64,000 nt of DNA. Origin: Chitinophagaceae bacterium (GTDB taxonomy: Bacteria > Bacteroidota > Bacteroidia > Chitinophagales > Chitinophagaceae). The first letter of the stretch is position 1, and every line of letters begins with the position of its first letter. The position numbers and the translations under genes were made by a program. Location: positions 1-64,000 of the forward strand of contig SEAD01000009.1 of the NCBI GenBank assembly GCA_004173355.1. Direction: 5' to 3'. This document shows positions 1 through 64,000 of the stretch, piece by piece. The notes below the pieces were generated by a model. The model was not told the origin of the DNA, ran no database searches, and was given only the letters and a program-made list of their open reading frames with translations.

Positions 1-67
1 GACATAATATTATGTAGGGTTTAAAAAAGGGATGGCAAAAATAGGGGAAATCTGCTTATGAACAAAT

Positions 68-76
68 TGTGGAAAA
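68..76 (-). promoter_or_regulatory. DnaA box, TTTTCCACA
   Basis: + strand reads TGTGGAAAA; matches TTWTNCACA. Confidence 0.55.
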
Positions 77-503
77 CCGCTCAAATTCCCTGTATTTAAG
101 CGCTTGAGCGGATTCCGGACCATCAGTTCCTGGTGTTTTAATGGCCTTGTTTTATCCGTGTTTTATTTCCACCCCCATATTACAGCGTTTTTACTGGACG
201 TGCAACATTAATAAGCAGTTATCACCAGTTTTTCCGCAACCGCTCCTGTATATTATAGTAGGTACCTCCGGCAATCAATCGAACCTGTACTATACTTTTA
301 CCCATGAACCGGTGGTTTCGCTGCACCGGGACGGTGAAATCAACCGGATCATCCTGCTGGATACCCTTCGAATCCGGGGAAGCAAAATGATCCGGGCGAC
401 AAAACACCAGAACCTGAGCCGGTAAAAACCCCTACATTATGTTTTATACCCATCCGTTTGCCGTGAATTTCCACACAACGGGCTGTGCATATCACCCGAT
501 ACC

Positions 504-512
504 TGTGGATAA
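504..512 (-). promoter_or_regulatory. DnaA box, exact consensus TTATCCACA
   Basis: + strand reads TGTGGATAA. Confidence 0.7.
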
Positions 513-942
513 GCGGCTGTGGAACGTTAACATGAAACAGCATTCATGGGCAGTAATTCACGTCGGGAGGAAATCCGGGACGATGCCGGTGCTGATCTTG
601 TAGTTTATCCGACCAGTATCCACATCCCCCCATTTGATTCGGACGCAGTTTCTGTTCCCAATGTTCCGTGCACATGGATGTGGATATACCGTCCTGATAC
701 AGCATGGACGGGAAAGATCGATGTGGATTAAACATGAAAAAATGTGAATACCGGGAAAACAATATTTTTGCAGCAGAAGTTTTCAACGAATCCACAGCTG
801 TAATAATAATAAGTTCTTTTTTATAAAATTGTATTAATACTATTAGTACTTAAGGGAAGGCAAAAAAATAAATTGTTTTGAAAAATTCAGGAAGCTGTTG
901 GAATATTGCCCTCTCGATAAAAGAGCGACAAACTCACGGCAC

Positions 943-1953
943 ATGAACACCCAATCTTTTTCCTCCGCTGTCTCGAATGTTGAATCAAAAGGTTTCCTCG
1001 ATATCGAGCTGGATCCGGAGCTGGATCTGTTTGCTGCTATCGAGCAGCTCAAAAAAGAAAAAAATGCGGTGGTACTGGCGCACTACTACCAGGAGCCGGA
1101 TATCCAGGACATTGCCGATTACATCGGCGACAGTCTTGGCCTCGCCCAGCAGGCGGAAAAAACCGAAGCAGACATGATCGTTTTTGCAGGCGTGCACTTC
1201 ATGGCGGAAACTGCCAAGATCCTCAACCCTGCCAAAAAAGTCGTCATACCGGATTTCAAGGCGGGTTGTTCACTGAGCGACAGCTGTCCGCCCCCGCTGT
1301 TCAAAACTTTTCGCGACCAGCATCCCGACCATGTGGTGGTAAGCTATATCAACTGCAGTGCCGGTATCAAGGCACTCAGCGATGTGATCGTGACCAGCAG
1401 CAATGCCAAGGTAATCGTGGAAAGTTTCCCGAAAGAGCAGAAAATTATTTTTGCACCGGATAAAAACCTGGGTGCCTGGATCAACAAGGTAACAGGTCGC
1501 AATATGTTGCTCTGGAACGGTGCCTGCCAGGTGCATGAAATCTTCAGCCAGGAAAAGATCAGCCGCCTGAAGATCCGCCATCCGAAAGCAAAACTGATTG
1601 CGCACCCGGAGTGTGAGGAACCTATCCTGAAAATGGCGGATTATATCGGTTCCACCACCGGATTGCTCAAGTTTTCCCAGACAGACGACAGCCAGGAATA
1701 TATAGTAGCAACCGAAACAGGCATCCTTCACCAGATGATTAAGGCAAATCCCTTCAAAACCTTCATACCTGCGCCACCGGATAACAGCTGTGCATGTAAT
1801 GACTGCCCGCACATGAAACGTAATACACTGGAGAAAATCTACCTGTGTATGAAATACGAAACGCCGGCAATTCACATGGATGAAACCCTGAGGCTGGCAG
1901 CCAGAAAACCGATCGACCGGATGCTCGAAATCAGCGCCCAGGCAGGTCTATAA
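943..1953 (+). CDS. nadA: quinolinate synthase NadA
   Basis: ORF 898-1953, ATG at 943; [58 protein letters not shown] motifs. Confidence 0.95.
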
Positions 1954-1963
1954 ATTACCGCTT

Positions 1964-3661
1964 TTGAAACAGTACAGTATCAATCTCGAAACGGGGAATT
2001 CCATTCAGTACCTGCTTGGCTTTCTCTGCCTTTTTGTATATGCCGGTGCCCTGTTCTTCCCGCTGATGGATAAAGATGCGGCGCACCATGCCAATATAGC
2101 CTTGCACATGCTGGAGCATAACGATTACGCCAGCCTGGTTGACCGCGAAACTGATTACCTCGACAAACCGCATTTCCTTTTCTGGAGTTCAGCACTCAGT
2201 TTTAAAATTTTCGGGATCAATACCTTTGCACACCGCCTTCCTGCGGTCATCTTCGCACTGGTAACCATTATCAGTACCTACCGGCTCACACTGCATCTTT
2301 CCAACAGGACAACAGCAAAAATCGCTGCGCTCATCCTTGCCACCGCGGAAGGTTTTATCCTTTCCATCAATGACGCAAGGATGGAGACACCACTGGCTGC
2401 GGGAATCATTTTCGGACTCTGGCATCTTATTGTTTACATCGACCGCAATAAACTGGTTAACCTCCTTCTAGCCGCCCTCGGTGCGGCAATTGCATTTTCC
2501 ACCAAAGGCTGGATTGGTGTGATGATCACTTTTGCTGCGGCTTTTTTTTACATCCTTACAACAGTGAAATGGAGAGTCTTGCTGTTGCCAAAAACCTGGT
2601 TATTCATTCCGCTGTTTTTTCTTTTTATTTCACCGGTTTTATATGCCTACTACCTCCAGTATGACCTGCATCCGGAAAAGAATATCCGGGGTATGACCAA
2701 TATTTCAGGTGTGAAATTTATACTGTGGGACCAGAACTTTGAACGGTTTAAAGGGGATAGCTTCAACAAGGGTGGGCGCAACAGCAGTGTGTTTTTCCTG
2801 TACCATACTTTCCTCTGGGCCTTTTTCCCATGGTGTATTGCTGCATACCTTGGTCTGTTCTACTGGCTGAAGCGGATGATAGTCCGGAAGAAATGGAACA
2901 ATCCGTTCAACTTCGCCGCGCTTGCATTTGGCTTCGTGCTCTTCACCATTTCTTTTTCGAAGTTCAAGATGCCGCATTATATATTCATGCTGCTGCCGCT
3001 CGCCGCGGTGTTCACTGCCCCTTACCTGCGACTGGTGCTTTCCTATCGCAGGACGGCCAGGTTCTTTTTTATTCTCCACCTGGTGATAGCCATCCTGGTA
3101 ATTCCGGCCACACTGATCCTTAACTATTATTTTTTCCAGCCGCTGAACTGGTTTGTCCAGGTACTGGGCCCCGTTGCCATAGTATGGTTTGTTGTTTTCC
3201 TGGTAAGAAAATACCAGCCGCGCCCGCTGAAAGTCCTGTTCATCGGAGCTTTCTCGTTGGTGCTCTTCAACTTTTTCCTCAATTATAACTTCTTCCCCAA
3301 TCTCTTCAGGTACCAGGGGGGAAATGAGCTGGTGAAAGTGATGGAGGATAAAAAGATTAATATCCCTGACAGGGAAATCATCCTGCTGGACAACAATGCA
3401 CACAGTTTTGATTTTTACCGGAAGGCCAATCACCATATTGCAGATCCGTTGCTGATGAAGGAACAGTATGATTCGCTGAAGTCCTATGTGTTCCTGATCA
3501 ATACCCCGGTAGCCGGGCAGCTCATCCGCGATGGATTCCGTATTGATACCATTGCCAGCCATCCGGATTACAATGTGTCAACCATGAAGTTGAAATTCCT
3601 GAATCCTTCCACCCGGATTACAAAAGTGGATACACTGATGCTGGGTCGCCTCATCCGTTGA
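1964..3661 (+). CDS. glycosyltransferase family 39/ArnT-like integral membrane protein
   Basis: 565 aa; N-terminal TM then DKDAAHHANIALHMLEHNDYASLVDRETDYLDKPHFLFW, many TM helices; TTG start. Confidence 0.8.
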   Translation: MKQYSINLETGNSIQYLLGFLCLFVYAGALFFPLMDKDAAHHANIALHMLEHNDYASLVDRETDYLDKPHFLFWSSALSFKIFGINTFAHRLPAVIFALVTIISTYRLTLHLSNRTTAKIAALILATAEGFILSINDARMETPLAAGIIFGLWHLIVYIDRNKLVNLLLAALGAAIAFSTKGWIGVMITFAAAFFYILTTVKWRVLLLPKTWLFIPLFFLFISPVLYAYYLQYDLHPEKNIRGMTNISGVKFILWDQNFERFKGDSFNKGGRNSSVFFLYHTFLWAFFPWCIAAYLGLFYWLKRMIVRKKWNNPFNFAALAFGFVLFTISFSKFKMPHYIFMLLPLAAVFTAPYLRLVLSYRRTARFFFILHLVIAILVIPATLILNYYFFQPLNWFVQVLGPVAIVWFVVFLVRKYQPRPLKVLFIGAFSLVLFNFFLNYNFFPNLFRYQGGNELVKVMEDKKINIPDREIILLDNNAHSFDFYRKANHHIADPLLMKEQYDSLKSYVFLINTPVAGQLIRDGFRIDTIASHPDYNVSTMKLKFLNPSTRITKVDTLMLGRLIR

Positions 3662-3668
3662 GACCGGG

Positions 3669-4337
3669 TTATTTTTTCCGGTCAAAAATCCTTTTGTTGA
3701 CAGGATATAAGACAATGAGGAAAAAGAGCAGCGCTATACCAGCTTCCAGTATTTCGGCGCGTTTTCCGTGACGCATGGTTTCTGTCAGGACATATAGTAC
3801 GCCGATAGAAACGATCTGGTACAGGCGGGCTATCATGATCCCGCTGCGGTCCACAAATGCCTTGAATTTCTCGTTGCGCTGGTAGAGCAGCGGGAAGGCC
3901 AGCAGGTAGACGGCCAGTGCGATAGAGAGACCGATTGAAAAGATAATTTTGTTCAGTTTCTCCCCACCTACGATCAGGTTGTGGAAGTTTGTTTCGCCCT
4001 GCGCATTATTCTCGATAAAAAATTCAGAACTCCTGATTCCCAGTATCCGCTGTCCCCAGGAGATTTCCTCACCAGCTGCTGCAAACATCAGCATTCCAAG
4101 ACCAAGCACCACCGTCAGGAACCACCACGAACGTTCTTTGCGTAACCGGAAGAACCTGGCTACACAAACGCCTGAGCCCATGAGCAATCCCAATACGGTC
4201 AGCCATTCCACCGTTCCATCCTCTTCCGTATAAATGATCCAGCTATCGAGATCTGTATAGAACAACACAATGCCAGCCGCTACAATAACCGCGACAAGCC
4301 CCAGGATTATTTTTTCTGTACCCGATAATTTATTCAT
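3669..4337 (-). CDS. conserved integral membrane protein of unknown function
   Basis: 222 aa, multiple hydrophobic segments, EEDGTVEWLTVLGLL and EEISWGQRILGI motifs. Confidence 0.75.
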   Translation of the reverse strand: MNKLSGTEKIILGLVAVIVAAGIVLFYTDLDSWIIYTEEDGTVEWLTVLGLLMGSGVCVARFFRLRKERSWWFLTVVLGLGMLMFAAAGEEISWGQRILGIRSSEFFIENNAQGETNFHNLIVGGEKLNKIIFSIGLSIALAVYLLAFPLLYQRNEKFKAFVDRSGIMIARLYQIVSIGVLYVLTETMRHGKRAEILEAGIALLFFLIVLYPVNKRIFDRKK

Positions 4338-4375
4338 GTTAATGGTATTGAGGATACAAAGATCAGTGGTTGTGT

Positions 4376-5524
4376 TTAAAGAAGAAGGAGTTTTTCAACA
4401 GCTGCGTCGATGGTTTCCTGTTTCTTGGCGAAACAAAACCGGATCACCTGGTTATCTGTTCCTTCTTTGTAAAATGCGGATACAGGGATGGTTGCAACTT
4501 TGTTTTCCATCGTCAGCCGCGTGGCAAATCCCGTATCATTTTCCCTGCTGATCCTGTGGTACTTTGCACAGATGAAATAGGATCCGTAACTGTGGAGAAG
4601 ATCAAATTTTGTAGCTGCCATACTCCGGATGAAGTAGTCCCTTTTTTCCTGCAGGAAGTTGCCCAGCCCGAGATAAGTTTCCCCATCCCTGATAAATGTT
4701 GCCAGTGCTACCTGTGAGGGGGTATGACAGGAAAAACAATTGTACTGGTGTACTTTCCGGAATTCAGCCATCAGCGCGGCATTGCTGATGCAGTAGCCGA
4801 GCTTCCAACCGGTGCAGTGATATACCTTGCCAAATGAGAAACACACGAAGGCCCGTTCCATGAGGTCAGGGTATTTCAATATGCTTTCATGTTGTACCCC
4901 GTCAAAGATCAGGTGTTCATAAACCTCATCACTCAGGATCAGGATCTGCGTGTCTTTTACAACCTTCCTCAGTTCCTGTATATCCGTTTCACGTAACACT
5001 GCACCGGTGGGGTTGTGCGGACTGTTGATCATGATCATTCGGGTACGTGACGTTACCGATGCGCGGACCAGTTGCCAGTCGATCGAATAATCCGGATAAC
5101 GCAGCGGTAAGCGTACTGCTACTGCCCCGTTTATTTCAATATTTGGTATGTAACTGTCGTATGCCGGTTCAAATACAATCACTTCATCGCCTGGCTGCAG
5201 CACGGTAGTCAGTGCGGTATAGATTGCATAGGTACCTCCCGGTGTGATGGTAATGTCGGTTCCCGGATGGATCTCTGCACCATACAGTTTACCTGCTTTT
5301 TCTGCAATGGCTTCCCGCAGCGGCATGTAGCCCTGCATTGGTACATACTGGTTGTATCCGTCACGCATTGCCTTGTCGACAAGACTGGTGAGCTCCGCAT
5401 TCATGGGGTAATCGGGAAAACCCTGACCCAGGTTGACAGCGTGGTGTTCAGCGGCCAGTCCGCTCATCACGGTGAAAATCGTAGTGCCTACCTCCGGCAA
5501 CTTTGACTGTATGGATGGTATCAT
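4376..5524 (-). CDS. PLP-dependent aminotransferase class I/II (methionine aminotransferase-like)
   Basis: 382 aa; NLGQGFPDYP, NSPHNPTGAVL, LSDEVYEHLIFDG, SFGKVYHCTGWKLGY. Confidence 0.9.
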   Translation of the reverse strand: MIPSIQSKLPEVGTTIFTVMSGLAAEHHAVNLGQGFPDYPMNAELTSLVDKAMRDGYNQYVPMQGYMPLREAIAEKAGKLYGAEIHPGTDITITPGGTYAIYTALTTVLQPGDEVIVFEPAYDSYIPNIEINGAVAVRLPLRYPDYSIDWQLVRASVTSRTRMIMINSPHNPTGAVLRETDIQELRKVVKDTQILILSDEVYEHLIFDGVQHESILKYPDLMERAFVCFSFGKVYHCTGWKLGYCISNAALMAEFRKVHQYNCFSCHTPSQVALATFIRDGETYLGLGNFLQEKRDYFIRSMAATKFDLLHSYGSYFICAKYHRISRENDTGFATRLTMENKVATIPVSAFYKEGTDNQVIRFCFAKKQETIDAAVEKLLLL

Positions 5525-5868
5525 GGTTTCTTTTTGCGGGGTATTTTCTGGCTTCCTGCCACGAGTTCATATGAGTGGTCGATCCATTCGCGAAGCAGGC
5601 TGTCGGGCACGGACCCATCAGCCACTACTGTGTTCCAGTGTTTTTTGTTCATATGGTAGCCGGGTACTACGGTTGGGTATTCTTCCCTCAGCTCAATTGC
5701 TTTCTGCGGGTCACATTTGACATTGAAACTCAGTCCTTCACTTTCCAGTCCGACCAGCAGGTATATTTTTGCATGGACTTTAAACACCAGGGTGTCCGGG
5801 CCGAAAGGCAGTTCCTCCGTTGTACCGGGTTTTGACAGGCAGTAGTCGCGAAGCGATTCAATATGCAT
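5521..5868 (-). CDS. MmcQ/YjbR family protein
   Basis: MHIESLRDYCLSKPGTTEELPFGPDTLVFKV...; start placed at MHIESL; overlaps the next gene by 4 bp. Confidence 0.85.
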   Translation of the reverse strand: MHIESLRDYCLSKPGTTEELPFGPDTLVFKVHAKIYLLVGLESEGLSFNVKCDPQKAIELREEYPTVVPGYHMNKKHWNTVVADGSVPDSLLREWIDHSYELVAGSQKIPRKKKP

Positions 5869-6442
5869 GTTTACCGTCGATATCATCTTTCGGGGTGGGC
5901 ACACCCAGGGCATGGGCGAGCAGGTTAAGTGAGGTGAAATTTTTATACTCCCCGAATTTCCAGAGGTCCATGGTATCGATATGACTGATCTCCCAGGGTT
6001 TTTTACCTGCGGTATCCAGGATTGGGGGGATAGGTATCTGGTTAATCATCATCCTGCGGCAGAGGTAGGGAAAGTCAAAGTTTTTTCCGTTGTGGGCACA
6101 AAGGTATTTCTGTTCCGGTAGTGACCATTTTACCAGCATGTCATTGAAGTCCCGCAGCAGCCTGACTTCATCATTTCCGCTGAACGATTTGATCACTATT
6201 TTCCTGGCTGGTGCCACTCCCTGTATCACGCCGCAACTGATACAGATGATCTGTCCGAATTCGGCATAGATTCCTGCATTCGGATAAACCGTTTCTACGG
6301 TCTCATCTTCTTTCCCACGTACCAGTTGCTGGGCTTTATGGTCCCAGAGTTTTTTCCATTCCTCCGGTACTTCATCGTATGATGCGTATTGGGGCACCGT
6401 TTCGATGTCGAGAAAAAGAATATTACTCAGTGGGTAGCCCAA
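5858..6442 (-). CDS. predicted PolB-like 3'-5' exonuclease
   Basis: NILFLDIETVPQ, CAHNGKNFDFPYLCRRM, HIDTMDLWKFG (DEDD-type motifs). Confidence 0.85.
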   Translation of the reverse strand: MGYPLSNILFLDIETVPQYASYDEVPEEWKKLWDHKAQQLVRGKEDETVETVYPNAGIYAEFGQIICISCGVIQGVAPARKIVIKSFSGNDEVRLLRDFNDMLVKWSLPEQKYLCAHNGKNFDFPYLCRRMMINQIPIPPILDTAGKKPWEISHIDTMDLWKFGEYKNFTSLNLLAHALGVPTPKDDIDGKHAY

Positions 6443-6444
6443 AC

Positions 6445-7527
6445 TTAAAGGTGTTTATCTCCTTTGTTCCTTTTTACTTCCGCTACATACTCCTTGATGT
6501 CCTGTTCCTTTTCTTTCTGGCAGATCATGAGTACATCCTTGGTATCAACGACGATATAGTTCTGCAACCCCTGGAGCAATACCAGTTTCTGGTCGGGCAC
6601 ATGCACCATGCAGTTCCCGGCATCGATCACGATTACATTATCCCCAGCCACAGCATTGCTGAAATAATCTTTCTCCATATTTTCCCAAGCACTGTTCCAG
6701 GTGCCAAGGTCGCTCCACTCAAAACTTGCGGGGATCACATATACATTCTCCGCCTGTTCCATGATGCCGAAATCAATGGAGATATTGGTGCACTGCGGAT
6801 AGATGCGGTCTATGGCCGTACGTTCTTCCGGGGTATTGAACTTGTCTTTTTCCGCTGCGAAAACTTCGTACATCTCAGGCAGGAATTTCTCGAAGGCATG
6901 GATAATGTTTTTCACCTTCCAGGTAAATATCCCGGCATTCCAGAGGAAATCGCCGCTGGCGATAAAGGTTTTCGCCAGTTCCACATTTGGTTTTTCGGTG
7001 AATGTTTTCACCTTGAAAACATTGGGTGCGGCTTCCGGCAGCTCATGCTGGATATAACCATATCCTGTGTTGGGATGTGTTGGTTTGATACCGATAGTTA
7101 CCAGTGCATTGATATGGTCAACAAAATTGAATGCATTGGTTGCCGTCTTCACGAAGTTTTCCGGATCCAGGATCAGGTGATCTGCCGGCGCGGCAATCAT
7201 AAGGGCGTCCGGGTCTTTCTGCATCAGCTTGAAAGCAATATATGCAATACAGGGTGCTGTGTTTTTCCTCGACGGCTCCGCAAGGATATTATCCAGCGGT
7301 GTCTCGGTCAGCTGTTCCTGCACGGTCTTTACATATTCGTGCGAGGTAATAATATAGATATTTTCAACCGGGACAAGTTTTTTGTATCGGTCAAAGGTCT
7401 GCTGGATCAGCGTTTTACCCGTGCCCAGGATATCCAGGAACTGCTTCGGGTGGTTACTGCGGCTGATTGGCCAGAAACGGCTTCCGATTCCTCCGGCCAT
7501 AATGGCCACGTAGTGATGTTTGTTCAT
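6445..7527 (-). CDS. manC: mannose-1-phosphate guanylyltransferase
   Basis: HYVAIMAGGIGSRFWPISRSNHPKQFLDI, FTEKPN, WNAGIFTWK. Confidence 0.93.
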   Translation of the reverse strand: MNKHHYVAIMAGGIGSRFWPISRSNHPKQFLDILGTGKTLIQQTFDRYKKLVPVENIYIITSHEYVKTVQEQLTETPLDNILAEPSRKNTAPCIAYIAFKLMQKDPDALMIAAPADHLILDPENFVKTATNAFNFVDHINALVTIGIKPTHPNTGYGYIQHELPEAAPNVFKVKTFTEKPNVELAKTFIASGDFLWNAGIFTWKVKNIIHAFEKFLPEMYEVFAAEKDKFNTPEERTAIDRIYPQCTNISIDFGIMEQAENVYVIPASFEWSDLGTWNSAWENMEKDYFSNAVAGDNVIVIDAGNCMVHVPDQKLVLLQGLQNYIVVDTKDVLMICQKEKEQDIKEYVAEVKRNKGDKHL

Positions 7528-7560
7528 AATAAATGGTCGGTCCCAGTTGATATATGTTGA

Positions 7561-8526
7561 TTAAATCAATCCTTCCCTGATCAGGTCGTGCAGGTGTATG
7601 ACACCCAGGTATTTTCCATTACCCACCACGGCCAGTTGTGTGATTTCGTATTTGCGGAGCAGGTCCAGTGCCTCCACAGCCAGTTGTTCGGCCTCGATCG
7701 TTTTTGGTCCGGCGGTCATGATGTCCGCAGCCGTTATCCATTCGTCAATCTTTGTACTTTTCGTGAGCATCCTCCGGAGATCACCATCGGTAATAATGCC
7801 CAGCAGCTGTTCCTGTTCGTCCACCACCGCAGTCATACCCAGTCTCTTTTTTGACATTTCGAGTATGACTTCCGTGAGTCCTGCGTCGCGGCTGACCTTT
7901 GGTTGCTCGTTGCCGGGATACAGGTCCGCTACCCGGAGGTAGAGTTTTTTTCCAAGCGTGCCCCCTGGATGGAATTTGGCAAAATCATCCGAATGGAACC
8001 CTTTCAGTTCCATCAGGCAGATTGCCAGAGCATCACCCATCACCAGCTGTGCGGTAGTACTGCTGGTCGGGGCCAGGTTGTTCGGACAGGCCTCCTGGTC
8101 AACCGTGGTGTTCAACACAATCCCGCAGTTCTTCGCCAGGTAAGAGGCGGTGTTCCCGACAATCCCGATCAGGAGGTTCCCGAAGTTGCGGATCAGCGGA
8201 ATCAGTACTTTGATCTCCGGACTTTCCCCGCTCTTACTCAGTATCATCACGATATCATCCGTTTGCACCATGCCCAGGTCGCCATGGATGGCGTCGGCGG
8301 CATGCATAAAAATGGCCGGTGTGCCGGTAGAGTTCAGGGTTGCCACTATTTTCTGGGCAATAACCGCGCTTTTTCCGATACCGCTGACCACAATCCGGCC
8401 CCTGCAGGTAGCAATGGCCTGTACGGCTTTTTCAAAACTGTCGTCTATGTAACGGACAAGACCTGCTACAGACCTGGCTTCCAGCTCTATAGTCCGTTTT
8501 GCAATATGTAGGATGTCCGTTGCCAT
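7561..8526 (-). CDS. kdsD: KpsF/GutQ family arabinose-5-phosphate isomerase (SIS + CBS domains)
   Basis: GRIVVSGIGKSAVIAQKIVATLNSTGTPAIFMHAADAIHGDLGM, HPGGTLGKKL, C-terminal CBS pair; start choice (MATDIL at about 8526) approximate. Confidence 0.93.
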   Translation of the reverse strand: MATDILHIAKRTIELEARSVAGLVRYIDDSFEKAVQAIATCRGRIVVSGIGKSAVIAQKIVATLNSTGTPAIFMHAADAIHGDLGMVQTDDIVMILSKSGESPEIKVLIPLIRNFGNLLIGIVGNTASYLAKNCGIVLNTTVDQEACPNNLAPTSSTTAQLVMGDALAICLMELKGFHSDDFAKFHPGGTLGKKLYLRVADLYPGNEQPKVSRDAGLTEVILEMSKKRLGMTAVVDEQEQLLGIITDGDLRRMLTKSTKIDEWITAADIMTAGPKTIEAEQLAVEALDLLRKYEITQLAVVGNGKYLGVIHLHDLIREGLI

Positions 8527-8860
8527 TGACTGCCGCAAAATTAGAGGTTTGGGCCGAACTAACCGCCCGGTTAATACACCGCAATTTTAACGGTTTTACA
8601 CTATGAGAATCCGCCGCGCCGGTGTAAATTCGCGCCACTTCAGGGAACGGTGTGTCTGGGTTATAAATTTCAATGGTCATTTTCGCCCTCCTAAGGGCCC
8701 ATCATTTATTCCTCATTTTTTTAAAGGGTAAACACCTAATCTCCTGTGAGTTGGCTTGCCGTCTGTAAAAAAACAAGGTTCTAACTGCGTTCCCGCGTTG
8801 AAATTTGACTATCTTATTAACGATAGCAAGATTTATTGTGGGAAGGAAATAACTCGATTA

Positions 8861-11122
8861 ATGGCAACATCTACACCTAAAAAGCCTGCGGCAAAAAAAG
8901 CTGCCAAGGCACCAAAAGCCGGCAAACTCCCGGTTTTCGACCTGCATCAGAAACTCCAGGAACATTTTGGTTTTAATAAATTCAAAGGCACCCAGGAAAA
9001 AGTTATCGAATCCTTACTGGCTGGCCACGACACGTTTGTCATCATGCCTACCGGCGGGGGAAAAAGCCTTTGCTACCAGCTACCGGCACTCATCCTGGAA
9101 GGGGTCTGTATCATTGTGTCACCCCTGATAGCACTCATGAAAAACCAGGTGGATCTGGTACGTGGGTTCAGCAGCAAGGATGAAGTAGCCCACTTCCTCA
9201 ATTCAACCCTCAGCAAAAAAGAAGTCCGCGAGGTGCACGATGACCTCCTGGCCGGGCATACCAAAATGCTTTATGTGGCTCCGGAAACCCTCACCAAGCA
9301 GGAAAACCTGGAATTTTTTGCCGACCTGAAAATTTCTTTCTTCGCAGTGGATGAGGCACATTGTATCTCGGAGTGGGGACATGATTTCCGTCCGGAATAC
9401 CGTCGACTCCGCGAAATGATGACACAGATAAACCCCGACGTACCGATGATTGCCCTTACCGCAACTGCCACCCCAAAGGTGCAGAGCGATATCGTCAAAA
9501 ACCTTGACCTCGAAAACCCGAATATTTTTATCTCTTCGTTCAACCGGCCCAACCTCTATTACGAGGTACTCCCGAAGATCAAAAAATCTCAGACTGATGA
9601 AAGCATCGTGCGCTTTATCAAATCGATGAAGCTGAAGAGTGGTATTATATATACACTCAACCGCAAGACCACCGAAGAGCTCGCTGCGATCCTGGTTGCC
9701 AACGGCGTGAAGGCCGTTGCGTACCATGCCGGACTGGACAGCAAGCTGCGAGCAGAACGCCAGGACCAGTTCCTGTCGGAAGATGTGCAGGTGATCTGTG
9801 CTACCATTGCGTTCGGAATGGGTATCGACAAACCCGATATCCGTTTCGTGATTCATTATAATATACCCAAATCGATCGAGAACTACTACCAGGAAACCGG
9901 TCGTGGTGGCCGCGATGGACTGGAAGGGAAATGCATACTTTATTACTCGCACAAGGATGTAAGCAAACTCGAACACCTGATGCGGGACAAACCACTGAGT
10001 GAACGTGAGGTCGGCGCGCAACTTATCAACGAGACCGTGGCGTTCGCTGAAGCAGGGGTTTGCCGGCGCAAGGTACTGATGAGTTATTTCGGGGAAGAGT
10101 TTACGCAGGAAAATTGTGGTGAATGTGACAACTGTAAACACCCCAGGGAAAAGATTGAAGCGAAGGACCAGGCGGTGATCGTATTACGTGCCCTGCGCGC
10201 ACTGGATGAACGTTTCGCTACGGACTATGTGGTTAATATTATCAGCGGTAAACTGACACCGCAGATCCAGATGTTCCGGCACGATGGTATCGATGCGTTC
10301 GCCAGCGGTAATGATAAGGAACAACACTTCTGGAGTTCGCTGATCCGCCAGATGATCCTGGAAGGGCTGCTGGTGAAGGATATCGAGGAATATGGTGTGC
10401 TTAAGATTACGAAAAAAGGGGAGGCGTTTGCAAAGAAACCCAAACCATTCAGCATTGTGCTCAATAACCTCTACGAAGAAGCAAACGCTGATGATGAGGA
10501 AACACCGGAAGTAAGTACCGGAGGGGCTACCGATGAGAAGTTGTTTGAAATGCTGAAAGAACTCCGGCAGAAGGAAGCCAGGAAAAAGAGCCTGCCTCCG
10601 TTTGTGATCTTCCTTGAATCTTCCCTGCAGGACATGGCTACGATGTATCCTACAACTATTGCCGATCTTGAAAAATGCCAGGGCGTCAGTAAAGGAAAGG
10701 CGATCCGTTATGGTAAGCCATTCGTTGAGATGATCAGCCAGTATGTGACAGATAACAATATTGTCAAGCCGGATGATTTTGTGATGAAGAGTGTAGTAAA
10801 CAAAAGCGGCAACAAAGTGTATATTATCCAGAATACCGATAAGAAAGTCTCGCTCGAAACGATCGCAAAAAACAAAGGCTGGCGCATGGACGAGATGCTG
10901 GAGGAAATGGAAACGATCGCCGCCAGTGGCACCAAGCTCAACCTTGATTATGCTATTGATGAGATGCTTGACGAAACCGAACAGGATGAGATCATCGACT
11001 ATTTCAAGAGTTGCGATACCTCCTCTTTACAGGTGGCACTCGATGAGCTTTCCGAATTCAGTTTTAACTGGGAACAGCTGAAAATAATGCGGATCAAGTT
11101 CCTCAGCCAGTACGGAATGTAG
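8861..11122 (+). CDS. recQ: ATP-dependent DNA helicase RecQ
   Basis: MPTGGGKSLCYQLPAL, DEAHCISEWGHDFRPEY, QETGRGGRDG, zinc-cluster CRR...CGECDNC, C-terminal HRDC; ATG at 8861. Confidence 0.95.
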   Translation: MATSTPKKPAAKKAAKAPKAGKLPVFDLHQKLQEHFGFNKFKGTQEKVIESLLAGHDTFVIMPTGGGKSLCYQLPALILEGVCIIVSPLIALMKNQVDLVRGFSSKDEVAHFLNSTLSKKEVREVHDDLLAGHTKMLYVAPETLTKQENLEFFADLKISFFAVDEAHCISEWGHDFRPEYRRLREMMTQINPDVPMIALTATATPKVQSDIVKNLDLENPNIFISSFNRPNLYYEVLPKIKKSQTDESIVRFIKSMKLKSGIIYTLNRKTTEELAAILVANGVKAVAYHAGLDSKLRAERQDQFLSEDVQVICATIAFGMGIDKPDIRFVIHYNIPKSIENYYQETGRGGRDGLEGKCILYYSHKDVSKLEHLMRDKPLSEREVGAQLINETVAFAEAGVCRRKVLMSYFGEEFTQENCGECDNCKHPREKIEAKDQAVIVLRALRALDERFATDYVVNIISGKLTPQIQMFRHDGIDAFASGNDKEQHFWSSLIRQMILEGLLVKDIEEYGVLKITKKGEAFAKKPKPFSIVLNNLYEEANADDEETPEVSTGGATDEKLFEMLKELRQKEARKKSLPPFVIFLESSLQDMATMYPTTIADLEKCQGVSKGKAIRYGKPFVEMISQYVTDNNIVKPDDFVMKSVVNKSGNKVYIIQNTDKKVSLETIAKNKGWRMDEMLEEMETIAASGTKLNLDYAIDEMLDETEQDEIIDYFKSCDTSSLQVALDELSEFSFNWEQLKIMRIKFLSQYGM

Positions 11123-11165
11123 GCCTGCGGATTTCGGTTTATTCCTTGAAAAAATGTGAAAAACA

Positions 11166-11197
11166 TTTCTCTAATTTATCTCAATACCCTATTTTTG
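11166..11197 (+). promoter_or_regulatory. candidate Bacteroidota-type promoter upstream of tRNA-Phe (TTTC-N20-TATTTTTG)
   Basis: -33-like TTTC 11166-11169, 20-nt spacer, -7 TATTTTTG (TAnnTTTG) 11190-11197. Confidence 0.45.
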
Positions 11198-11237
11198 CTG
11201 CCCCAAACGTCCTGCCTGCAGGATTATGGGAAAGGAT

Positions 11238-11310
11238 GGTGCGGTAGCTCAGTTGGTAGAGCAATGGACTGAAAATCCATGTGTCGCCGGTTCGATCCCG
11301 GCCCACACCA
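11238..11310 (+). tRNA. tRNA-Phe (anticodon GAA)
   Basis: Cloverleaf: GGTGCGG / GCTC-AGTTGGTA-GAGC / ATGGA-CTGAAAA-TCCAT / GCCGG-TTCGATC-CCGGC / CCACACC-A; CCA not encoded. Confidence 0.95.
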
Positions 11311-11316
11311 CATCTG

Positions 11317-11351
11317 GAAAATCCCGGTACAAAAAGTGCCGGGATTTTTTT
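11317..11351 (+). terminator. rho-independent terminator after tRNA-Phe
   Basis: AATCCCGGTAC-AAAAA-GTGCCGGGATT followed by TTTTT. Confidence 0.8.
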
Positions 11352-11436
11352 ACCCGCAACTTTCCGTTTTTTCACCTTGGTTGTTTGCGCCATTACGGGT
11401 TGATTTGCACAACAGATATTGAATTTCCTTTCGCCC

Positions 11437-13947
11437 ATGCACACTCCAGATAACAGCAACCTCCTTTTCAACCTTGCATTCGACATGCTTGGCCAGAGTC
11501 GCCGGAATATTTTCCTGACGGGAAAAGCGGGTACGGGTAAAACAACATTCCTTCGTTACATCCAGGGCAAGCTTCCCAAACAGATGGCGATTGTTGCGCC
11601 GACTGGTGTAGCGGCTATTAATGCCGGTGGCGTGACCATCCATTCTTTTTTCCAGTTGCCCCTTTCGCCGTTTGTACCCGATGGTCCGGGTGTAACCACC
11701 GCCCGCGAGGAGTTTGTAAATGCCTATGGCCTTGTCAGCCGCCTCCGGATCCTTAAGGAGAAGCAGAAAATCCTGCAGCAGCTTGAACTGCTGGTGATCG
11801 ATGAGGTAAGCATGGTGCGTGCTGACACACTGGACGCGGTCGATACCGTGTTGCGCCATGTACGCCAGCGCCCGCAGGATGCTTTTGGTGGTGTGCAGGT
11901 TTTATTTATCGGTGATATGTTCCAGCTGCCACCGGTGGTAAAAGAAGATACCTGGGATGTGTTGCGTGGTTTTTATGCAAGCCCGTATTTCTTCGATAGC
12001 CGCGCCCTGCGCGACAGCCAGCCGGTCTATATCGAATTTGATAAAATTTACAGGCAGAGTGATCCGCGGTTTATTGATTTGTTGAACCAGGTACGCAACA
12101 ACGAGCTTGGTGCCGGGGGGATGGAAATCCTTGAAAGTCTTTACCAGCCTGTTTTTAAAAGACATGCAGGCGACGGATATATTACGCTGACCACACACAA
12201 CGAACAGGCAAGGGAGATTAACGGCAGGGAACTGTTGCAGCTGGACAGCGGCGCGATTTCCTTCAGTGCCCGGATTGAGGGTGAGTTTCCGGAATCTGCT
12301 TTCCCGGCAGATGAAATCCTGGTGCTCAAACCGGGCGCCCAGGTAATGTTTATAAAAAATGATCCCGACCGTGCTCGCCGGTATTTTAACGGCAAGATCG
12401 GAGTGGTCTCTGAACTGGATGATGAGCGGATTGTGGTCGATTGTATGGATGGATCCCCGGCAATTGAAGTTGAACGGGAGAAATGGGAGAATATCCGGTA
12501 TGCACTTAATCCCACTACCAGGAAGATGGAACAGGACCTGCTTGGATCCTTTTCGCAATATCCATTACGGCTTGCCTGGGCAATCACTATCCACAAAAGC
12601 CAGGGGCTCACATTTGACAGGGCGATTATTGATGCCGGCCGTTCCTTTGCTTCAGGACAAGTCTATGTTGCGCTGAGCCGGTGCCGGACTCTCGATGGCC
12701 TCGTTTTGTTGAGCCGGGTGAGCCAGGGTTCATTTTTTACCGATCGCCGTATCGTTGAATTTTCCTTACGGCGTTCCTCATCCGCAGAACTGCAGGTTGA
12801 GCTGGGTGCGGCAAAATTGCACTACCAGCAGCATCTCCTGCTGGATATATTTGACTTCGGAGCGGTATTATATGAAGCCAACCAGCTGCAGGCCTATATT
12901 GAAACGAACAGCGGGTCTTTTTCTGCCGGCGCCGCGGCTTACCTGTTGTCCGTTGTGGAACAGGTCTATGCCCTGAATGAAGTGGGCGACCGCTTCCGCA
13001 CGTGGCTGGGTTTTGAATTCCGTAAAGAGCCTGTTCCTGGTGAAGCAGGTGCCGTTGCCGCGCGGTTGTATAGTTCAGCCGGTTATTTCCGGCCACGGCT
13101 TACAGAACTGCTCAGCGTCCTGACGGGTTCTGCAGTGTCTACCGACAGTCGTCTTCATGCGCGGGAGTACAATGATGCGATGCGTGATCTTTTTGCGCAG
13201 TTGTCGCTCAAACTGCAATTGGTATCCGGAATGACTGGTAGCGTGCCGGCTGTTGACCAGTTGCTCGAGGTCCGGAATTCTTTTCTCGCGCCACCATTCA
13301 GCGTTAATGCTTACGGGGGACCTTCGTCGACTGTCAGCACAAGCCGGCATCCGGTGTTGTACCAGCAGCTCCGGAAGGTTCGCGACCAGATCTGCAGCCG
13401 CAAGGAGTTGCCGCTTTACCTGGTGGCCGGTACCAAATCCATTGAGGAGATGGCTGATTTCCTGCCGCTCACCAATGCCGACCTGCTGCGGATTAATGGT
13501 TTCGGGGAGGCCAAAGTGAAGGCTTATGGTGATGAATTCCTTTCCGTGATCCAGGCCTATTGCTCATCGAATGGCCTGGAAACGGCCATGGAAGCGGGAA
13601 CCGTGAAGGAGAAAAAACCCCCAGCTACCAAACGCAAGGGATCCACACGGCTTGAGTCGCTTGCTTTTTTTAAAGAAGGTCTCACTGTTCCCGACATCGC
13701 TGCAAAACGGGGACTTACCGTGCAGACTGTCGAATCCCATCTTGCATCCAGTGTGGCAAATGGTGAGCTCAATGTTGAATCCCTTCTGCCGCGAGAAAAA
13801 TTATTGCAGATAGAGTCCGTCCTCGAACGGCTTGGGGATAGTTCCATCTCCATCATAAAACAGGAACTGGATGAAAGTTTTGGCTTTGGCGATATCCGTA
13901 TCACCATGGCCTGGCAGGAGTTTAAACGTTCGCATCCGGGCAGTTGA
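11437..13947 (+). CDS. Pif1/RecD-like AAA helicase with C-terminal HRDC and HTH (helicase-tail) domains
   Basis: NIFLTGKAGTGKTTFLRYI, LVIDEVSMVRADTLDAVD, AITIHKSQGLTFDRAIID, YVALSRCRTLDGLVL; C-terminal HRDC-like segment and HTH-like LTVPDIAAKRGLTVQTVESHL. Confidence 0.88.
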   Translation: MHTPDNSNLLFNLAFDMLGQSRRNIFLTGKAGTGKTTFLRYIQGKLPKQMAIVAPTGVAAINAGGVTIHSFFQLPLSPFVPDGPGVTTAREEFVNAYGLVSRLRILKEKQKILQQLELLVIDEVSMVRADTLDAVDTVLRHVRQRPQDAFGGVQVLFIGDMFQLPPVVKEDTWDVLRGFYASPYFFDSRALRDSQPVYIEFDKIYRQSDPRFIDLLNQVRNNELGAGGMEILESLYQPVFKRHAGDGYITLTTHNEQAREINGRELLQLDSGAISFSARIEGEFPESAFPADEILVLKPGAQVMFIKNDPDRARRYFNGKIGVVSELDDERIVVDCMDGSPAIEVEREKWENIRYALNPTTRKMEQDLLGSFSQYPLRLAWAITIHKSQGLTFDRAIIDAGRSFASGQVYVALSRCRTLDGLVLLSRVSQGSFFTDRRIVEFSLRRSSSAELQVELGAAKLHYQQHLLLDIFDFGAVLYEANQLQAYIETNSGSFSAGAAAYLLSVVEQVYALNEVGDRFRTWLGFEFRKEPVPGEAGAVAARLYSSAGYFRPRLTELLSVLTGSAVSTDSRLHAREYNDAMRDLFAQLSLKLQLVSGMTGSVPAVDQLLEVRNSFLAPPFSVNAYGGPSSTVSTSRHPVLYQQLRKVRDQICSRKELPLYLVAGTKSIEEMADFLPLTNADLLRINGFGEAKVKAYGDEFLSVIQAYCSSNGLETAMEAGTVKEKKPPATKRKGSTRLESLAFFKEGLTVPDIAAKRGLTVQTVESHLASSVANGELNVESLLPREKLLQIESVLERLGDSSISIIKQELDESFGFGDIRITMAWQEFKRSHPGS

Positions 13948-14050
13948 AGTTTACATGGTTATCCAGTATAACACATGAATTATGCACATTTGATTTCATG
14001 CTGGTTTTCACAAAACCATTAATGATTATCTTTTTGGTATCAATTCATTT

Positions 14051-14551
14051 ATGGTTAATATAAGTACGGCAACTTATCGCCTTATCAGCGATCACAGCTT
14101 CGCTGTGGTGCGACAGAATATCGCCAATGACCAGAAGGCTTTTTTCGCCCAACGGTCCTACAGTCCCGGAGAAGTGCTGGCCCGTTTCACTGCCGGCGAA
14201 GTGCTTGACCGTCCTTCATATCTTACCGTACAGGTCGGGATCAACCAACATATTATGCTGCAGCCGGAACACCTGCAGTACATCAATCACAGTTGTGAGC
14301 CCAATGTATTTTTTGATACCAGTTCCATGCAGATCATTGCTGTCCGTCCGATCAGGGAAGGGGACGAAATGACTTTTTTCTATCCATCCACTGAATGGGA
14401 TATGGCCCAGCCTTTTTCCTGTCTTTGCGGTACCGCCTCCTGCCTCGGCGAGATCCGCGGTGCAGCACATATTGAACAAAGCCGACTCGATGAGTACAGG
14501 CTAACCGATTTTATCCAACAACAGTTACATGCCCGTAACAACCCGCACTAA
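14051..14551 (+). CDS. SET domain-containing protein (putative protein-lysine methyltransferase)
   Basis: QYINHSCEPNVFFD (NHSCxPN), RPIREGDEMTFFYPSTEW, post-SET-like CLCGTASCLGEIRG. Confidence 0.85.
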   Translation: MVNISTATYRLISDHSFAVVRQNIANDQKAFFAQRSYSPGEVLARFTAGEVLDRPSYLTVQVGINQHIMLQPEHLQYINHSCEPNVFFDTSSMQIIAVRPIREGDEMTFFYPSTEWDMAQPFSCLCGTASCLGEIRGAAHIEQSRLDEYRLTDFIQQQLHARNNPH

Positions 14552-15677
14552 ACAGACACGGATAAAATCCGCCGTTACCGGAGCTCCGGAGCAGATAAAG
14601 AAAATGAAGATCTGGGTTCTGTACCCTTACCTCATCACGGAGGATCCAAACCTGCAATACTATTATGATTTCAGCCAGAGCCTTGGCGAGTATACCAGGG
14701 TGTTTTCCGAGCTGGGGGCCGACTGGACCTGGGAAAAGGTGACAATGCTGAATTATGCGGAGCTCATCGCCGGCATCAGGAAGCGCTCGGGTCGGAAAAT
14801 CCCGCTGGTACTAAATCTCTGCGATGGTGACGAGATCAATGGCACACCCGGAGTCTCTGTTATCCATGAACTGGAAAAACACAAGCTGATTTATACGGGA
14901 TCAGATGCTTCTTATTATGATATCACCACATCCAAGATTCCCATGAAACGCGCGTTTGATGCGGCGGGTGTGGTGAATGCCGGCTGGGATTTTATTGGTG
15001 ATGAGGATAAATCCCTGGAGGGGACCTGTGCCAGGCTCGGCGCGCCGCTGATGATCAAGCCGGCCGTTTCGGGCGGCAGTATGGGGGTTTCGGTAAAAAA
15101 TGTGGTCTATACCGATGCCGAACTTGCCCGCCGGGTGGCCGAGCTTCGCGAAGGCTATCGCGGGTGGAATCTCATGGCCGACGGACTTGTGGTCGAGCAG
15201 TTCATCACTGGTCCTGAATTCACCACGCTGGTTGTCGGCTCATCCGATAGTCCTGCCGGTGTGTATGTGTTCCCGGCCGTTGAGCGTATTTTCCATCAGT
15301 CCCTTCCTGACGAGGAAAAGTTCCTTTCATTTGATCGGCTCTGGGAGATTTATGAAGATGAAAAAGCCATGCCTGGTGAGGAAAACTTCTACAATTACAG
15401 CCGGCCTGATCCTTCCCTGCTTCCGGCGCTGGAAAAACTGAGCCGCGAGGCATACCTTGCTGTTGGCGGAAAGGGTTATGGTCGCCTGGATATCCGGATG
15501 GACCAGCATACCGGAAAACTTTATGTTCTTGAAGTCAATGCCCAGTGTGGTCTGAGTGAAGACGAGGACTTTACATCGATCGGTGCCATCCTGCGTTTTG
15601 CGGGGGCCAGTTTTACATCCCTTGTACTCCGTATTATCGACGATGCATTCCGGCGCCGTCAGTTGCGGGTTGCCTGA
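14529..15677 (+). CDS. D-Ala-D-Ala-ligase-like ATP-grasp protein
   Basis: VLNLCDGDEINGTPGVSVIHELEKHKLIYTGSDASYYDITTSKIPMKRAF, MIKPAVSGGSMGVSVKN, VVEQFITGPEFTTLV, YGRLDIRMDQHTGKLYVLEVNAQCGLS; alternative start at 14604. Confidence 0.85.
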   Translation: MPVTTRTKQTRIKSAVTGAPEQIKKMKIWVLYPYLITEDPNLQYYYDFSQSLGEYTRVFSELGADWTWEKVTMLNYAELIAGIRKRSGRKIPLVLNLCDGDEINGTPGVSVIHELEKHKLIYTGSDASYYDITTSKIPMKRAFDAAGVVNAGWDFIGDEDKSLEGTCARLGAPLMIKPAVSGGSMGVSVKNVVYTDAELARRVAELREGYRGWNLMADGLVVEQFITGPEFTTLVVGSSDSPAGVYVFPAVERIFHQSLPDEEKFLSFDRLWEIYEDEKAMPGEENFYNYSRPDPSLLPALEKLSREAYLAVGGKGYGRLDIRMDQHTGKLYVLEVNAQCGLSEDEDFTSIGAILRFAGASFTSLVLRIIDDAFRRRQLRVA

Positions 15678-15704
15678 TAATTTTATCTTCCAAAACCTTC
15701 GACT

Positions 15705-17141
15705 ATGAAAGTGTGTGTGCTGCAGCCTGACTATTCAACAACCGGTGTTGATTATAAAAATTATGATCCCCCGCGTAACCTCAGTCCCTTCCTGCCCGGC
15801 CATGAAGTTGACCATGTTTTCCTGAATAAACTGACCACGTACAAGCAGCTGAAGGAACTGAAAAAAAAGCACTATGATATCTTCATCAACCTCTGTGAGG
15901 GCTACCTTGAATGGGAAGTGCCTTCGATAGATGTCATCCATAGTCTTGAGTTGCTGGGTCTTCCTTATACTGGTCCTGATGCGAAAGTGTACGATCCGGA
16001 TAAGGAACTGATGAAATATGTCGCTTACTGCGAGGGAGTGCAGACGCCTGCTTACTTTATGATCAGCGAACCTTCCGATATTGATAAAGCTGAGTTGCAC
16101 CTGGCTTATCCGATGTTTATCAAACCGGCCAAGGCCGGGGACAGTCTCGGTATTGCCGAGGACTCTGTTCTTTATAATAAGCAGCGCCTGCTCAAAAAGG
16201 TAGTCGAGATTTTTAATGACTACGGACCATTGCTGGTGGAAGAGTATATCGATGGCCGGGAGTTCACCGTGCTGGTGGCCGCCAACGAAGACGGGATGAG
16301 TTGCCGGTCTTATACTCCGGTGGAGTATGTATTTCCCGAAGGGAAAGCTTTCAAGACCTATACCCTGAAAACTTCTGAACTGCATCCCGATTGTAATTTC
16401 CCCTGTACCGATCCGGATCTCGATCTTCGTCTCCGCGCTGCTGCGGAACGTATTTTCAGGGGATTTAACGGAGTGGGTTATGCGCGTCTTGATTTTCGCG
16501 TGAATGACCAGCGCGAGATCTTTTTTCTTGAGATCAATTTTACCTGTTCTGTTTTTTACACGGATGGGTATGAGGGTTCTGCTGATTTTATACTCCGTTA
16601 TGATGAGGCTGGCCAGCGTGGTTTCCTTGAACAGATTATAGCGGATGGCATCGCCCGTCACCGGCGTTCGCGCAAGCCCTATTATATGAAAGGCAATTCC
16701 ATTGCCGGGTTCGGAATCTATGCCAGTCGTCCTGTACGTCCGGGGGAGGTGGTTTTTGCCGGGGAGGGAAAACAACAAAAGCTGGTCACCCGCCGCCAGG
16801 TGGAGAAATCCTGGAATGAGGAAGACCAGTTGAAGTTCAGGAGGTATGGGTATGCGGTGTCCGAGGAGGTTTTTATCCTCTGGGATGATAATCCTTCCGA
16901 ATGGGCACCCCAGAATCACAGCTGTGACGCCAATACCGGGCTGGATGGGTTGAACGTGATTGCCCTCCGGCCGATCAACCGTAACGAGGAACTGACACTG
17001 GACTACTCCCAATTCCTTGATGAATCAATGGAGCCATTCCAGTGCCAGTGTGGTTCGCCTCGCTGTCGTGGTCTTGTAAAAGGGGTGCTGAATAACTCCG
17101 TTACCAGCCGGGAGCAGGCACATGCTGTTTTGCGGCGCTAA
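15705..17141 (+). CDS. ATP-grasp (Ddl-like)::SET domain fusion protein
   Basis: N-terminal: FINLCEGYLEWEVPSIDVIHSLELLGLPYTGPDA, MFIKPAKAGDSLGI, LVEEYIDGREFTVLV, GYARLDFRVNDQREIFFLEINFTC. C-terminal: SIAGFGIYASRPVRPGEVV, QNHSCDANTGLDG, LTLDYSQF, CQCGSPRCRGLVKG. Confidence 0.88.
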   Translation: MKVCVLQPDYSTTGVDYKNYDPPRNLSPFLPGHEVDHVFLNKLTTYKQLKELKKKHYDIFINLCEGYLEWEVPSIDVIHSLELLGLPYTGPDAKVYDPDKELMKYVAYCEGVQTPAYFMISEPSDIDKAELHLAYPMFIKPAKAGDSLGIAEDSVLYNKQRLLKKVVEIFNDYGPLLVEEYIDGREFTVLVAANEDGMSCRSYTPVEYVFPEGKAFKTYTLKTSELHPDCNFPCTDPDLDLRLRAAAERIFRGFNGVGYARLDFRVNDQREIFFLEINFTCSVFYTDGYEGSADFILRYDEAGQRGFLEQIIADGIARHRRSRKPYYMKGNSIAGFGIYASRPVRPGEVVFAGEGKQQKLVTRRQVEKSWNEEDQLKFRRYGYAVSEEVFILWDDNPSEWAPQNHSCDANTGLDGLNVIALRPINRNEELTLDYSQFLDESMEPFQCQCGSPRCRGLVKGVLNNSVTSREQAHAVLRR

Positions 17142-17142
17142 G

Positions 17143-17967
17143 TTATTCTGATGCGGAGATGTCGAATGTGATTGACTGTCGGCGATAGGCTTTCACGGCA
17201 TATCCATTGTTTATGGCCGGTGTCCATTTCCCTGCTTTACGTATTACCCGCATTGCTTCTTCTTCCATTCCATACCCAAGGCTGGTCAGCGCTTTTACCC
17301 CGCTGATCGAACCATCGAGATCCACTACAAATTCAATCATCACCCGGTGTTTTGCTGACGGAGCCCCGTTTTCAACCGGTACGTCTGCCCGCAGGTTGCG
17401 TTCCAGGAACCGCGTCCAGTCTCCCTTGAATGCAGCCTGGACCTGGACAACGGTTACCGGGCCTTCGTCAGCGGGTTTTTTTGGCTCAATAATTCCGGTC
17501 ACGTCTCCGTTTCCCGGAATGGCTGCTACCGGTTGGATTCCATCATCTACTATACCGTCCGTTGTTTTTACATCGATTCTGGCATCCTCCAGCATTTTCT
17601 GGTCGGGCAGCGGTTCAGTCACTTTATCATCTTCCACCAGGATGGGTGTGGTGAAGAGCTGGGTCTTCACTGCCGGCGGTGGTGTAACCGGTTTGGGTGG
17701 TTCGGGAGGAATGATGGGTTCCGGTTCATCTGTTTGTAATGCGATCAGCCGCACATCTTCTTTTGGCTCTTCAATGGAAGAAGATTTGTTACCCTGGCTG
17801 AAGACAGAGCCAACAATCAATGCGGCCACGACCGAGAATGTAATCGTTAATGCTTTGATGGTTCGTCTTGAATAGTTTTTGCGGAGTTCGTATGCGCCGT
17901 ATTGTTTGTTCCTGTTTTCAAACAGGAGATCAAGTACATCGGTGCGAAGGATTTGGTTTGCTTCCAT
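17143..17967 (-). CDS. TonB family energy transducer
   Basis: Cytoplasmic ENRNKQYGAYELRKNY, one TM, Pro-rich region PEPIIPPEPPKPVTPPP, C-terminal FVVDLDGSISGVKALTSLGYGMEEEAMRVIRKAGKWTPA. Confidence 0.9.
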   Translation of the reverse strand: MEANQILRTDVLDLLFENRNKQYGAYELRKNYSRRTIKALTITFSVVAALIVGSVFSQGNKSSSIEEPKEDVRLIALQTDEPEPIIPPEPPKPVTPPPAVKTQLFTTPILVEDDKVTEPLPDQKMLEDARIDVKTTDGIVDDGIQPVAAIPGNGDVTGIIEPKKPADEGPVTVVQVQAAFKGDWTRFLERNLRADVPVENGAPSAKHRVMIEFVVDLDGSISGVKALTSLGYGMEEEAMRVIRKAGKWTPAINNGYAVKAYRRQSITFDISASE

Positions 17968-18042
17968 AATAAAGTTGTTTGGTAATAGGATGTGCCGTTT
18001 TCTTTTTTTCCATATCGGAAAAATCCGGGTCCCATTAACGAA

Positions 18043-18081
18043 ACAGGCTGTAATCCTTGTCGTTCAAGGGTTACAGCCTGT
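18043..18081. repeat. long inverted repeat / hairpin in the mnmG-tonB intergenic region
   Basis: ACAGGCTGTAATCCTTG-TCGTT-CAAGGGTTACAGCCTGT; 17-bp stem with one T.G wobble. Confidence 0.85.
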
Positions 18082-18128
18082 CAACCTTTCGGCAAACTTT
18101 ATTTTTATGGAATTACGTGCAGCATGGA

Positions 18129-19991
18129 TCATCTGCCCATAAATACCATGAGGATCTGCACGTCGCTTGGATTAATGCCTGAGATCCGGCTGGCCTGTCC
18201 GAGTGTACGCGGACGGATCCGGTGAAGTTTTTCCCGAGCTTCGCTTCCCAGTGATTGTATTTTTTTGTAGTCGAAGCTTTCAGGTATTTCCAGGTTTTCA
18301 AGCTGGCTCATCCGGCTGACCAGCTCTCTTTCCTTTTCGATATAGACATCATATTTGATCTGGATGGAAGCCTGTTCGATTGCTTCCTTGCTGAATTGAT
18401 CCAGTTTCGATTTCAATTTTTCAGTCGCCGTTATCATTGCCGGCAGGTCCACGTCCGGACGCAATAATATTTTCTCCGATTTCTGTTTTTCCAGGATCGG
18501 GGAAGATCCCAGGGTTGCCAGGAACGGATTGATTTCGGATGGTTCAAAACTTATTTCTTTCAGCAGGGCTTTGATCTGTTCCACTTCGGCTTTTTTCGCC
18601 GTGACCCGATCCATCCTTTCCTGCGATGCAAGACCGAGTTTATAACTGAGTTCGGTGAGCCTGCTATCGGCATTGTCCTGGCGAAGCAATGTACGGTACT
18701 CAGCCCTCGAGGTGAACATCCGGTACGGCTCTTCCGTTCCTTTGCTGATCAGGTCATCGATGAGTACGCCTATATAGGCCTGGCTTCTCTCGAGAATCAC
18801 CGGCGCCAGCTCTTTCACTTTCTGGTGCGCGTTAATTCCTGCCATCAGTCCCTGGCAAGCAGCTTCTTCGTATCCCGTTGTTCCGTTTATCTGGCCGGCA
18901 AAAAACAGCCCTGATATTAGTTTGGTTTCTAATGTGTGACGTAATTGTGTTGGCGGGAAATAATCATACTCGATGGCATACCCTGGCCGGAAGATCCGGA
19001 CATTCTCAAAACCCGGAACCGTACGAAGTGCTTCGTATTGAACATCTTCCGGTAATGATGTCGAGAACCCGTTTACATAAATCTCTACCGTGTTCCATCC
19101 TTCGGGTTCGATAAAGAGCTGATGCCGATCACGTTCTGCAAACCGGGAGATCTTATCTTCAATGCTGGGACAATACCGTGGTCCTACCCCATCGATCCGG
19201 CCCGCATACATCGGGCTCCGGTCAAACCCGGTTTTTAATATATCGTGTACCTGCTGGTTTGTATACGTGATCCAGCAACTACGCTGCTGTTTTGGTTTGA
19301 CGGTGTCAGTATACGAAAACCCGGTCATGTCATCATCACCCGGTTGCTCTTCCATTTTCGAATAGTCCAGGCTCCTGCCATCAACCCTTGGCGGGGTACC
19401 CGTTTTCAACCGGTCACTTTCAAACCCAAGTGAAACCAGTTGTTCCGTAATACCCGTTGCCGCTTTTTCCGCAGCGCGACCCCCACCAAAATTTTTTTCA
19501 CCGATATGGATGATTCCGTTCAGGAATGTTCCGTTGGTCAGTACCACTGCTTTTGACCGGATCTCATGACCTAGTCCGGTAATTACACCTTCGGCTTTAC
19601 CCTCCTTTATTACCAAGCCTTTGACCATATCCTGGTAAAAATCGACATTCGGGGTATTCTCCAGCATTTCCCGCCACTTCGTGGCAAACATCATCCTGTC
19701 GCTTTGTGCCCGGGGGCTCCACATCGCCGGACCTTTTGACCGGTTCAGCATTCGGAACTGGATCATTGATTCATCTGTGACAATGCCTGAATAACCGCCC
19801 ATCGCATCAATCTCACGCACAATCTGGCCTTTCGCTATCCCACCCATTGCCGGATTGCAGCTCATCTGTGCGATGGTCTGCATATTCATGGTCACAAGCA
19901 GGACTTTCGACCCAAGATTTGCCGCAGCAGCCGCAGCTTCACAGCCCGCATGCCCTGCGCCTACTACAATTACATCATAATCTGGAAACAT
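18129..19991 (-). CDS. mnmG: tRNA uridine-5-carboxymethylaminomethyl(34) synthesis enzyme MnmG (GidA)
   Basis: MFPDYDVIVVGAGHAGCEAAAAAANLGSKVLLVTMNMQTIAQMSCNPAMGGIAKG...; the listed ORF extends to 20135 but the conserved start is at 19991. Confidence 0.96.
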   Translation of the reverse strand: MFPDYDVIVVGAGHAGCEAAAAAANLGSKVLLVTMNMQTIAQMSCNPAMGGIAKGQIVREIDAMGGYSGIVTDESMIQFRMLNRSKGPAMWSPRAQSDRMMFATKWREMLENTPNVDFYQDMVKGLVIKEGKAEGVITGLGHEIRSKAVVLTNGTFLNGIIHIGEKNFGGGRAAEKAATGITEQLVSLGFESDRLKTGTPPRVDGRSLDYSKMEEQPGDDDMTGFSYTDTVKPKQQRSCWITYTNQQVHDILKTGFDRSPMYAGRIDGVGPRYCPSIEDKISRFAERDRHQLFIEPEGWNTVEIYVNGFSTSLPEDVQYEALRTVPGFENVRIFRPGYAIEYDYFPPTQLRHTLETKLISGLFFAGQINGTTGYEEAACQGLMAGINAHQKVKELAPVILERSQAYIGVLIDDLISKGTEEPYRMFTSRAEYRTLLRQDNADSRLTELSYKLGLASQERMDRVTAKKAEVEQIKALLKEISFEPSEINPFLATLGSSPILEKQKSEKILLRPDVDLPAMITATEKLKSKLDQFSKEAIEQASIQIKYDVYIEKERELVSRMSQLENLEIPESFDYKKIQSLGSEAREKLHRIRPRTLGQASRISGINPSDVQILMVFMGR

Positions 19992-20137
19992 GCCGGCAAA
20001 GTTAATGCAAAAGCATGGGCACGTCAGGTAAAAGAGGTGGGGTTTCTTGTGGCTCGTTAGTACTCCTGTATGTTTTGACTTACCAGCCCGCGTCATCAAG
20101 TGTGAAGATCTGGTCAACCCGTGCCTACTTCCCATGT

Positions 20138-20153
20138 TGTTCCACGTGGAACG
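20138..20153. promoter_or_regulatory. parS: parS-like centromere site 1
   Basis: TGTTCCACGTGGAACG; perfect 14-bp palindrome GTTCCACGTGGAAC. Confidence 0.85.
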
Positions 20154-20216
20154 AGCTGGCCCCCGCAGCTACATAGACCCTGATATCAAGTTCTCGACAC
20201 TCAGACTCCTGCCGTT

Positions 20217-20232
20217 AGTTCCACGTGAAACA
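20217..20232. promoter_or_regulatory. parS: parS-like centromere site 2
   Basis: AGTTCCACGTGAAACA; near-perfect match to TGTTYCACGTGRAACA. Confidence 0.85.
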
Positions 20233-20287
20233 GTTCGGCAACGCGTTCAGTGCGTCAGGTAATAGAAAATCCTTTCCCAACTGAGTT

Positions 20288-20303
20288 TGTTTCACGTGGA
20301 ACG
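20288..20303. promoter_or_regulatory. parS: parS-like centromere site 3
   Basis: TGTTTCACGTGGAACG; near-perfect match to TGTTYCACGTGRAACA. Confidence 0.85.
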
Positions 20304-20820
20304 CCACTCTAAAAACGCTCAGTCAAACGACCTCTACAATTTTCCATTAGTGTCAACTTAGGTGCAGCATATAATGGACTCTGAATGGTTGAGCACAGGC
20401 TCCGGGCTAAAGCTTTACAGGCATGCGGGTTCCGAATACTGAAAAACGCGAAGGCTAAAGGCTGTGCTGAAGCGACTCATAAAGAAAAGGGAAGGTTGGA
20501 GAGCTGAATCAGGGCAGTGATTATAAGTATAGTCTATAAACAACCTGGGTAATCCGTCTAATCCACGGTGATAGAAGCGCACACCACGGAGAGGATTGGT
20601 TATTCCAAGGGCGTGGGCTGGTTGAGGCTGTACCTGTTAGGGACAAATAGCAACCGATCGTGAAGGATTATACGGGGTTGGCCGGTCATACGTGTTTAAA
20701 ACTAATGCCCTAGGTAGTCAAGTGAGCAAGAATCTTCTGATTCGTTTCCTTGGCGTCGTTTTTTAAGAAAAAACAATCTGAGATCAGCGTACGAGTATGC
20801 TGTATTAACCTTTTTCCAAA

Positions 20821-21180
20821 ATGAATCAAACTGAGGTACAGCCTGAAGGAAGCACATTCATTACTTACGTTCCCTATAATGTCCATGGCATGAAGGCAAA
20901 ACGCCAGATGTTGATAGCCAAAGGACAGTCGGGCGAATCACTTTGTGCCGAAAACCCATGCATTGGGTGTGGGAAATGGCATTATGGATAAAAGTCTGGT
21001 ACGGACTGTGTCCGCAATCGCAGGCAGTTATGCGCGGCCGTGAAGCAATCTGGCTTGGCGATTAATGCCCAGCATGAAAAGTTGTTCCCGGAACGTACCT
21101 TACGCAATCCGACTATCACCTTGCTTTCGGGAGCAATTTCCGCCACGCACGGTAGTCATTTGAAAAACAGCCGCAGGTAG
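20821..21180 (+). pseudogene. possible decayed or stop-interrupted reading frame of unknown origin
   Basis: Frame from ATG 20821 reads MNQTEVQPEGSTFITYVPYNVHGMKAKRQMLIAKGQSGESLCAENPCIGCGKWHYG, TAA at 20989-20991, then stays open in the same frame to a stop at 21178-21180; family not recognised. Confidence 0.25.
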
Positions 21181-21584
21181 TGGTCTTCCCGAGCGCGGAT
21201 CAGGGTGACTTGGGTTTTGGTCTTGTCCCGGAAGCCGCATAGATGAAGGGCTCCGTGGAAGATGACGCGGTGCAACTCGTGCTTTACCGGCACTCCAAGG
21301 GTCCTGGCGTTATCGCGGACCCGGTCGATGCTGATATAAATCTCCCCTTCTACCGGTTCGTTTTTTTCACTCATGGGAAATGTGATTACATCAGTTTCAT
21401 AATCATGCTGGAGGAACTGGCGGTTTATATCCAGCAACGCCTGATCTGAACAGAAAATGTAGTTCAGGTGTTTGAAAGGGACTTTCTCCTTCCTGAAAAT
21501 AGACACGATGAATTCCCGGAGTCGGGTTCTTTCACTGAGTGCGAATTGTTTCTCAAAAAAGAATTGTACGGGCTTCTCATTCAT
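21156..21584 (-). CDS. ybeY: rRNA maturation RNase YbeY
   Basis: SDQALLDINRQFLQHDYETDVITFPMSE, HELHRVIFHGALHLCGFRDKTK. Confidence 0.92.
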   Translation of the reverse strand: MNEKPVQFFFEKQFALSERTRLREFIVSIFRKEKVPFKHLNYIFCSDQALLDINRQFLQHDYETDVITFPMSEKNEPVEGEIYISIDRVRDNARTLGVPVKHELHRVIFHGALHLCGFRDKTKTQVTLIRAREDHYLRLFFK

Positions 21585-21607
21585 ATTTCAAAATTCGTAA
21601 ACAAAGC

Positions 21608-21877
21608 ATGAAAATCAATGCTAGTTTCGCGGCAATACAAAAAATGATGAACAGGAAACTTTCAGAGCTCAAACCAGGTGAGAAGGCAATTATCAAAGAA
21701 TTCGGAAGCGAAGAGATTTACCTGAAACTGATGGAAATGGGTTGCCTTCCGGGAGAGTCGATTGCGATCGAACAGGTGGCTCCATTGGGAGACCCGGTGT
21801 CGGTTCATGTCGCCGGCTACCGGCTGAGCCTGAGGCTCGATGAGGCCGAACACATAATTGTTACCACAAAAGATTGA
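21608..21877 (+). CDS. feoA: FeoA family protein
   Basis: KLSELKPGEKAIIKEFGSEEIYLKLMEMGCLPGESIAIEQVAPLGDPVSVHVAGYRLSLRLDEAEHIIV; ATG at 21608. Confidence 0.9.
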   Translation: MKINASFAAIQKMMNRKLSELKPGEKAIIKEFGSEEIYLKLMEMGCLPGESIAIEQVAPLGDPVSVHVAGYRLSLRLDEAEHIIVTTKD

Positions 21878-21892
21878 TAATCAACCATATAG

Positions 21893-22462
21893 ATGAAAGT
21901 CGGTTTATATTTCGGTTCGTTCAATCCCATCCATACCGGGCACCTGATTATAGCCAGCCATGTTCTGAATACAACCGGGCTGGAGAAAATCTGGATGATT
22001 GTTTCTCCCCGGAATCCTTTTAAAAACAGCAACACGCTGCTGAATGAGTACGACCGGATGCAACTCGTCCAGCTCGCAATCGGCGAGGACCTGCGGATGC
22101 GGGCCTCAGATATCGAGTTTAGCCTGCCCAAACCATCCTACACCAGTATTACACTTGCACATCTTTCCGAAAAATACCCTGAACACCAGTTCACTATTAT
22201 TATGGGAGGCGACAGCTTTCAAAACCTGCACAAATGGAAAAACGCGGAAAGCATTATTAGAAACTATCCCATTTATGTTTATCCAAGACCGGGTTTTGAT
22301 GTGAAAGTGCCGGAGGGTGCAGACATCACTCTCATCGATGCCCCGTTACTGGAGTTATCCGCAACGCAGGTCCGCGAACTTGTACACCAGGGCAAATCGA
22401 TCCGCTATATGGTGCCCGACGCCGTGATGCTGGAGATAGAGAAGAATGGTTATTATAAATAA
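21893..22462 (+). CDS. nadD: nicotinate-nucleotide adenylyltransferase
   Basis: GLYFGSFNPIHTGHLIIASHVLN, MGGDSFQNLHKWKN, ELSATQVRELVHQGKSIRYMVPDAV. Confidence 0.94.
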   Translation: MKVGLYFGSFNPIHTGHLIIASHVLNTTGLEKIWMIVSPRNPFKNSNTLLNEYDRMQLVQLAIGEDLRMRASDIEFSLPKPSYTSITLAHLSEKYPEHQFTIIMGGDSFQNLHKWKNAESIIRNYPIYVYPRPGFDVKVPEGADITLIDAPLLELSATQVRELVHQGKSIRYMVPDAVMLEIEKNGYYK

Positions 22463-22485
22463 GAAACCGTTGCCAGCAACAGTTC

Positions 22486-23721
22486 TCAGAAAAAATATCC
22501 AAGGATAAGGCATCCCGCGACAATCACGGGTGAAGGGATACGTGTATAACACAACAACAGGAACGTGCCCAGGATTACCCCAAGGTTTAATGCACTGAGC
22601 ACCGAGGCCTCCAGGATGGAAATGTCTTTCAGGATATAAAATGTGGATCCGATCATTATTCCAACCACCGCAGCATTGATGCCTTCGAGTGAGCGGTAAA
22701 TCGCTGCATATTTTTTCAGGTTATTCCAGATCGGAAAAAAGAAAAGCACCAGTAATGCACTTGGCAGGAAGATCGCAATTGAACCGATAATGATCCCGGT
22801 CACCTGCATCCCCGGACCGAGATCCTTTAATGCCATACCACCGGTGAATGCCGCAATTGAAAAGACCGGACCCGGCACTGCCCGCACGATCCCCATGCCG
22901 GTGAGCATGTCTTCCTTATTCACCCTGATCACGTCAGGATCCTTTTGGCGTACCGCATCCGGGCGGATGCTGAACTGTTCATACATAATGGGCATCAGTA
23001 CCTGGCCTCCACCAAACACCAGACTGCCCATCCGGTACGTGTTCTCAAAAAGATTGATTGGTCCGCGTGTGATCCAACGGTCCTGTTTGGCCGTTTGGGA
23101 TAGTGCACCGGCTGCAATAAAAATGAACGCAAAAAGCCAGAAATTCCACCACTTGATTTTGCTCGGGGTCTGTTCAACCTGCGGAATCCGTTTATGGCTG
23201 AGATTGGTAGCGAAGCCTCCAAGGATGATCAATACGGGAAAAACCGCAGGCAGCTTGAAAAAGAAAAAGGTGATTGCGGTAGCCGCAATGGTTATCACCC
23301 TCGTGATGGTATTCCGTGCTCCATGCGGGAATGCAATGAAACAGGCATACACCAGGAAGCCCGCAGCCATCGGGGCAATGAATTTAAAAATATCGGTATC
23401 CAGTGCCTTGCGGTCAATATAATGCAGGAGGAAAGAGAGGGCTCCCATAAAAATACATGCGGGCAGGATCCATATAAGCAAGGTAAGGATGGCCAGCGGA
23501 ACGCCCCCGTTCTTGTAGCCGATCAATGTGATCGTTTGTGTGGAAGATGCCCCTGGCAGGAGATTACAGAATGCATTGTACTCAATCAGTTCTTCCTCGG
23601 TTATATAGGAACGCTGGCGGACAAAGGTTTTCATCATCATCGCAATATGGGCCTGCGGTCCGCCAAAGGCAGTAACGCTATGCAGGAAAACAGCCTTCAT
23701 GAAAGGAAGATGACGCAGCAT
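22486..23721 (-). CDS. chrA: chromate transporter, long-chain form
   Basis: [55 protein letters not shown]; second CHR repeat with [17 protein letters not shown]. Confidence 0.9.
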
Positions 23722-23805
23722 CGGTGACAGATGAAAATGAAAACGGGTTAGCGAATGAAGTTACCGATTAATAACATTTATGGTTAAATTCAGAAAAATT
23801 TTCTG

Positions 23806-25095
23806 ATGAAAAAACTGCTTATACTTTCCTGTGTTATTCCGGTGTGCCTGGCTGCAGGCGCCCAGGTCAAACAGAAAATAAGTGCCGCTATCGCGAAGGT
23901 CGAACCGAAATGTATTGCCTGGCGTGAACAGCTGCACCAGAACCCTGAGCTGGGCAACCGGGAATTCAAAACCGCAAAACTTGTAGCCGACCAGCTTCGC
24001 TCATTTGGTATCGAGGTAAAGGAAGGTGTGGCAAAAACCGGGGTGGTCGGCATCCTGAAAGGGGATAAACCCGGACCATGTATTGCGCTGCGGGCGGATA
24101 TGGACGGACTACCGGTAACTGAAACCGTTGACCTCCCCTATGCCTCCACGATAAAAACAACCTACAACGGACAGGAAGTCGGCGTGATGCATGCCTGCGG
24201 GCATGATACGCATGTGGCGATGCTGCTGTCGGTTGCCGAAGTACTCTCAAGTATAAAAAAAGACCTGAAAGGCACGGTGAAATTTATTTTCCAGCCAGCG
24301 GAAGAAGGTCCTCCCGCCGGTGAAGAGGGCGGTGCAAAACTGATGGTGGATGAAGGTGTAATGGAAAACCCGAAGGTTGATGTGGTTTTTGGTTTGCATA
24401 TCGAAGCCGCAATTGAAGAGGGGACGATCGAATGGAAATCCGGTTCGTTTATGGCCGCGGCGGATTTTTTCACCATAAAAGTAAAAGGTAAACCAAGCCA
24501 TGGTTCACAACCCTGGCTCGGCATCGATCCGATATCAGCATCGGCGCAGATCATCAATGGGCTGCAGACAATCGTGAGCCGCGAAAGCGAACTCACAAAA
24601 GCACCGGTGGTCATCACCGTCGGCAAGATCCAGGGAGGTGTAAGGAATAATATTATCTCCGATAATGTTGAGATGCTGGGGACCATCCGCACACTCGACA
24701 GCGAGATGCAGAAAAAAGTACACGAACGTTTCCGGCATGTAATCAAATCCATCGGCGATGCCTCCGGTGTCACCACAGAAGTCCAGATAGATACAAGGAC
24801 CCTGGTAACATACAATGATCCCAAACTCGTGGAAAAAATGTTGCCATCACTTCGCAATGCGATTGGTGCGGCAAATGTAAAAGAACGGGAATGGGTAACG
24901 GGCGCAGAGGACTTTTCATACTATGGCACCAAAGCCCCCTCCTTTTTCCTGTATCTCGGGGGCATGCCCAAAGGCAAGGATCCAAAAACGGCGCCGCCGC
25001 ATCATACTGCTGAATTTTTTGTGACGAACAGTGCGATGAAAACCGGTGTCCAGGCATTGTGCCAGCTGGTGACCGATTACGCGGAGATGAAATAA
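23806..25095 (+). CDS. secreted M20 family amidohydrolase (hippurate hydrolase-like)
   Basis: Signal peptide; WREQLHQNPELGNREFKTA, ALRADMDGLPV, HACGHDTHVAMLL, GAEDFSYYG, HHTAEF. Confidence 0.93.
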   Translation: MKKLLILSCVIPVCLAAGAQVKQKISAAIAKVEPKCIAWREQLHQNPELGNREFKTAKLVADQLRSFGIEVKEGVAKTGVVGILKGDKPGPCIALRADMDGLPVTETVDLPYASTIKTTYNGQEVGVMHACGHDTHVAMLLSVAEVLSSIKKDLKGTVKFIFQPAEEGPPAGEEGGAKLMVDEGVMENPKVDVVFGLHIEAAIEEGTIEWKSGSFMAAADFFTIKVKGKPSHGSQPWLGIDPISASAQIINGLQTIVSRESELTKAPVVITVGKIQGGVRNNIISDNVEMLGTIRTLDSEMQKKVHERFRHVIKSIGDASGVTTEVQIDTRTLVTYNDPKLVEKMLPSLRNAIGAANVKEREWVTGAEDFSYYGTKAPSFFLYLGGMPKGKDPKTAPPHHTAEFFVTNSAMKTGVQALCQLVTDYAEMK

Positions 25096-27222
25096 TTAAC
25101 GGAAGACCTGGAAGGCAATCCAGCTCATGATATAGGCAAGGCCGGTCATATACAGCAGTTGTATGGCCGGCCATTTCCATGTACGGGTTTCCCGTTTCAC
25201 AATGGCAAGCGTACTCATACATTGCATGGCAAACACATAAAACACCATCAGGGAAACACCGGTGGCCAGGGTATAAACCGGGGAGCCGTCGTCGCGTTTT
25301 GCTATGCGCATTTTTTCTTTCAACGGACCTTCATTTTCTTCCCCACCCACACTGTATAGTATGGCCATGGTTCCGACAAAGACTTCCCTTGCTGCAAATG
25401 AAGTAATCAGCGCAATCCCGATTTTCCAGTCGTAGCCCAGTGGACGTATCACAGGCTCAATCGCATGACCGGCGATACCCACAAAAGAATTTTCGAGACG
25501 CGATTCATCATAACGGTACAACGCCGCCGTGCTATCCACACCAGGCTGGGCAAGCGCGGTTTCGTATTCGGCAGTTGCCGCCGCCATTCGATCGGAAGGC
25601 CCATAGGTTTGCAGGACCCAGAGCACAAGACTGATGACCAGGATAATCCGTCCGGCATCTACTACAAAAATCTTCGCCTTGCTCCACATCGTCTGCCACA
25701 CGTTTTTCCAGCGGGGCGAACGGTAAATCGGGAGTTCCAGGATGAAATAACTTTTTTCATTGATTTTGATAAACCATTTGGCAACGTACGAGACCACGAG
25801 GGCCATCACAAAGCCAAGCAGGTAAAGGCCCAGCATGACAAGGCCTGGCAATCCGATAAATCCTAAAAAGTATTTCTGGGGAATGACCAGTCCGATCAGG
25901 ATGGTGTACACCGGCAGTCTCGCAGAGCAACTCATCAACGGCGTAATAAGAATGGTAAGCAGGCGCTCTTTCCGGTTTTCGATATTGCGCGCGCTCATTA
26001 CAGCAGGGATGGCACAGGCAAACCCGCTGATCATTGGCATTACACTCTTCCCGTTCAGTCCCACGCTTCGCATCAGCCGGTCAGTGAGGAAACTGATCCG
26101 GGCCATATATCCCGTGTCCTCGAGTATCGTGATCAATCCGAACAGTATGGCAATCTGCGGTACGAAAATGACGATACCGCCCAGTCCGACAATAAAACCA
26201 TTAACCAGCAGGTCGGTCCATCCATTCTCCGGCAGCATCGATGCGACCCACCCACTGAATTGTGCGGTGCCGGCATCGATCCAGTCCATCGGATAACTTG
26301 CCAGCCAGAAAACCGCTTGGAAAAGCATGAACAGTACCGCCAGCAGGATCAGGTAACCCCAGCGGCGGTGAAGCAGCAGGTTATCGAGCCGTTCGGTAAA
26401 AAGGGATTGTTCCAGCGGGTCCGGTTCGGCCACGGCCTGCTGCATTATTTTTTTGATCCCCGCATAACGCTGGAGGATTTCCTCCGCCTGTGTCTTGCTG
26501 GGATTGAACCCGTTATTGACTTCAATTTCCTCGATCCGGGATTGGCGGGCTTCGGGGATATTAAAGGATTCGTGGTTGATCAGGTAGTGGATCGCGGCAT
26601 AATCACTGAGTCCGGGAATTTCTGCCTGGACCTGGGCGATGGCAGCGGGAGCAAGCTCGCGAACGGGGATGAAATCTTTTACGGGGATCCTGTAAAGACC
26701 GGCAGCAGTCTGCTCGATCGCCTTTTTCAGCGCCGGGACTCCTTTCTGTTTCCGTGGGTTCACGGCTACAACAGGTACTCCGAGCTCGCGCTCCAATTCA
26801 GGGATATCAATTTTGATTCCTTTCCGGCTGGCCAGGTCCATCATCGTGAGGGCCACCACCACCGGCACTTTCAGGTCGATCAGCTGGGTGCAGAACAACA
26901 GGTTCCGTTTCAGGTTGCTTGCATCGGCTACCACCACTACCACATCGGCCTGTACCTGCGCATCCTGTTTGAGGAGCACCCGGTAATTGACCCATTCGTC
27001 GAGCCGCCGTGGGTAAAGACTATACGAACCGGGGAGATCAATGATTTCGGCTTCGCCGCTGGAAAGCTGGGTGGATCCTGTTTTTTTATCGACGGTGACC
27101 CCGGGGAAGTTGCCAACTTTCTGGTTCATACCAGTGAGGCAGTTGAAGAGGGAGCTCTTTCCGCTGTTGGGATTGCCTACTAATCCAATATGTAATTTTT
27201 TGTGTTCCAAAAATGGATGCAA
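25096..27222 (-). CDS. feoB: ferrous iron transport protein B
   Basis: GLVGNPNSGKSSLFNCLTGMNQKVGNFPGVTVDKK, DLPGSYSLYP, C-terminal permease with MISGFACAIPAVMSAR; start (TTG/near 27222) uncertain. Confidence 0.96.
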   Translation of the reverse strand: MHPFLEHKKLHIGLVGNPNSGKSSLFNCLTGMNQKVGNFPGVTVDKKTGSTQLSSGEAEIIDLPGSYSLYPRRLDEWVNYRVLLKQDAQVQADVVVVVADASNLKRNLLFCTQLIDLKVPVVVALTMMDLASRKGIKIDIPELERELGVPVVAVNPRKQKGVPALKKAIEQTAAGLYRIPVKDFIPVRELAPAAIAQVQAEIPGLSDYAAIHYLINHESFNIPEARQSRIEEIEVNNGFNPSKTQAEEILQRYAGIKKIMQQAVAEPDPLEQSLFTERLDNLLLHRRWGYLILLAVLFMLFQAVFWLASYPMDWIDAGTAQFSGWVASMLPENGWTDLLVNGFIVGLGGIVIFVPQIAILFGLITILEDTGYMARISFLTDRLMRSVGLNGKSVMPMISGFACAIPAVMSARNIENRKERLLTILITPLMSCSARLPVYTILIGLVIPQKYFLGFIGLPGLVMLGLYLLGFVMALVVSYVAKWFIKINEKSYFILELPIYRSPRWKNVWQTMWSKAKIFVVDAGRIILVISLVLWVLQTYGPSDRMAAATAEYETALAQPGVDSTAALYRYDESRLENSFVGIAGHAIEPVIRPLGYDWKIGIALITSFAAREVFVGTMAILYSVGGEENEGPLKEKMRIAKRDDGSPVYTLATGVSLMVFYVFAMQCMSTLAIVKRETRTWKWPAIQLLYMTGLAYIMSWIAFQVFR

Positions 27223-27363
27223 AAGTAGCTGGTGAATGGCGAAATCCGTTTACGAATTACGGTTTTATGACTTACTGTAAAGTTAAACAATCCACATTCC
27301 CCTTTTATGCGGGTCCGGTGTTCCTAAATGGTGATACCTTCGCAGCGATTTAACAAACCTTCT

Positions 27364-29019
27364 ATGAGCTCGTCACGAACTACACTGTTGTTGGTTGCCA
27401 CCCTGGTATCAACATTCACCCAGGCCCAAAAGTTGAAGAAAGCCGATAAGGAGATTATCGCCGGACTTCGCCAGCATATCGGTTACCTCGCCGATGACAA
27501 ACTGGAAGGGCGTCGTGCGGGTAGCCCCGGTGAGGCGCTTGCGATGGAATACATCTCCGGCCAGTTCATCTCCGCTGGAATTTCACCAAAAGGGGAAAAC
27601 GGGTTTTACCAGCCATTTGAAATCAATGAAGGGATGATCGTGTCGCCTGCAGCGTACTTTATCATTGATGACGACAGCCTTTTGGCGGGAACGGAATACT
27701 TTCCTTTTTCCTACAGTGCGCGGATGAAACTGGAAGCGCTTCCATCCATTGCCATCCAGGAACCGGATATGCCGTGGTTTGTGAATCTTGGCGAAATACT
27801 GGATGACAACAAGGAGAATCCACATTTCGACCTTGATGGCTATATCCGGAAAAACGTACTGAAAGCCAGGGATAAGGGCGCATCTGCAGTTATTATATAT
27901 AATACCTCGGCTATCGACGACAAACTCGCGTTTAATCCCAAAGACAAATCCGATCCGCTGCCCATCCCAGTGATGTATGTATCAAAAGAAATCGCGAAAA
28001 AATATTTCACCGATGAAACTGCGACCCTCACGCTGAAAATGAATGTGGCTTTTGCGGAGAAAAAACGCGACGGGCATAACGTGATTGGGTATATCGACAA
28101 TGCTGCTCCTTCAACCGTGGTGATCGGTGCGCATTTTGATCACCTCGGTTATGGTGAGGATGGGAACAGCATGTTACGTACAGGTGAAAAACTGATCCAC
28201 AATGGCGCAGATGACAACGCCAGTGGTACAGCCGCGATGATCGAACTTGCAAAAATCCTGAAGGCGTCCAAACAAAAAAGCAGCAACTACCTTTTCATCG
28301 CATTTTCCGGTGAAGAGCTGGGTTTGTTCGGGTCGAAATACTTTACCGAACATCCAACGATCGACCTGTCGAAAGTAAATTATATGATCAACCTTGATAT
28401 GGTTGGCCGTCTGCGGAACGACAGCATTCATTCCCTGTCGGTAGGAGGTTATGGCACTTCCCCGCAATGGGCATCGGTTGTCAATAGAAATGAAAAAGGA
28501 CTACCTTTTAAGATCAGTATCGATTCAAGTGGCAGCGGACCAAGTGACCATACCTCATTTTACCGGAAGGACATCCCGGTATTATTTTTCTTTACGGGTC
28601 AGCATCCCGATTACCACCGGCCTAGCGATGATGCAGGATTGATTAACTATGAAGGCGAACTGGGCATCATCCGGTATATCGAGGTTATTGTAAACAAACT
28701 GAATAAATCCAACCAGAAATTAAGCTTCCTCCGTACACGCGAGGTGTCGGTCAGTGTGTCTTCATTCAAGGTGACACTGGGCATCATGCCGGATTATACA
28801 TTCAGTGGAAAGGGTGTGCGGGCGGACGGTGTTACTGACGGGCGGCCGGCTGCAAAAGCGGGGATCAAAACGGGTGATGTGATTGTCCAGCTGGGAACCC
28901 ATACAATCACTTCCGTTGAAACCTACATGCAGGCGCTGAATAAATTCAACAAAGGCGAAAAGACAAAAGTTAAATTCAAACGCGGTAGTGAAACGCATGA
29001 AGCTGATTTACAGTTTTAA
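27364..29019 (+). CDS. secreted M28 family metallopeptidase with C-terminal PDZ domain
   Basis: VVIGAHFDHLGYGEDG, HNGADDNASGTAAMIELA, FSGEELGLFGSKYF, SDHTSFYRKDIPVLFFFTGQHPDYHRPSDD, PDZ-like PAAKAGIKTGDVIVQLGTH. Confidence 0.92.
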   Translation: MSSSRTTLLLVATLVSTFTQAQKLKKADKEIIAGLRQHIGYLADDKLEGRRAGSPGEALAMEYISGQFISAGISPKGENGFYQPFEINEGMIVSPAAYFIIDDDSLLAGTEYFPFSYSARMKLEALPSIAIQEPDMPWFVNLGEILDDNKENPHFDLDGYIRKNVLKARDKGASAVIIYNTSAIDDKLAFNPKDKSDPLPIPVMYVSKEIAKKYFTDETATLTLKMNVAFAEKKRDGHNVIGYIDNAAPSTVVIGAHFDHLGYGEDGNSMLRTGEKLIHNGADDNASGTAAMIELAKILKASKQKSSNYLFIAFSGEELGLFGSKYFTEHPTIDLSKVNYMINLDMVGRLRNDSIHSLSVGGYGTSPQWASVVNRNEKGLPFKISIDSSGSGPSDHTSFYRKDIPVLFFFTGQHPDYHRPSDDAGLINYEGELGIIRYIEVIVNKLNKSNQKLSFLRTREVSVSVSSFKVTLGIMPDYTFSGKGVRADGVTDGRPAAKAGIKTGDVIVQLGTHTITSVETYMQALNKFNKGEKTKVKFKRGSETHEADLQF

Positions 29020-29034
29020 TCGGTAAATTGGACT

Positions 29035-29484
29035 ATGTCGGAAAAGGGCTTAAAACTTACATTGAATAACCAGGACCTTGCGGAAGCGTTCTTTGAAGAC
29101 ACGCGCCTGCTCGGTATCATGGCACCAGTGAAAGATTACCTGTTTTGCTGGCAGCTGAACAACCTGCTGGGGATGGATTTCCGCATCAACCATGAAATAG
29201 AGATCGGATTAAAAAAAAGGAAACGCGACTATTTCTTTTCGGTTTACCAGTACAATGAACCGAGCAGCGCCCTCTGCCATTTTGTATACAACAACCAATT
29301 CGACGGTGAATATCTCCTCCCCGAATTCAAACACCTTGACTTCCTTTGGCTGATGAAAGATGACTATGTAAAGGAAGATTATTTCCAGCAGGTTATCGGC
29401 TCTATCCGCTCACTCGCTGGGGTGCAGCTGGTGACTGAGCTCACCAACGAGAAAATCAAAAACAAGGAACACCTCGTATTCTAG
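29035..29484 (+). CDS. IPExxxVDY family protein
   Basis: 149 aa, DYLFCWQLNNLLGMDFRI...YFFSVYQYNEPSS; resembles this Bacteroidota-specific family. Confidence 0.65.
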   Translation: MSEKGLKLTLNNQDLAEAFFEDTRLLGIMAPVKDYLFCWQLNNLLGMDFRINHEIEIGLKKRKRDYFFSVYQYNEPSSALCHFVYNNQFDGEYLLPEFKHLDFLWLMKDDYVKEDYFQQVIGSIRSLAGVQLVTELTNEKIKNKEHLVF

Positions 29485-29580
29485 CCCGATAATTGATCTT
29501 TTACCGGTATCGGATAGTGGCAGCAGTTACCCATACGGTACTATGACCGCCCAATTTATTTATGTCTAAACTTTAAAACC

Positions 29581-29835
29581 ATGTGGAAAGAAAACAATAA
29601 CAAACTCCATCAGGCATTCCGTTTCCAGGATTTCCGTGAAGCATTTGATTTTATGACAAAGGTCGCTGCGGAGGCAGAAAAGATGAATCATCATCCTGAA
29701 TGGAAAAACAATTACAACGAAGTGGAAATCTGGCTCACCACCCATGATGCAGGTTCGGTAGTGACAGAAAAAGACCAGACCCTTGCTAAAAGGATTGATG
29801 CATTGTTGCCACAGGGCCGTAAGGTTGCGGTGTAG
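29581..29835 (+). CDS. 4a-hydroxytetrahydrobiopterin dehydratase (pterin carbinolamine dehydratase)
   Basis: [46 protein letters not shown]. Confidence 0.92.
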
Positions 29836-29893
29836 AGGGCGTCCCGGTAAGCTGCGAACACATAGTGTGTGGAAGTTGCTATGGCATGGGATG

Positions 29894-31087
29894 CTACCTG
29901 GCCGGTTTGCGTCGGAAAATGATGGCAGCATTTTGTTTCAGGTCTGCGCTGAAGCGGACCTGATGAATTTCTTCGCCATCTTTAACTATCAGCAGGCCGG
30001 TATTTGGCGGATATTTCCCGAGGTTCTCGGCATAGAGCACGAGCAGGAATTCGTTGCTGCCTGCTGGTGTGCGGATGCTTGTCTTTAATGCGGAAGCCTT
30101 GAGCATTTGTTTTGACAGGATCACCTCCCCGTTGAGCAGGACGCTAACGGTGTCACCGTCAACTTCCCCGTTGTCATAAAGTGTAAGTTGCAGGCTGTCT
30201 GAACTGAACAGGACTTCCTGCGACATAATGTTGACACGTTCCTTTAACCATGCAGCCGGCGGCACGGGCATTGCGGGAGCCGCTGGCGTATTGCTTTTTG
30301 GCGATACGCTCACCTGTTCGCTGACGGGTTGGGAATCTTTTTTACTCCCTGGATTTTTAACAGGCACTGGATCTGCCGATGGTTTTTTCGCAACAGCCGA
30401 TCCGTCTTTTGTGTCAGTTATCACAGGCGCAGCGCTGATCTTTTTGCCGGCATCTGTTTTGGAGTTTACTGGCGCGGGCTGGACCTTTTCATTTTTTGCC
30501 GCTGTTTCTGCCTGTGTTGATTTTGGTATGGATACCGAACTGGCCGTATTGTTGACCGGTGCAGCGGCGGTTTGTGGCAATTCGATTTCCTGATCGACTT
30601 TGAGTTCCTGCAGGTGTGCAAAGATTTTGGAATTCAGCGGATCCGCTTCTTCCTTCAGCTGTACAGTACCGGTGATGGCGTAGAAATGTTTTGTCTTGTT
30701 GGTGGACCATTTCCCATCGAGGTGCCAGGTGCTGTCCTGTTTGTTCATCCGGAAGGTGGTGGTCACCCGGATGCCTTTGTCAATCCGGCCCGGGAAGTTG
30801 GTGGAAATAATTTCGTCGTCTTTTATCTCACAGGTCTCGCCATCTACTTTTCCTTTCACGCGTTTGAGCACGGTATAAAGGGTATCATTGACAATAAAAC
30901 TGGTGCGGGAATAACCGTATACTTTTTCGCGGTATTGGGTCAGTGCGATTTCGAAAGACTGATCGCGGCGGACGGTATTGCTGTCATTCGATACTTTACC
31001 CGACCATACGCCTGTGAGTGCTTTCTGCGCATGGAACACCATTGGCGCGAGCATGAGGAGGCAGAGATAGATGGTTTTCCGTATCAT
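29894..31087 (-). CDS. hypothetical secreted protein with Lys/Pro/Ser-rich central linker
   Basis: Signal peptide MIRKTIYLCLLMLAPMVFHAQ; C-terminal LTLYDNGEVDGDTVSVLLNGEVIL. Confidence 0.75.
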   Translation of the reverse strand: MIRKTIYLCLLMLAPMVFHAQKALTGVWSGKVSNDSNTVRRDQSFEIALTQYREKVYGYSRTSFIVNDTLYTVLKRVKGKVDGETCEIKDDEIISTNFPGRIDKGIRVTTTFRMNKQDSTWHLDGKWSTNKTKHFYAITGTVQLKEEADPLNSKIFAHLQELKVDQEIELPQTAAAPVNNTASSVSIPKSTQAETAAKNEKVQPAPVNSKTDAGKKISAAPVITDTKDGSAVAKKPSADPVPVKNPGSKKDSQPVSEQVSVSPKSNTPAAPAMPVPPAAWLKERVNIMSQEVLFSSDSLQLTLYDNGEVDGDTVSVLLNGEVILSKQMLKASALKTSIRTPAGSNEFLLVLYAENLGKYPPNTGLLIVKDGEEIHQVRFSADLKQNAAIIFRRKPAR

Positions 31088-31211
31088 AATGGTTTCAACA
31101 GCCCCAATATAACGCAGTATGGTGCCGGAGATTGCCTTTTTGGGGCAAAACCCGCCTGTCATGGATCCAGATTGCGGGTTTCCACCCGGAAATCCACGGT
31201 TCACGGGCAAA

Positions 31212-31241
31212 AAAAAGCAGCCCTTGGTGAGGCTGCTTTTT
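31212..31241. terminator. intrinsic terminator at the 3' end of rho (minus strand)
   Basis: AAAAAGCAGCC-CTTGGTGA-GGCTGCTTTTT. Confidence 0.75.
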
Positions 31242-31259
31242 GTATAATCAGAAAAGTGA

Positions 31260-32987
31260 TTACCTGTTCATGCTCGCGAGGAATTCTTCGTTGTTTTTGG
31301 TTCCTTTCATGCGGCTTTGCAGCTCGCGCATGGCTTCTTCGGGGTTCATGTCTGCCAGGAACACGCGAAGCAGGTTCATCCGCTGCAGCACATCGCGGTC
31401 GAGCAGGAGATCGTCCCTCCGTGTTGAAGAAGATACGAGATCGATAGCCGGGTACACGCGTTTGTTGGCGAGACGGCGATCCAGCTGGAGTTCCATGTTG
31501 CCGGTTCCCTTGAATTCCTCGAAGATCACCTCATCCATTTTGCTACCGGTATCAACCAGTGCAGTGGCGATGATGGTGAGTGATCCGCCATTTTCAATCT
31601 TACGGGCGGCACCAAAAAATTGTTTGGGTTTCTGCATGGCGTTGGCTTCCACACCACCGGATAATACTTTACCGGATGATGGTGCCACGGTATTGTGTGC
31701 CCGTGCGAGACGGGTGATGGAGTCGAGCAGGATAACCACATCGTGACCACACTCCACCAGGCGTTTTGCTTTCTGGAGGGCGATCGTGGATACTTTCACG
31801 TGTTTTTCTGCTGGTTCATCAAAAGTGGAAGCGATTACTTCGGCCTTTACGCTTCTTTCCATATCTGTCACCTCTTCCGGGCGTTCGTCTACCAGTACAA
31901 TCATCAGGTAACATTCCGGGTGGTTGGCTGCGATGGCGTTGGCCACGGCTTTCAGCAGCATGGTTTTACCGGTTTTCGGTTGTGCCACGATCAGTCCGCG
32001 CTGGCCTTTACCGATCGGGGTAAAGAGATCGATGATCCGGGTTGAAATATCGGCCGGTGCTGTGAAAAGGTTGAGGCGTTCGAACGGGAACAGTGGCGTG
32101 AGGTAGTCGAAAGGCACGCGGTCGCGTACTTCTTCCGGGCTTTTGCCGTTGATATTATCCACCTTTAGGAGGGCAAAATATTTTTCACCTTCTTTCGGGG
32201 GACGGACGGAACCCTGTACCGTATCACCGGTTTTGAGTCCGAATAATTTTATCTGCGAAGGGGATACATACACATCATCCGGGGATGAGAGGTAATTGTA
32301 GTCTGATGAGCGCAGGAAGCCGTAACCATCAGGCATCATTTCAAGCACACCTTCTGAATTGATTACGCCATCAAATTCAATATTGAAAACCGGCTCGCGA
32401 CGCTGTTGAGGCTGGTTGCGGTTGCCCTGGTTGTTGTTGTTGATAGGATTGCCTGCCTGCGGGGGATTCGGAGGCTGGGGGGCCGTTGATTCCGGCGGGA
32501 AGGCAATGGTATTGGAGGTTTCCGGCTGCTGTTCGTTGTTTACCTGTTTTGCCGGTTGTGGGGCTATAGCCCGCTCCTGTACTGGTTCTGCATTCGCTTC
32601 CGCTTCTTCCGGCTGGTCTTTTTCCTCGGCCTTTTTGCGTCCGCGTTTAACAGGGGCCTGTTTTTCTTCTTTTCTCGGAGCCGCTGCGGCTACCGCTTTT
32701 TTCACCGGTTTCTTTTCTTCGCCGGAGTCTTCCACGATTGCCTCTTCGGTACCGGTGGATGTGGAGGTCTTTACTATCCTTTTACGTTTGCCCTTGTCTT
32801 CCGGCTGGTTAGCGCTTGATTTTGCATTGGCGAGAGCCTGGCCGTCGAGGATTTTGTACACGAGGCCCTGTTTATCCAGCTTTTTTGCGTTGGGGATACT
32901 CAACTGCTCAGCAATGTCTAGCAGTTCTGGAACGAGCATGTCGTTCAGTTGCAGAATGTCGTACATAGAAATCTTGAAGTTTAACAC
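31260..32987 (-). CDS. rho: transcription termination factor Rho with long low-complexity N-terminal insertion
   Basis: [91 protein letters not shown]. Confidence 0.97.
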
Positions 32988-33380
32988 GATGCCTTGATGA
33001 GGAAGGCGGAAAAAAGGGTAAAAGGTTGATTATTTTTTGAATGGAAATGCGGAAGTCCTGAGCAGTTAAAAGAGAGTTGTGAAACCAATCAGTCGTCTTT
33101 CCTGTGCAATTATACGCCCTTTTTCGGAGAATAAAAAAATTTTGGGCGATCGGAAATGCGTGGAAATCCTTAAAAATGCCCGATTGGCGGGGTTTCCAGC
33201 GGAATGCCCTTCAATGTTCACCGTGAAAATACCAGCAGCTGATGACCCGGCGAACATGGCCGGATGATGATGGCAACACCATCAGCCGGGAATAACATCA
33301 GTATCCGGGAGATTATTCCCATCGTTTCTACCTGACGGGTGCCGGCAGCAATTATCTTTGCCCTCCGAAATTTCAAGTTT

Positions 33381-34838
33381 ATGTTCAACAAACGAATCAA
33401 GGTAAAAGAGCTGCTGGCACAGGATCCGCAGGAACAGACAGTAACAGTTATGGGTTGGGTACGCACCTTCCGCAATAACCAGTTTATAGCGTTGAATGAT
33501 GGTTCTACCAATAATAATATCCAGGTAGTGCTCGAGCTTGGCAAATTTGAGGAAGTGCTCTTGAAAAGGATAACGACATCGGCCGCCATAAAGGTTACCG
33601 GAAAAATAGTAGCGTCGTTGGGCAAAGGGCAGAAGATGGATCTCGTTGCAGAAGCTGTTGAAATTCTTGGCGACAGCGATGCAGAGGTATATCCGCTGCA
33701 ACCCAAGAAGCACAGTCTTGAATTCCTTCGCGAGAAGGCACACCTGCGGTTCCGTACAAACACATTTGGTTCGGTGTTCCGCGTGCGCCATGCACTGGCA
33801 TTCGCAGTCCATAAGTTTTTCAATGAAAAAGGCTTTGTCTACATGCACACACCGATCATCACTGCGAGTGATGCGGAAGGTGCGGGTGAAATGTTTCGCG
33901 TGACCACTTTGCCGGTTGATGGTACTGCCCCGAGAAACGAGGACGGGACCGTGAATTATAAAGAAGACTTTTTCGGCAAGACAACCAACCTCACGGTAAG
34001 CGGACAACTGGAAGGCGAGCTTGGTGCTACCGCGTTTGGTGAGATTTATACATTTGGTCCAACTTTCCGTGCGGAGAACTCCAACACTGCACGGCACCTT
34101 GCGGAATTCTGGATGATTGAACCGGAGGTGGCATTCAATGATCTTGAAGACAATGCCAATCTTGCAGAGGAGTTTATCCAGTACCTGATCCGTTACGCGA
34201 TGGAGCATAACCGGGAAGACCTGGAGTTCCTTGCCGCGAGGCTGGCGGAAGAAGAAAAACAACTGCCGCAGGACAAGCGGAGTGAAATGGGATTGATTGA
34301 AAAACTGGAGTTCGTCCTCGACAACGAGTTCCAGCGACTGACCTATACGGAAGCCATTGACATCCTCCGCGAAAGCAATCACAACAAGAAGAAAAAATTC
34401 CAGTACCCGGTCACGGGATGGGGGATGGATCTCCAGAGTGAGCATGAGCGTTACCTCGTGGAAAAACATTTTAAAAAGCCGGTGATCCTGATGAATTACC
34501 CTGCGGATATCAAGGCTTTTTATATGCGCCAGAACGATGACGCTACGGAAGGCCGCGGACAGACGGTGGCAGCCATGGATATACTCGCACCTGGCATCGG
34601 GGAAATTGTAGGTGGATCACAGCGGGAAGAGCGGCTTGACAGGCTGGAAGCAAGGATGAAAGAAATGGGAATCCCTGCGGAGGAATTAAGCTGGTACCTT
34701 GATACCAGAAGATTTGGTACAGTGCCGCACGCCGGCTTTGGGCTTGGGTTTGAGCGGATGGTATTGTTCGTGACGGGCATGACCAATATCCGGGATGTGA
34801 TCCCATTCCCGCGTACTCCGAAGAACGCGGAATTCTAA
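33381..34838 (+). CDS. asnS: asparaginyl-tRNA synthetase
   Basis: [71 protein letters not shown]-type C-terminus (here [40 protein letters not shown]). Confidence 0.96.
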
Positions 34839-34862
34839 GCAAAAGGAAAATGAATGTATAGC

Positions 34863-34889
34863 TGGCGGATCAACAGGTCCGCCATTTTT
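34863..34889 (+). terminator. intrinsic terminator after asnS
   Basis: TGGCGGA-TCAACAGG-TCCGCCA-TTTTT. Confidence 0.75.
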
Positions 34890-35763
34890 ATTTTGCATGG
34901 AAACACAACACCGGTATCCTGGAGATTTCAATAAGGCCTTCCGTTGCACTCCGGCTGAACAGTGATTCAAAGAATCCATGCTGATGCGGTACGGTGATAA
35001 CAAGGTCCATGTTATTTTCAATTGCAAAAGAACTGATGCCAGCACTCACCGAGTCCGCCACGACATGATGCACCGAAACTCCTGTAGTACTGAAAGAACC
35101 CAGGAGCCCTTTTTCATTCCCGGCATGCGGGCCTGCATCTGCGGATACCGATCCGGATAATGGCGAACTGACTACCGGAGCTGAAGCCGGATCATTTTTA
35201 CCAACATGTACAACTGCCAGCGAAGAACCCGTGACGGATAATAATTCATTGATCGCAGCAGCGGGGAGTCCATCCGTATTTTTTGAAAGGTCCCACGCAA
35301 GTGCTGATTTTTTTATCCCGGTACCAAACTCCGTACCCTTTGGCACCACGAGCACCGGGTAGCTGCTATGCCGGATCACGGATAATGTTGTACTGCCAAA
35401 GACAGTCCTTTCAAAAGCGCTGTGACCGGTAGTGCCCATGACAATACATAAAGGGTCAAATTTCTGGCAACATAATTCGAGTTCGTCGGTGACGTCACCA
35501 AGCCGGGCTTCAGTTGATAACTGCAGCTTGCGCGAGCTGATATGTTTGAGGTCATTTGCAAGGCCTGCAAGTTTGCGCTCCGCATCTTCCTCCAGTTCTT
35601 CTGCCGGTATCAGTACTGTTGACGTTTCCGTAACAGCAATAGGTACCTGGTATACATGCAGCAGCACAAGTGGTGCATTAATGGCCAGTGCGAAATCGGC
35701 TGCATAATTCACCGCGCTCAGTGCGGCCGGCGAGAAGTCGGTGGGAACGATGATTGCTTTCAT
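34888..35763 (-). CDS. universal stress protein, two tandem Usp domains
   Basis: MKAIIVPTDFSPAALSAVNYAADFA, IVMGTTGHSAFERTVFGSTTLSVIRHSSYPVLVVP, second domain degenerate ending RIPVLCFH. Confidence 0.88.
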   Translation of the reverse strand: MKAIIVPTDFSPAALSAVNYAADFALAINAPLVLLHVYQVPIAVTETSTVLIPAEELEEDAERKLAGLANDLKHISSRKLQLSTEARLGDVTDELELCCQKFDPLCIVMGTTGHSAFERTVFGSTTLSVIRHSSYPVLVVPKGTEFGTGIKKSALAWDLSKNTDGLPAAAINELLSVTGSSLAVVHVGKNDPASAPVVSSPLSGSVSADAGPHAGNEKGLLGSFSTTGVSVHHVVADSVSAGISSFAIENNMDLVITVPHQHGFFESLFSRSATEGLIEISRIPVLCFHAK

Positions 35764-35856
35764 GCAAAATTCCATACAAAAATAAAGCCTGATAAAAGCT
35801 ACGCGGTACTTGTATGGATTAAACACGGGCATGCGTCTCAGCAAAAAACCAAGCTT

Positions 35857-36399
35857 ATGGCCAGTATGGAAAACAACGCACCTGCATTAAAAAAACGCGG
35901 AGTACGGGGAATGAAAAAAAGCAATGTACGGATCGACATGACCCCCATGGTAGACCTGGGGTTCCTGCTGATCACTTTCTTTGTGATGACCGCCCGGCTT
36001 GCGGAACCGGCGTCGTTGCCGCTGAATGTGCCGGCGGACGGTCCCCCGATCAGTACCGGGGAAACCGCCACGATGACGGTGCTGCTGAATGGCGATGATG
36101 TATTCTATTATCATGGCGACTGGGAACAGGCCCTGTCAGGCAATGCTGTTGTCCGGAGCTCGCTTGCCGGACGGACCGGCTTGCGGCAGGTGATCGGCGA
36201 GCGGCAGGCGTATCTCGACCAGCCGGGAGTGGAGAAGTTGGGTCGCGCCGGCCTGATGGTGATCATGAAAGTTGGTCCGGAGACAGATTATAACACGGTC
36301 GTAAGCCTGATGGACGAAATGCTGATCTCCAATGTGACCCGGCATGCCCTCGTGAAAATCTCCTCCGGCGAACTGGAATTCCTCAGCCGGAAACAGTAA
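35857..36399 (+). CDS. ExbD/TolR-type biopolymer transport protein
   Basis: NVRIDMTPMVDLGFLLITFFVMTARLAEP, C-terminal TDYNTVVSLMDEMLISNVTRHALVKIS. Confidence 0.88.
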   Translation: MASMENNAPALKKRGVRGMKKSNVRIDMTPMVDLGFLLITFFVMTARLAEPASLPLNVPADGPPISTGETATMTVLLNGDDVFYYHGDWEQALSGNAVVRSSLAGRTGLRQVIGERQAYLDQPGVEKLGRAGLMVIMKVGPETDYNTVVSLMDEMLISNVTRHALVKISSGELEFLSRKQ

Positions 36400-36487
36400 T
36401 CCGACCGTTCATCCCGGGTTTCCCGCCGCTCAAAAATCCCGCAAAAAGTTTTTCCAGCAGGTGCGGGAAACTCAAAAACCGCATCCG

Positions 36488-36510
36488 GCGGGCCTTCGGG
36501 CCCGCTTTTT
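36488..36510 (+). terminator. intrinsic terminator
   Basis: GCGGGCC-TTCG-GGCCCGC-TTTTT. Confidence 0.85.
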
Positions 36511-36543
36511 CGTTCCCGGTTATACGGATTACTGTGAAAAATA

Positions 36544-36568
36544 TGGTACTTTGTTTTGCATAGTACCA
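36544..36568. promoter_or_regulatory. candidate PadR operator, inverted repeat TGGTACT-N11-AGTACCA
   Basis: Perfect 7-bp arms flanking the -33 TTTG element upstream of the padR-like gene. Confidence 0.6.
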
Positions 36569-36586
36569 ATTATCACCCTATCTTTG
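36555..36586 (+). promoter_or_regulatory. Bacteroidota-type promoter TTTG-N20-TATCTTTG upstream of padR-like gene
   Basis: -33 TTTG 36555-36558, 20-nt spacer, -7 TATCTTTG (TAnnTTTG) 36579-36586; ATG at 36613. Confidence 0.7.
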
Positions 36587-36612
36587 ATTTGTCAAACAGA
36601 AAAAACGAGTTT

Positions 36613-36948
36613 ATGAACATTGAAAATACACAAAGCCAGATGCGGAAGGGGATCCTGGAATTCTGTATTCTCTCCATTATCCGACGCGGGGAAGCTTACC
36701 CGAGTGATATTGTGGAAGAGATGAGGAACGCCGGTCTCCAGATTCTGGAGGGCACACTCTACCCCCTCCTCACCCGCCTCAAAAATGCCGAAATGCTCAC
36801 TTACCGCTGGGTGGAAAGCAATTCGGGACCGCCCCGGAAATATTTCCTGCTTACCGAAAAGGGCGAGAGTTTTTATAAAGAACTCGAGCAGACCTGGACG
36901 GAGCTCTCCAACGGAGTGAATGCACTTACCCAGGGATCAACCACATAA
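36613..36948 (+). CDS. PadR family transcriptional regulator
   Basis: QMRKGILEFCILSIIRRGEAYPSDIVEEMRNAGLQILEGTLYPLLTRLKNAEMLTYRWVESNSGPPRKYFLLTEKG. Confidence 0.95.
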   Translation: MNIENTQSQMRKGILEFCILSIIRRGEAYPSDIVEEMRNAGLQILEGTLYPLLTRLKNAEMLTYRWVESNSGPPRKYFLLTEKGESFYKELEQTWTELSNGVNALTQGSTT

Positions 36949-36999
36949 CAGAAACACCGTCTCAAAAACGGAAAAGCTTCAACCACAAAAATTTCACAC

Positions 37000-39258
37000 A
37001 TGAAAAAGATCATCAACATAAACCTTAGCGGCAGGGTGATTCCCATCGAGGATTCAGCTTACGAAAAACTGCAGGCTTATATTGAAAGCCTCCGCCGCTA
37101 CTTTGCCAACGAAGAGGGCCGGGATGAGATCATCAATGATATTGAAAGCCGCATCGCGGAGCTGATGAATGACAAGGTCCGCAAGGGCGCGTCAGCTGTG
37201 ACCGACGCCGATATAGATGAAATCATCGCTTCCATGGGACGCCCGGAGGACTTTGATGCCGATAACGAAACAGCCGGTTCCGCCCACCAGGATTTCAGCA
37301 GCAAGCAGGGATCACAGGGATCGCAGGGATCACAGGGTCAGCAGGGGGCGCAGGCAGAGAGTGAACCTTTCACCCGCACGCGTCCACGCACCCGCCTGTA
37401 CCGCAACACCAGCGATAAGTTCGTGGGTGGTGTATGCAGCGGGATCGCAGCCTACCTGAACGTAGACCCTGCGATAGTGCGGATCCTGTTTGCCATCATC
37501 ACCTTTGGTGGTTTTGGTATCGGCTTCCTTATCTATATCCTGCTCTGGATGATCCTGCCAACCAGCGATCTTGACGGATACCGCGGCAAACGACTCTACC
37601 GCAACCCCGAGGATAAAGTCATCGGTGGTGTGGCTGGCGGTCTGGCTGCCTATTTCAACAAGGAAGCAAGGATTATCCGCCTGATCTTTGCGGGTCCGTT
37701 ACTTCTCAGCCTGGTACTGGCAGTTATTGACGGTGTCTTTTCCTGGAACCATCACTTCGATTTTTTCCCAAGCCTGGTATTCGGTTCCCTGAACGCAACA
37801 CTCTGTATGATTTACATCGTACTCTGGATTGTCCTTCCTGAAGCCCGTACTAATTATGAAAAAATGGAAATGCGCGGCGAGCCGGTTGACCTGCAGAGCA
37901 TCCGCCAGAACGTGCGCGAACAGATGGGGAATGTAAACGAACGTATGAAGAGCTGGGGCGAAGAGGTAAAACAATCAGCCCAGGAATGGTCAAAGAAAGC
38001 AAGTGACTATGCAAGCACCAGGGGCAAAACATTCGCCAGCGAAGTGGGCTCCACGGCAGGACGCACAGGTGCCGGGATCGGTCATGCGATCGGTGTACTG
38101 TTCAAGGTCTTTTTCATGTTCATTTTCGGAGCTATTGCCTTTGGATTATTTGTGGCAGTGATCGCACTGATCTTTGGTGGCGCGGCATGGTGGCCGGTAA
38201 ATAATTTTATCTGGACCGGTAATTCACAGCAACTCTATGCATGGGGTACCCTCCTGTTCTTCCTCGCGGTTCCGCTGATCGGCATCATCACCTGGATTGT
38301 CCGCCGCCTGCTGAAAGTGCGGTCGCGGAACAGCTACCTGGGTTGGACATTCGGGTTTCTCTGGACAATCGGATGGGTTGCGATGATCCTGCTGGTATCC
38401 AGCATCAGCAACGATTTCCGCAATAAGGAATCAGTGGCTGTACCAATTCAGGTTAACCAGCCTGCACAAGACAGGATGATCCTGACCATCACTGATCCGG
38501 TGTTGTACAATAACAGCAACTTCATGTGGTCAAGTCATACCGGCGAAGGGTTTTCGCTGACAGACGATACGCTGAAACTTTCACAGGTAAATATCCGGTT
38601 TGAAAAAAGCAGCAATGCCGATTACCGGGTGACCCTGATCAAATACGGGTTTGGTAACTCCAGGGCTGATGCGCTCGCAAGGGCGGAGAGAGTGCAGTAC
38701 AATGTCCGTTCATATGACAGCCTGCTGGACCTCGGAAACGGATTTGCCGTTGGCCGCGAGAGCAAGTACCGCGGACAACACGTTGAGATCGTAGTGGAAG
38801 TGCCAGTCGGGAAAAAAATCCGCTTTGATGAAAGCGTGTATGACAAGATCAGTGGTGTGGATATCGACTGGGGTCGCATCCGCCGCAACGGCCGCCACCG
38901 CGATTACTATGAACGCCGGTACGACTGGAGATCCGGTATCGATTATACCATGGACGCAAGCGGTGACCTCATCGATGTGAATGGCCGTGCAATCCAACAA
39001 CAGACACCTGCCCCGGGCAATGGCTATCGCTACGACAACGAGAAAACGCTCGAGGAGCGCGAGCGGATCTGGAAAGAAGAGGGGGAACGCCTCGAACGGG
39101 AGAAGAAACAGAAAACAGATACCAGCCGGCCAGCCCGGATCGGACAGGCAGCAGGCACTGAGCCGGCCGGTGACGATGAATCAATGGATGATGAAGAAAC
39201 GGATTCGTATAGTTTCAACGTGCTCTCACCGGTGGATGCAGTGGTGAAATTTTACTAA
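37000..39258 (+). CDS. PspC domain-containing membrane protein (two PspC repeats)
   Basis: RLYRNTSDKFVGGVCSGIAAYLNVDPAIVRILF and RLYRNPEDKVIGGVAGGLAAYFNKEARIIRLIF; several TM segments; co-directional with padR. Confidence 0.9.
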   Translation: MKKIININLSGRVIPIEDSAYEKLQAYIESLRRYFANEEGRDEIINDIESRIAELMNDKVRKGASAVTDADIDEIIASMGRPEDFDADNETAGSAHQDFSSKQGSQGSQGSQGQQGAQAESEPFTRTRPRTRLYRNTSDKFVGGVCSGIAAYLNVDPAIVRILFAIITFGGFGIGFLIYILLWMILPTSDLDGYRGKRLYRNPEDKVIGGVAGGLAAYFNKEARIIRLIFAGPLLLSLVLAVIDGVFSWNHHFDFFPSLVFGSLNATLCMIYIVLWIVLPEARTNYEKMEMRGEPVDLQSIRQNVREQMGNVNERMKSWGEEVKQSAQEWSKKASDYASTRGKTFASEVGSTAGRTGAGIGHAIGVLFKVFFMFIFGAIAFGLFVAVIALIFGGAAWWPVNNFIWTGNSQQLYAWGTLLFFLAVPLIGIITWIVRRLLKVRSRNSYLGWTFGFLWTIGWVAMILLVSSISNDFRNKESVAVPIQVNQPAQDRMILTITDPVLYNNSNFMWSSHTGEGFSLTDDTLKLSQVNIRFEKSSNADYRVTLIKYGFGNSRADALARAERVQYNVRSYDSLLDLGNGFAVGRESKYRGQHVEIVVEVPVGKKIRFDESVYDKISGVDIDWGRIRRNGRHRDYYERRYDWRSGIDYTMDASGDLIDVNGRAIQQQTPAPGNGYRYDNEKTLEERERIWKEEGERLEREKKQKTDTSRPARIGQAAGTEPAGDDESMDDEETDSYSFNVLSPVDAVVKFY

Positions 39259-39297
39259 AAACGGTTGAAGCTGTTCCACTAACCAGGAACCGGAATG

Positions 39298-39315
39298 AGC
39301 CCCTGCAAAGGGGCT
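39298..39315 (+). terminator. hairpin after pspC-like gene, probable terminator
   Basis: AGCCCCT-GCAA-AGGGGCT; weak U-tract. Confidence 0.5.
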
Positions 39316-39364
39316 TTCTCCGTTATGGTACCTTGCCTTACATTTGCAGCATCAAAAAACAAAA

Positions 39365-40462
39365 ATGAAAAATACAGCCCTGACCCGTACTCATATTGCC
39401 GCCGGTGCCAAGATGGTCCCTTTTGCAGGATACAATATGCCCGTGAGCTATACCGGTATCAATGATGAACATGCGGCAGTACGGAAAAATGCAGGTGTAT
39501 TTGACGTGAGCCATATGGGCGAATTCATCCTTAAAGGTGAACATGCACTCGACCTGATCCAGCGGGTAACCAGTAATGATGCGGCAAAACTCAAAGCCGG
39601 ACATGCCCAGTACAGCTGCCTGCCCAACCATGACGGCGGCATCGTGGACGACCTGCTGGTTTACTGTATGGAAGAAAACAAATCCTATATGCTGGTGGTG
39701 AATGCATCCAATATCCGGAAAGACTGGGACTGGATCAGCAGCTTTAACACCAATAACGTGGAAATGCACGACATCTCCGAGAAGACAGGCCTTCTTGCGG
39801 TACAGGGGCCGAATGCCACCCGGATCCTGCAGCCGCTCACAGGGATCGACATCATGAACATGCCTTACTACACATTTGCCAAAGGCCGCTTTGCAGGGGT
39901 AGAGAATGTGCTGGTCAGCGCCACGGGTTATACCGGTGCCGGCGGGGTTGAAATTTATTTCCCGGTGGAAAGCCAGGACCAGGATAATAACGCCGTAAAA
40001 ATCTGGAATGCCATATTTGAAGTGGGCCAGGCGGACGGGATCAAACCTGCCGGACTGGGATCGCGGGATACCCTCCGTCTTGAAATGGGCTACTGCCTTT
40101 ACGGGAATGATATCGATGACAGCACGTCCCCGCTGGAAGCGGGTCTTGGATGGATTACCAAATTCACCAAGGAGTTTACCAACCGGCCAAGCTTTGAAGA
40201 ACAGAAGAAAAATGGACTTTCGCGCAAACTGGTTGGCTTTGAACTGGTTGACAAGGGAATTCCCCGCCATGGTTACGAGATTGCAGATGAGGAAGGGAAA
40301 ACAATCGGTGTGGTCACATCCGGAACGCAGTCGCCCAGCCTCGGAAAAGCGATCGGCATGGGCTATGTAAAAACTCCCTTTGCGTCCATCGGCACAACCA
40401 TTTTTATCAGGGTCCGCGAAAAGCTGTTACAGGCAAAAGTGGCCAAACTCCCCTTTGCCTGA
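39365..40462 (+). CDS. gcvT: glycine cleavage system aminomethyltransferase GcvT
   Basis: [81 protein letters not shown]. Confidence 0.96.
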
Positions 40463-40563
40463 GCCGGAACGGCCAATGGGACAGACTGCGCAGGTGGGTG
40501 GGCTAAAGCCCTTTTGCATGATTATTGCTTGATAGCGGCGAAGAACCAGCTAAAAACCACTCC

Positions 40564-41040
40564 ATGCCCAGTATCCATCTCACAACATTTATCGCTGCGC
40601 CGGCCGACCGTGTGTTCGATCTCGCACGCAGTATCGATCTCCACAAGTATTCCATGACCCATCATAAGGAAGAAGCCGTGTCCGGTACACGGTTCGGACT
40701 GATTGAGAAGGGCGAAACAGTCACCTGGAAAGCAAAACACCTGTTCAAGACCCGTTTTCTCCGGACCCGGATCTCGGAGATGTTGCGGCCGACGGCCTTT
40801 ACCGATGAACAGGAAGAAGGCGATTTCCGCTCCATGAAACATGTACATATTTTCAAACCCTGCGACAACGGTACTATCATGATCGACCAGTTTGATTTTG
40901 AAATGCCCTACGGTGCGCTGGGCAAGGGCCTGGGTAAGGTATACCTGACCCGTTATATGCGTAAACTGCTCGAAACCCGCAACAAAACCATCCGCGAGTA
41001 TGCGGAAACGGAGCAATGGAAGAAGGTTTTACAGAAATAA
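40564..41040 (+). CDS. SRPBCC family (START-like) protein
   Basis: MPSIHLTTFIAAPADRVFDLARSIDLHKYSM...RYMRKLLETRNKTIREYAE. Confidence 0.85.
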   Translation: MPSIHLTTFIAAPADRVFDLARSIDLHKYSMTHHKEEAVSGTRFGLIEKGETVTWKAKHLFKTRFLRTRISEMLRPTAFTDEQEEGDFRSMKHVHIFKPCDNGTIMIDQFDFEMPYGALGKGLGKVYLTRYMRKLLETRNKTIREYAETEQWKKVLQK

Positions 41041-41080
41041 TCCCATTTAGCCCCATTGCGTTATTTTTGCGCCCTTATTT

Positions 41081-41812
41081 ATGAGCAAGAAACCTTCCCT
41101 GCATACATCACTTTCGCCCGCACTGCTGAACCTGTACGACCTGAACAATGCAGTAGTGGTAGTGATCGATGTGTTCCGCGCTACCTCCACCATTGCGTCA
41201 GCACTTTTTAATGGTGCGAAGTCCGTCATCCCGGTGGACTCCGTACCAAAGGCAATTGAAATCAGCAGGAATATCGACGGCATCGCCGCGGGGGAACGGG
41301 ACGGAAAAATAGCAGATGGCCTTGTGCATGGCAACTCCCCTCTCGAATATTCGCGTGAGTTTATTGAGAACCGTACACTGGTGCTCACCACTACCAATGG
41401 CACCCGCTTGCTGCACATGGCACTTGAACGCGGCGCAGATACGATTGTTACCGGTTCATTCCCGAACCTCGGTGCAGTATGTGAATACCTGGTGCATGAA
41501 AATAAGGATGTGGTGCTGGGTTGCGCAGGATGGAAAGACCGCTTCAACCTCGAAGACACCCTGTTTGCAGGGGCCGTGATCAGCCAGGTAAAAAAACATT
41601 TTGAGATCCATTGTGACAGCTCGCTTATGGCCGAAACCATGCACCAGAAATACAGGAACAACATGATCGGCGCGGCGAAAAAATTCACGCATTACCACCG
41701 CCTGGTGGAGCGTTTCGGACTGATCGACGATATCCAGTTCTGCCTCACTCCGGACATTGCAAATGTGATCCCTGTATACCACGAAGGAAAGCTGGTGGTG
41801 CCGGGAAAATAA
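41081..41812 (+). CDS. comB: 2-phosphosulfolactate phosphatase family protein
   Basis: VVVIDVFRATSTIASALFNGAKSVIPVDSV, LTTTNGTRLL, GSFPNLGAVCEYL, LGCAGWKDRFNLEDTLFAGAV. Confidence 0.88.
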   Translation: MSKKPSLHTSLSPALLNLYDLNNAVVVVIDVFRATSTIASALFNGAKSVIPVDSVPKAIEISRNIDGIAAGERDGKIADGLVHGNSPLEYSREFIENRTLVLTTTNGTRLLHMALERGADTIVTGSFPNLGAVCEYLVHENKDVVLGCAGWKDRFNLEDTLFAGAVISQVKKHFEIHCDSSLMAETMHQKYRNNMIGAAKKFTHYHRLVERFGLIDDIQFCLTPDIANVIPVYHEGKLVVPGK

Positions 41813-41993
41813 AAAGCAAAACTATACAAGATAGGGCTTTTTCCCGGGTCCCGGAACAGCCAAAAAATTTGCTTCATTTTTCAAGGAAAAACGAATGAGT
41901 TTCGTTTAGATTTGCCGGTTGCCCTTCTTTGGGACAGACCGGAAAGTCCGGCTGCACGGGGGTAACGGCGATTTTGTACATCAAAAACTAAGA

Positions 41994-44900
41994 ATGGCGT
42001 TACCACATCTGCTGAAGTACGTTTACACCCATGGAACCGATGAAGTGATCCGTCGCGGTAAAAAAATACATGCGATTGGTTATGTGGAACTGATCGAATA
42101 CGACGACCTGTTTGGCTCTGCGGTATTCCGTGTAAAAGACGATAGTTATTCCACCTATTACAAGGTCCATATCCACAAGTTCAAGGATGCAAAAGAGCTT
42201 TCGCTCCGATGCAGCTGCCCATACAATATCGGTGATATCTGCCGTCATGAAACAGCATCGCTGTTCCAGTTGCAGGAGATGATCGACAAGGGCCAGCTGG
42301 AGGCAGAAGATGTGGCCTACGACCAGCGTCATACGGTGGCAAAAATGAAGTCGATCGAACTCAAAACGCTTCGATTGCTTTCTTCCCCGGAGATCTTCAA
42401 CGAAGCCGAATTATGGCTCCGCACCAATAAGGCAAAAATTGAACTGGCCGAAAACGAAACTGTCAAAGCCAGTGTAACCATCAATGGTGAAGTATACAAA
42501 ATCCTGCTCCGCAAAAACGAGGAAAGGAATTTCGACACCAGTGCAGACTACGTGGATCCGGAACATCCGCTCTCCCTCCCCAAAGTCATTGTGTTCCTTC
42601 AGTTACTCAACGCACATGGCGCTAATTATTTTGACAGTATCCGTAACTGGGACAAGGAAAAAAACAAACTGCTAGAGGCATATGGTTACTCGCTCTCCGA
42701 TGACCTGAAAGGGAAATTTGAGTTTGCGTATAAGGAAGGGAAACCCTTTCTCCGCGTACTGGATTCGAGTATCAAGCGGGTGGCACCACTGGTCACAACC
42801 CCCCGGCCCGTGCTGCAGCAACAGGAAAAAAAGGAAGAAGAAATGCCGGTTGAGGTGCAGGAAGTGGCGGTACGGCCACAACTCAGGCTGGGCGTGGTTT
42901 TCAACTTTAATAAAAAACAATACCCCTATTTTACCATCGATGCCATCACGGGCGAACCCAATGACGCCAATGACGGGTTTGCGGGCAAGGTGGAAAAACC
43001 CGATATCAGCCGGTATCTCGACCTCGACAAACTGATGGAGGAAGACAAACAGTTGCTGACAGTGCTGCGCAAACTGCAGGATGTGGAGATCAATAAATAC
43101 ATCAGCCGCAATTCGCCGTTCTCCGGGATCTGGGAAAACATCATCCACCAGGAAGGGGAAGACCTGCCTGGTGAGACCAAGGAGCTGATGGCAGAGTACC
43201 TGTTTCCCCGTATAAAAAAAATGTGCATCGAACATTCGGATAAGGCGCTCTTTTATACCCTTGCCGAAAACAAGCCGTTCAAGACCGCTAACCTCGAACC
43301 CCTGCAGGTATCCCGCGAAGAAGCAAGACCCCATTTTTTCGTCCGGAAAAATGCGGCGTATACCGTGGAATGCCTGGTAAAGGCGGAGGGCATGGATTAT
43401 GACCTCGGTGACAATGAATGCAACAGTCCGCTCTTTTTCCTTTATAACAACCAGCTCTTCTGCTGGAAGGACAATGAAGTGGTGCACCTCGTGGAAAAAT
43501 TCCTGCCCGACGGGAAAATGGAAGTAGCGGTGGATGACTGGGAAAAAACACTGCAGGAATTTATCCTTCCACTTGCCAAAGAACATAAACTTGATTTTGA
43601 TAAATCGCTGGTACAGGAAATACGTGACGGGGATCCCGAGGTAAAACTCTTCCTAGTTGAAAAGGGCGACTACCTTGTGTTCCAGCCCTCTTTCTCCTAC
43701 AAGGGTTTTGAAACCAGGTCACGCGACCGCGATGAGATCGTGGTGCCGCAGGGCGACAAGGTAGTGCTGGTCCACCGCAACCGTGAAGTGGAAAAGCAGT
43801 TCATCGATAAACTGCAGAACCTGCACTCGAATTTTATTGTGAACGAGGAAAACGGATCACTGGCACTCAAAGGCACGGATGTGCTGAAGAACAACTGGTT
43901 CTTCCTTTTCGTGGATGCGATGAAGGAGATGAAGACGCCCGTGTTCGGTTTTGAAGCATTGAAAAATTTCCGCTTCAACACAGCGAAACCACAGACCAAA
44001 ATATTTATCAGCAGTAATACCGATTGGTTTGATGCAAAAGTTGATATCGTGTTTGGCGACCAGAAAGTCACCGTTGCCGATGTGAAACGGGCGCTGGCCA
44101 ACAAGCAGCAGTTTGTGCAGCTGAATGATGGTACACTTGGGATCCTGCCGGAAGAATGGCTGAAAAAATATTCTCTCCTGTTCCGTGTAGGTGAAGGCAA
44201 CAGCAACAACCTGAAACTCTCCCGCTATCACCTGAGTGTAGTCGATGAACTTTATGAATCACGGGATGAAGAAGAACTGGCCGTACAGCTGGAAGAAAAG
44301 TACGAGAAGCTGCGGGAGTTCAACAAAATCCGGGAAATACCGCCACCAGCGCATCTCGCGCCGATCCTGCGGCCGTACCAGATTGCCGGTTTCCAGTGGC
44401 TCAATTACCTAAAAGATATCAAGTGGGGTGGCATACTGGCGGATGACATGGGTCTTGGTAAAACGGTGCAGGCGCTTTCTTTCCTTGAACATTCCCGTGC
44501 TGAAATGGGGAATATCAAGGCGCTGGTAGTGTGTCCGACCACCCTGATTTATAACTGGGAGAATGAGATAAAAAAATTCACCCCGAAACTGACTTACCGC
44601 ATCCATCACGGTGCTACGCGTACGCGGTCGCGCGAGGAGATCCTTGATCACGATGTGACCATCACCACCTACGGCACACTGCGCAGTGATATCAAACTGC
44701 TGGTTAGTGTGACATTTGATTTTGTAGTACTTGATGAAAGCCAGGCAATCAAAAACCCCGCGAGCAAGGTAACCAAGGCCGCCAGCCTGCTCAACGCCAA
44801 ACACCGCCTCTGCATGAGTGGTACCCCGCTGCAGAATAATACATTTGATGTGTTTGCGCAGATGAACTTCCTCAACCCGGGTATGCTCGGTACGATGGAA

Positions 44901-45755
44901 TTCTTCCGGCAGGAGTTTGCGATACCTATCGATAAATTTGGTGAGCAGGACCGCAAGGAGCACCTGAAAAAATTACTGTATCCGTTTATATTAAGACGTA
45001 CAAAGGAACAGGTTGCCAAGGACCTCCCATCCAAACAGGAGATGATCCTCTGGTGTGAGATGGAAGATGAACAGCGCAGGATTTATGATGCGTACCGGAA
45101 TGATTTCAGGGACAAAATCCTTGGCACCATCCAGGAACAGGGTATCCAGAAATCGCAGCTGACCATCCTGCAGGGCCTGATGAAGCTGCGCCAGATCTGC
45201 GATTCCCCGGCAATCATGAATGAGGATGAAAAGCTGGAAAACCATTCCATTAAACTCGAGGAACTCGGTCGCGAAATCACAGAAAATATCAGCAACCACA
45301 AAGCCCTCGTGTTTTCGCAGTTCCTCGGCATGCTGGCTCTTATCCGGGCGAAGCTGGACGAGCTGGGTGTGAAATACGAATACTTCGATGGTTCCACATC
45401 CGCGCCTGACCGGGAAAAAGCCATCCAGAGTTTCCAGAACGACGACGGGGTACGCGTATTCCTGATCTCCCTGAAAGCCGGTGGTGTGGGTCTCAACCTT
45501 ACCGCGGCAGACTATGTATATATTGTCGATCCCTGGTGGAATCCGGCTGTAGAGCAGCAGGCCATTGACCGGACGCACCGTATCGGGCAGACGAAAAACA
45601 TTTTCGCCTACCGGATGATCTGTAAGGATACGATCGAGGATAAGATCCTCTCCCTGCAGGACAAAAAGCGTGCGCTGGCAAAAGACCTGATTGCAGATGA
45701 TTCCTCGTTTGTGAAAAGTCTCAGCCGCGAAGACGTGGAATACCTGTTCAGTTAG
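41994..45755 (+). CDS. SNF2-family DEAD/DEAH helicase with N-terminal SWIM zinc finger
   Basis: CSCPYNIGDICRHETASLFQ (SWIM), ILADDMGLGKTVQALSFLEH, LDESQAIKNP (DEAH-box equivalent DESQ), MSGTPLQNN, LISLKAGGVGLNLTAADYVYIVDPWWNPAVEQQAIDRTHRIGQ. Confidence 0.95.
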   Translation: MALPHLLKYVYTHGTDEVIRRGKKIHAIGYVELIEYDDLFGSAVFRVKDDSYSTYYKVHIHKFKDAKELSLRCSCPYNIGDICRHETASLFQLQEMIDKGQLEAEDVAYDQRHTVAKMKSIELKTLRLLSSPEIFNEAELWLRTNKAKIELAENETVKASVTINGEVYKILLRKNEERNFDTSADYVDPEHPLSLPKVIVFLQLLNAHGANYFDSIRNWDKEKNKLLEAYGYSLSDDLKGKFEFAYKEGKPFLRVLDSSIKRVAPLVTTPRPVLQQQEKKEEEMPVEVQEVAVRPQLRLGVVFNFNKKQYPYFTIDAITGEPNDANDGFAGKVEKPDISRYLDLDKLMEEDKQLLTVLRKLQDVEINKYISRNSPFSGIWENIIHQEGEDLPGETKELMAEYLFPRIKKMCIEHSDKALFYTLAENKPFKTANLEPLQVSREEARPHFFVRKNAAYTVECLVKAEGMDYDLGDNECNSPLFFLYNNQLFCWKDNEVVHLVEKFLPDGKMEVAVDDWEKTLQEFILPLAKEHKLDFDKSLVQEIRDGDPEVKLFLVEKGDYLVFQPSFSYKGFETRSRDRDEIVVPQGDKVVLVHRNREVEKQFIDKLQNLHSNFIVNEENGSLALKGTDVLKNNWFFLFVDAMKEMKTPVFGFEALKNFRFNTAKPQTKIFISSNTDWFDAKVDIVFGDQKVTVADVKRALANKQQFVQLNDGTLGILPEEWLKKYSLLFRVGEGNSNNLKLSRYHLSVVDELYESRDEEELAVQLEEKYEKLREFNKIREIPPPAHLAPILRPYQIAGFQWLNYLKDIKWGGILADDMGLGKTVQALSFLEHSRAEMGNIKALVVCPTTLIYNWENEIKKFTPKLTYRIHHGATRTRSREEILDHDVTITTYGTLRSDIKLLVSVTFDFVVLDESQAIKNPASKVTKAASLLNAKHRLCMSGTPLQNNTFDVFAQMNFLNPGMLGTMEFFRQEFAIPIDKFGEQDRKEHLKKLLYPFILRRTKEQVAKDLPSKQEMILWCEMEDEQRRIYDAYRNDFRDKILGTIQEQGIQKSQLTILQGLMKLRQICDSPAIMNEDEKLENHSIKLEELGREITENISNHKALVFSQFLGMLALIRAKLDELGVKYEYFDGSTSAPDREKAIQSFQNDDGVRVFLISLKAGGVGLNLTAADYVYIVDPWWNPAVEQQAIDRTHRIGQTKNIFAYRMICKDTIEDKILSLQDKKRALAKDLIADDSSFVKSLSREDVEYLFS

Positions 45756-45965
45756 TACTTCACAGACTTGAAACTTCTATGGCCCGGGCAGGATCCAGCC
45801 CGGGCAACTGATCGCCGCGCGCAGTTACGATCCCCTGCAGGTCTATATTTTCCTGCCGCTGGTCGGTGCCTGTTTACCAGTCATCCATATTTGCGCCGGT
45901 GGCAAAGTCGCAGCGAAGGTTATTGAAGGGGTTTACGTCTAACTTCGTACAACCACAAATAACAC

Positions 45966-48872
45966 ATGAGAATCTTCCTTATCCTGACCGCTTTGTGTCT
46001 TGCCCTTACTGCCCGATCACAGAAACCTGACGGTGTGATCCGTGGCAAACTCGTTGACAGCACCAGCAAACAACCCATTACCGACGCCACGCTCTCACTC
46101 CTGCTGGCGAAGGACTCCAGCCTTGTAACCTTTACATTAAGCAATAAAACCGGGGGATTTGAGATCAGGGGTCTTGCGCCTGCTGACTACCGCCTTGTAA
46201 TTACCCACCAGGCATATTCGGAGATCAGGAAACGGATTTCCCTGACAGCAGACAACAAAACCGTCGATCTCGGGGAGTTGTTTCCTTCCAATAATGTGCG
46301 GACGCTGGATGAAGTGATAGTCACCAGTGAAGCCCCGATCCAGGTGAAAGGGGATACGGTGCAGTTTAATGCCAGCGGTTTCAAAACCCAGCCGAATGCA
46401 ACCGTGGAAGACCTGCTGAAGAAGTTGCCTGGTATGGAAGTGGACAAGGACGGGAATGTAAAAACCCAGGGCGAGCAGGTCCAGAAAGTGTTTGTGGATG
46501 GCAAGGAATTTTTCGGGACCGACCCCAAGCTGGCAACCAAAAACCTGACAGCCGATATGGTGGAAAGTGTACAGGTATTTGATGATATGAGCGAGCAGGC
46601 AAAGTTCACCAAAATCGAAGACGGCTCCCGTAGCAAGACCATCAATATCAAGCTGAAGAAGGACCGGAACAAAGGGTATTTCGGGAGGGCACTGGCTTCC
46701 TATGGTACCAAGGACCGTTATGAAGGCAACCTCAGCTTTAATAAATTCAATGGTAACCAGCGTATATCGGTACTCTTCAATGCCAATAATATCAATAAAC
46801 AGGGCTTTTCGTTTTCTGATGTAATCAGCTCCATGGGCGGGTTCAGCGGATTTGGCGGTGGCGGCGGCATTGGCGGCGGCGGTATGGGTGGCGGCATGCA
46901 GATGGTATCGGTACGTGGCGGTGGTGGTGGCGGCATGGCTTCCCTGCTGGGAGGAGGATCCGGTACCACGGGGATTATCCGCTCGCTTTCCACGGGAGTC
47001 AACTTCTCCGACCAGTATGGCAGCAAGCTCAAGCTCACCGGGAGTTATTTTTTCTCCAACAGCAATACCGACCAGGAACAGGACCAGCTGCGACGGAGTA
47101 CGTTTGCCAATGACTCGGTGGCCACACTCAGCCGCCAGTCGGTTTCAAATAACCTGAACCAGAACCACCGGGTAAACCTGCGGCTGGAATACCAGATCGA
47201 CAGTATGAACTCGATCATGTACACACCCAGTTTTACCGCGCAGCATTCTGAAAACAGCAGCCTTGACACATCCTTTACCTTGTCTTCCGTGCCCGGACAG
47301 GATTTCCTGTCTGTAACCAACCGGTCATACAACAATAATAAGAGGAACGGGACCAACCTGAACAATAACCTTCTTTTCCGTCATAAATTCGGTAAGACAG
47401 GACGGACGTTTACGCTTGGATGGACCAATACATTCGGCAACAGCAGTGCCAACGGACTGACGCAGTCGCGCAACCTGTTTTATGAAAAAGACGCGACGGT
47501 GTACAACAACCTCCTGCAGGACCAGCAATACTCGCAGGATACGCGGACCAATAACCATACAGTCAGTACTTCCTATACTGAACCTATCGGGCTGAACAAG
47601 ATCATCGAGATGAACTACGCCTTCACCCGCAACCAGAGCAATTCGAAAAAGGAAACCTTTAATTACGACGCCGTAACGGGCAGGTACGATGAGGTGAATG
47701 AATTGCTGACCAACAATTTTGAAAACACATTCCTTGCACACCGCGTTGGAGCCAATTTCAGGCTGCAGCAGAAAAAATATAATTACCAGCTTGGCATCGG
47801 TATCCAGAATTCAACACTGGAGAGCAACAGCTGGCTGGCAAGCACCGGCAAGGATTCAACAAGCAGGGCTTCATACACCAACTTTTTCCCGACAGCCAAT
47901 TTCAATTTCACACCCTCACGAAGCAAAAACCTCCGGTTCAGCTACAATGGCCGGACAAACCAGCCAACCATCACGCAGCTCCAGAACGTGCTGGACGTGT
48001 CTGATCCGCTGAACCAGAAAATCGGGAACCCTGACCTGAAGCAGGAGTTCACCCATAACATGAACCTTAACTACAACAGCTTCGATATCCTGACCTTCCG
48101 GTTCCTCGCAGCAAACCTTTCGTTTACTTCCACCAGCAACCGGATTGTAAACAGCATTGACACCGTCAGCCGCGGCATCCAGCTGACCCGCCCGGAAAAT
48201 GTGGACGGGTACTACAGGGCTTCCTCTTTTATCACACTTGGCCTGCCATTCAAGAACCCCAAACTGAAAGGATCGAGTCTCAATTTTTCAAATAACATGG
48301 CCTATGTGCGGGATGTAAGCCTGCTGTACAAACAGGAAAACATCAGCAAGACATTTACGGTGGGCCAGGGCGCCGCTCTCAGCCTGAATAAGGAAAAATA
48401 CAATGTGGGCATCCGTGCAAACCTGTCTTACAATGATGTGCGGTATTCGGTGAACAGGGAATTGAATGAAGATTATTTCACCCAGACCTATGCTACCGAC
48501 CTGACATACAAAATCGGGAAAAGCCTGATACTGGCTACCGATTTTGACCTGCTGGTGAACACCGGTCGTGCTGCGGGTTTCAACCAGAACATCCCGCTCT
48601 GGAATGCGAGCCTCAGCAAACAGATTTTCAAAAAGAAAAATGCGGAGATCAGATTGTCGGTCAATGATATCCTGAACCAGAACCAGAGTATCCTGCGGAC
48701 AACGGGTGACAACTACATCCAGGATACGAGGAGTATGGTGCTGCGCCGTTACTTCATGATCGGCTTCCTGTTTAACCTCAACAAAATGGGTGGTGCAAGG
48801 AATCCGATGCAGGGTCCCCCGATGCCACCGGGAATGAACCGGATGATGGATCGTAATATCCGCGTGCAATAA
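45966..48872 (+). CDS. outer membrane beta-barrel protein with N-terminal carboxypeptidase-regulatory-like domain (TonB-receptor-like), paralogue 1
   Basis: Signal peptide; [71 protein letters not shown]; Gly-rich insertion. Confidence 0.88.
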
Positions 48873-48969
48873 ATACCGGCCTGGCGGATGATGCGCATAA
48901 TGGATGCTGAAAATAGTATGCAGCAGGATCCAGGGGTCACCGCAAACAACATATGGACAGCAAAATAAA

Positions 48970-48990
48970 ATCCCCTGCCTGGCAGGGGAT
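48970..48990. terminator. bidirectional intrinsic terminator
   Basis: ATCCCCTGCC-T-GGCAGGGGAT followed by TTATTATAAT, preceded by AAAATAAA. Confidence 0.7.
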
Positions 48991-49021
48991 TTATTATAAT
49001 GGTTGGGTTAGTAAACGTAGG

Positions 49022-49177
49022 TCAGCGCCTGCGGGCATAACTGCCGGCAGCCGGAGATGATCCGGTTATGAAAACGGCAAGCACAGACTTCAGCAGGAAC
49101 AGGATGTTGAATGAAGGTTTGTAATAGCTGCGATAGATCATCGCCTCTTCATGTGAATGTGTTATGTTCTGTTTCAT
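49022..49177 (-). CDS. candidate small membrane protein (51 aa)
   Basis: MKQNITHSHEEAMIYRSYYKPSFNILFLLKSVLAVFITGSSPAAGSYARRR; below the length cut of the ORF track; hydrophobic central segment. Confidence 0.4.
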   Translation of the reverse strand: MKQNITHSHEEAMIYRSYYKPSFNILFLLKSVLAVFITGSSPAAGSYARRR

Positions 49178-49291
49178 ATTGGATTTTTTAAGTGGTTGAA
49201 GAAAGAACGAAAAATAATTGTTGAAAAGTATGTAAAAGAAATAATATTTTTTTTCTTTGTCCCTGATTACTAACCCATAAATCCATTACCG

Positions 49292-49888
49292 TTGAAAAAA
49301 ATCGTAAAATCCCTGTGTATAACAGGGCTATCCCTCGGGCTCATGCTATCCGCAAATGCCCAGTTAAGCCTCGCTAACAACAATCTTGGCCACGACCTCA
49401 AAAAAATCATCCGCGACTATCCCAACCAGTTTGCCCACCTGCAGGGGCCGGTGATGGAGGAGAAAACGCAGGTCACGGACTACGAACTGAACTTCACAAT
49501 TGCCGGTGCCGAGAGCTCTTCCATTACAAAGTATTCAACCAAAGGCAAGCCGGTGGTGAGTTGTGAGGCGGTGATACTGACTTCCGAAAGCTTTGAAGAA
49601 GCCAGCAAAAAGTATCGCGCACTCTATTCACTGTTCAACAACATGGCCGTAAAGATGGATAACGGGGTGGTGTTTTACCTGAAAGGCGAGTATGCAAAAC
49701 CAGTGGAAGAGGTGAAGTTCAGCAGTACTGTGCTGGTGTTTGAAAAGCCGGACATGTATGTGTCGAAAATGAAGATTGAAATTGCCATGCACTATGACCT
49801 CATGGAATGGAAGGTGAAATTCAGGATTTATGAACGCGAGCGGGAAGACGATGAGCGTGGCGACATGATCGAGGAAGAGGAAATTTAA
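49292..49888 (+). CDS. hypothetical secreted protein
   Basis: TTG start; signal peptide KKIVKSLCITGLSLGLMLSANAQ; 198 aa. Confidence 0.75.
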   Translation: MKKIVKSLCITGLSLGLMLSANAQLSLANNNLGHDLKKIIRDYPNQFAHLQGPVMEEKTQVTDYELNFTIAGAESSSITKYSTKGKPVVSCEAVILTSESFEEASKKYRALYSLFNNMAVKMDNGVVFYLKGEYAKPVEEVKFSSTVLVFEKPDMYVSKMKIEIAMHYDLMEWKVKFRIYEREREDDERGDMIEEEEI

Positions 49889-49971
49889 CCTTCATTAACC
49901 TTATTGATATACTGGTTAACCCGCTTTGAAAAAGCAGCAGGATAGTTTCGCATCCGATCAACAATCGGTTT

Positions 49972-52767
49972 ATGAAACAGATTTCCCTGCTGCTTTTTTT
50001 TATCCTCCCGGCACTTGTAGTCACAGCCCAGCGCGGATCCGTGAGCGGCGTGGCATACGACAGCATCGGATCACGCAGACTTCCGGACGTGACTGTCACC
50101 GTCCTGCGCCGGTCGGATTCCACCCTGGTTTCCTTTAACCTCAGCAGCAGTTCCGGTTATTTTAAAATAAGCAACCTGCCGGATGGTGACTATCGCCTGC
50201 TGGCCAGCCATATCGGCTACCATAACAGCAGCCGGAGTTTCAGCATTACTGCGGCTGCCCGCGAGGTGGACCTGGGTACACTGGTGATGGCTGATAAATC
50301 GGTCATCCTGTCGGAAGTGGTGGTCAGCAGCGAGGCACCACCAGTCACCCTCGTTGGCGATACAGTCCAATACGATGCGGACGCTTTCAGGACGCAGCCC
50401 AATGCGAACGTAGAACAGCTGCTGAAGAAAATGCCCGGCATCCAGGTTGAACGTGACGGGACAATAAAGGCCAATGGCGAAACGGTTAAACGCATACTCG
50501 TCGACGGCAAGGAGTTTTTTGGCAATGACCCGAAAATGGCAACAAAGAACCTTCCGGCCGATGCGGTGGATAAGGTGCAGATGTATGACCGTCGGAGTGA
50601 CCAGTCGACGCTTACCGGGTTTGACGATGGCAACAGTGAAAAAACCATCAACCTCAAACTGAAGGAGAGTAAAAAGAAGGGATTGTTCGGGAAAATAAGT
50701 GCCGGTGCGGGTTCGGACGACCGCAAGGAGGCGCGCATGAATGTCAACTCTTTCCGGGGAGCCAGGCAATTGTCGGCGTTAGCCATGGGAAACAATACCA
50801 ATACGGAGGGGTTTGGGTTTTCCGATATCGGGAGTTTCGCCGGGGATGCAGGCAGGACCGGGCCTGGCGGACGGGTAACACAGGAACAGGCCTCGGCAAT
50901 GGCGTCGGCTGCATCCACCAACCAGGGCATCCGCACTATCTGGGGTACAGGCCTGAACTATAACAATATCATTGGTACGAAGACGGACTTCACCAGCAAT
51001 TATTTTTACAATCATTTCAATCCCGCCACCAGCACCAATTCTGAACGCACTTATCTTTTACCCGATTCCAGTTACAACTACAGCCAGCGATCGGATAACA
51101 GGGTGTATAATAACAGCCATCGCCTCAATCTTGGTATCGATTACCGGATAGACAGTTTCCATTCCATTAAAATCAATCCGTCATTGGGTGTCCAGCATTC
51201 ACGGTCTGATGTAACCAGCAATTACCTGCAATCGGGCAGCGATGGACGGCTGAGCAACAGCGGTTACAATAACTTCCGGCGTGAGTCAGATGCAATCAAT
51301 TTCCGGACAGACCTCTTATTCCGGAAGAAGTTCCGACGGAAGGGCCGCACATTTTCATTAAGCCTGCAGGGTATCGTCAATACCAGTGATGGAGAGGGCT
51401 GGCAGGAGTCGGTCAATGAATTCCATCCGCAGCCGGGTCCTTCCTACAGGGACTCCATCAACCAGAATAGTTTTGACCAGGCTTCGCAGAAAGGGCTCAC
51501 CGGCCGGGCGGTATATACCGAACCGGTCTTCCGGCGCTCGCTGCTTGAGTTCAGCGTTGCGAAGAGTTCGACCAGCAGCAGTTCGGCTAAACAGGCATAT
51601 GATTTCAATAAATCCACCAGCCGGTACGACCGCCTCAACGATTCACTCAGCAATGATTTTGAAACTACTTACGGATATACCAGTGCAGGGCTGCGGATCC
51701 GGGCGATACGTGGTAAACTGAATTATACTGCGGGCGTCACCTGGCAACATGCAACGCTCGAGGGGCGTGTGATTGCCGGGCAGAAGGATGTGGACCTGGG
51801 CAAAGGGTTCAGTAACCTGCTGCCCAATGCCCGCGCGCAGTACACATTTATCCGCAATAAAAGCCTCACACTGAATTACAACAGTTATACCCAGCAGCCC
51901 GCGGTGAGCCAGTTGCAGCCCGTTCCGGATATCAGCAACCGGCTGAATATCTATGAGGGCAACCCGGAGCTGAAGCAGGAGTTCATCCATTACCTCACCC
52001 TGAATTACATGGGCATAAATCCATTCCGGAATCGCAGTTTTTTTGTGTTCCTGACGATGGCACGAACCGATAACAAAATCGTGAATTCCGATTCGGTGTT
52101 TGCCAGCGGGATCAAAAAGACCAGGCCGGTAAATGTGGATGGGGTGTATAACTACAACGGCGATGTAAGCCTGGGGCTGCCGATGCGTTTTGCCAAAGGC
52201 ACAATGCAGCTTGGAACACGTGCCTCGTACAGCCGCGGACAGCAGTTTGTGAATGGGTCAGCCAATACGATCGGGGCGTTTACAGTTGGTCCGCGGATAT
52301 CATTGAGTTCGCGGCCAACCGAAAAAATCGACATCCAGGCAGGAGGCACGTTCAATTACAACAGGACGGGGTATTCATTGCAACCCGCTTTCAACACCAG
52401 TTATTTTTCACAGGTCTATGATGCGGATTTCAACTGGGAGTTGCCCCGGAAGATTTATTTCAGTACGGAATTTACCTATACCATCAATAACCGCCTGGCG
52501 GAAGGATTCAACGCGCGAGTTCCATTGTGGAATATGTCGGTCAGTAAACAGTTCATGAAGTTCAACCGCGGGGAAATAAAACTGCGGGTAAATGACCTGC
52601 TGAACCGCAACCAGGGCGTCAGCCGCACGAGCAACCAGAGTTATATCGAGGATACACGGGTGAATACCCTCCGGCGTTATGTGATGCTGAGTTTTACGTA
52701 TAGTCTCAGCAAAAGCGCTGCAGGCGGAGGTTCCGGTGGTAATGGGTTTATGATGATCAGGAATTGA
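49972..52767 (+). CDS. outer membrane beta-barrel protein with N-terminal carboxypeptidase-regulatory-like domain, paralogue 2
   Basis: Signal peptide; same arrangement as paralogue 1: [47 protein letters not shown], matching C-terminus. Confidence 0.88.
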   Translation: MKQISLLLFFILPALVVTAQRGSVSGVAYDSIGSRRLPDVTVTVLRRSDSTLVSFNLSSSSGYFKISNLPDGDYRLLASHIGYHNSSRSFSITAAAREVDLGTLVMADKSVILSEVVVSSEAPPVTLVGDTVQYDADAFRTQPNANVEQLLKKMPGIQVERDGTIKANGETVKRILVDGKEFFGNDPKMATKNLPADAVDKVQMYDRRSDQSTLTGFDDGNSEKTINLKLKESKKKGLFGKISAGAGSDDRKEARMNVNSFRGARQLSALAMGNNTNTEGFGFSDIGSFAGDAGRTGPGGRVTQEQASAMASAASTNQGIRTIWGTGLNYNNIIGTKTDFTSNYFYNHFNPATSTNSERTYLLPDSSYNYSQRSDNRVYNNSHRLNLGIDYRIDSFHSIKINPSLGVQHSRSDVTSNYLQSGSDGRLSNSGYNNFRRESDAINFRTDLLFRKKFRRKGRTFSLSLQGIVNTSDGEGWQESVNEFHPQPGPSYRDSINQNSFDQASQKGLTGRAVYTEPVFRRSLLEFSVAKSSTSSSSAKQAYDFNKSTSRYDRLNDSLSNDFETTYGYTSAGLRIRAIRGKLNYTAGVTWQHATLEGRVIAGQKDVDLGKGFSNLLPNARAQYTFIRNKSLTLNYNSYTQQPAVSQLQPVPDISNRLNIYEGNPELKQEFIHYLTLNYMGINPFRNRSFFVFLTMARTDNKIVNSDSVFASGIKKTRPVNVDGVYNYNGDVSLGLPMRFAKGTMQLGTRASYSRGQQFVNGSANTIGAFTVGPRISLSSRPTEKIDIQAGGTFNYNRTGYSLQPAFNTSYFSQVYDADFNWELPRKIYFSTEFTYTINNRLAEGFNARVPLWNMSVSKQFMKFNRGEIKLRVNDLLNRNQGVSRTSNQSYIEDTRVNTLRRYVMLSFTYSLSKSAAGGGSGGNGFMMIRN

Positions 52768-53065
52768 CCGCCGCTTCCTCGGACTTCCATTGTTTTTCCA
52801 TGTAAAAGGTGCCAAATGGGATGATGGATGCAATGAAGGCCTTGATACCCCACAACCAGGTACGGTTGTATTCAGATTTTACCGTGAAAGCAAGGACCAT
52901 AAAACCAACAAAAAGGAAACCGTGTGCATAACCCACAATTTTTACCGGTAGTGGTTCATGCAACAGGTATTTTACGGGCATTGCGATAAAGAGCAGCACA
53001 AGGAAAGAAATACCTTCCGCCAGTGCGACTTTACGGAAGAGTGAGTAGGTCCTGGTTGATTTCAT
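52757..53065 (-). CDS. DUF3817 family integral membrane protein
   Basis: FRKVALAEGISFLVLLFIAMPVKYLLHEPLPVKIVGYAHGFLFVGFM...IPFGTFYMEKQWKSEE. Confidence 0.88.
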   Translation of the reverse strand: MKSTRTYSLFRKVALAEGISFLVLLFIAMPVKYLLHEPLPVKIVGYAHGFLFVGFMVLAFTVKSEYNRTWLWGIKAFIASIIPFGTFYMEKQWKSEEAAVNS

Positions 53066-53074
53066 GATATGTCC

Positions 53075-54199
53075 TTAATAGTCTACTACCTGTTCTTCGA
53101 TCATTTCAGGTATTTCCCGCCATTCATACTGCTGGTTGCGGAGCTGTGGTTCAAATCCGGCATCACGGATAGCGTCCTGGATAGTTTTATAGGTGAAACG
53201 GTGTGGGGCACCCGCCGCACTTACCACGTTTTCCTCGATCATGATGGAGCCGAAGTCGTTGGCCCCTGAATGCAGGCAGACCTGTGCGGTCTGCTTGCCA
53301 ACCGTAAGCCAGCTGGCCTGTATATTTTTTACATTCGGCAGCATGATGCGGCTCAGCGCGATCATGCGGATGTACTCGTCAGCCGTGGTCAGGTTATGTA
53401 CACCGCGGATCCGGGTGAGGAGGGTGTCCACATCCTGGAACGTCCATGGGATGAATGCCAGGAAACCCTTGGCTTCAGCGGGTTTGCGCGACTGTACCTC
53501 ACGGATTTTCACCAGGTGTTCAAAACGTTCCTCGATTGTTTCCACATGGCCAAACATCATGGTCGCAGATGTGGTGATATTGAGTTTATGCGCTTCATGC
53601 ATGATATCCAGCCATTCCTGCGCCCCGCATTTACCTTTTGAGATAAGTCGGCGTACGCGGTCAATCAGGATCTCGGCACCTGCACCAGGCAATGAATCCA
53701 TGCCTGCTTCCTTCAGTGCCATGAGTACTTCGCGGTGGGTGCTCTTTTCAAGTTTGGTGATATGCGCTACTTCGGGGGGGCCGAGTGCATGGAGTTTAAT
53801 GGTGGGGAACTCTTCCTTGATCTGGCGGAAGGTGCTGGTATAAAATTCAAGACCGAGACCAGGGTGGTGACCACCCTGCAGGAGGAGCTGGTCGCCGCCA
53901 TAACGCAGGGTTTCGGAAATCTTCTTCCGGTAAACGGGCATTTCGGTGATATATGCTTCGGCATGGCCCGGGATGCGGAAGAAGTTGCAGAATTTGCAAT
54001 TGGCCACGCAAACGTTGGTGGTATTGACATTGCGGTCAATCTGCCAGGTTACTTTCCCGTGGGGAACCTGGATTTTCCGAAGGCCATCTGCCACGTACAT
54101 CAGCTCAGTCAGCGGAGCGTTGTTATAAAGGAAAACGCCTTCCGCTACGGTCAGGCTCTCAAAATTCGCCGCTTTCTTCAGCAGTTCCGAAACTTCCAT
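53075..54199 (-). CDS. mqnC: radical SAM futalosine-pathway enzyme, best fit cyclic dehypoxanthinyl futalosine synthase
   Basis: NTTNVCVANCKFCNFFR (CxxxCxxC), GGDQLLLQGGHHPGLGLEFY, FIPWTFQD, CLHSGANDFGSIMIEENVVSAAG; start MEVSELL at about 54199. Confidence 0.88.
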   Translation of the reverse strand: MEVSELLKKAANFESLTVAEGVFLYNNAPLTELMYVADGLRKIQVPHGKVTWQIDRNVNTTNVCVANCKFCNFFRIPGHAEAYITEMPVYRKKISETLRYGGDQLLLQGGHHPGLGLEFYTSTFRQIKEEFPTIKLHALGPPEVAHITKLEKSTHREVLMALKEAGMDSLPGAGAEILIDRVRRLISKGKCGAQEWLDIMHEAHKLNITTSATMMFGHVETIEERFEHLVKIREVQSRKPAEAKGFLAFIPWTFQDVDTLLTRIRGVHNLTTADEYIRMIALSRIMLPNVKNIQASWLTVGKQTAQVCLHSGANDFGSIMIEENVVSAAGAPHRFTYKTIQDAIRDAGFEPQLRNQQYEWREIPEMIEEQVVDY

Positions 54200-54372
54200 A
54201 TCATTGTTTTTTAGGGCTTTTCCCAATCTGGCTGCAAAAGTACAATCTATAACAGGAAAAGGGTTGATCGGTTTTGAAAGAACCCTGATATACGATAAAT
54301 TTAATTAATTACGGGCAACGCATCATCTGATGGCTTTTGTTTGTCCGCCCATTGACCTTCATCCTGCTGCAT

Positions 54373-55566
54373 ATGAAAAAATTCTACAACCTTGTCTGTG
54401 CCATCGGCCTGTTTGGTCCGCTGGCGGCCATTGGCCAGGAGGAGTTCATTGAACCCGCCTCACGCCCGCTCACCAGTTTCCAGTTTCGCCAGATCACAGG
54501 TGGGGTTGTGCTTTTCAAGGCCCTTTTCGATGACTCCCCCGACTCCCTCCAGTTTGTGCTCGACAGCGGAAGCAGCGGTATTTCCCTGGATTCCACCACC
54601 GCCGCCCGGCTGAAGCAGACACCGCTTCCTTCTGACCGGACGATCCGCGGCATTGCCGGGATCCGCCGGGTGAGTTTCCTGTACAACCGCAAACTGCATC
54701 TTCCCGGGCTGACCGTTGACAGCCTCAATTTCCATGTAAATGACTATTCGATGCTGACCAGTGTGTATGGCGAGCAGGTAGACGGGATTATCGGGTATGC
54801 GTTGCTGAGCCGCTTTATTATCAAACTCAACTATGACGACAATGTGATGCAGGTGTGCAGCCAGGGTACTTTCCGGTATCCCAACGGTGGTTTCATGATC
54901 AAACCCATGCTCAGCACCCTGCCCTTCCAGGTGGCAAGGGTGAAAGATGAAAGATCCGTGACCGCCCGGTTCCTCCACGATATCGGGGCGGGTGTGTGCC
55001 TGATGCTGTCGAAGGAATTTGCCGAGGATAGCGCCATACTCCAGAAAAAACGCAAGCTCCTTCCCAAGGAAGGCGAAGGTGTCGGGGGCAGTATCCGAAT
55101 GGATGTGACGGTGGTAAAGGAGTTGAAAATCGGTCCATACCGGTTCCGGAATATACCGACGTACATTTTTGACGACACCTATAATGTGACCTCGTATCCC
55201 ACGCTGGGCGGGCTGATTGGCAACGATATTTTCCGCCGGTTCAATGTAATCTTCAATTATGCCAAACGGGATATACATATCGTGCCCAACACCCATTTCA
55301 GGGATCCTTTTGATTATTCCTATTCCGGACTGGAGATTTACTTTGTGGATGGAAAAATCGTGGTAGGTGATGTATCGGCAAAATCCCCTGCGGAAAAAGC
55401 CGGAATGCGGGAAGGCGATATCATCGTGTCGGTCAACAATGATTTCAGCCAGAATTTCCAGCAATACAAAACCGCCCTCCAGGCGACCAATGCGAAGATC
55501 CGGATCATCGTAAACCGGCATGACGAACTGGTCCAGTTTGACTTCAAAATCAAGAGCATACTCTGA
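54373..55566 (+). CDS. retropepsin-like aspartyl protease family protein with C-terminal PDZ domain
   Basis: LQFVLDSGSSGISLD, FLHDIGAGVCLML, PDZ-like SPAEKAGMREGDIIVSVNND. Confidence 0.88.
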   Translation: MKKFYNLVCAIGLFGPLAAIGQEEFIEPASRPLTSFQFRQITGGVVLFKALFDDSPDSLQFVLDSGSSGISLDSTTAARLKQTPLPSDRTIRGIAGIRRVSFLYNRKLHLPGLTVDSLNFHVNDYSMLTSVYGEQVDGIIGYALLSRFIIKLNYDDNVMQVCSQGTFRYPNGGFMIKPMLSTLPFQVARVKDERSVTARFLHDIGAGVCLMLSKEFAEDSAILQKKRKLLPKEGEGVGGSIRMDVTVVKELKIGPYRFRNIPTYIFDDTYNVTSYPTLGGLIGNDIFRRFNVIFNYAKRDIHIVPNTHFRDPFDYSYSGLEIYFVDGKIVVGDVSAKSPAEKAGMREGDIIVSVNNDFSQNFQQYKTALQATNAKIRIIVNRHDELVQFDFKIKSIL

Positions 55567-55677
55567 ATAACGGCCTGCGGTGTGCAGGAGAACCATCCTT
55601 TCCATAATTTTACAGCCCTGCCGGGATAATCCCGGCCTGCCCGAACCAACTGCCCCTAAAGCTGTTTTTAATAATCT

Positions 55678-56922
55678 ATGATACATTTCGAACGATTTAC
55701 CCTGAATAACGGGTTGAAGGTGATTGTGCACCAGGACACCTCCACTCCCATGGCCGTAATGAACGTGTTGTACGATGTGGGTGCCCGCGATGAAGACCCG
55801 GCCCGCACTGGTTTTGCCCACCTGTTCGAACACCTGATGTTTGGCGGATCTGTCAATATCCCCGGATATGACGAACCACTGCAGATGGCCGGCGGTGAGA
55901 ACAACGCCTATACAACAAACGATATCACCAACTATTATATCCAGCTGCCGGCTGAAAATCTCGAGACGGCTTTCTGGCTCGAAAGTGACCGGATGCTTTC
56001 ACTCGCCTTCGGCGAAAAAAGCCTGGATGTCCAGCGCAAGGTCGTATGTGAGGAGTTCAAGGAACATTACATCGCAAAACCTTACGGGGATGTATGGCAC
56101 AAGATGCGCGAGCTCGCGTACAAAGTGCATCCCTATCGCTGGATGACCATCGGTCAGGAACTCTCCCATATTGAAACCGCCAAACTCCAGGACGTAAAGG
56201 ATTTCTTCTTCAAACACTACCGACCAAGCAATGCGATACTGGTGGTTGCCGGTAATGTGACGGTAGAACGCGTGCGTGAACTGACAGAGAAATGGTTTGC
56301 CGATATCCCCTCCGGGGAAAAACCCCAACGTGCACTGCCACAGGAGCCGGTGCAGACCGAAGCACGCCGGCTGGAGATAAAAGCCGATGTGCCGGTCAGT
56401 GCATTTTATAAATCATGGCATATGCCTGCGAGGCTGGATGACCGTTACTACGCCATCGACCTGCTGTCGGATATTATCGGCGGCGGGGCATCATCCCGCC
56501 TGTACCAGGCACTGGTGAAAGAAAAGAAACTGTTTGTCAATATCCAGTGTTACCATTATGGTAGTACGGATGCGGGTCTTGTGACCATCGAAGGCAAACT
56601 CACTGCGGGAACCGATATCCGGGTAGCAGAAGAAGAAATTGAAAGGGAATTGCAGAAGCTGCGGGCCGAACCGATCAGCGTGGACGAATTGCAGAAGGTG
56701 ATCAACAAGACAGAAAGTATGATGGCCTTCGAGGACATGAGTGTGACCAGCCGTGCCGAAAGCCTCGCCTATTATGAGTTGCTGGGTGATGCCGGATGGA
56801 TGAACACCGAACTGGCGAAATATGAGGCAGTTACCGCCGAGGATATCCGTCGTGAAGCGGAGCAGATTTTTACCGAGGCCAATAGTAATACCATGTATTA
56901 CCTCGCGGCTTCGCAGAATTAA
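55678..56922 (+). CDS. M16 family metallopeptidase (catalytic HxxEH subunit)
   Basis: GFAHLFEHLMFGGSVNIPGYDE, ENNAYTTNDITNYYIQLP, PDR-like S...VVCEEFKEHYIAKPYGD. Confidence 0.94.
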   Translation: MIHFERFTLNNGLKVIVHQDTSTPMAVMNVLYDVGARDEDPARTGFAHLFEHLMFGGSVNIPGYDEPLQMAGGENNAYTTNDITNYYIQLPAENLETAFWLESDRMLSLAFGEKSLDVQRKVVCEEFKEHYIAKPYGDVWHKMRELAYKVHPYRWMTIGQELSHIETAKLQDVKDFFFKHYRPSNAILVVAGNVTVERVRELTEKWFADIPSGEKPQRALPQEPVQTEARRLEIKADVPVSAFYKSWHMPARLDDRYYAIDLLSDIIGGGASSRLYQALVKEKKLFVNIQCYHYGSTDAGLVTIEGKLTAGTDIRVAEEEIERELQKLRAEPISVDELQKVINKTESMMAFEDMSVTSRAESLAYYELLGDAGWMNTELAKYEAVTAEDIRREAEQIFTEANSNTMYYLAASQN

Positions 56923-56975
56923 ACAAGGTCGCAGGGACTGGCTACCGGCCGGCCCATCGCGTAAAATATATTTTG

Positions 56976-58259
56976 ATGAGTAAGACTTTACAGAGAAAAA
57001 ACGCACCGGCAATAGTGGATGCGGTCAACTTTGACCTCCACCTGAAACCCTACACAAAGTTCGTGTTACGGAATGGTGTTGAAGTGTACACTGTCAACGC
57101 CGGCGCTGAAGAAGTGATGTCGCTGGAGTTTGTGTTCAGTGCGGGCAATTCCTTTGAGGAAAAAAACCTGGTGGCCGCCACGGCCAATTTCCTGCTCAAA
57201 AACGGGACAGGCAGCAGGACTGCTTTTGAAATCAATGAGCAGGTGGATTACTACGGCGCTTACCTGAACCGTGCATGTTACAACGAAACAGCGACGGTTA
57301 CGCTTCATACACTGAGCAAACATATCGGGAAACTGCTTCCCGTTGTGCGCGATGTGATCACCGACTCACGCCTCCCGGAAGAGGAAATCGATATTTACCG
57401 TCAAAGCATGAAACAGCGCCTCCTCATGAGTCTTCGTAAAAGCGAATTCATTGCAGGCCGGCTGATCGATGCCTATCTCTACGGAGAAGACCACCCTTAT
57501 GGCAAGTATTCGAGGGAAGAAGATTTTGATGCGCTGCGGCGCGACGAGCTGCTTGCATTTTACCAGCAATATTACCGCGATGGTAAACTGGTCATTTTTG
57601 CAGCAGGACGCCTGCCTTCCAATCTCGAGGCTTTGCTGAATGAATATTTCGGAGACCTCTCCAATAATGACCGCACGGCACCGGATCGTTCAATTGTGGC
57701 GGCTGCAGAAAAAAAGGTAAGGATCATCAATGATGAAAACGGGGTGCAGGGTTCCATCCGTATTGCGAGGCCGTTTCCCAACCGCCATCATCCTGATTTC
57801 CAGAAGACACTTGTGCTCAACACGGTGTTTGGTGGTTTCTTCGGGTCACGACTGATGGAAAATATCCGTGAGGACAAAGGGTACACGTATGGCATCCACA
57901 GTTACCTGCAGAACCACATCAACCACTCTGCATGGATGATCGGTACTGAAGCCGGACGGGAAGTTTCCGAAGCCACCATTGAAGAAGTATACAAGGAGAT
58001 GGCAGACCTGCGCGATGAAATTATCGATGAGGAGGAATTGCTGCTGGTCCGCAATTATATGATTGGTGGTATACTGGGTGAACTCGACGGACCCTTCCAG
58101 ATCATTGCCCGATGGAAAAACATCGTGCTGAATGGAATGGATGAAAGTTATTTCTACAATTCAATCAATACCATCAAATCGGTGACAGCCGAGGAACTTC
58201 AGGCGCTGGCAAAAAAATACCTGAACCCTGAAGATTTTTACGAACTGGTTGTTGTGTAG
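56976..58259 (+). CDS. M16 family peptidase, partner subunit lacking HxxEH
   Basis: FVLRNGVEVYTVNAGAEEVMSLEFVFSAGNSFEEKNLVAATANFLLKNGTG; R/Y-pair region VFGGFFGSRLMENIREDKGYTYGIHSYL. Confidence 0.92.
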   Translation: MSKTLQRKNAPAIVDAVNFDLHLKPYTKFVLRNGVEVYTVNAGAEEVMSLEFVFSAGNSFEEKNLVAATANFLLKNGTGSRTAFEINEQVDYYGAYLNRACYNETATVTLHTLSKHIGKLLPVVRDVITDSRLPEEEIDIYRQSMKQRLLMSLRKSEFIAGRLIDAYLYGEDHPYGKYSREEDFDALRRDELLAFYQQYYRDGKLVIFAAGRLPSNLEALLNEYFGDLSNNDRTAPDRSIVAAAEKKVRIINDENGVQGSIRIARPFPNRHHPDFQKTLVLNTVFGGFFGSRLMENIREDKGYTYGIHSYLQNHINHSAWMIGTEAGREVSEATIEEVYKEMADLRDEIIDEEELLLVRNYMIGGILGELDGPFQIIARWKNIVLNGMDESYFYNSINTIKSVTAEELQALAKKYLNPEDFYELVVV

Positions 58260-58277
58260 GCGCAAGTTGACTCAGTA

Positions 58278-59324
58278 TCAGGGCTGCACCGGCAGCTCGT
58301 CGATCACCTCGAGTTTCTTTTTCAGCTGCCGGCCAGGACGGAAACGTTTTGCAACCGTCACCCGGAAATTACCCGTGCGTACGAGGTACTCACGCTGGTT
58401 CGAGCCGTTAGTATTGAGGTTGTTTTCCACCCACGATACCGTTGCACTCCAAGTGTCGCTGTTGTAACCGGCCACTCCGCGCAGGGTGAAGTTCGGATTG
58501 ATGGCGGTTTGTTTTTCCTTGCCTGCCGATACTTTTTCCTTGTTGAAGCTTATATCTGCGTTGACTGTGGCGCTTGCTGTGAGGAACCAGTTCTGCCGGT
58601 ACACGAAAGTGTGGGCATACCCCGCACCCGGGCCGAACTCAACAAATGAAACCCGGCTGATACCCAGGGTTGAAAACTGGTTGTCGATCGTTGACGGTCC
58701 GAGTGCGCTGTCAGACTGGATTTTGCCGGCATATATTTCACCACCCAGCAGGAATGAACCTGCTGATTTTTTCTGCCATTCATTCTGCAGGAAACCTGCA
58801 CGGTATGAAAAACGGCTGGAATTAAAAATATGGTAGGCCGATGCGCCGATCAGCTGCACTTTCATATCCGGCCGGATATAGTAATCATTCGGGAGCGCAG
58901 CTTTCCCACGCGGGTTGAGGTAATAGCCTTTGTAAAACTGGCCGTACAGGTCAACCACCCATTTGCGCGCGTAGATATGCGACTGCAGGTCCAGCGTTTT
59001 TGTTTTCCCCTTCAGGTCCTTGTCGGTAAAGAATGGAAGTCCGATCCCGATGTTGAGTGTGGCGATGCCGTAGGTAGCACCTACCCCGAGTGCAAAGGGA
59101 TTATTGGGTGAATACCTGAATTTTGAACCGGGGGCATCGGCTGTCAGGTTGGTATATTTCTGCGAAAAAAACAACCTTCCCACCACCTGCCGCGGATAGG
59201 TTTGATAATAGGCGCTGTCATAGACATCATTTTTCTGTGCAGTGGATGTCAGGGCGGCCAGGCTAGCAACAACAACTACAAGAAGCTTTGGCAGCAGGGA
59301 ATTTTTTGGGAGATAGAAAAGCAT
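58278..59324 (-). CDS. DUF4421-like secreted protein, copy 1
   Basis: MLFYLPKNSLLPKLLVVVVASLAALTSTAQKND; RLFFSQKYTNLTADAPGSKFRYSPNNPFALGVGATYGIATLNIGIGLPF; family name tentative. Confidence 0.65.
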   Translation of the reverse strand: MLFYLPKNSLLPKLLVVVVASLAALTSTAQKNDVYDSAYYQTYPRQVVGRLFFSQKYTNLTADAPGSKFRYSPNNPFALGVGATYGIATLNIGIGLPFFTDKDLKGKTKTLDLQSHIYARKWVVDLYGQFYKGYYLNPRGKAALPNDYYIRPDMKVQLIGASAYHIFNSSRFSYRAGFLQNEWQKKSAGSFLLGGEIYAGKIQSDSALGPSTIDNQFSTLGISRVSFVEFGPGAGYAHTFVYRQNWFLTASATVNADISFNKEKVSAGKEKQTAINPNFTLRGVAGYNSDTWSATVSWVENNLNTNGSNQREYLVRTGNFRVTVAKRFRPGRQLKKKLEVIDELPVQP

Positions 59325-59370
59325 ACCCCTCAAGGTTAAAAAACTATGCCATAATGCCGGCCAGGCCCGG

Positions 59371-60411
59371 TCAGTAGGGGATCTTCTCAATCACCGAGTC
59401 GAGGTTTTTTTTCAGTTTGCCACCCGGTGTGAAGCGCCGGGCAAGTGTGATGCGGAAATCACCGGTCCGGAGGCTGTACAGCTCATCCGAGGAGCGGCCC
59501 TTCGCATTGGTGGTATTGTGCAGCCACGCGATGGTAAAGGCCCAGGACTCACTGTTGTACCCGCCCACTGCGCGGAAAGTGGCGTTGGGACTCAGGTTGG
59601 TGCGGTTTGCGGAACCACCGGCACCTTCTTCTTTTACGAAGCTGAGTCCTGTGTTGACGGTGAGGCTACCCGTTGCAAAAAGATGCTCTTTGTACACGAA
59701 AGTGTACGCATAACCGACTCCAGGTCCCAGTTCAAGCAGGCGGAAGCGTTTTACTCCCTGCTGCGGATAGAACGAGATCGCGCGGGTTGGCACCAGCGCA
59801 CTGTCTCCTTTGACGGATCCATAATATATTTCAGCGCCCACCAGTAATGAACCCGCCGATTTTTTCTGCCATTCAGTTTGCAGGAAACCCGCGCGGTAGG
59901 AAAAATTTTGCCCATTAAAAAGACGGTAAACGGAGAGACCCACCAGCCTTGTGCGGATGTCCGGTCTTGTCTCGAAGGTTTTGTCAGTGGTGCCCGGAGG
60001 CGCACCTACATTGAGGTAATAGCCGCGGTAAAACTGGGCATAGATATCCGTAACCCAGTCGCGCGGGTAAATATGTGTCTGGAAATCGAATGAACGTGTT
60101 TTGCCCCGTGCTTCCTTGTGTGGATTGAGGAAGGCAAAACCATAACCAAGCGTGAGGGAAAGGGCTTTGTAGCTGGCGTTCACCCCGAGGGTAGTGAGTG
60201 TATTCGGCTTGTAGCGTAAGTCCTGGATCCCATCCGGCCCGCCGAGGTAAAGCGATGTATATTTTTTGGCGAGATAGATCCGCCCGGTCAGTTGTTCTTC
60301 AAAAGCCTTATAGTATTCGTCTTTCTCCTTCACCGGCCGGGCCACTTGGGCATCGGTGGTCTGGCAGAGAAGCAGGATACTGGTAATGGCAAAGAGTTTT
60401 CGCATGGGCAT
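59371..60411 (-). CDS. DUF4421-like secreted protein, copy 2
   Basis: RIYLAKKYTSLYLGGPDGIQDLRYKPNTLTTLGVNASYKALSLTLGYGFAF; collinear with the neighbouring copy; family name tentative. Confidence 0.65.
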   Translation of the reverse strand: MPMRKLFAITSILLLCQTTDAQVARPVKEKDEYYKAFEEQLTGRIYLAKKYTSLYLGGPDGIQDLRYKPNTLTTLGVNASYKALSLTLGYGFAFLNPHKEARGKTRSFDFQTHIYPRDWVTDIYAQFYRGYYLNVGAPPGTTDKTFETRPDIRTRLVGLSVYRLFNGQNFSYRAGFLQTEWQKKSAGSLLVGAEIYYGSVKGDSALVPTRAISFYPQQGVKRFRLLELGPGVGYAYTFVYKEHLFATGSLTVNTGLSFVKEEGAGGSANRTNLSPNATFRAVGGYNSESWAFTIAWLHNTTNAKGRSSDELYSLRTGDFRITLARRFTPGGKLKKNLDSVIEKIPY

Positions 60412-60530
60412 TGGGGTTAATGAATGGTGCGGCGATGGCATGTCATAAAGTAACTAAAAAATAATCCGCCTGCTGAATGATTTTTCAAAACGCAATTGGA
60501 GATTAGTCGGTAATCAATGAAATTCGCAGT

Positions 60531-62531
60531 ATGACCTTCGATCGCAAAGATTTGTCCAATGACCAGTTGCTGGCGTTTTATCGCAGCATTCTTTATCCAC
60601 GGATGATCGAGGAAAAGATGCTTATCCTGTTGCGGCAGGGTAAAATTTCAAAGTGGTTCAGTGGCATCGGCCAGGAGGCCATTGCCGTAGGGGCCACGCT
60701 GGCATTGCAACCCGATGAATGGATCATGCCGCTGCACCGCAACCTCGGTGTGTTCACCACCCGCAATATGCCACTGAGTGGATTGTTCCGGCAATGGCAG
60801 GGAGCACAGGAAGGATACAGTAAAGGGCGCGAACGCAGTTTCCATTTCGGGAACCGGGAGCATCATATCTGCGGAATGATTTCCCACCTTGGACCGCAGC
60901 TTGCGATAGCCGATGGTGTATCGCTTGCCTACAAGCTGCGTCAGGAACAGAAAGTGTCCCTTGCATTTACGGGTGAGGGCGGTACCAGCGAGGGTGATTT
61001 CCATGAAGCGCTGAATGTGGCGGCGGTCTGGGACCTTCCGGTAATTTTCCTGATTGAAAATAATGGGTACGGACTAAGTACACCAACAGACGAGCAGTAC
61101 CGCTGCATCAGTCTGGTGGACAAAGCACGCGGTTATGGGATGGAAGGTGTGCAGATTGACGGCAACAACCTGCTGACGGTGTATGATACTATCCGCGGTG
61201 TGCGCGATTACTGTATAAAAAACAAAAAGCCGTTCCTGATCGAAGCGCAGACCTTCCGGATGCGTGGACACGAGGAGGCGAGCGGGACTAAATACGTGCC
61301 TTCGTCGCTGTTTGATTTATGGGAGAAAAAAGATCCGGTAAAAAATTTCGAAGCCTTCCTGGTCCAGGCCGGTGTGTTGGATGAAGCGGCAGTGACTGCA
61401 ATCAGGGACGAGTTCAGGCATACTATTGAAACCGAACTGGAGCTGGCCGGGCAGGTGGCACCCGTGGTTGCCGATACACAGGCAGAGATCGCCGATGTAT
61501 ATGCACCTGTACCAGCGGCAGGAAATACCATCGACAATTCAGCCCCCGGTTTTGTGCCCGAAGGCAGCCGTGAGCTGCGCCTGATCGATGCAATAAAAGA
61601 AGGCCTCCACCAGTCGATGCAGCAGCAGGAAAAGCTGGTGCTGATGGGTCAGGATATTGCCGGATACGGCGGGGCATTTAAAATCACGGACGGCTTTCTT
61701 GCGGAATTCGGGAAGGATCGGGTACGCAATACACCGCTTTGCGAGAGTGCTATCCTGGGAGCCGCACTGGGACTGAGTCTTGAGGGGTTCAAGAGCATGG
61801 TGGAAATGCAGTTTTCTGATTTCGTGAGTGTGGGATTCAACCAGATCGTGAATAACCTGGCAAAAATCCATTACCGCTGGGGACAGAATGCCGATGTGGT
61901 GGTAAGGATGCCAAGCGGCGGTGGTGTGGGGGCGGGTCCGTTTCACTCCCAGAGCACAGAGGCCTGGTTTGTGCATACCCCGGGTCTTAAGGTGGTGTAT
62001 CCAAGCACCCCGATGGATGCAAAAGGGTTGATGATTGCGGCCATCAATGATCCCAACCCGGTATTGTTTTTTGAACACAAGGCACTTTACCGGAGTATCA
62101 GCGGTGCGGTACCGGAAGAATATTACGAAATTGAAATCGGCAAAGCCCGTCTGGTACAGGAAGGTTCCGACCTGTCAGTGATTACATATGGCAGCGGTGT
62201 GCACTGGGTTACGGAATATGCGGAATTACATCCAGGGGTTTCGATTGATATCCTGGACCTGCGCAGCCTGTTGCCGCTGGATTATGAGGCTATCCGTGCA
62301 TCGGTTGAACGCACGGGGAAAGTGATTGTGCTGCACGAAGACAGTCTCACCGGTGGTATTGGTGGTGAGATCGCGGCATGGATTGCAGAACATTGTTTTG
62401 ATAAACTGGATGCCCCGGTGCTGCGCTGCGCATCATTGGACACACCGATTCCCTTCAGTATTGAACTGGAAAAAAACTATATGGCGAATGCGAGACTGGG
62501 CGGAATGGTAGATCGCCTGCTTTCATATTAG
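60531..62531 (+). CDS. fused E1 alpha/beta 2-oxo acid dehydrogenase (branched-chain or pyruvate type), thiamine-dependent
   Basis: LSLAFTGEGGTSEGDFHEALNVAAVWDLPVIFLIENNGYGLSTPT (TPP motif GDG-NN type), then E1-beta LVLMGQDIAGYGGAFKITDGF...GIGGEIAAWI. Confidence 0.93.
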   Translation: MTFDRKDLSNDQLLAFYRSILYPRMIEEKMLILLRQGKISKWFSGIGQEAIAVGATLALQPDEWIMPLHRNLGVFTTRNMPLSGLFRQWQGAQEGYSKGRERSFHFGNREHHICGMISHLGPQLAIADGVSLAYKLRQEQKVSLAFTGEGGTSEGDFHEALNVAAVWDLPVIFLIENNGYGLSTPTDEQYRCISLVDKARGYGMEGVQIDGNNLLTVYDTIRGVRDYCIKNKKPFLIEAQTFRMRGHEEASGTKYVPSSLFDLWEKKDPVKNFEAFLVQAGVLDEAAVTAIRDEFRHTIETELELAGQVAPVVADTQAEIADVYAPVPAAGNTIDNSAPGFVPEGSRELRLIDAIKEGLHQSMQQQEKLVLMGQDIAGYGGAFKITDGFLAEFGKDRVRNTPLCESAILGAALGLSLEGFKSMVEMQFSDFVSVGFNQIVNNLAKIHYRWGQNADVVVRMPSGGGVGAGPFHSQSTEAWFVHTPGLKVVYPSTPMDAKGLMIAAINDPNPVLFFEHKALYRSISGAVPEEYYEIEIGKARLVQEGSDLSVITYGSGVHWVTEYAELHPGVSIDILDLRSLLPLDYEAIRASVERTGKVIVLHEDSLTGGIGGEIAAWIAEHCFDKLDAPVLRCASLDTPIPFSIELEKNYMANARLGGMVDRLLSY

Positions 62532-62551
62532 CTTTCATTCACGTACACTCT

Positions 62552-64000
62552 TTATTCAAAACTCCAGCGTTCGCGACCCACTTCATTGTAAGCAGGGATC
62601 TCCCCTTTGTTGCGCGCAGGGGGTTCTACCCCGAGAAGGTTCTTCACAAAGAAGTCGCGTTTTTTCATGCGACCGTATACACCACCATCACTATGTCCCA
62701 TCCCGGGTATGGAGAGCAGCTGGAAATCCCGTTTTGCCCTGATCAATGCATCGGCAACCCGGTAGGTGGATTCCGGCGGTACATTGGTATCGGCTTCACC
62801 CACGATCAGCAGGAGGTTACCCTGTAGTTTTGCTGCGTTGGTGATATTCGACTGTTCGTCGTAATGTTTTCCTACAGGGTATCCCATCCATTGTTCGTTC
62901 CACCACTGTTTGTCGATCCGGTTATCGTGACAGCCACAGGCCGATACACCTGCTTTATAAAATTCAGGATGGAAAAGCAGTGCCCCGAGTGTATTCTGGC
63001 CTCCGGCGGATGTGCCATAAAGCCCGACGCGTTCAGCATCTACAAAAGAGTACTTCGCGGCGAGGGCTTTTATCCAGAGGATCCTGTCGGGCAATCCTGC
63101 GTCAGCGATATTTTTCCAGGCAATATCATGGAAAGCTTTCGAACGGTTTGCGGTGCCCATGCCATCGATCATTACCACAATAAATCCAAGTTCCGCGAGA
63201 CTTTGCATTTCACTGTAGGGTGTGAATACTTTCGGCACGAACGCATCATGCGGTCCCGCATAGATATTCTCCAGCACGGGGTATTTTTTGGAAGGGTCGA
63301 GATCAGACGGTTTGCTGACGATACCCCATATATCAGTGACTCCATCCCGGCCCTTTGCAACAAATACTTCCGGTGGACTGACCCCTGCACGTTTGTACAC
63401 AGTAAGATCAGCCTGCTCAAGCGGCAGTATGGTTTTGCCGTCGGACGTGCGCGCGAGGATCGTTTGTGGTGGGGTATTGACCTCCGACCAGGTATCGGTA
63501 AAAAGGGAATGGTCAGGGGAGAAAGTGAGGACATGATTGCCCCTGGCCGGTGTGATGGATACCAGCTTTTTCCCGTCAAATGAAATGCGGTAGTAATGGA
63601 TATTATATGGATCCTCGCCGGCATTCATGCCACAGGCGGTAAACCAGATTTCTTTTTTGCGGATATCGACACTGTCGATGCGGCGGACTACCCAGCTGCC
63701 CTGTGTGATTGGTGTTTCCTTCCCGCTGACCAGGTCTACGAGATAGAGTTGCTGCCAGCCGCTCTTTTCAGAGGTGCGGATCAGCTGGTTTGTTTCGGGC
63801 AGGTAACGGGTAAAGTTGCGCTGGTTGTAGATGAAGCTGTTTGTTTTTTCATCAACGATATTCCTGGTGGTGTTATCCAGGGCATCCACATCTATCACGC
63901 GGAAGCGCTGGTGACCCCGGTCCATTTTTTCATAAGTGAAATAGCGGCTGTTCCCTGTCCGCCAGCGAAGTTGTGGTGGTGAAAGGAAATCGATCGAATC
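62552..64000 (-). CDS. S9 family prolyl oligopeptidase/dipeptidyl peptidase IV, 5' end beyond window
   Basis: VGLYGTSAGGQNTLGALLFHPEFYKAGVSACGCHDN, GMGHSDGG; frame remains open to 64000. Confidence 0.9.
   Translation of the reverse strand, partial: DSIDFLSPPQLRWRTGNSRYFTYEKMDRGHQRFRVIDVDALDNTTRNIVDEKTNSFIYNQRNFTRYLPETNQLIRTSEKSGWQQLYLVDLVSGKETPITQGSWVVRRIDSVDIRKKEIWFTACGMNAGEDPYNIHYYRISFDGKKLVSITPARGNHVLTFSPDHSLFTDTWSEVNTPPQTILARTSDGKTILPLEQADLTVYKRAGVSPPEVFVAKGRDGVTDIWGIVSKPSDLDPSKKYPVLENIYAGPHDAFVPKVFTPYSEMQSLAELGFIVVMIDGMGTANRSKAFHDIAWKNIADAGLPDRILWIKALAAKYSFVDAERVGLYGTSAGGQNTLGALLFHPEFYKAGVSACGCHDNRIDKQWWNEQWMGYPVGKHYDEQSNITNAAKLQGNLLLIVGEADTNVPPESTYRVADALIRAKRDFQLLSIPGMGHSDGGVYGRMKKRDFFVKNLLGVEPPARNKGEIPAYNEVGRERWSFE

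Follow-up and report, generated by a model that had tools for sequence, protein, structure and literature searches.

The divergent intergenic region between ppiD and nadA in a Chitinophagaceae draft genome (positions 6-942 of the 64,000-nucleotide stretch analysed here, hereafter the window) is proposed to be the chromosomal replication origin, oriC, with a probability of about 0.95. This reading, already put forward in a preliminary description of the same DNA, is supported by a cluster of DnaA boxes, by a conserved basal unwinding system (BUS, a combination of DnaA boxes and DnaA-trios) that is unique in the genome, and by a switch of GC skew at the corresponding position in two relatives. 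The BUS of Bacillus subtilis is the model from which DnaA is inferred to bind here, to form a filament and to unwind the DNA (PMC6669920, PMC8287927). It is likewise probable, at a somewhat lower level of confidence, that the family as a whole shares one dnaA-remote oriC at ppiD-nadA, and that its near-invariant BUS (WATNCACA-N4-TAATARTAATAG) has been kept as a unit despite changes in gene neighbourhood.

Genomic context

The source genome is a draft of 5.36 Mb in 372 contigs. Contig C312 (68,934 bp) starts at window position 1, and its first 64 kb make up the window. By comparison of NadA proteins, the closest named relatives are Chitinophagaceae such as Terrimonas and Niabella. The nadA gene (quinolinate synthase; 943-1953, plus strand; Pfam NadA, 4.5e-121) is the usual right-hand neighbour of the proposed origin in the family. 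When a relative's ppiD protein, which carries SurA/PPIase domains, was used as query, the ppiD gene of the source genome was located at the terminus of contig C370. The final 119 bases of that contig are identical to window bases 1-119 (an assembler overlap), which indicates that the two contigs join and that ppiD, on the minus strand, starts at window position 5. The stretch before nadA is therefore non-coding, as had been stated, between ppiD running leftwards from position 5 and nadA running rightwards from 943. The assembly broke at the putative origin region, yet the sequence is present through the overlap. The S46 peptidase gene that occupies the left-hand position in Terrimonas was looked for in the source genome without success.

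The DnaA-box cluster

DnaA boxes cluster in the intergenic DNA before nadA, and such a cluster is one of the features by which a bacterial oriC is recognised. The preliminary description had listed an exact box, TTATCCACA, at 504-512 and a second box, TTTTCCACA, at 68-76, both on the minus strand, and both are where it placed them. Of its seven supposed one-mismatch variants of TTWTNCACA, those at 467, 484, 616, 679, 722 and 743 hold, but the last, at 788 (GAATCCACA), has two mismatches. Measured against TTATCCACA instead, the sites at 467, 484, 743 and 788 differ at two positions each; the first three of these are the weak boxes ATTTCCACA (467-475, plus), ATATGCACA (484-492, minus) and GTATTCACA (743-751, minus). 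The remaining boxes are GTATCCACA (616-624, plus), ATATCCACA (679-687, minus) and TAATCCACA (722-730, minus).

Five of the 25 sites in the window with at most one mismatch to TTATCCACA fall within the first 942 bp, where 0.30 would be expected (Poisson P 1.5e-5), a density about 17-fold that of the remaining window. Sites with at most two mismatches peak in the 400-bp bin that starts at 401, with nine against a window mean of 1.5 (sd 1.3). Box density, which had been suggested as a check, is indeed highest in the window at the ppiD-nadA locus. The exact box alone is not enriched genome-wide (20 occurrences versus 15 for a reversed control); single boxes are therefore no evidence, and the signal is carried by their clustering and by the DnaA-trios.

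The putative unwinding module

Positions 780-813 read TTTTCAACGAATCCACA-GCTG-TAATAATAATAAG and are followed by AT-rich DNA. Judged from sequence, this segment is very probably a BUS and the functional core of the region. It begins with a pair of boxes on the plus strand, a degenerate distal member, TTTTCAACG (780-788), which is TTATCCACT or TTTTCCACG in many relatives, and the proximal box GAATCCACA (788-796), which abuts the trio module. The spacer GCTG (797-800, plus; consensus SCCS) leads to the DnaA-trio track TAATAATAATAAG (801-813, plus; family consensus TAATAGTAATAG), and this to a predicted AT-rich unwinding element (814-850, plus), AT-rich in relatives as well. Such an element, adjacent to the boxes, is expected of an oriC. 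The AT-rich run reported beside the last box is thus real, at 797-850; moreover, it contains the trio track at a distance of 4 bp from that box, an arrangement conserved family-wide. A BUS has been defined as a DnaA box no more than 16 bp from at least three DnaA-trios (NAN) (PMC8287927), and the 4-bp spacer and four TAA triplets found here agree with this rule.

An origin should also occur once per chromosome. The pattern TCCACA-N4-TAATARTAATA has a single zero-mismatch match in the 5.36-Mb genome, all 17 other matches carrying three mismatches, and a sequence model of the BUS (R1) likewise has one match at E<=0.05.

By analogy with B. subtilis, DnaA encoded elsewhere would bind both the boxes at 467-751 and, at 780-796, the abutting pair. 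Starting at the pair, it would polymerise rightwards on the DnaA-trios of one strand (801-813), and the filament would stretch that strand and open the AT-rich DNA at 814-850, where the helicase would be loaded.

Conservation across Chitinophagaceae

Searches recovered nadA from 139 of 150 family genomes. A strict form of the module (a box with a terminal ACA or similar form, followed after 4 bp by TARTRNTART) is present in 71 of 83 family genomes (82 relatives plus the window), 36-172 bp before the start of nadA; the 71 include four loci whose boxes end in AACA (L089, L127, L128 and L140). The spacer is 4 bp in all 71 strict loci, a spacing that is built into the strict pattern, and a search allowing spacers of 3-6 bp returned 4 bp in nearly all loci. 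Among the 12 loci outside the strict set, six have variants of the module, judged by eye (L099, L118, L125, L143, L149 and L150), L100 has a more diverged form, and five have no module beside nadA (L095, L101, L109, L142 and L144). Conservation of the module, the spacer and the box cluster spans dozens of genera.

In the family loci, boxes gather in the 500 bp before the module, at preferred places and on preferred strands. When sites with no more than one mismatch are counted, the density immediately before the module rises to 0.94 per locus per 50 bp, compared with about 0.02 in the flanks. The window boxes at 504, 616, 679 and 722 coincide with places preferred in relatives. For example, a minus-strand box recurs near the place of the exact box at 504-512 (37 minus-strand sites in 71 loci in the bin from -300 to -250), the boxes at 616-624 and 679-687 keep position and orientation, and the bin from -100 to -50, which corresponds to the box at 722-730, holds 67 minus-strand sites in 71 loci. 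The outlying box at 68-76 lies outside the conserved 500-bp cluster; several relatives have TTTTCCACA near ppiD.

Sixteen genomes, either with no nadA found or with a nadA that has no module beside it, were scanned with a 42-nt model of the module sequence. The model matched in 12 of them (E 1e-8 to 2e-3), the match in G108 being weak and covering part of the model only, and gave no match in the other four, in which nadA was not found or lies elsewhere. As judged from translations alone, the module adjoins a ppiD-like gene in six genomes in which nadA was not found (G135, G017, G068, G052, G083 and G119). In five others, in which nadA lies elsewhere, it is near peptide-ABC-transporter genes, with a PHA-synthase-like gene opposite in four. 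These five genomes are G001, which carries a Taibaiella contig, its congener G095, and G093, G031 and G116; the loci concerned (L184, L189, L185, L167 and L191) are candidate origins with an altered gene neighbourhood. The five relocated nadA genes are without the module. Since the module usually stays where nadA has been lost or has moved, it is not a nadA control element.

Across the class, R1 gives many weak matches (E 0.002-0.05) that resemble AT-rich noise, and outside the family only those in three other Bacteroidia families (f17, f19 and f21) look real. These weaker matches (L158, L162, L159, L160, L163 and L164) have different neighbours, again from translations: an acyl-CoA-synthetase-like gene in f17, genes for a large membrane protein and an rpiB-like product in f21, and GNAT, nadD and metK-like genes in f19. 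They are candidate oriC sites of those families.

GC skew, dnaA and parS-like sites

GC skew was sampled in two closed relatives (G022 and G112), with twenty 20-kb samples each and a fit to a two-arm model. The best-fit origin is at 640,001 in G022, with the BUS at 640,197, and at 3,223,001 in G112, with the BUS at 3,222,809; as sample boundaries were set near nadA, this agreement to about 200 bp is no measured precision and the resolution is about 5 kb. Both fits outscore all 100 block permutations. In G112, a few of the 20-kb samples contradict the two-arm model. The skew switch anticipated near position 500 is therefore borne out at the orthologous module of these relatives, to within about 5 kb, but not within the window itself, where the cumulative minimum lies near 10 kb. 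Window skew is mostly positive rightwards, and only the right side can be read there, the contig ending at the left edge of the element. Local skew is more positive on the right in 61 of 68 family loci, a figure that is confounded by the divergent genes and is not relied on; the no-module control set of this family profile took in loci with AACA-type boxes.

The dnaA gene of the source genome is on another contig (C277), in agreement with the description of the region as lacking an adjacent dnaA, and the proposed origin is not of the dnaA-linked kind. No box with at most one mismatch occurs in 3.5 kb around this gene. In G022 and G112, dnaA is at 2.54 Mb and 1.45 Mb, which is 1.4 and 1.8 Mb from the module round the circle. 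The closed chromosome of G107 starts at dnaA (position 409), about 0.74 Mb round the circle from the module that this genome carries beside nadA. A second, short match to the DnaA domain was seen on a small contig of the source genome (G000:C369:252-533, L002; E 2.6e-4); its product is possibly an Hda- or DnaC-like AAA+ protein.

The three parS sites noted about 19.5 kb away are parS-like and near-palindromic, with two or three mismatches. They start at 20138, 20217 and 20288 (20138-20303, plus strand), directly upstream of mnmG (18129-20135, minus strand), and none of 100 shuffles yields three. Sites of this kind are usually near origins, and they back the oriC reading as supporting context only.

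Alternative explanations

The site is the promoter region of two divergent genes, and in many relatives about 20-30 bp separate the end of the module from nadA. A role in regulating nadA and/or ppiD could be considered, with boxes for DnaA as a transcription factor and an AT-rich promoter, but seems improbable. The module is kept where nadA is absent or elsewhere (at the E-values given above), its neighbours in five genomes are peptide-ABC-transporter and PHA-synthase-like genes, neither nadA nor ppiD, the five relocated nadA genes do without it, and it marks the skew switch in both closed relatives. Regulation of nadA or ppiD by DnaA may occur as a side effect.

DnaA-box clusters can also titrate DnaA without initiating replication, and a datA-like cluster of this sort would leave oriC elsewhere. 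A trio track and an AT-rich element after the last box would be unexpected at a titration site, however, and the only full BUS match in the genome, at the place where skew switches in the relatives, makes this explanation very improbable. Still less credence can be given to the idea that box-like words have clustered by chance in AT-rich intergenic DNA. The lack of genome-wide enrichment of single exact boxes would fit such an accident, but the probability calculated for the cluster within the window speaks against it, and the fact that so many genera have kept the module, its spacer and the box cluster already refutes it. The oriC reading is thus preferred.

Implications

No description of a ppiD-nadA origin was found in open-access papers, and DoriC may hold predictions for single species. 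The type of oriC is known; the family-wide map of a dnaA-remote origin anchored at ppiD-nadA may be new. With it, oriC could be located by sequence in Chitinophagaceae genomes, drafts included: the rule is to look for the ppiD-nadA interval or for a match to the 42-nt BUS model. If it is true, closed genomes rotated to dnaA, as G107 is, have the wrong zero point. It also supports the view that a bacterial origin is defined by its module of box, spacer and trios, not by the genes around it. For a phylum in which genetic tools are scarce, it provides a small fragment that can be tested for sustaining plasmid replication.

Comparison with known origins

The oriC of Escherichia coli lies between mnmG/gidA and mioC. 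The proposed origin resembles it in being remote from dnaA and in having a DnaA-box cluster beside an AT-rich unwinding region. It differs in that mnmG is about 17 kb off, not adjacent, and in that the unwinding element follows a trio layout.

The closer parallel is with B. subtilis, in which the oriC BUS consists of DnaA-box 6/7 and DnaA-trios with the consensus 3'-GAT-5' (PMC6669920, PMC8287927). Both have a DnaA-box pair, a short GC-rich spacer, a run of 5'-TAR-3' triplets and then AT-rich DNA, with more boxes upstream. Unlike the B. subtilis BUS, the one proposed here is located between ppiD and nadA, away from dnaA, and its box pair is degenerate, with a one-base overlap. A BUS has been predicted in 1755 of 2070 DoriC origins (PMC8287927), and the Chitinophagaceae module has the same composition: a box, a spacer of at most 16 bp and at least three NAN trios.
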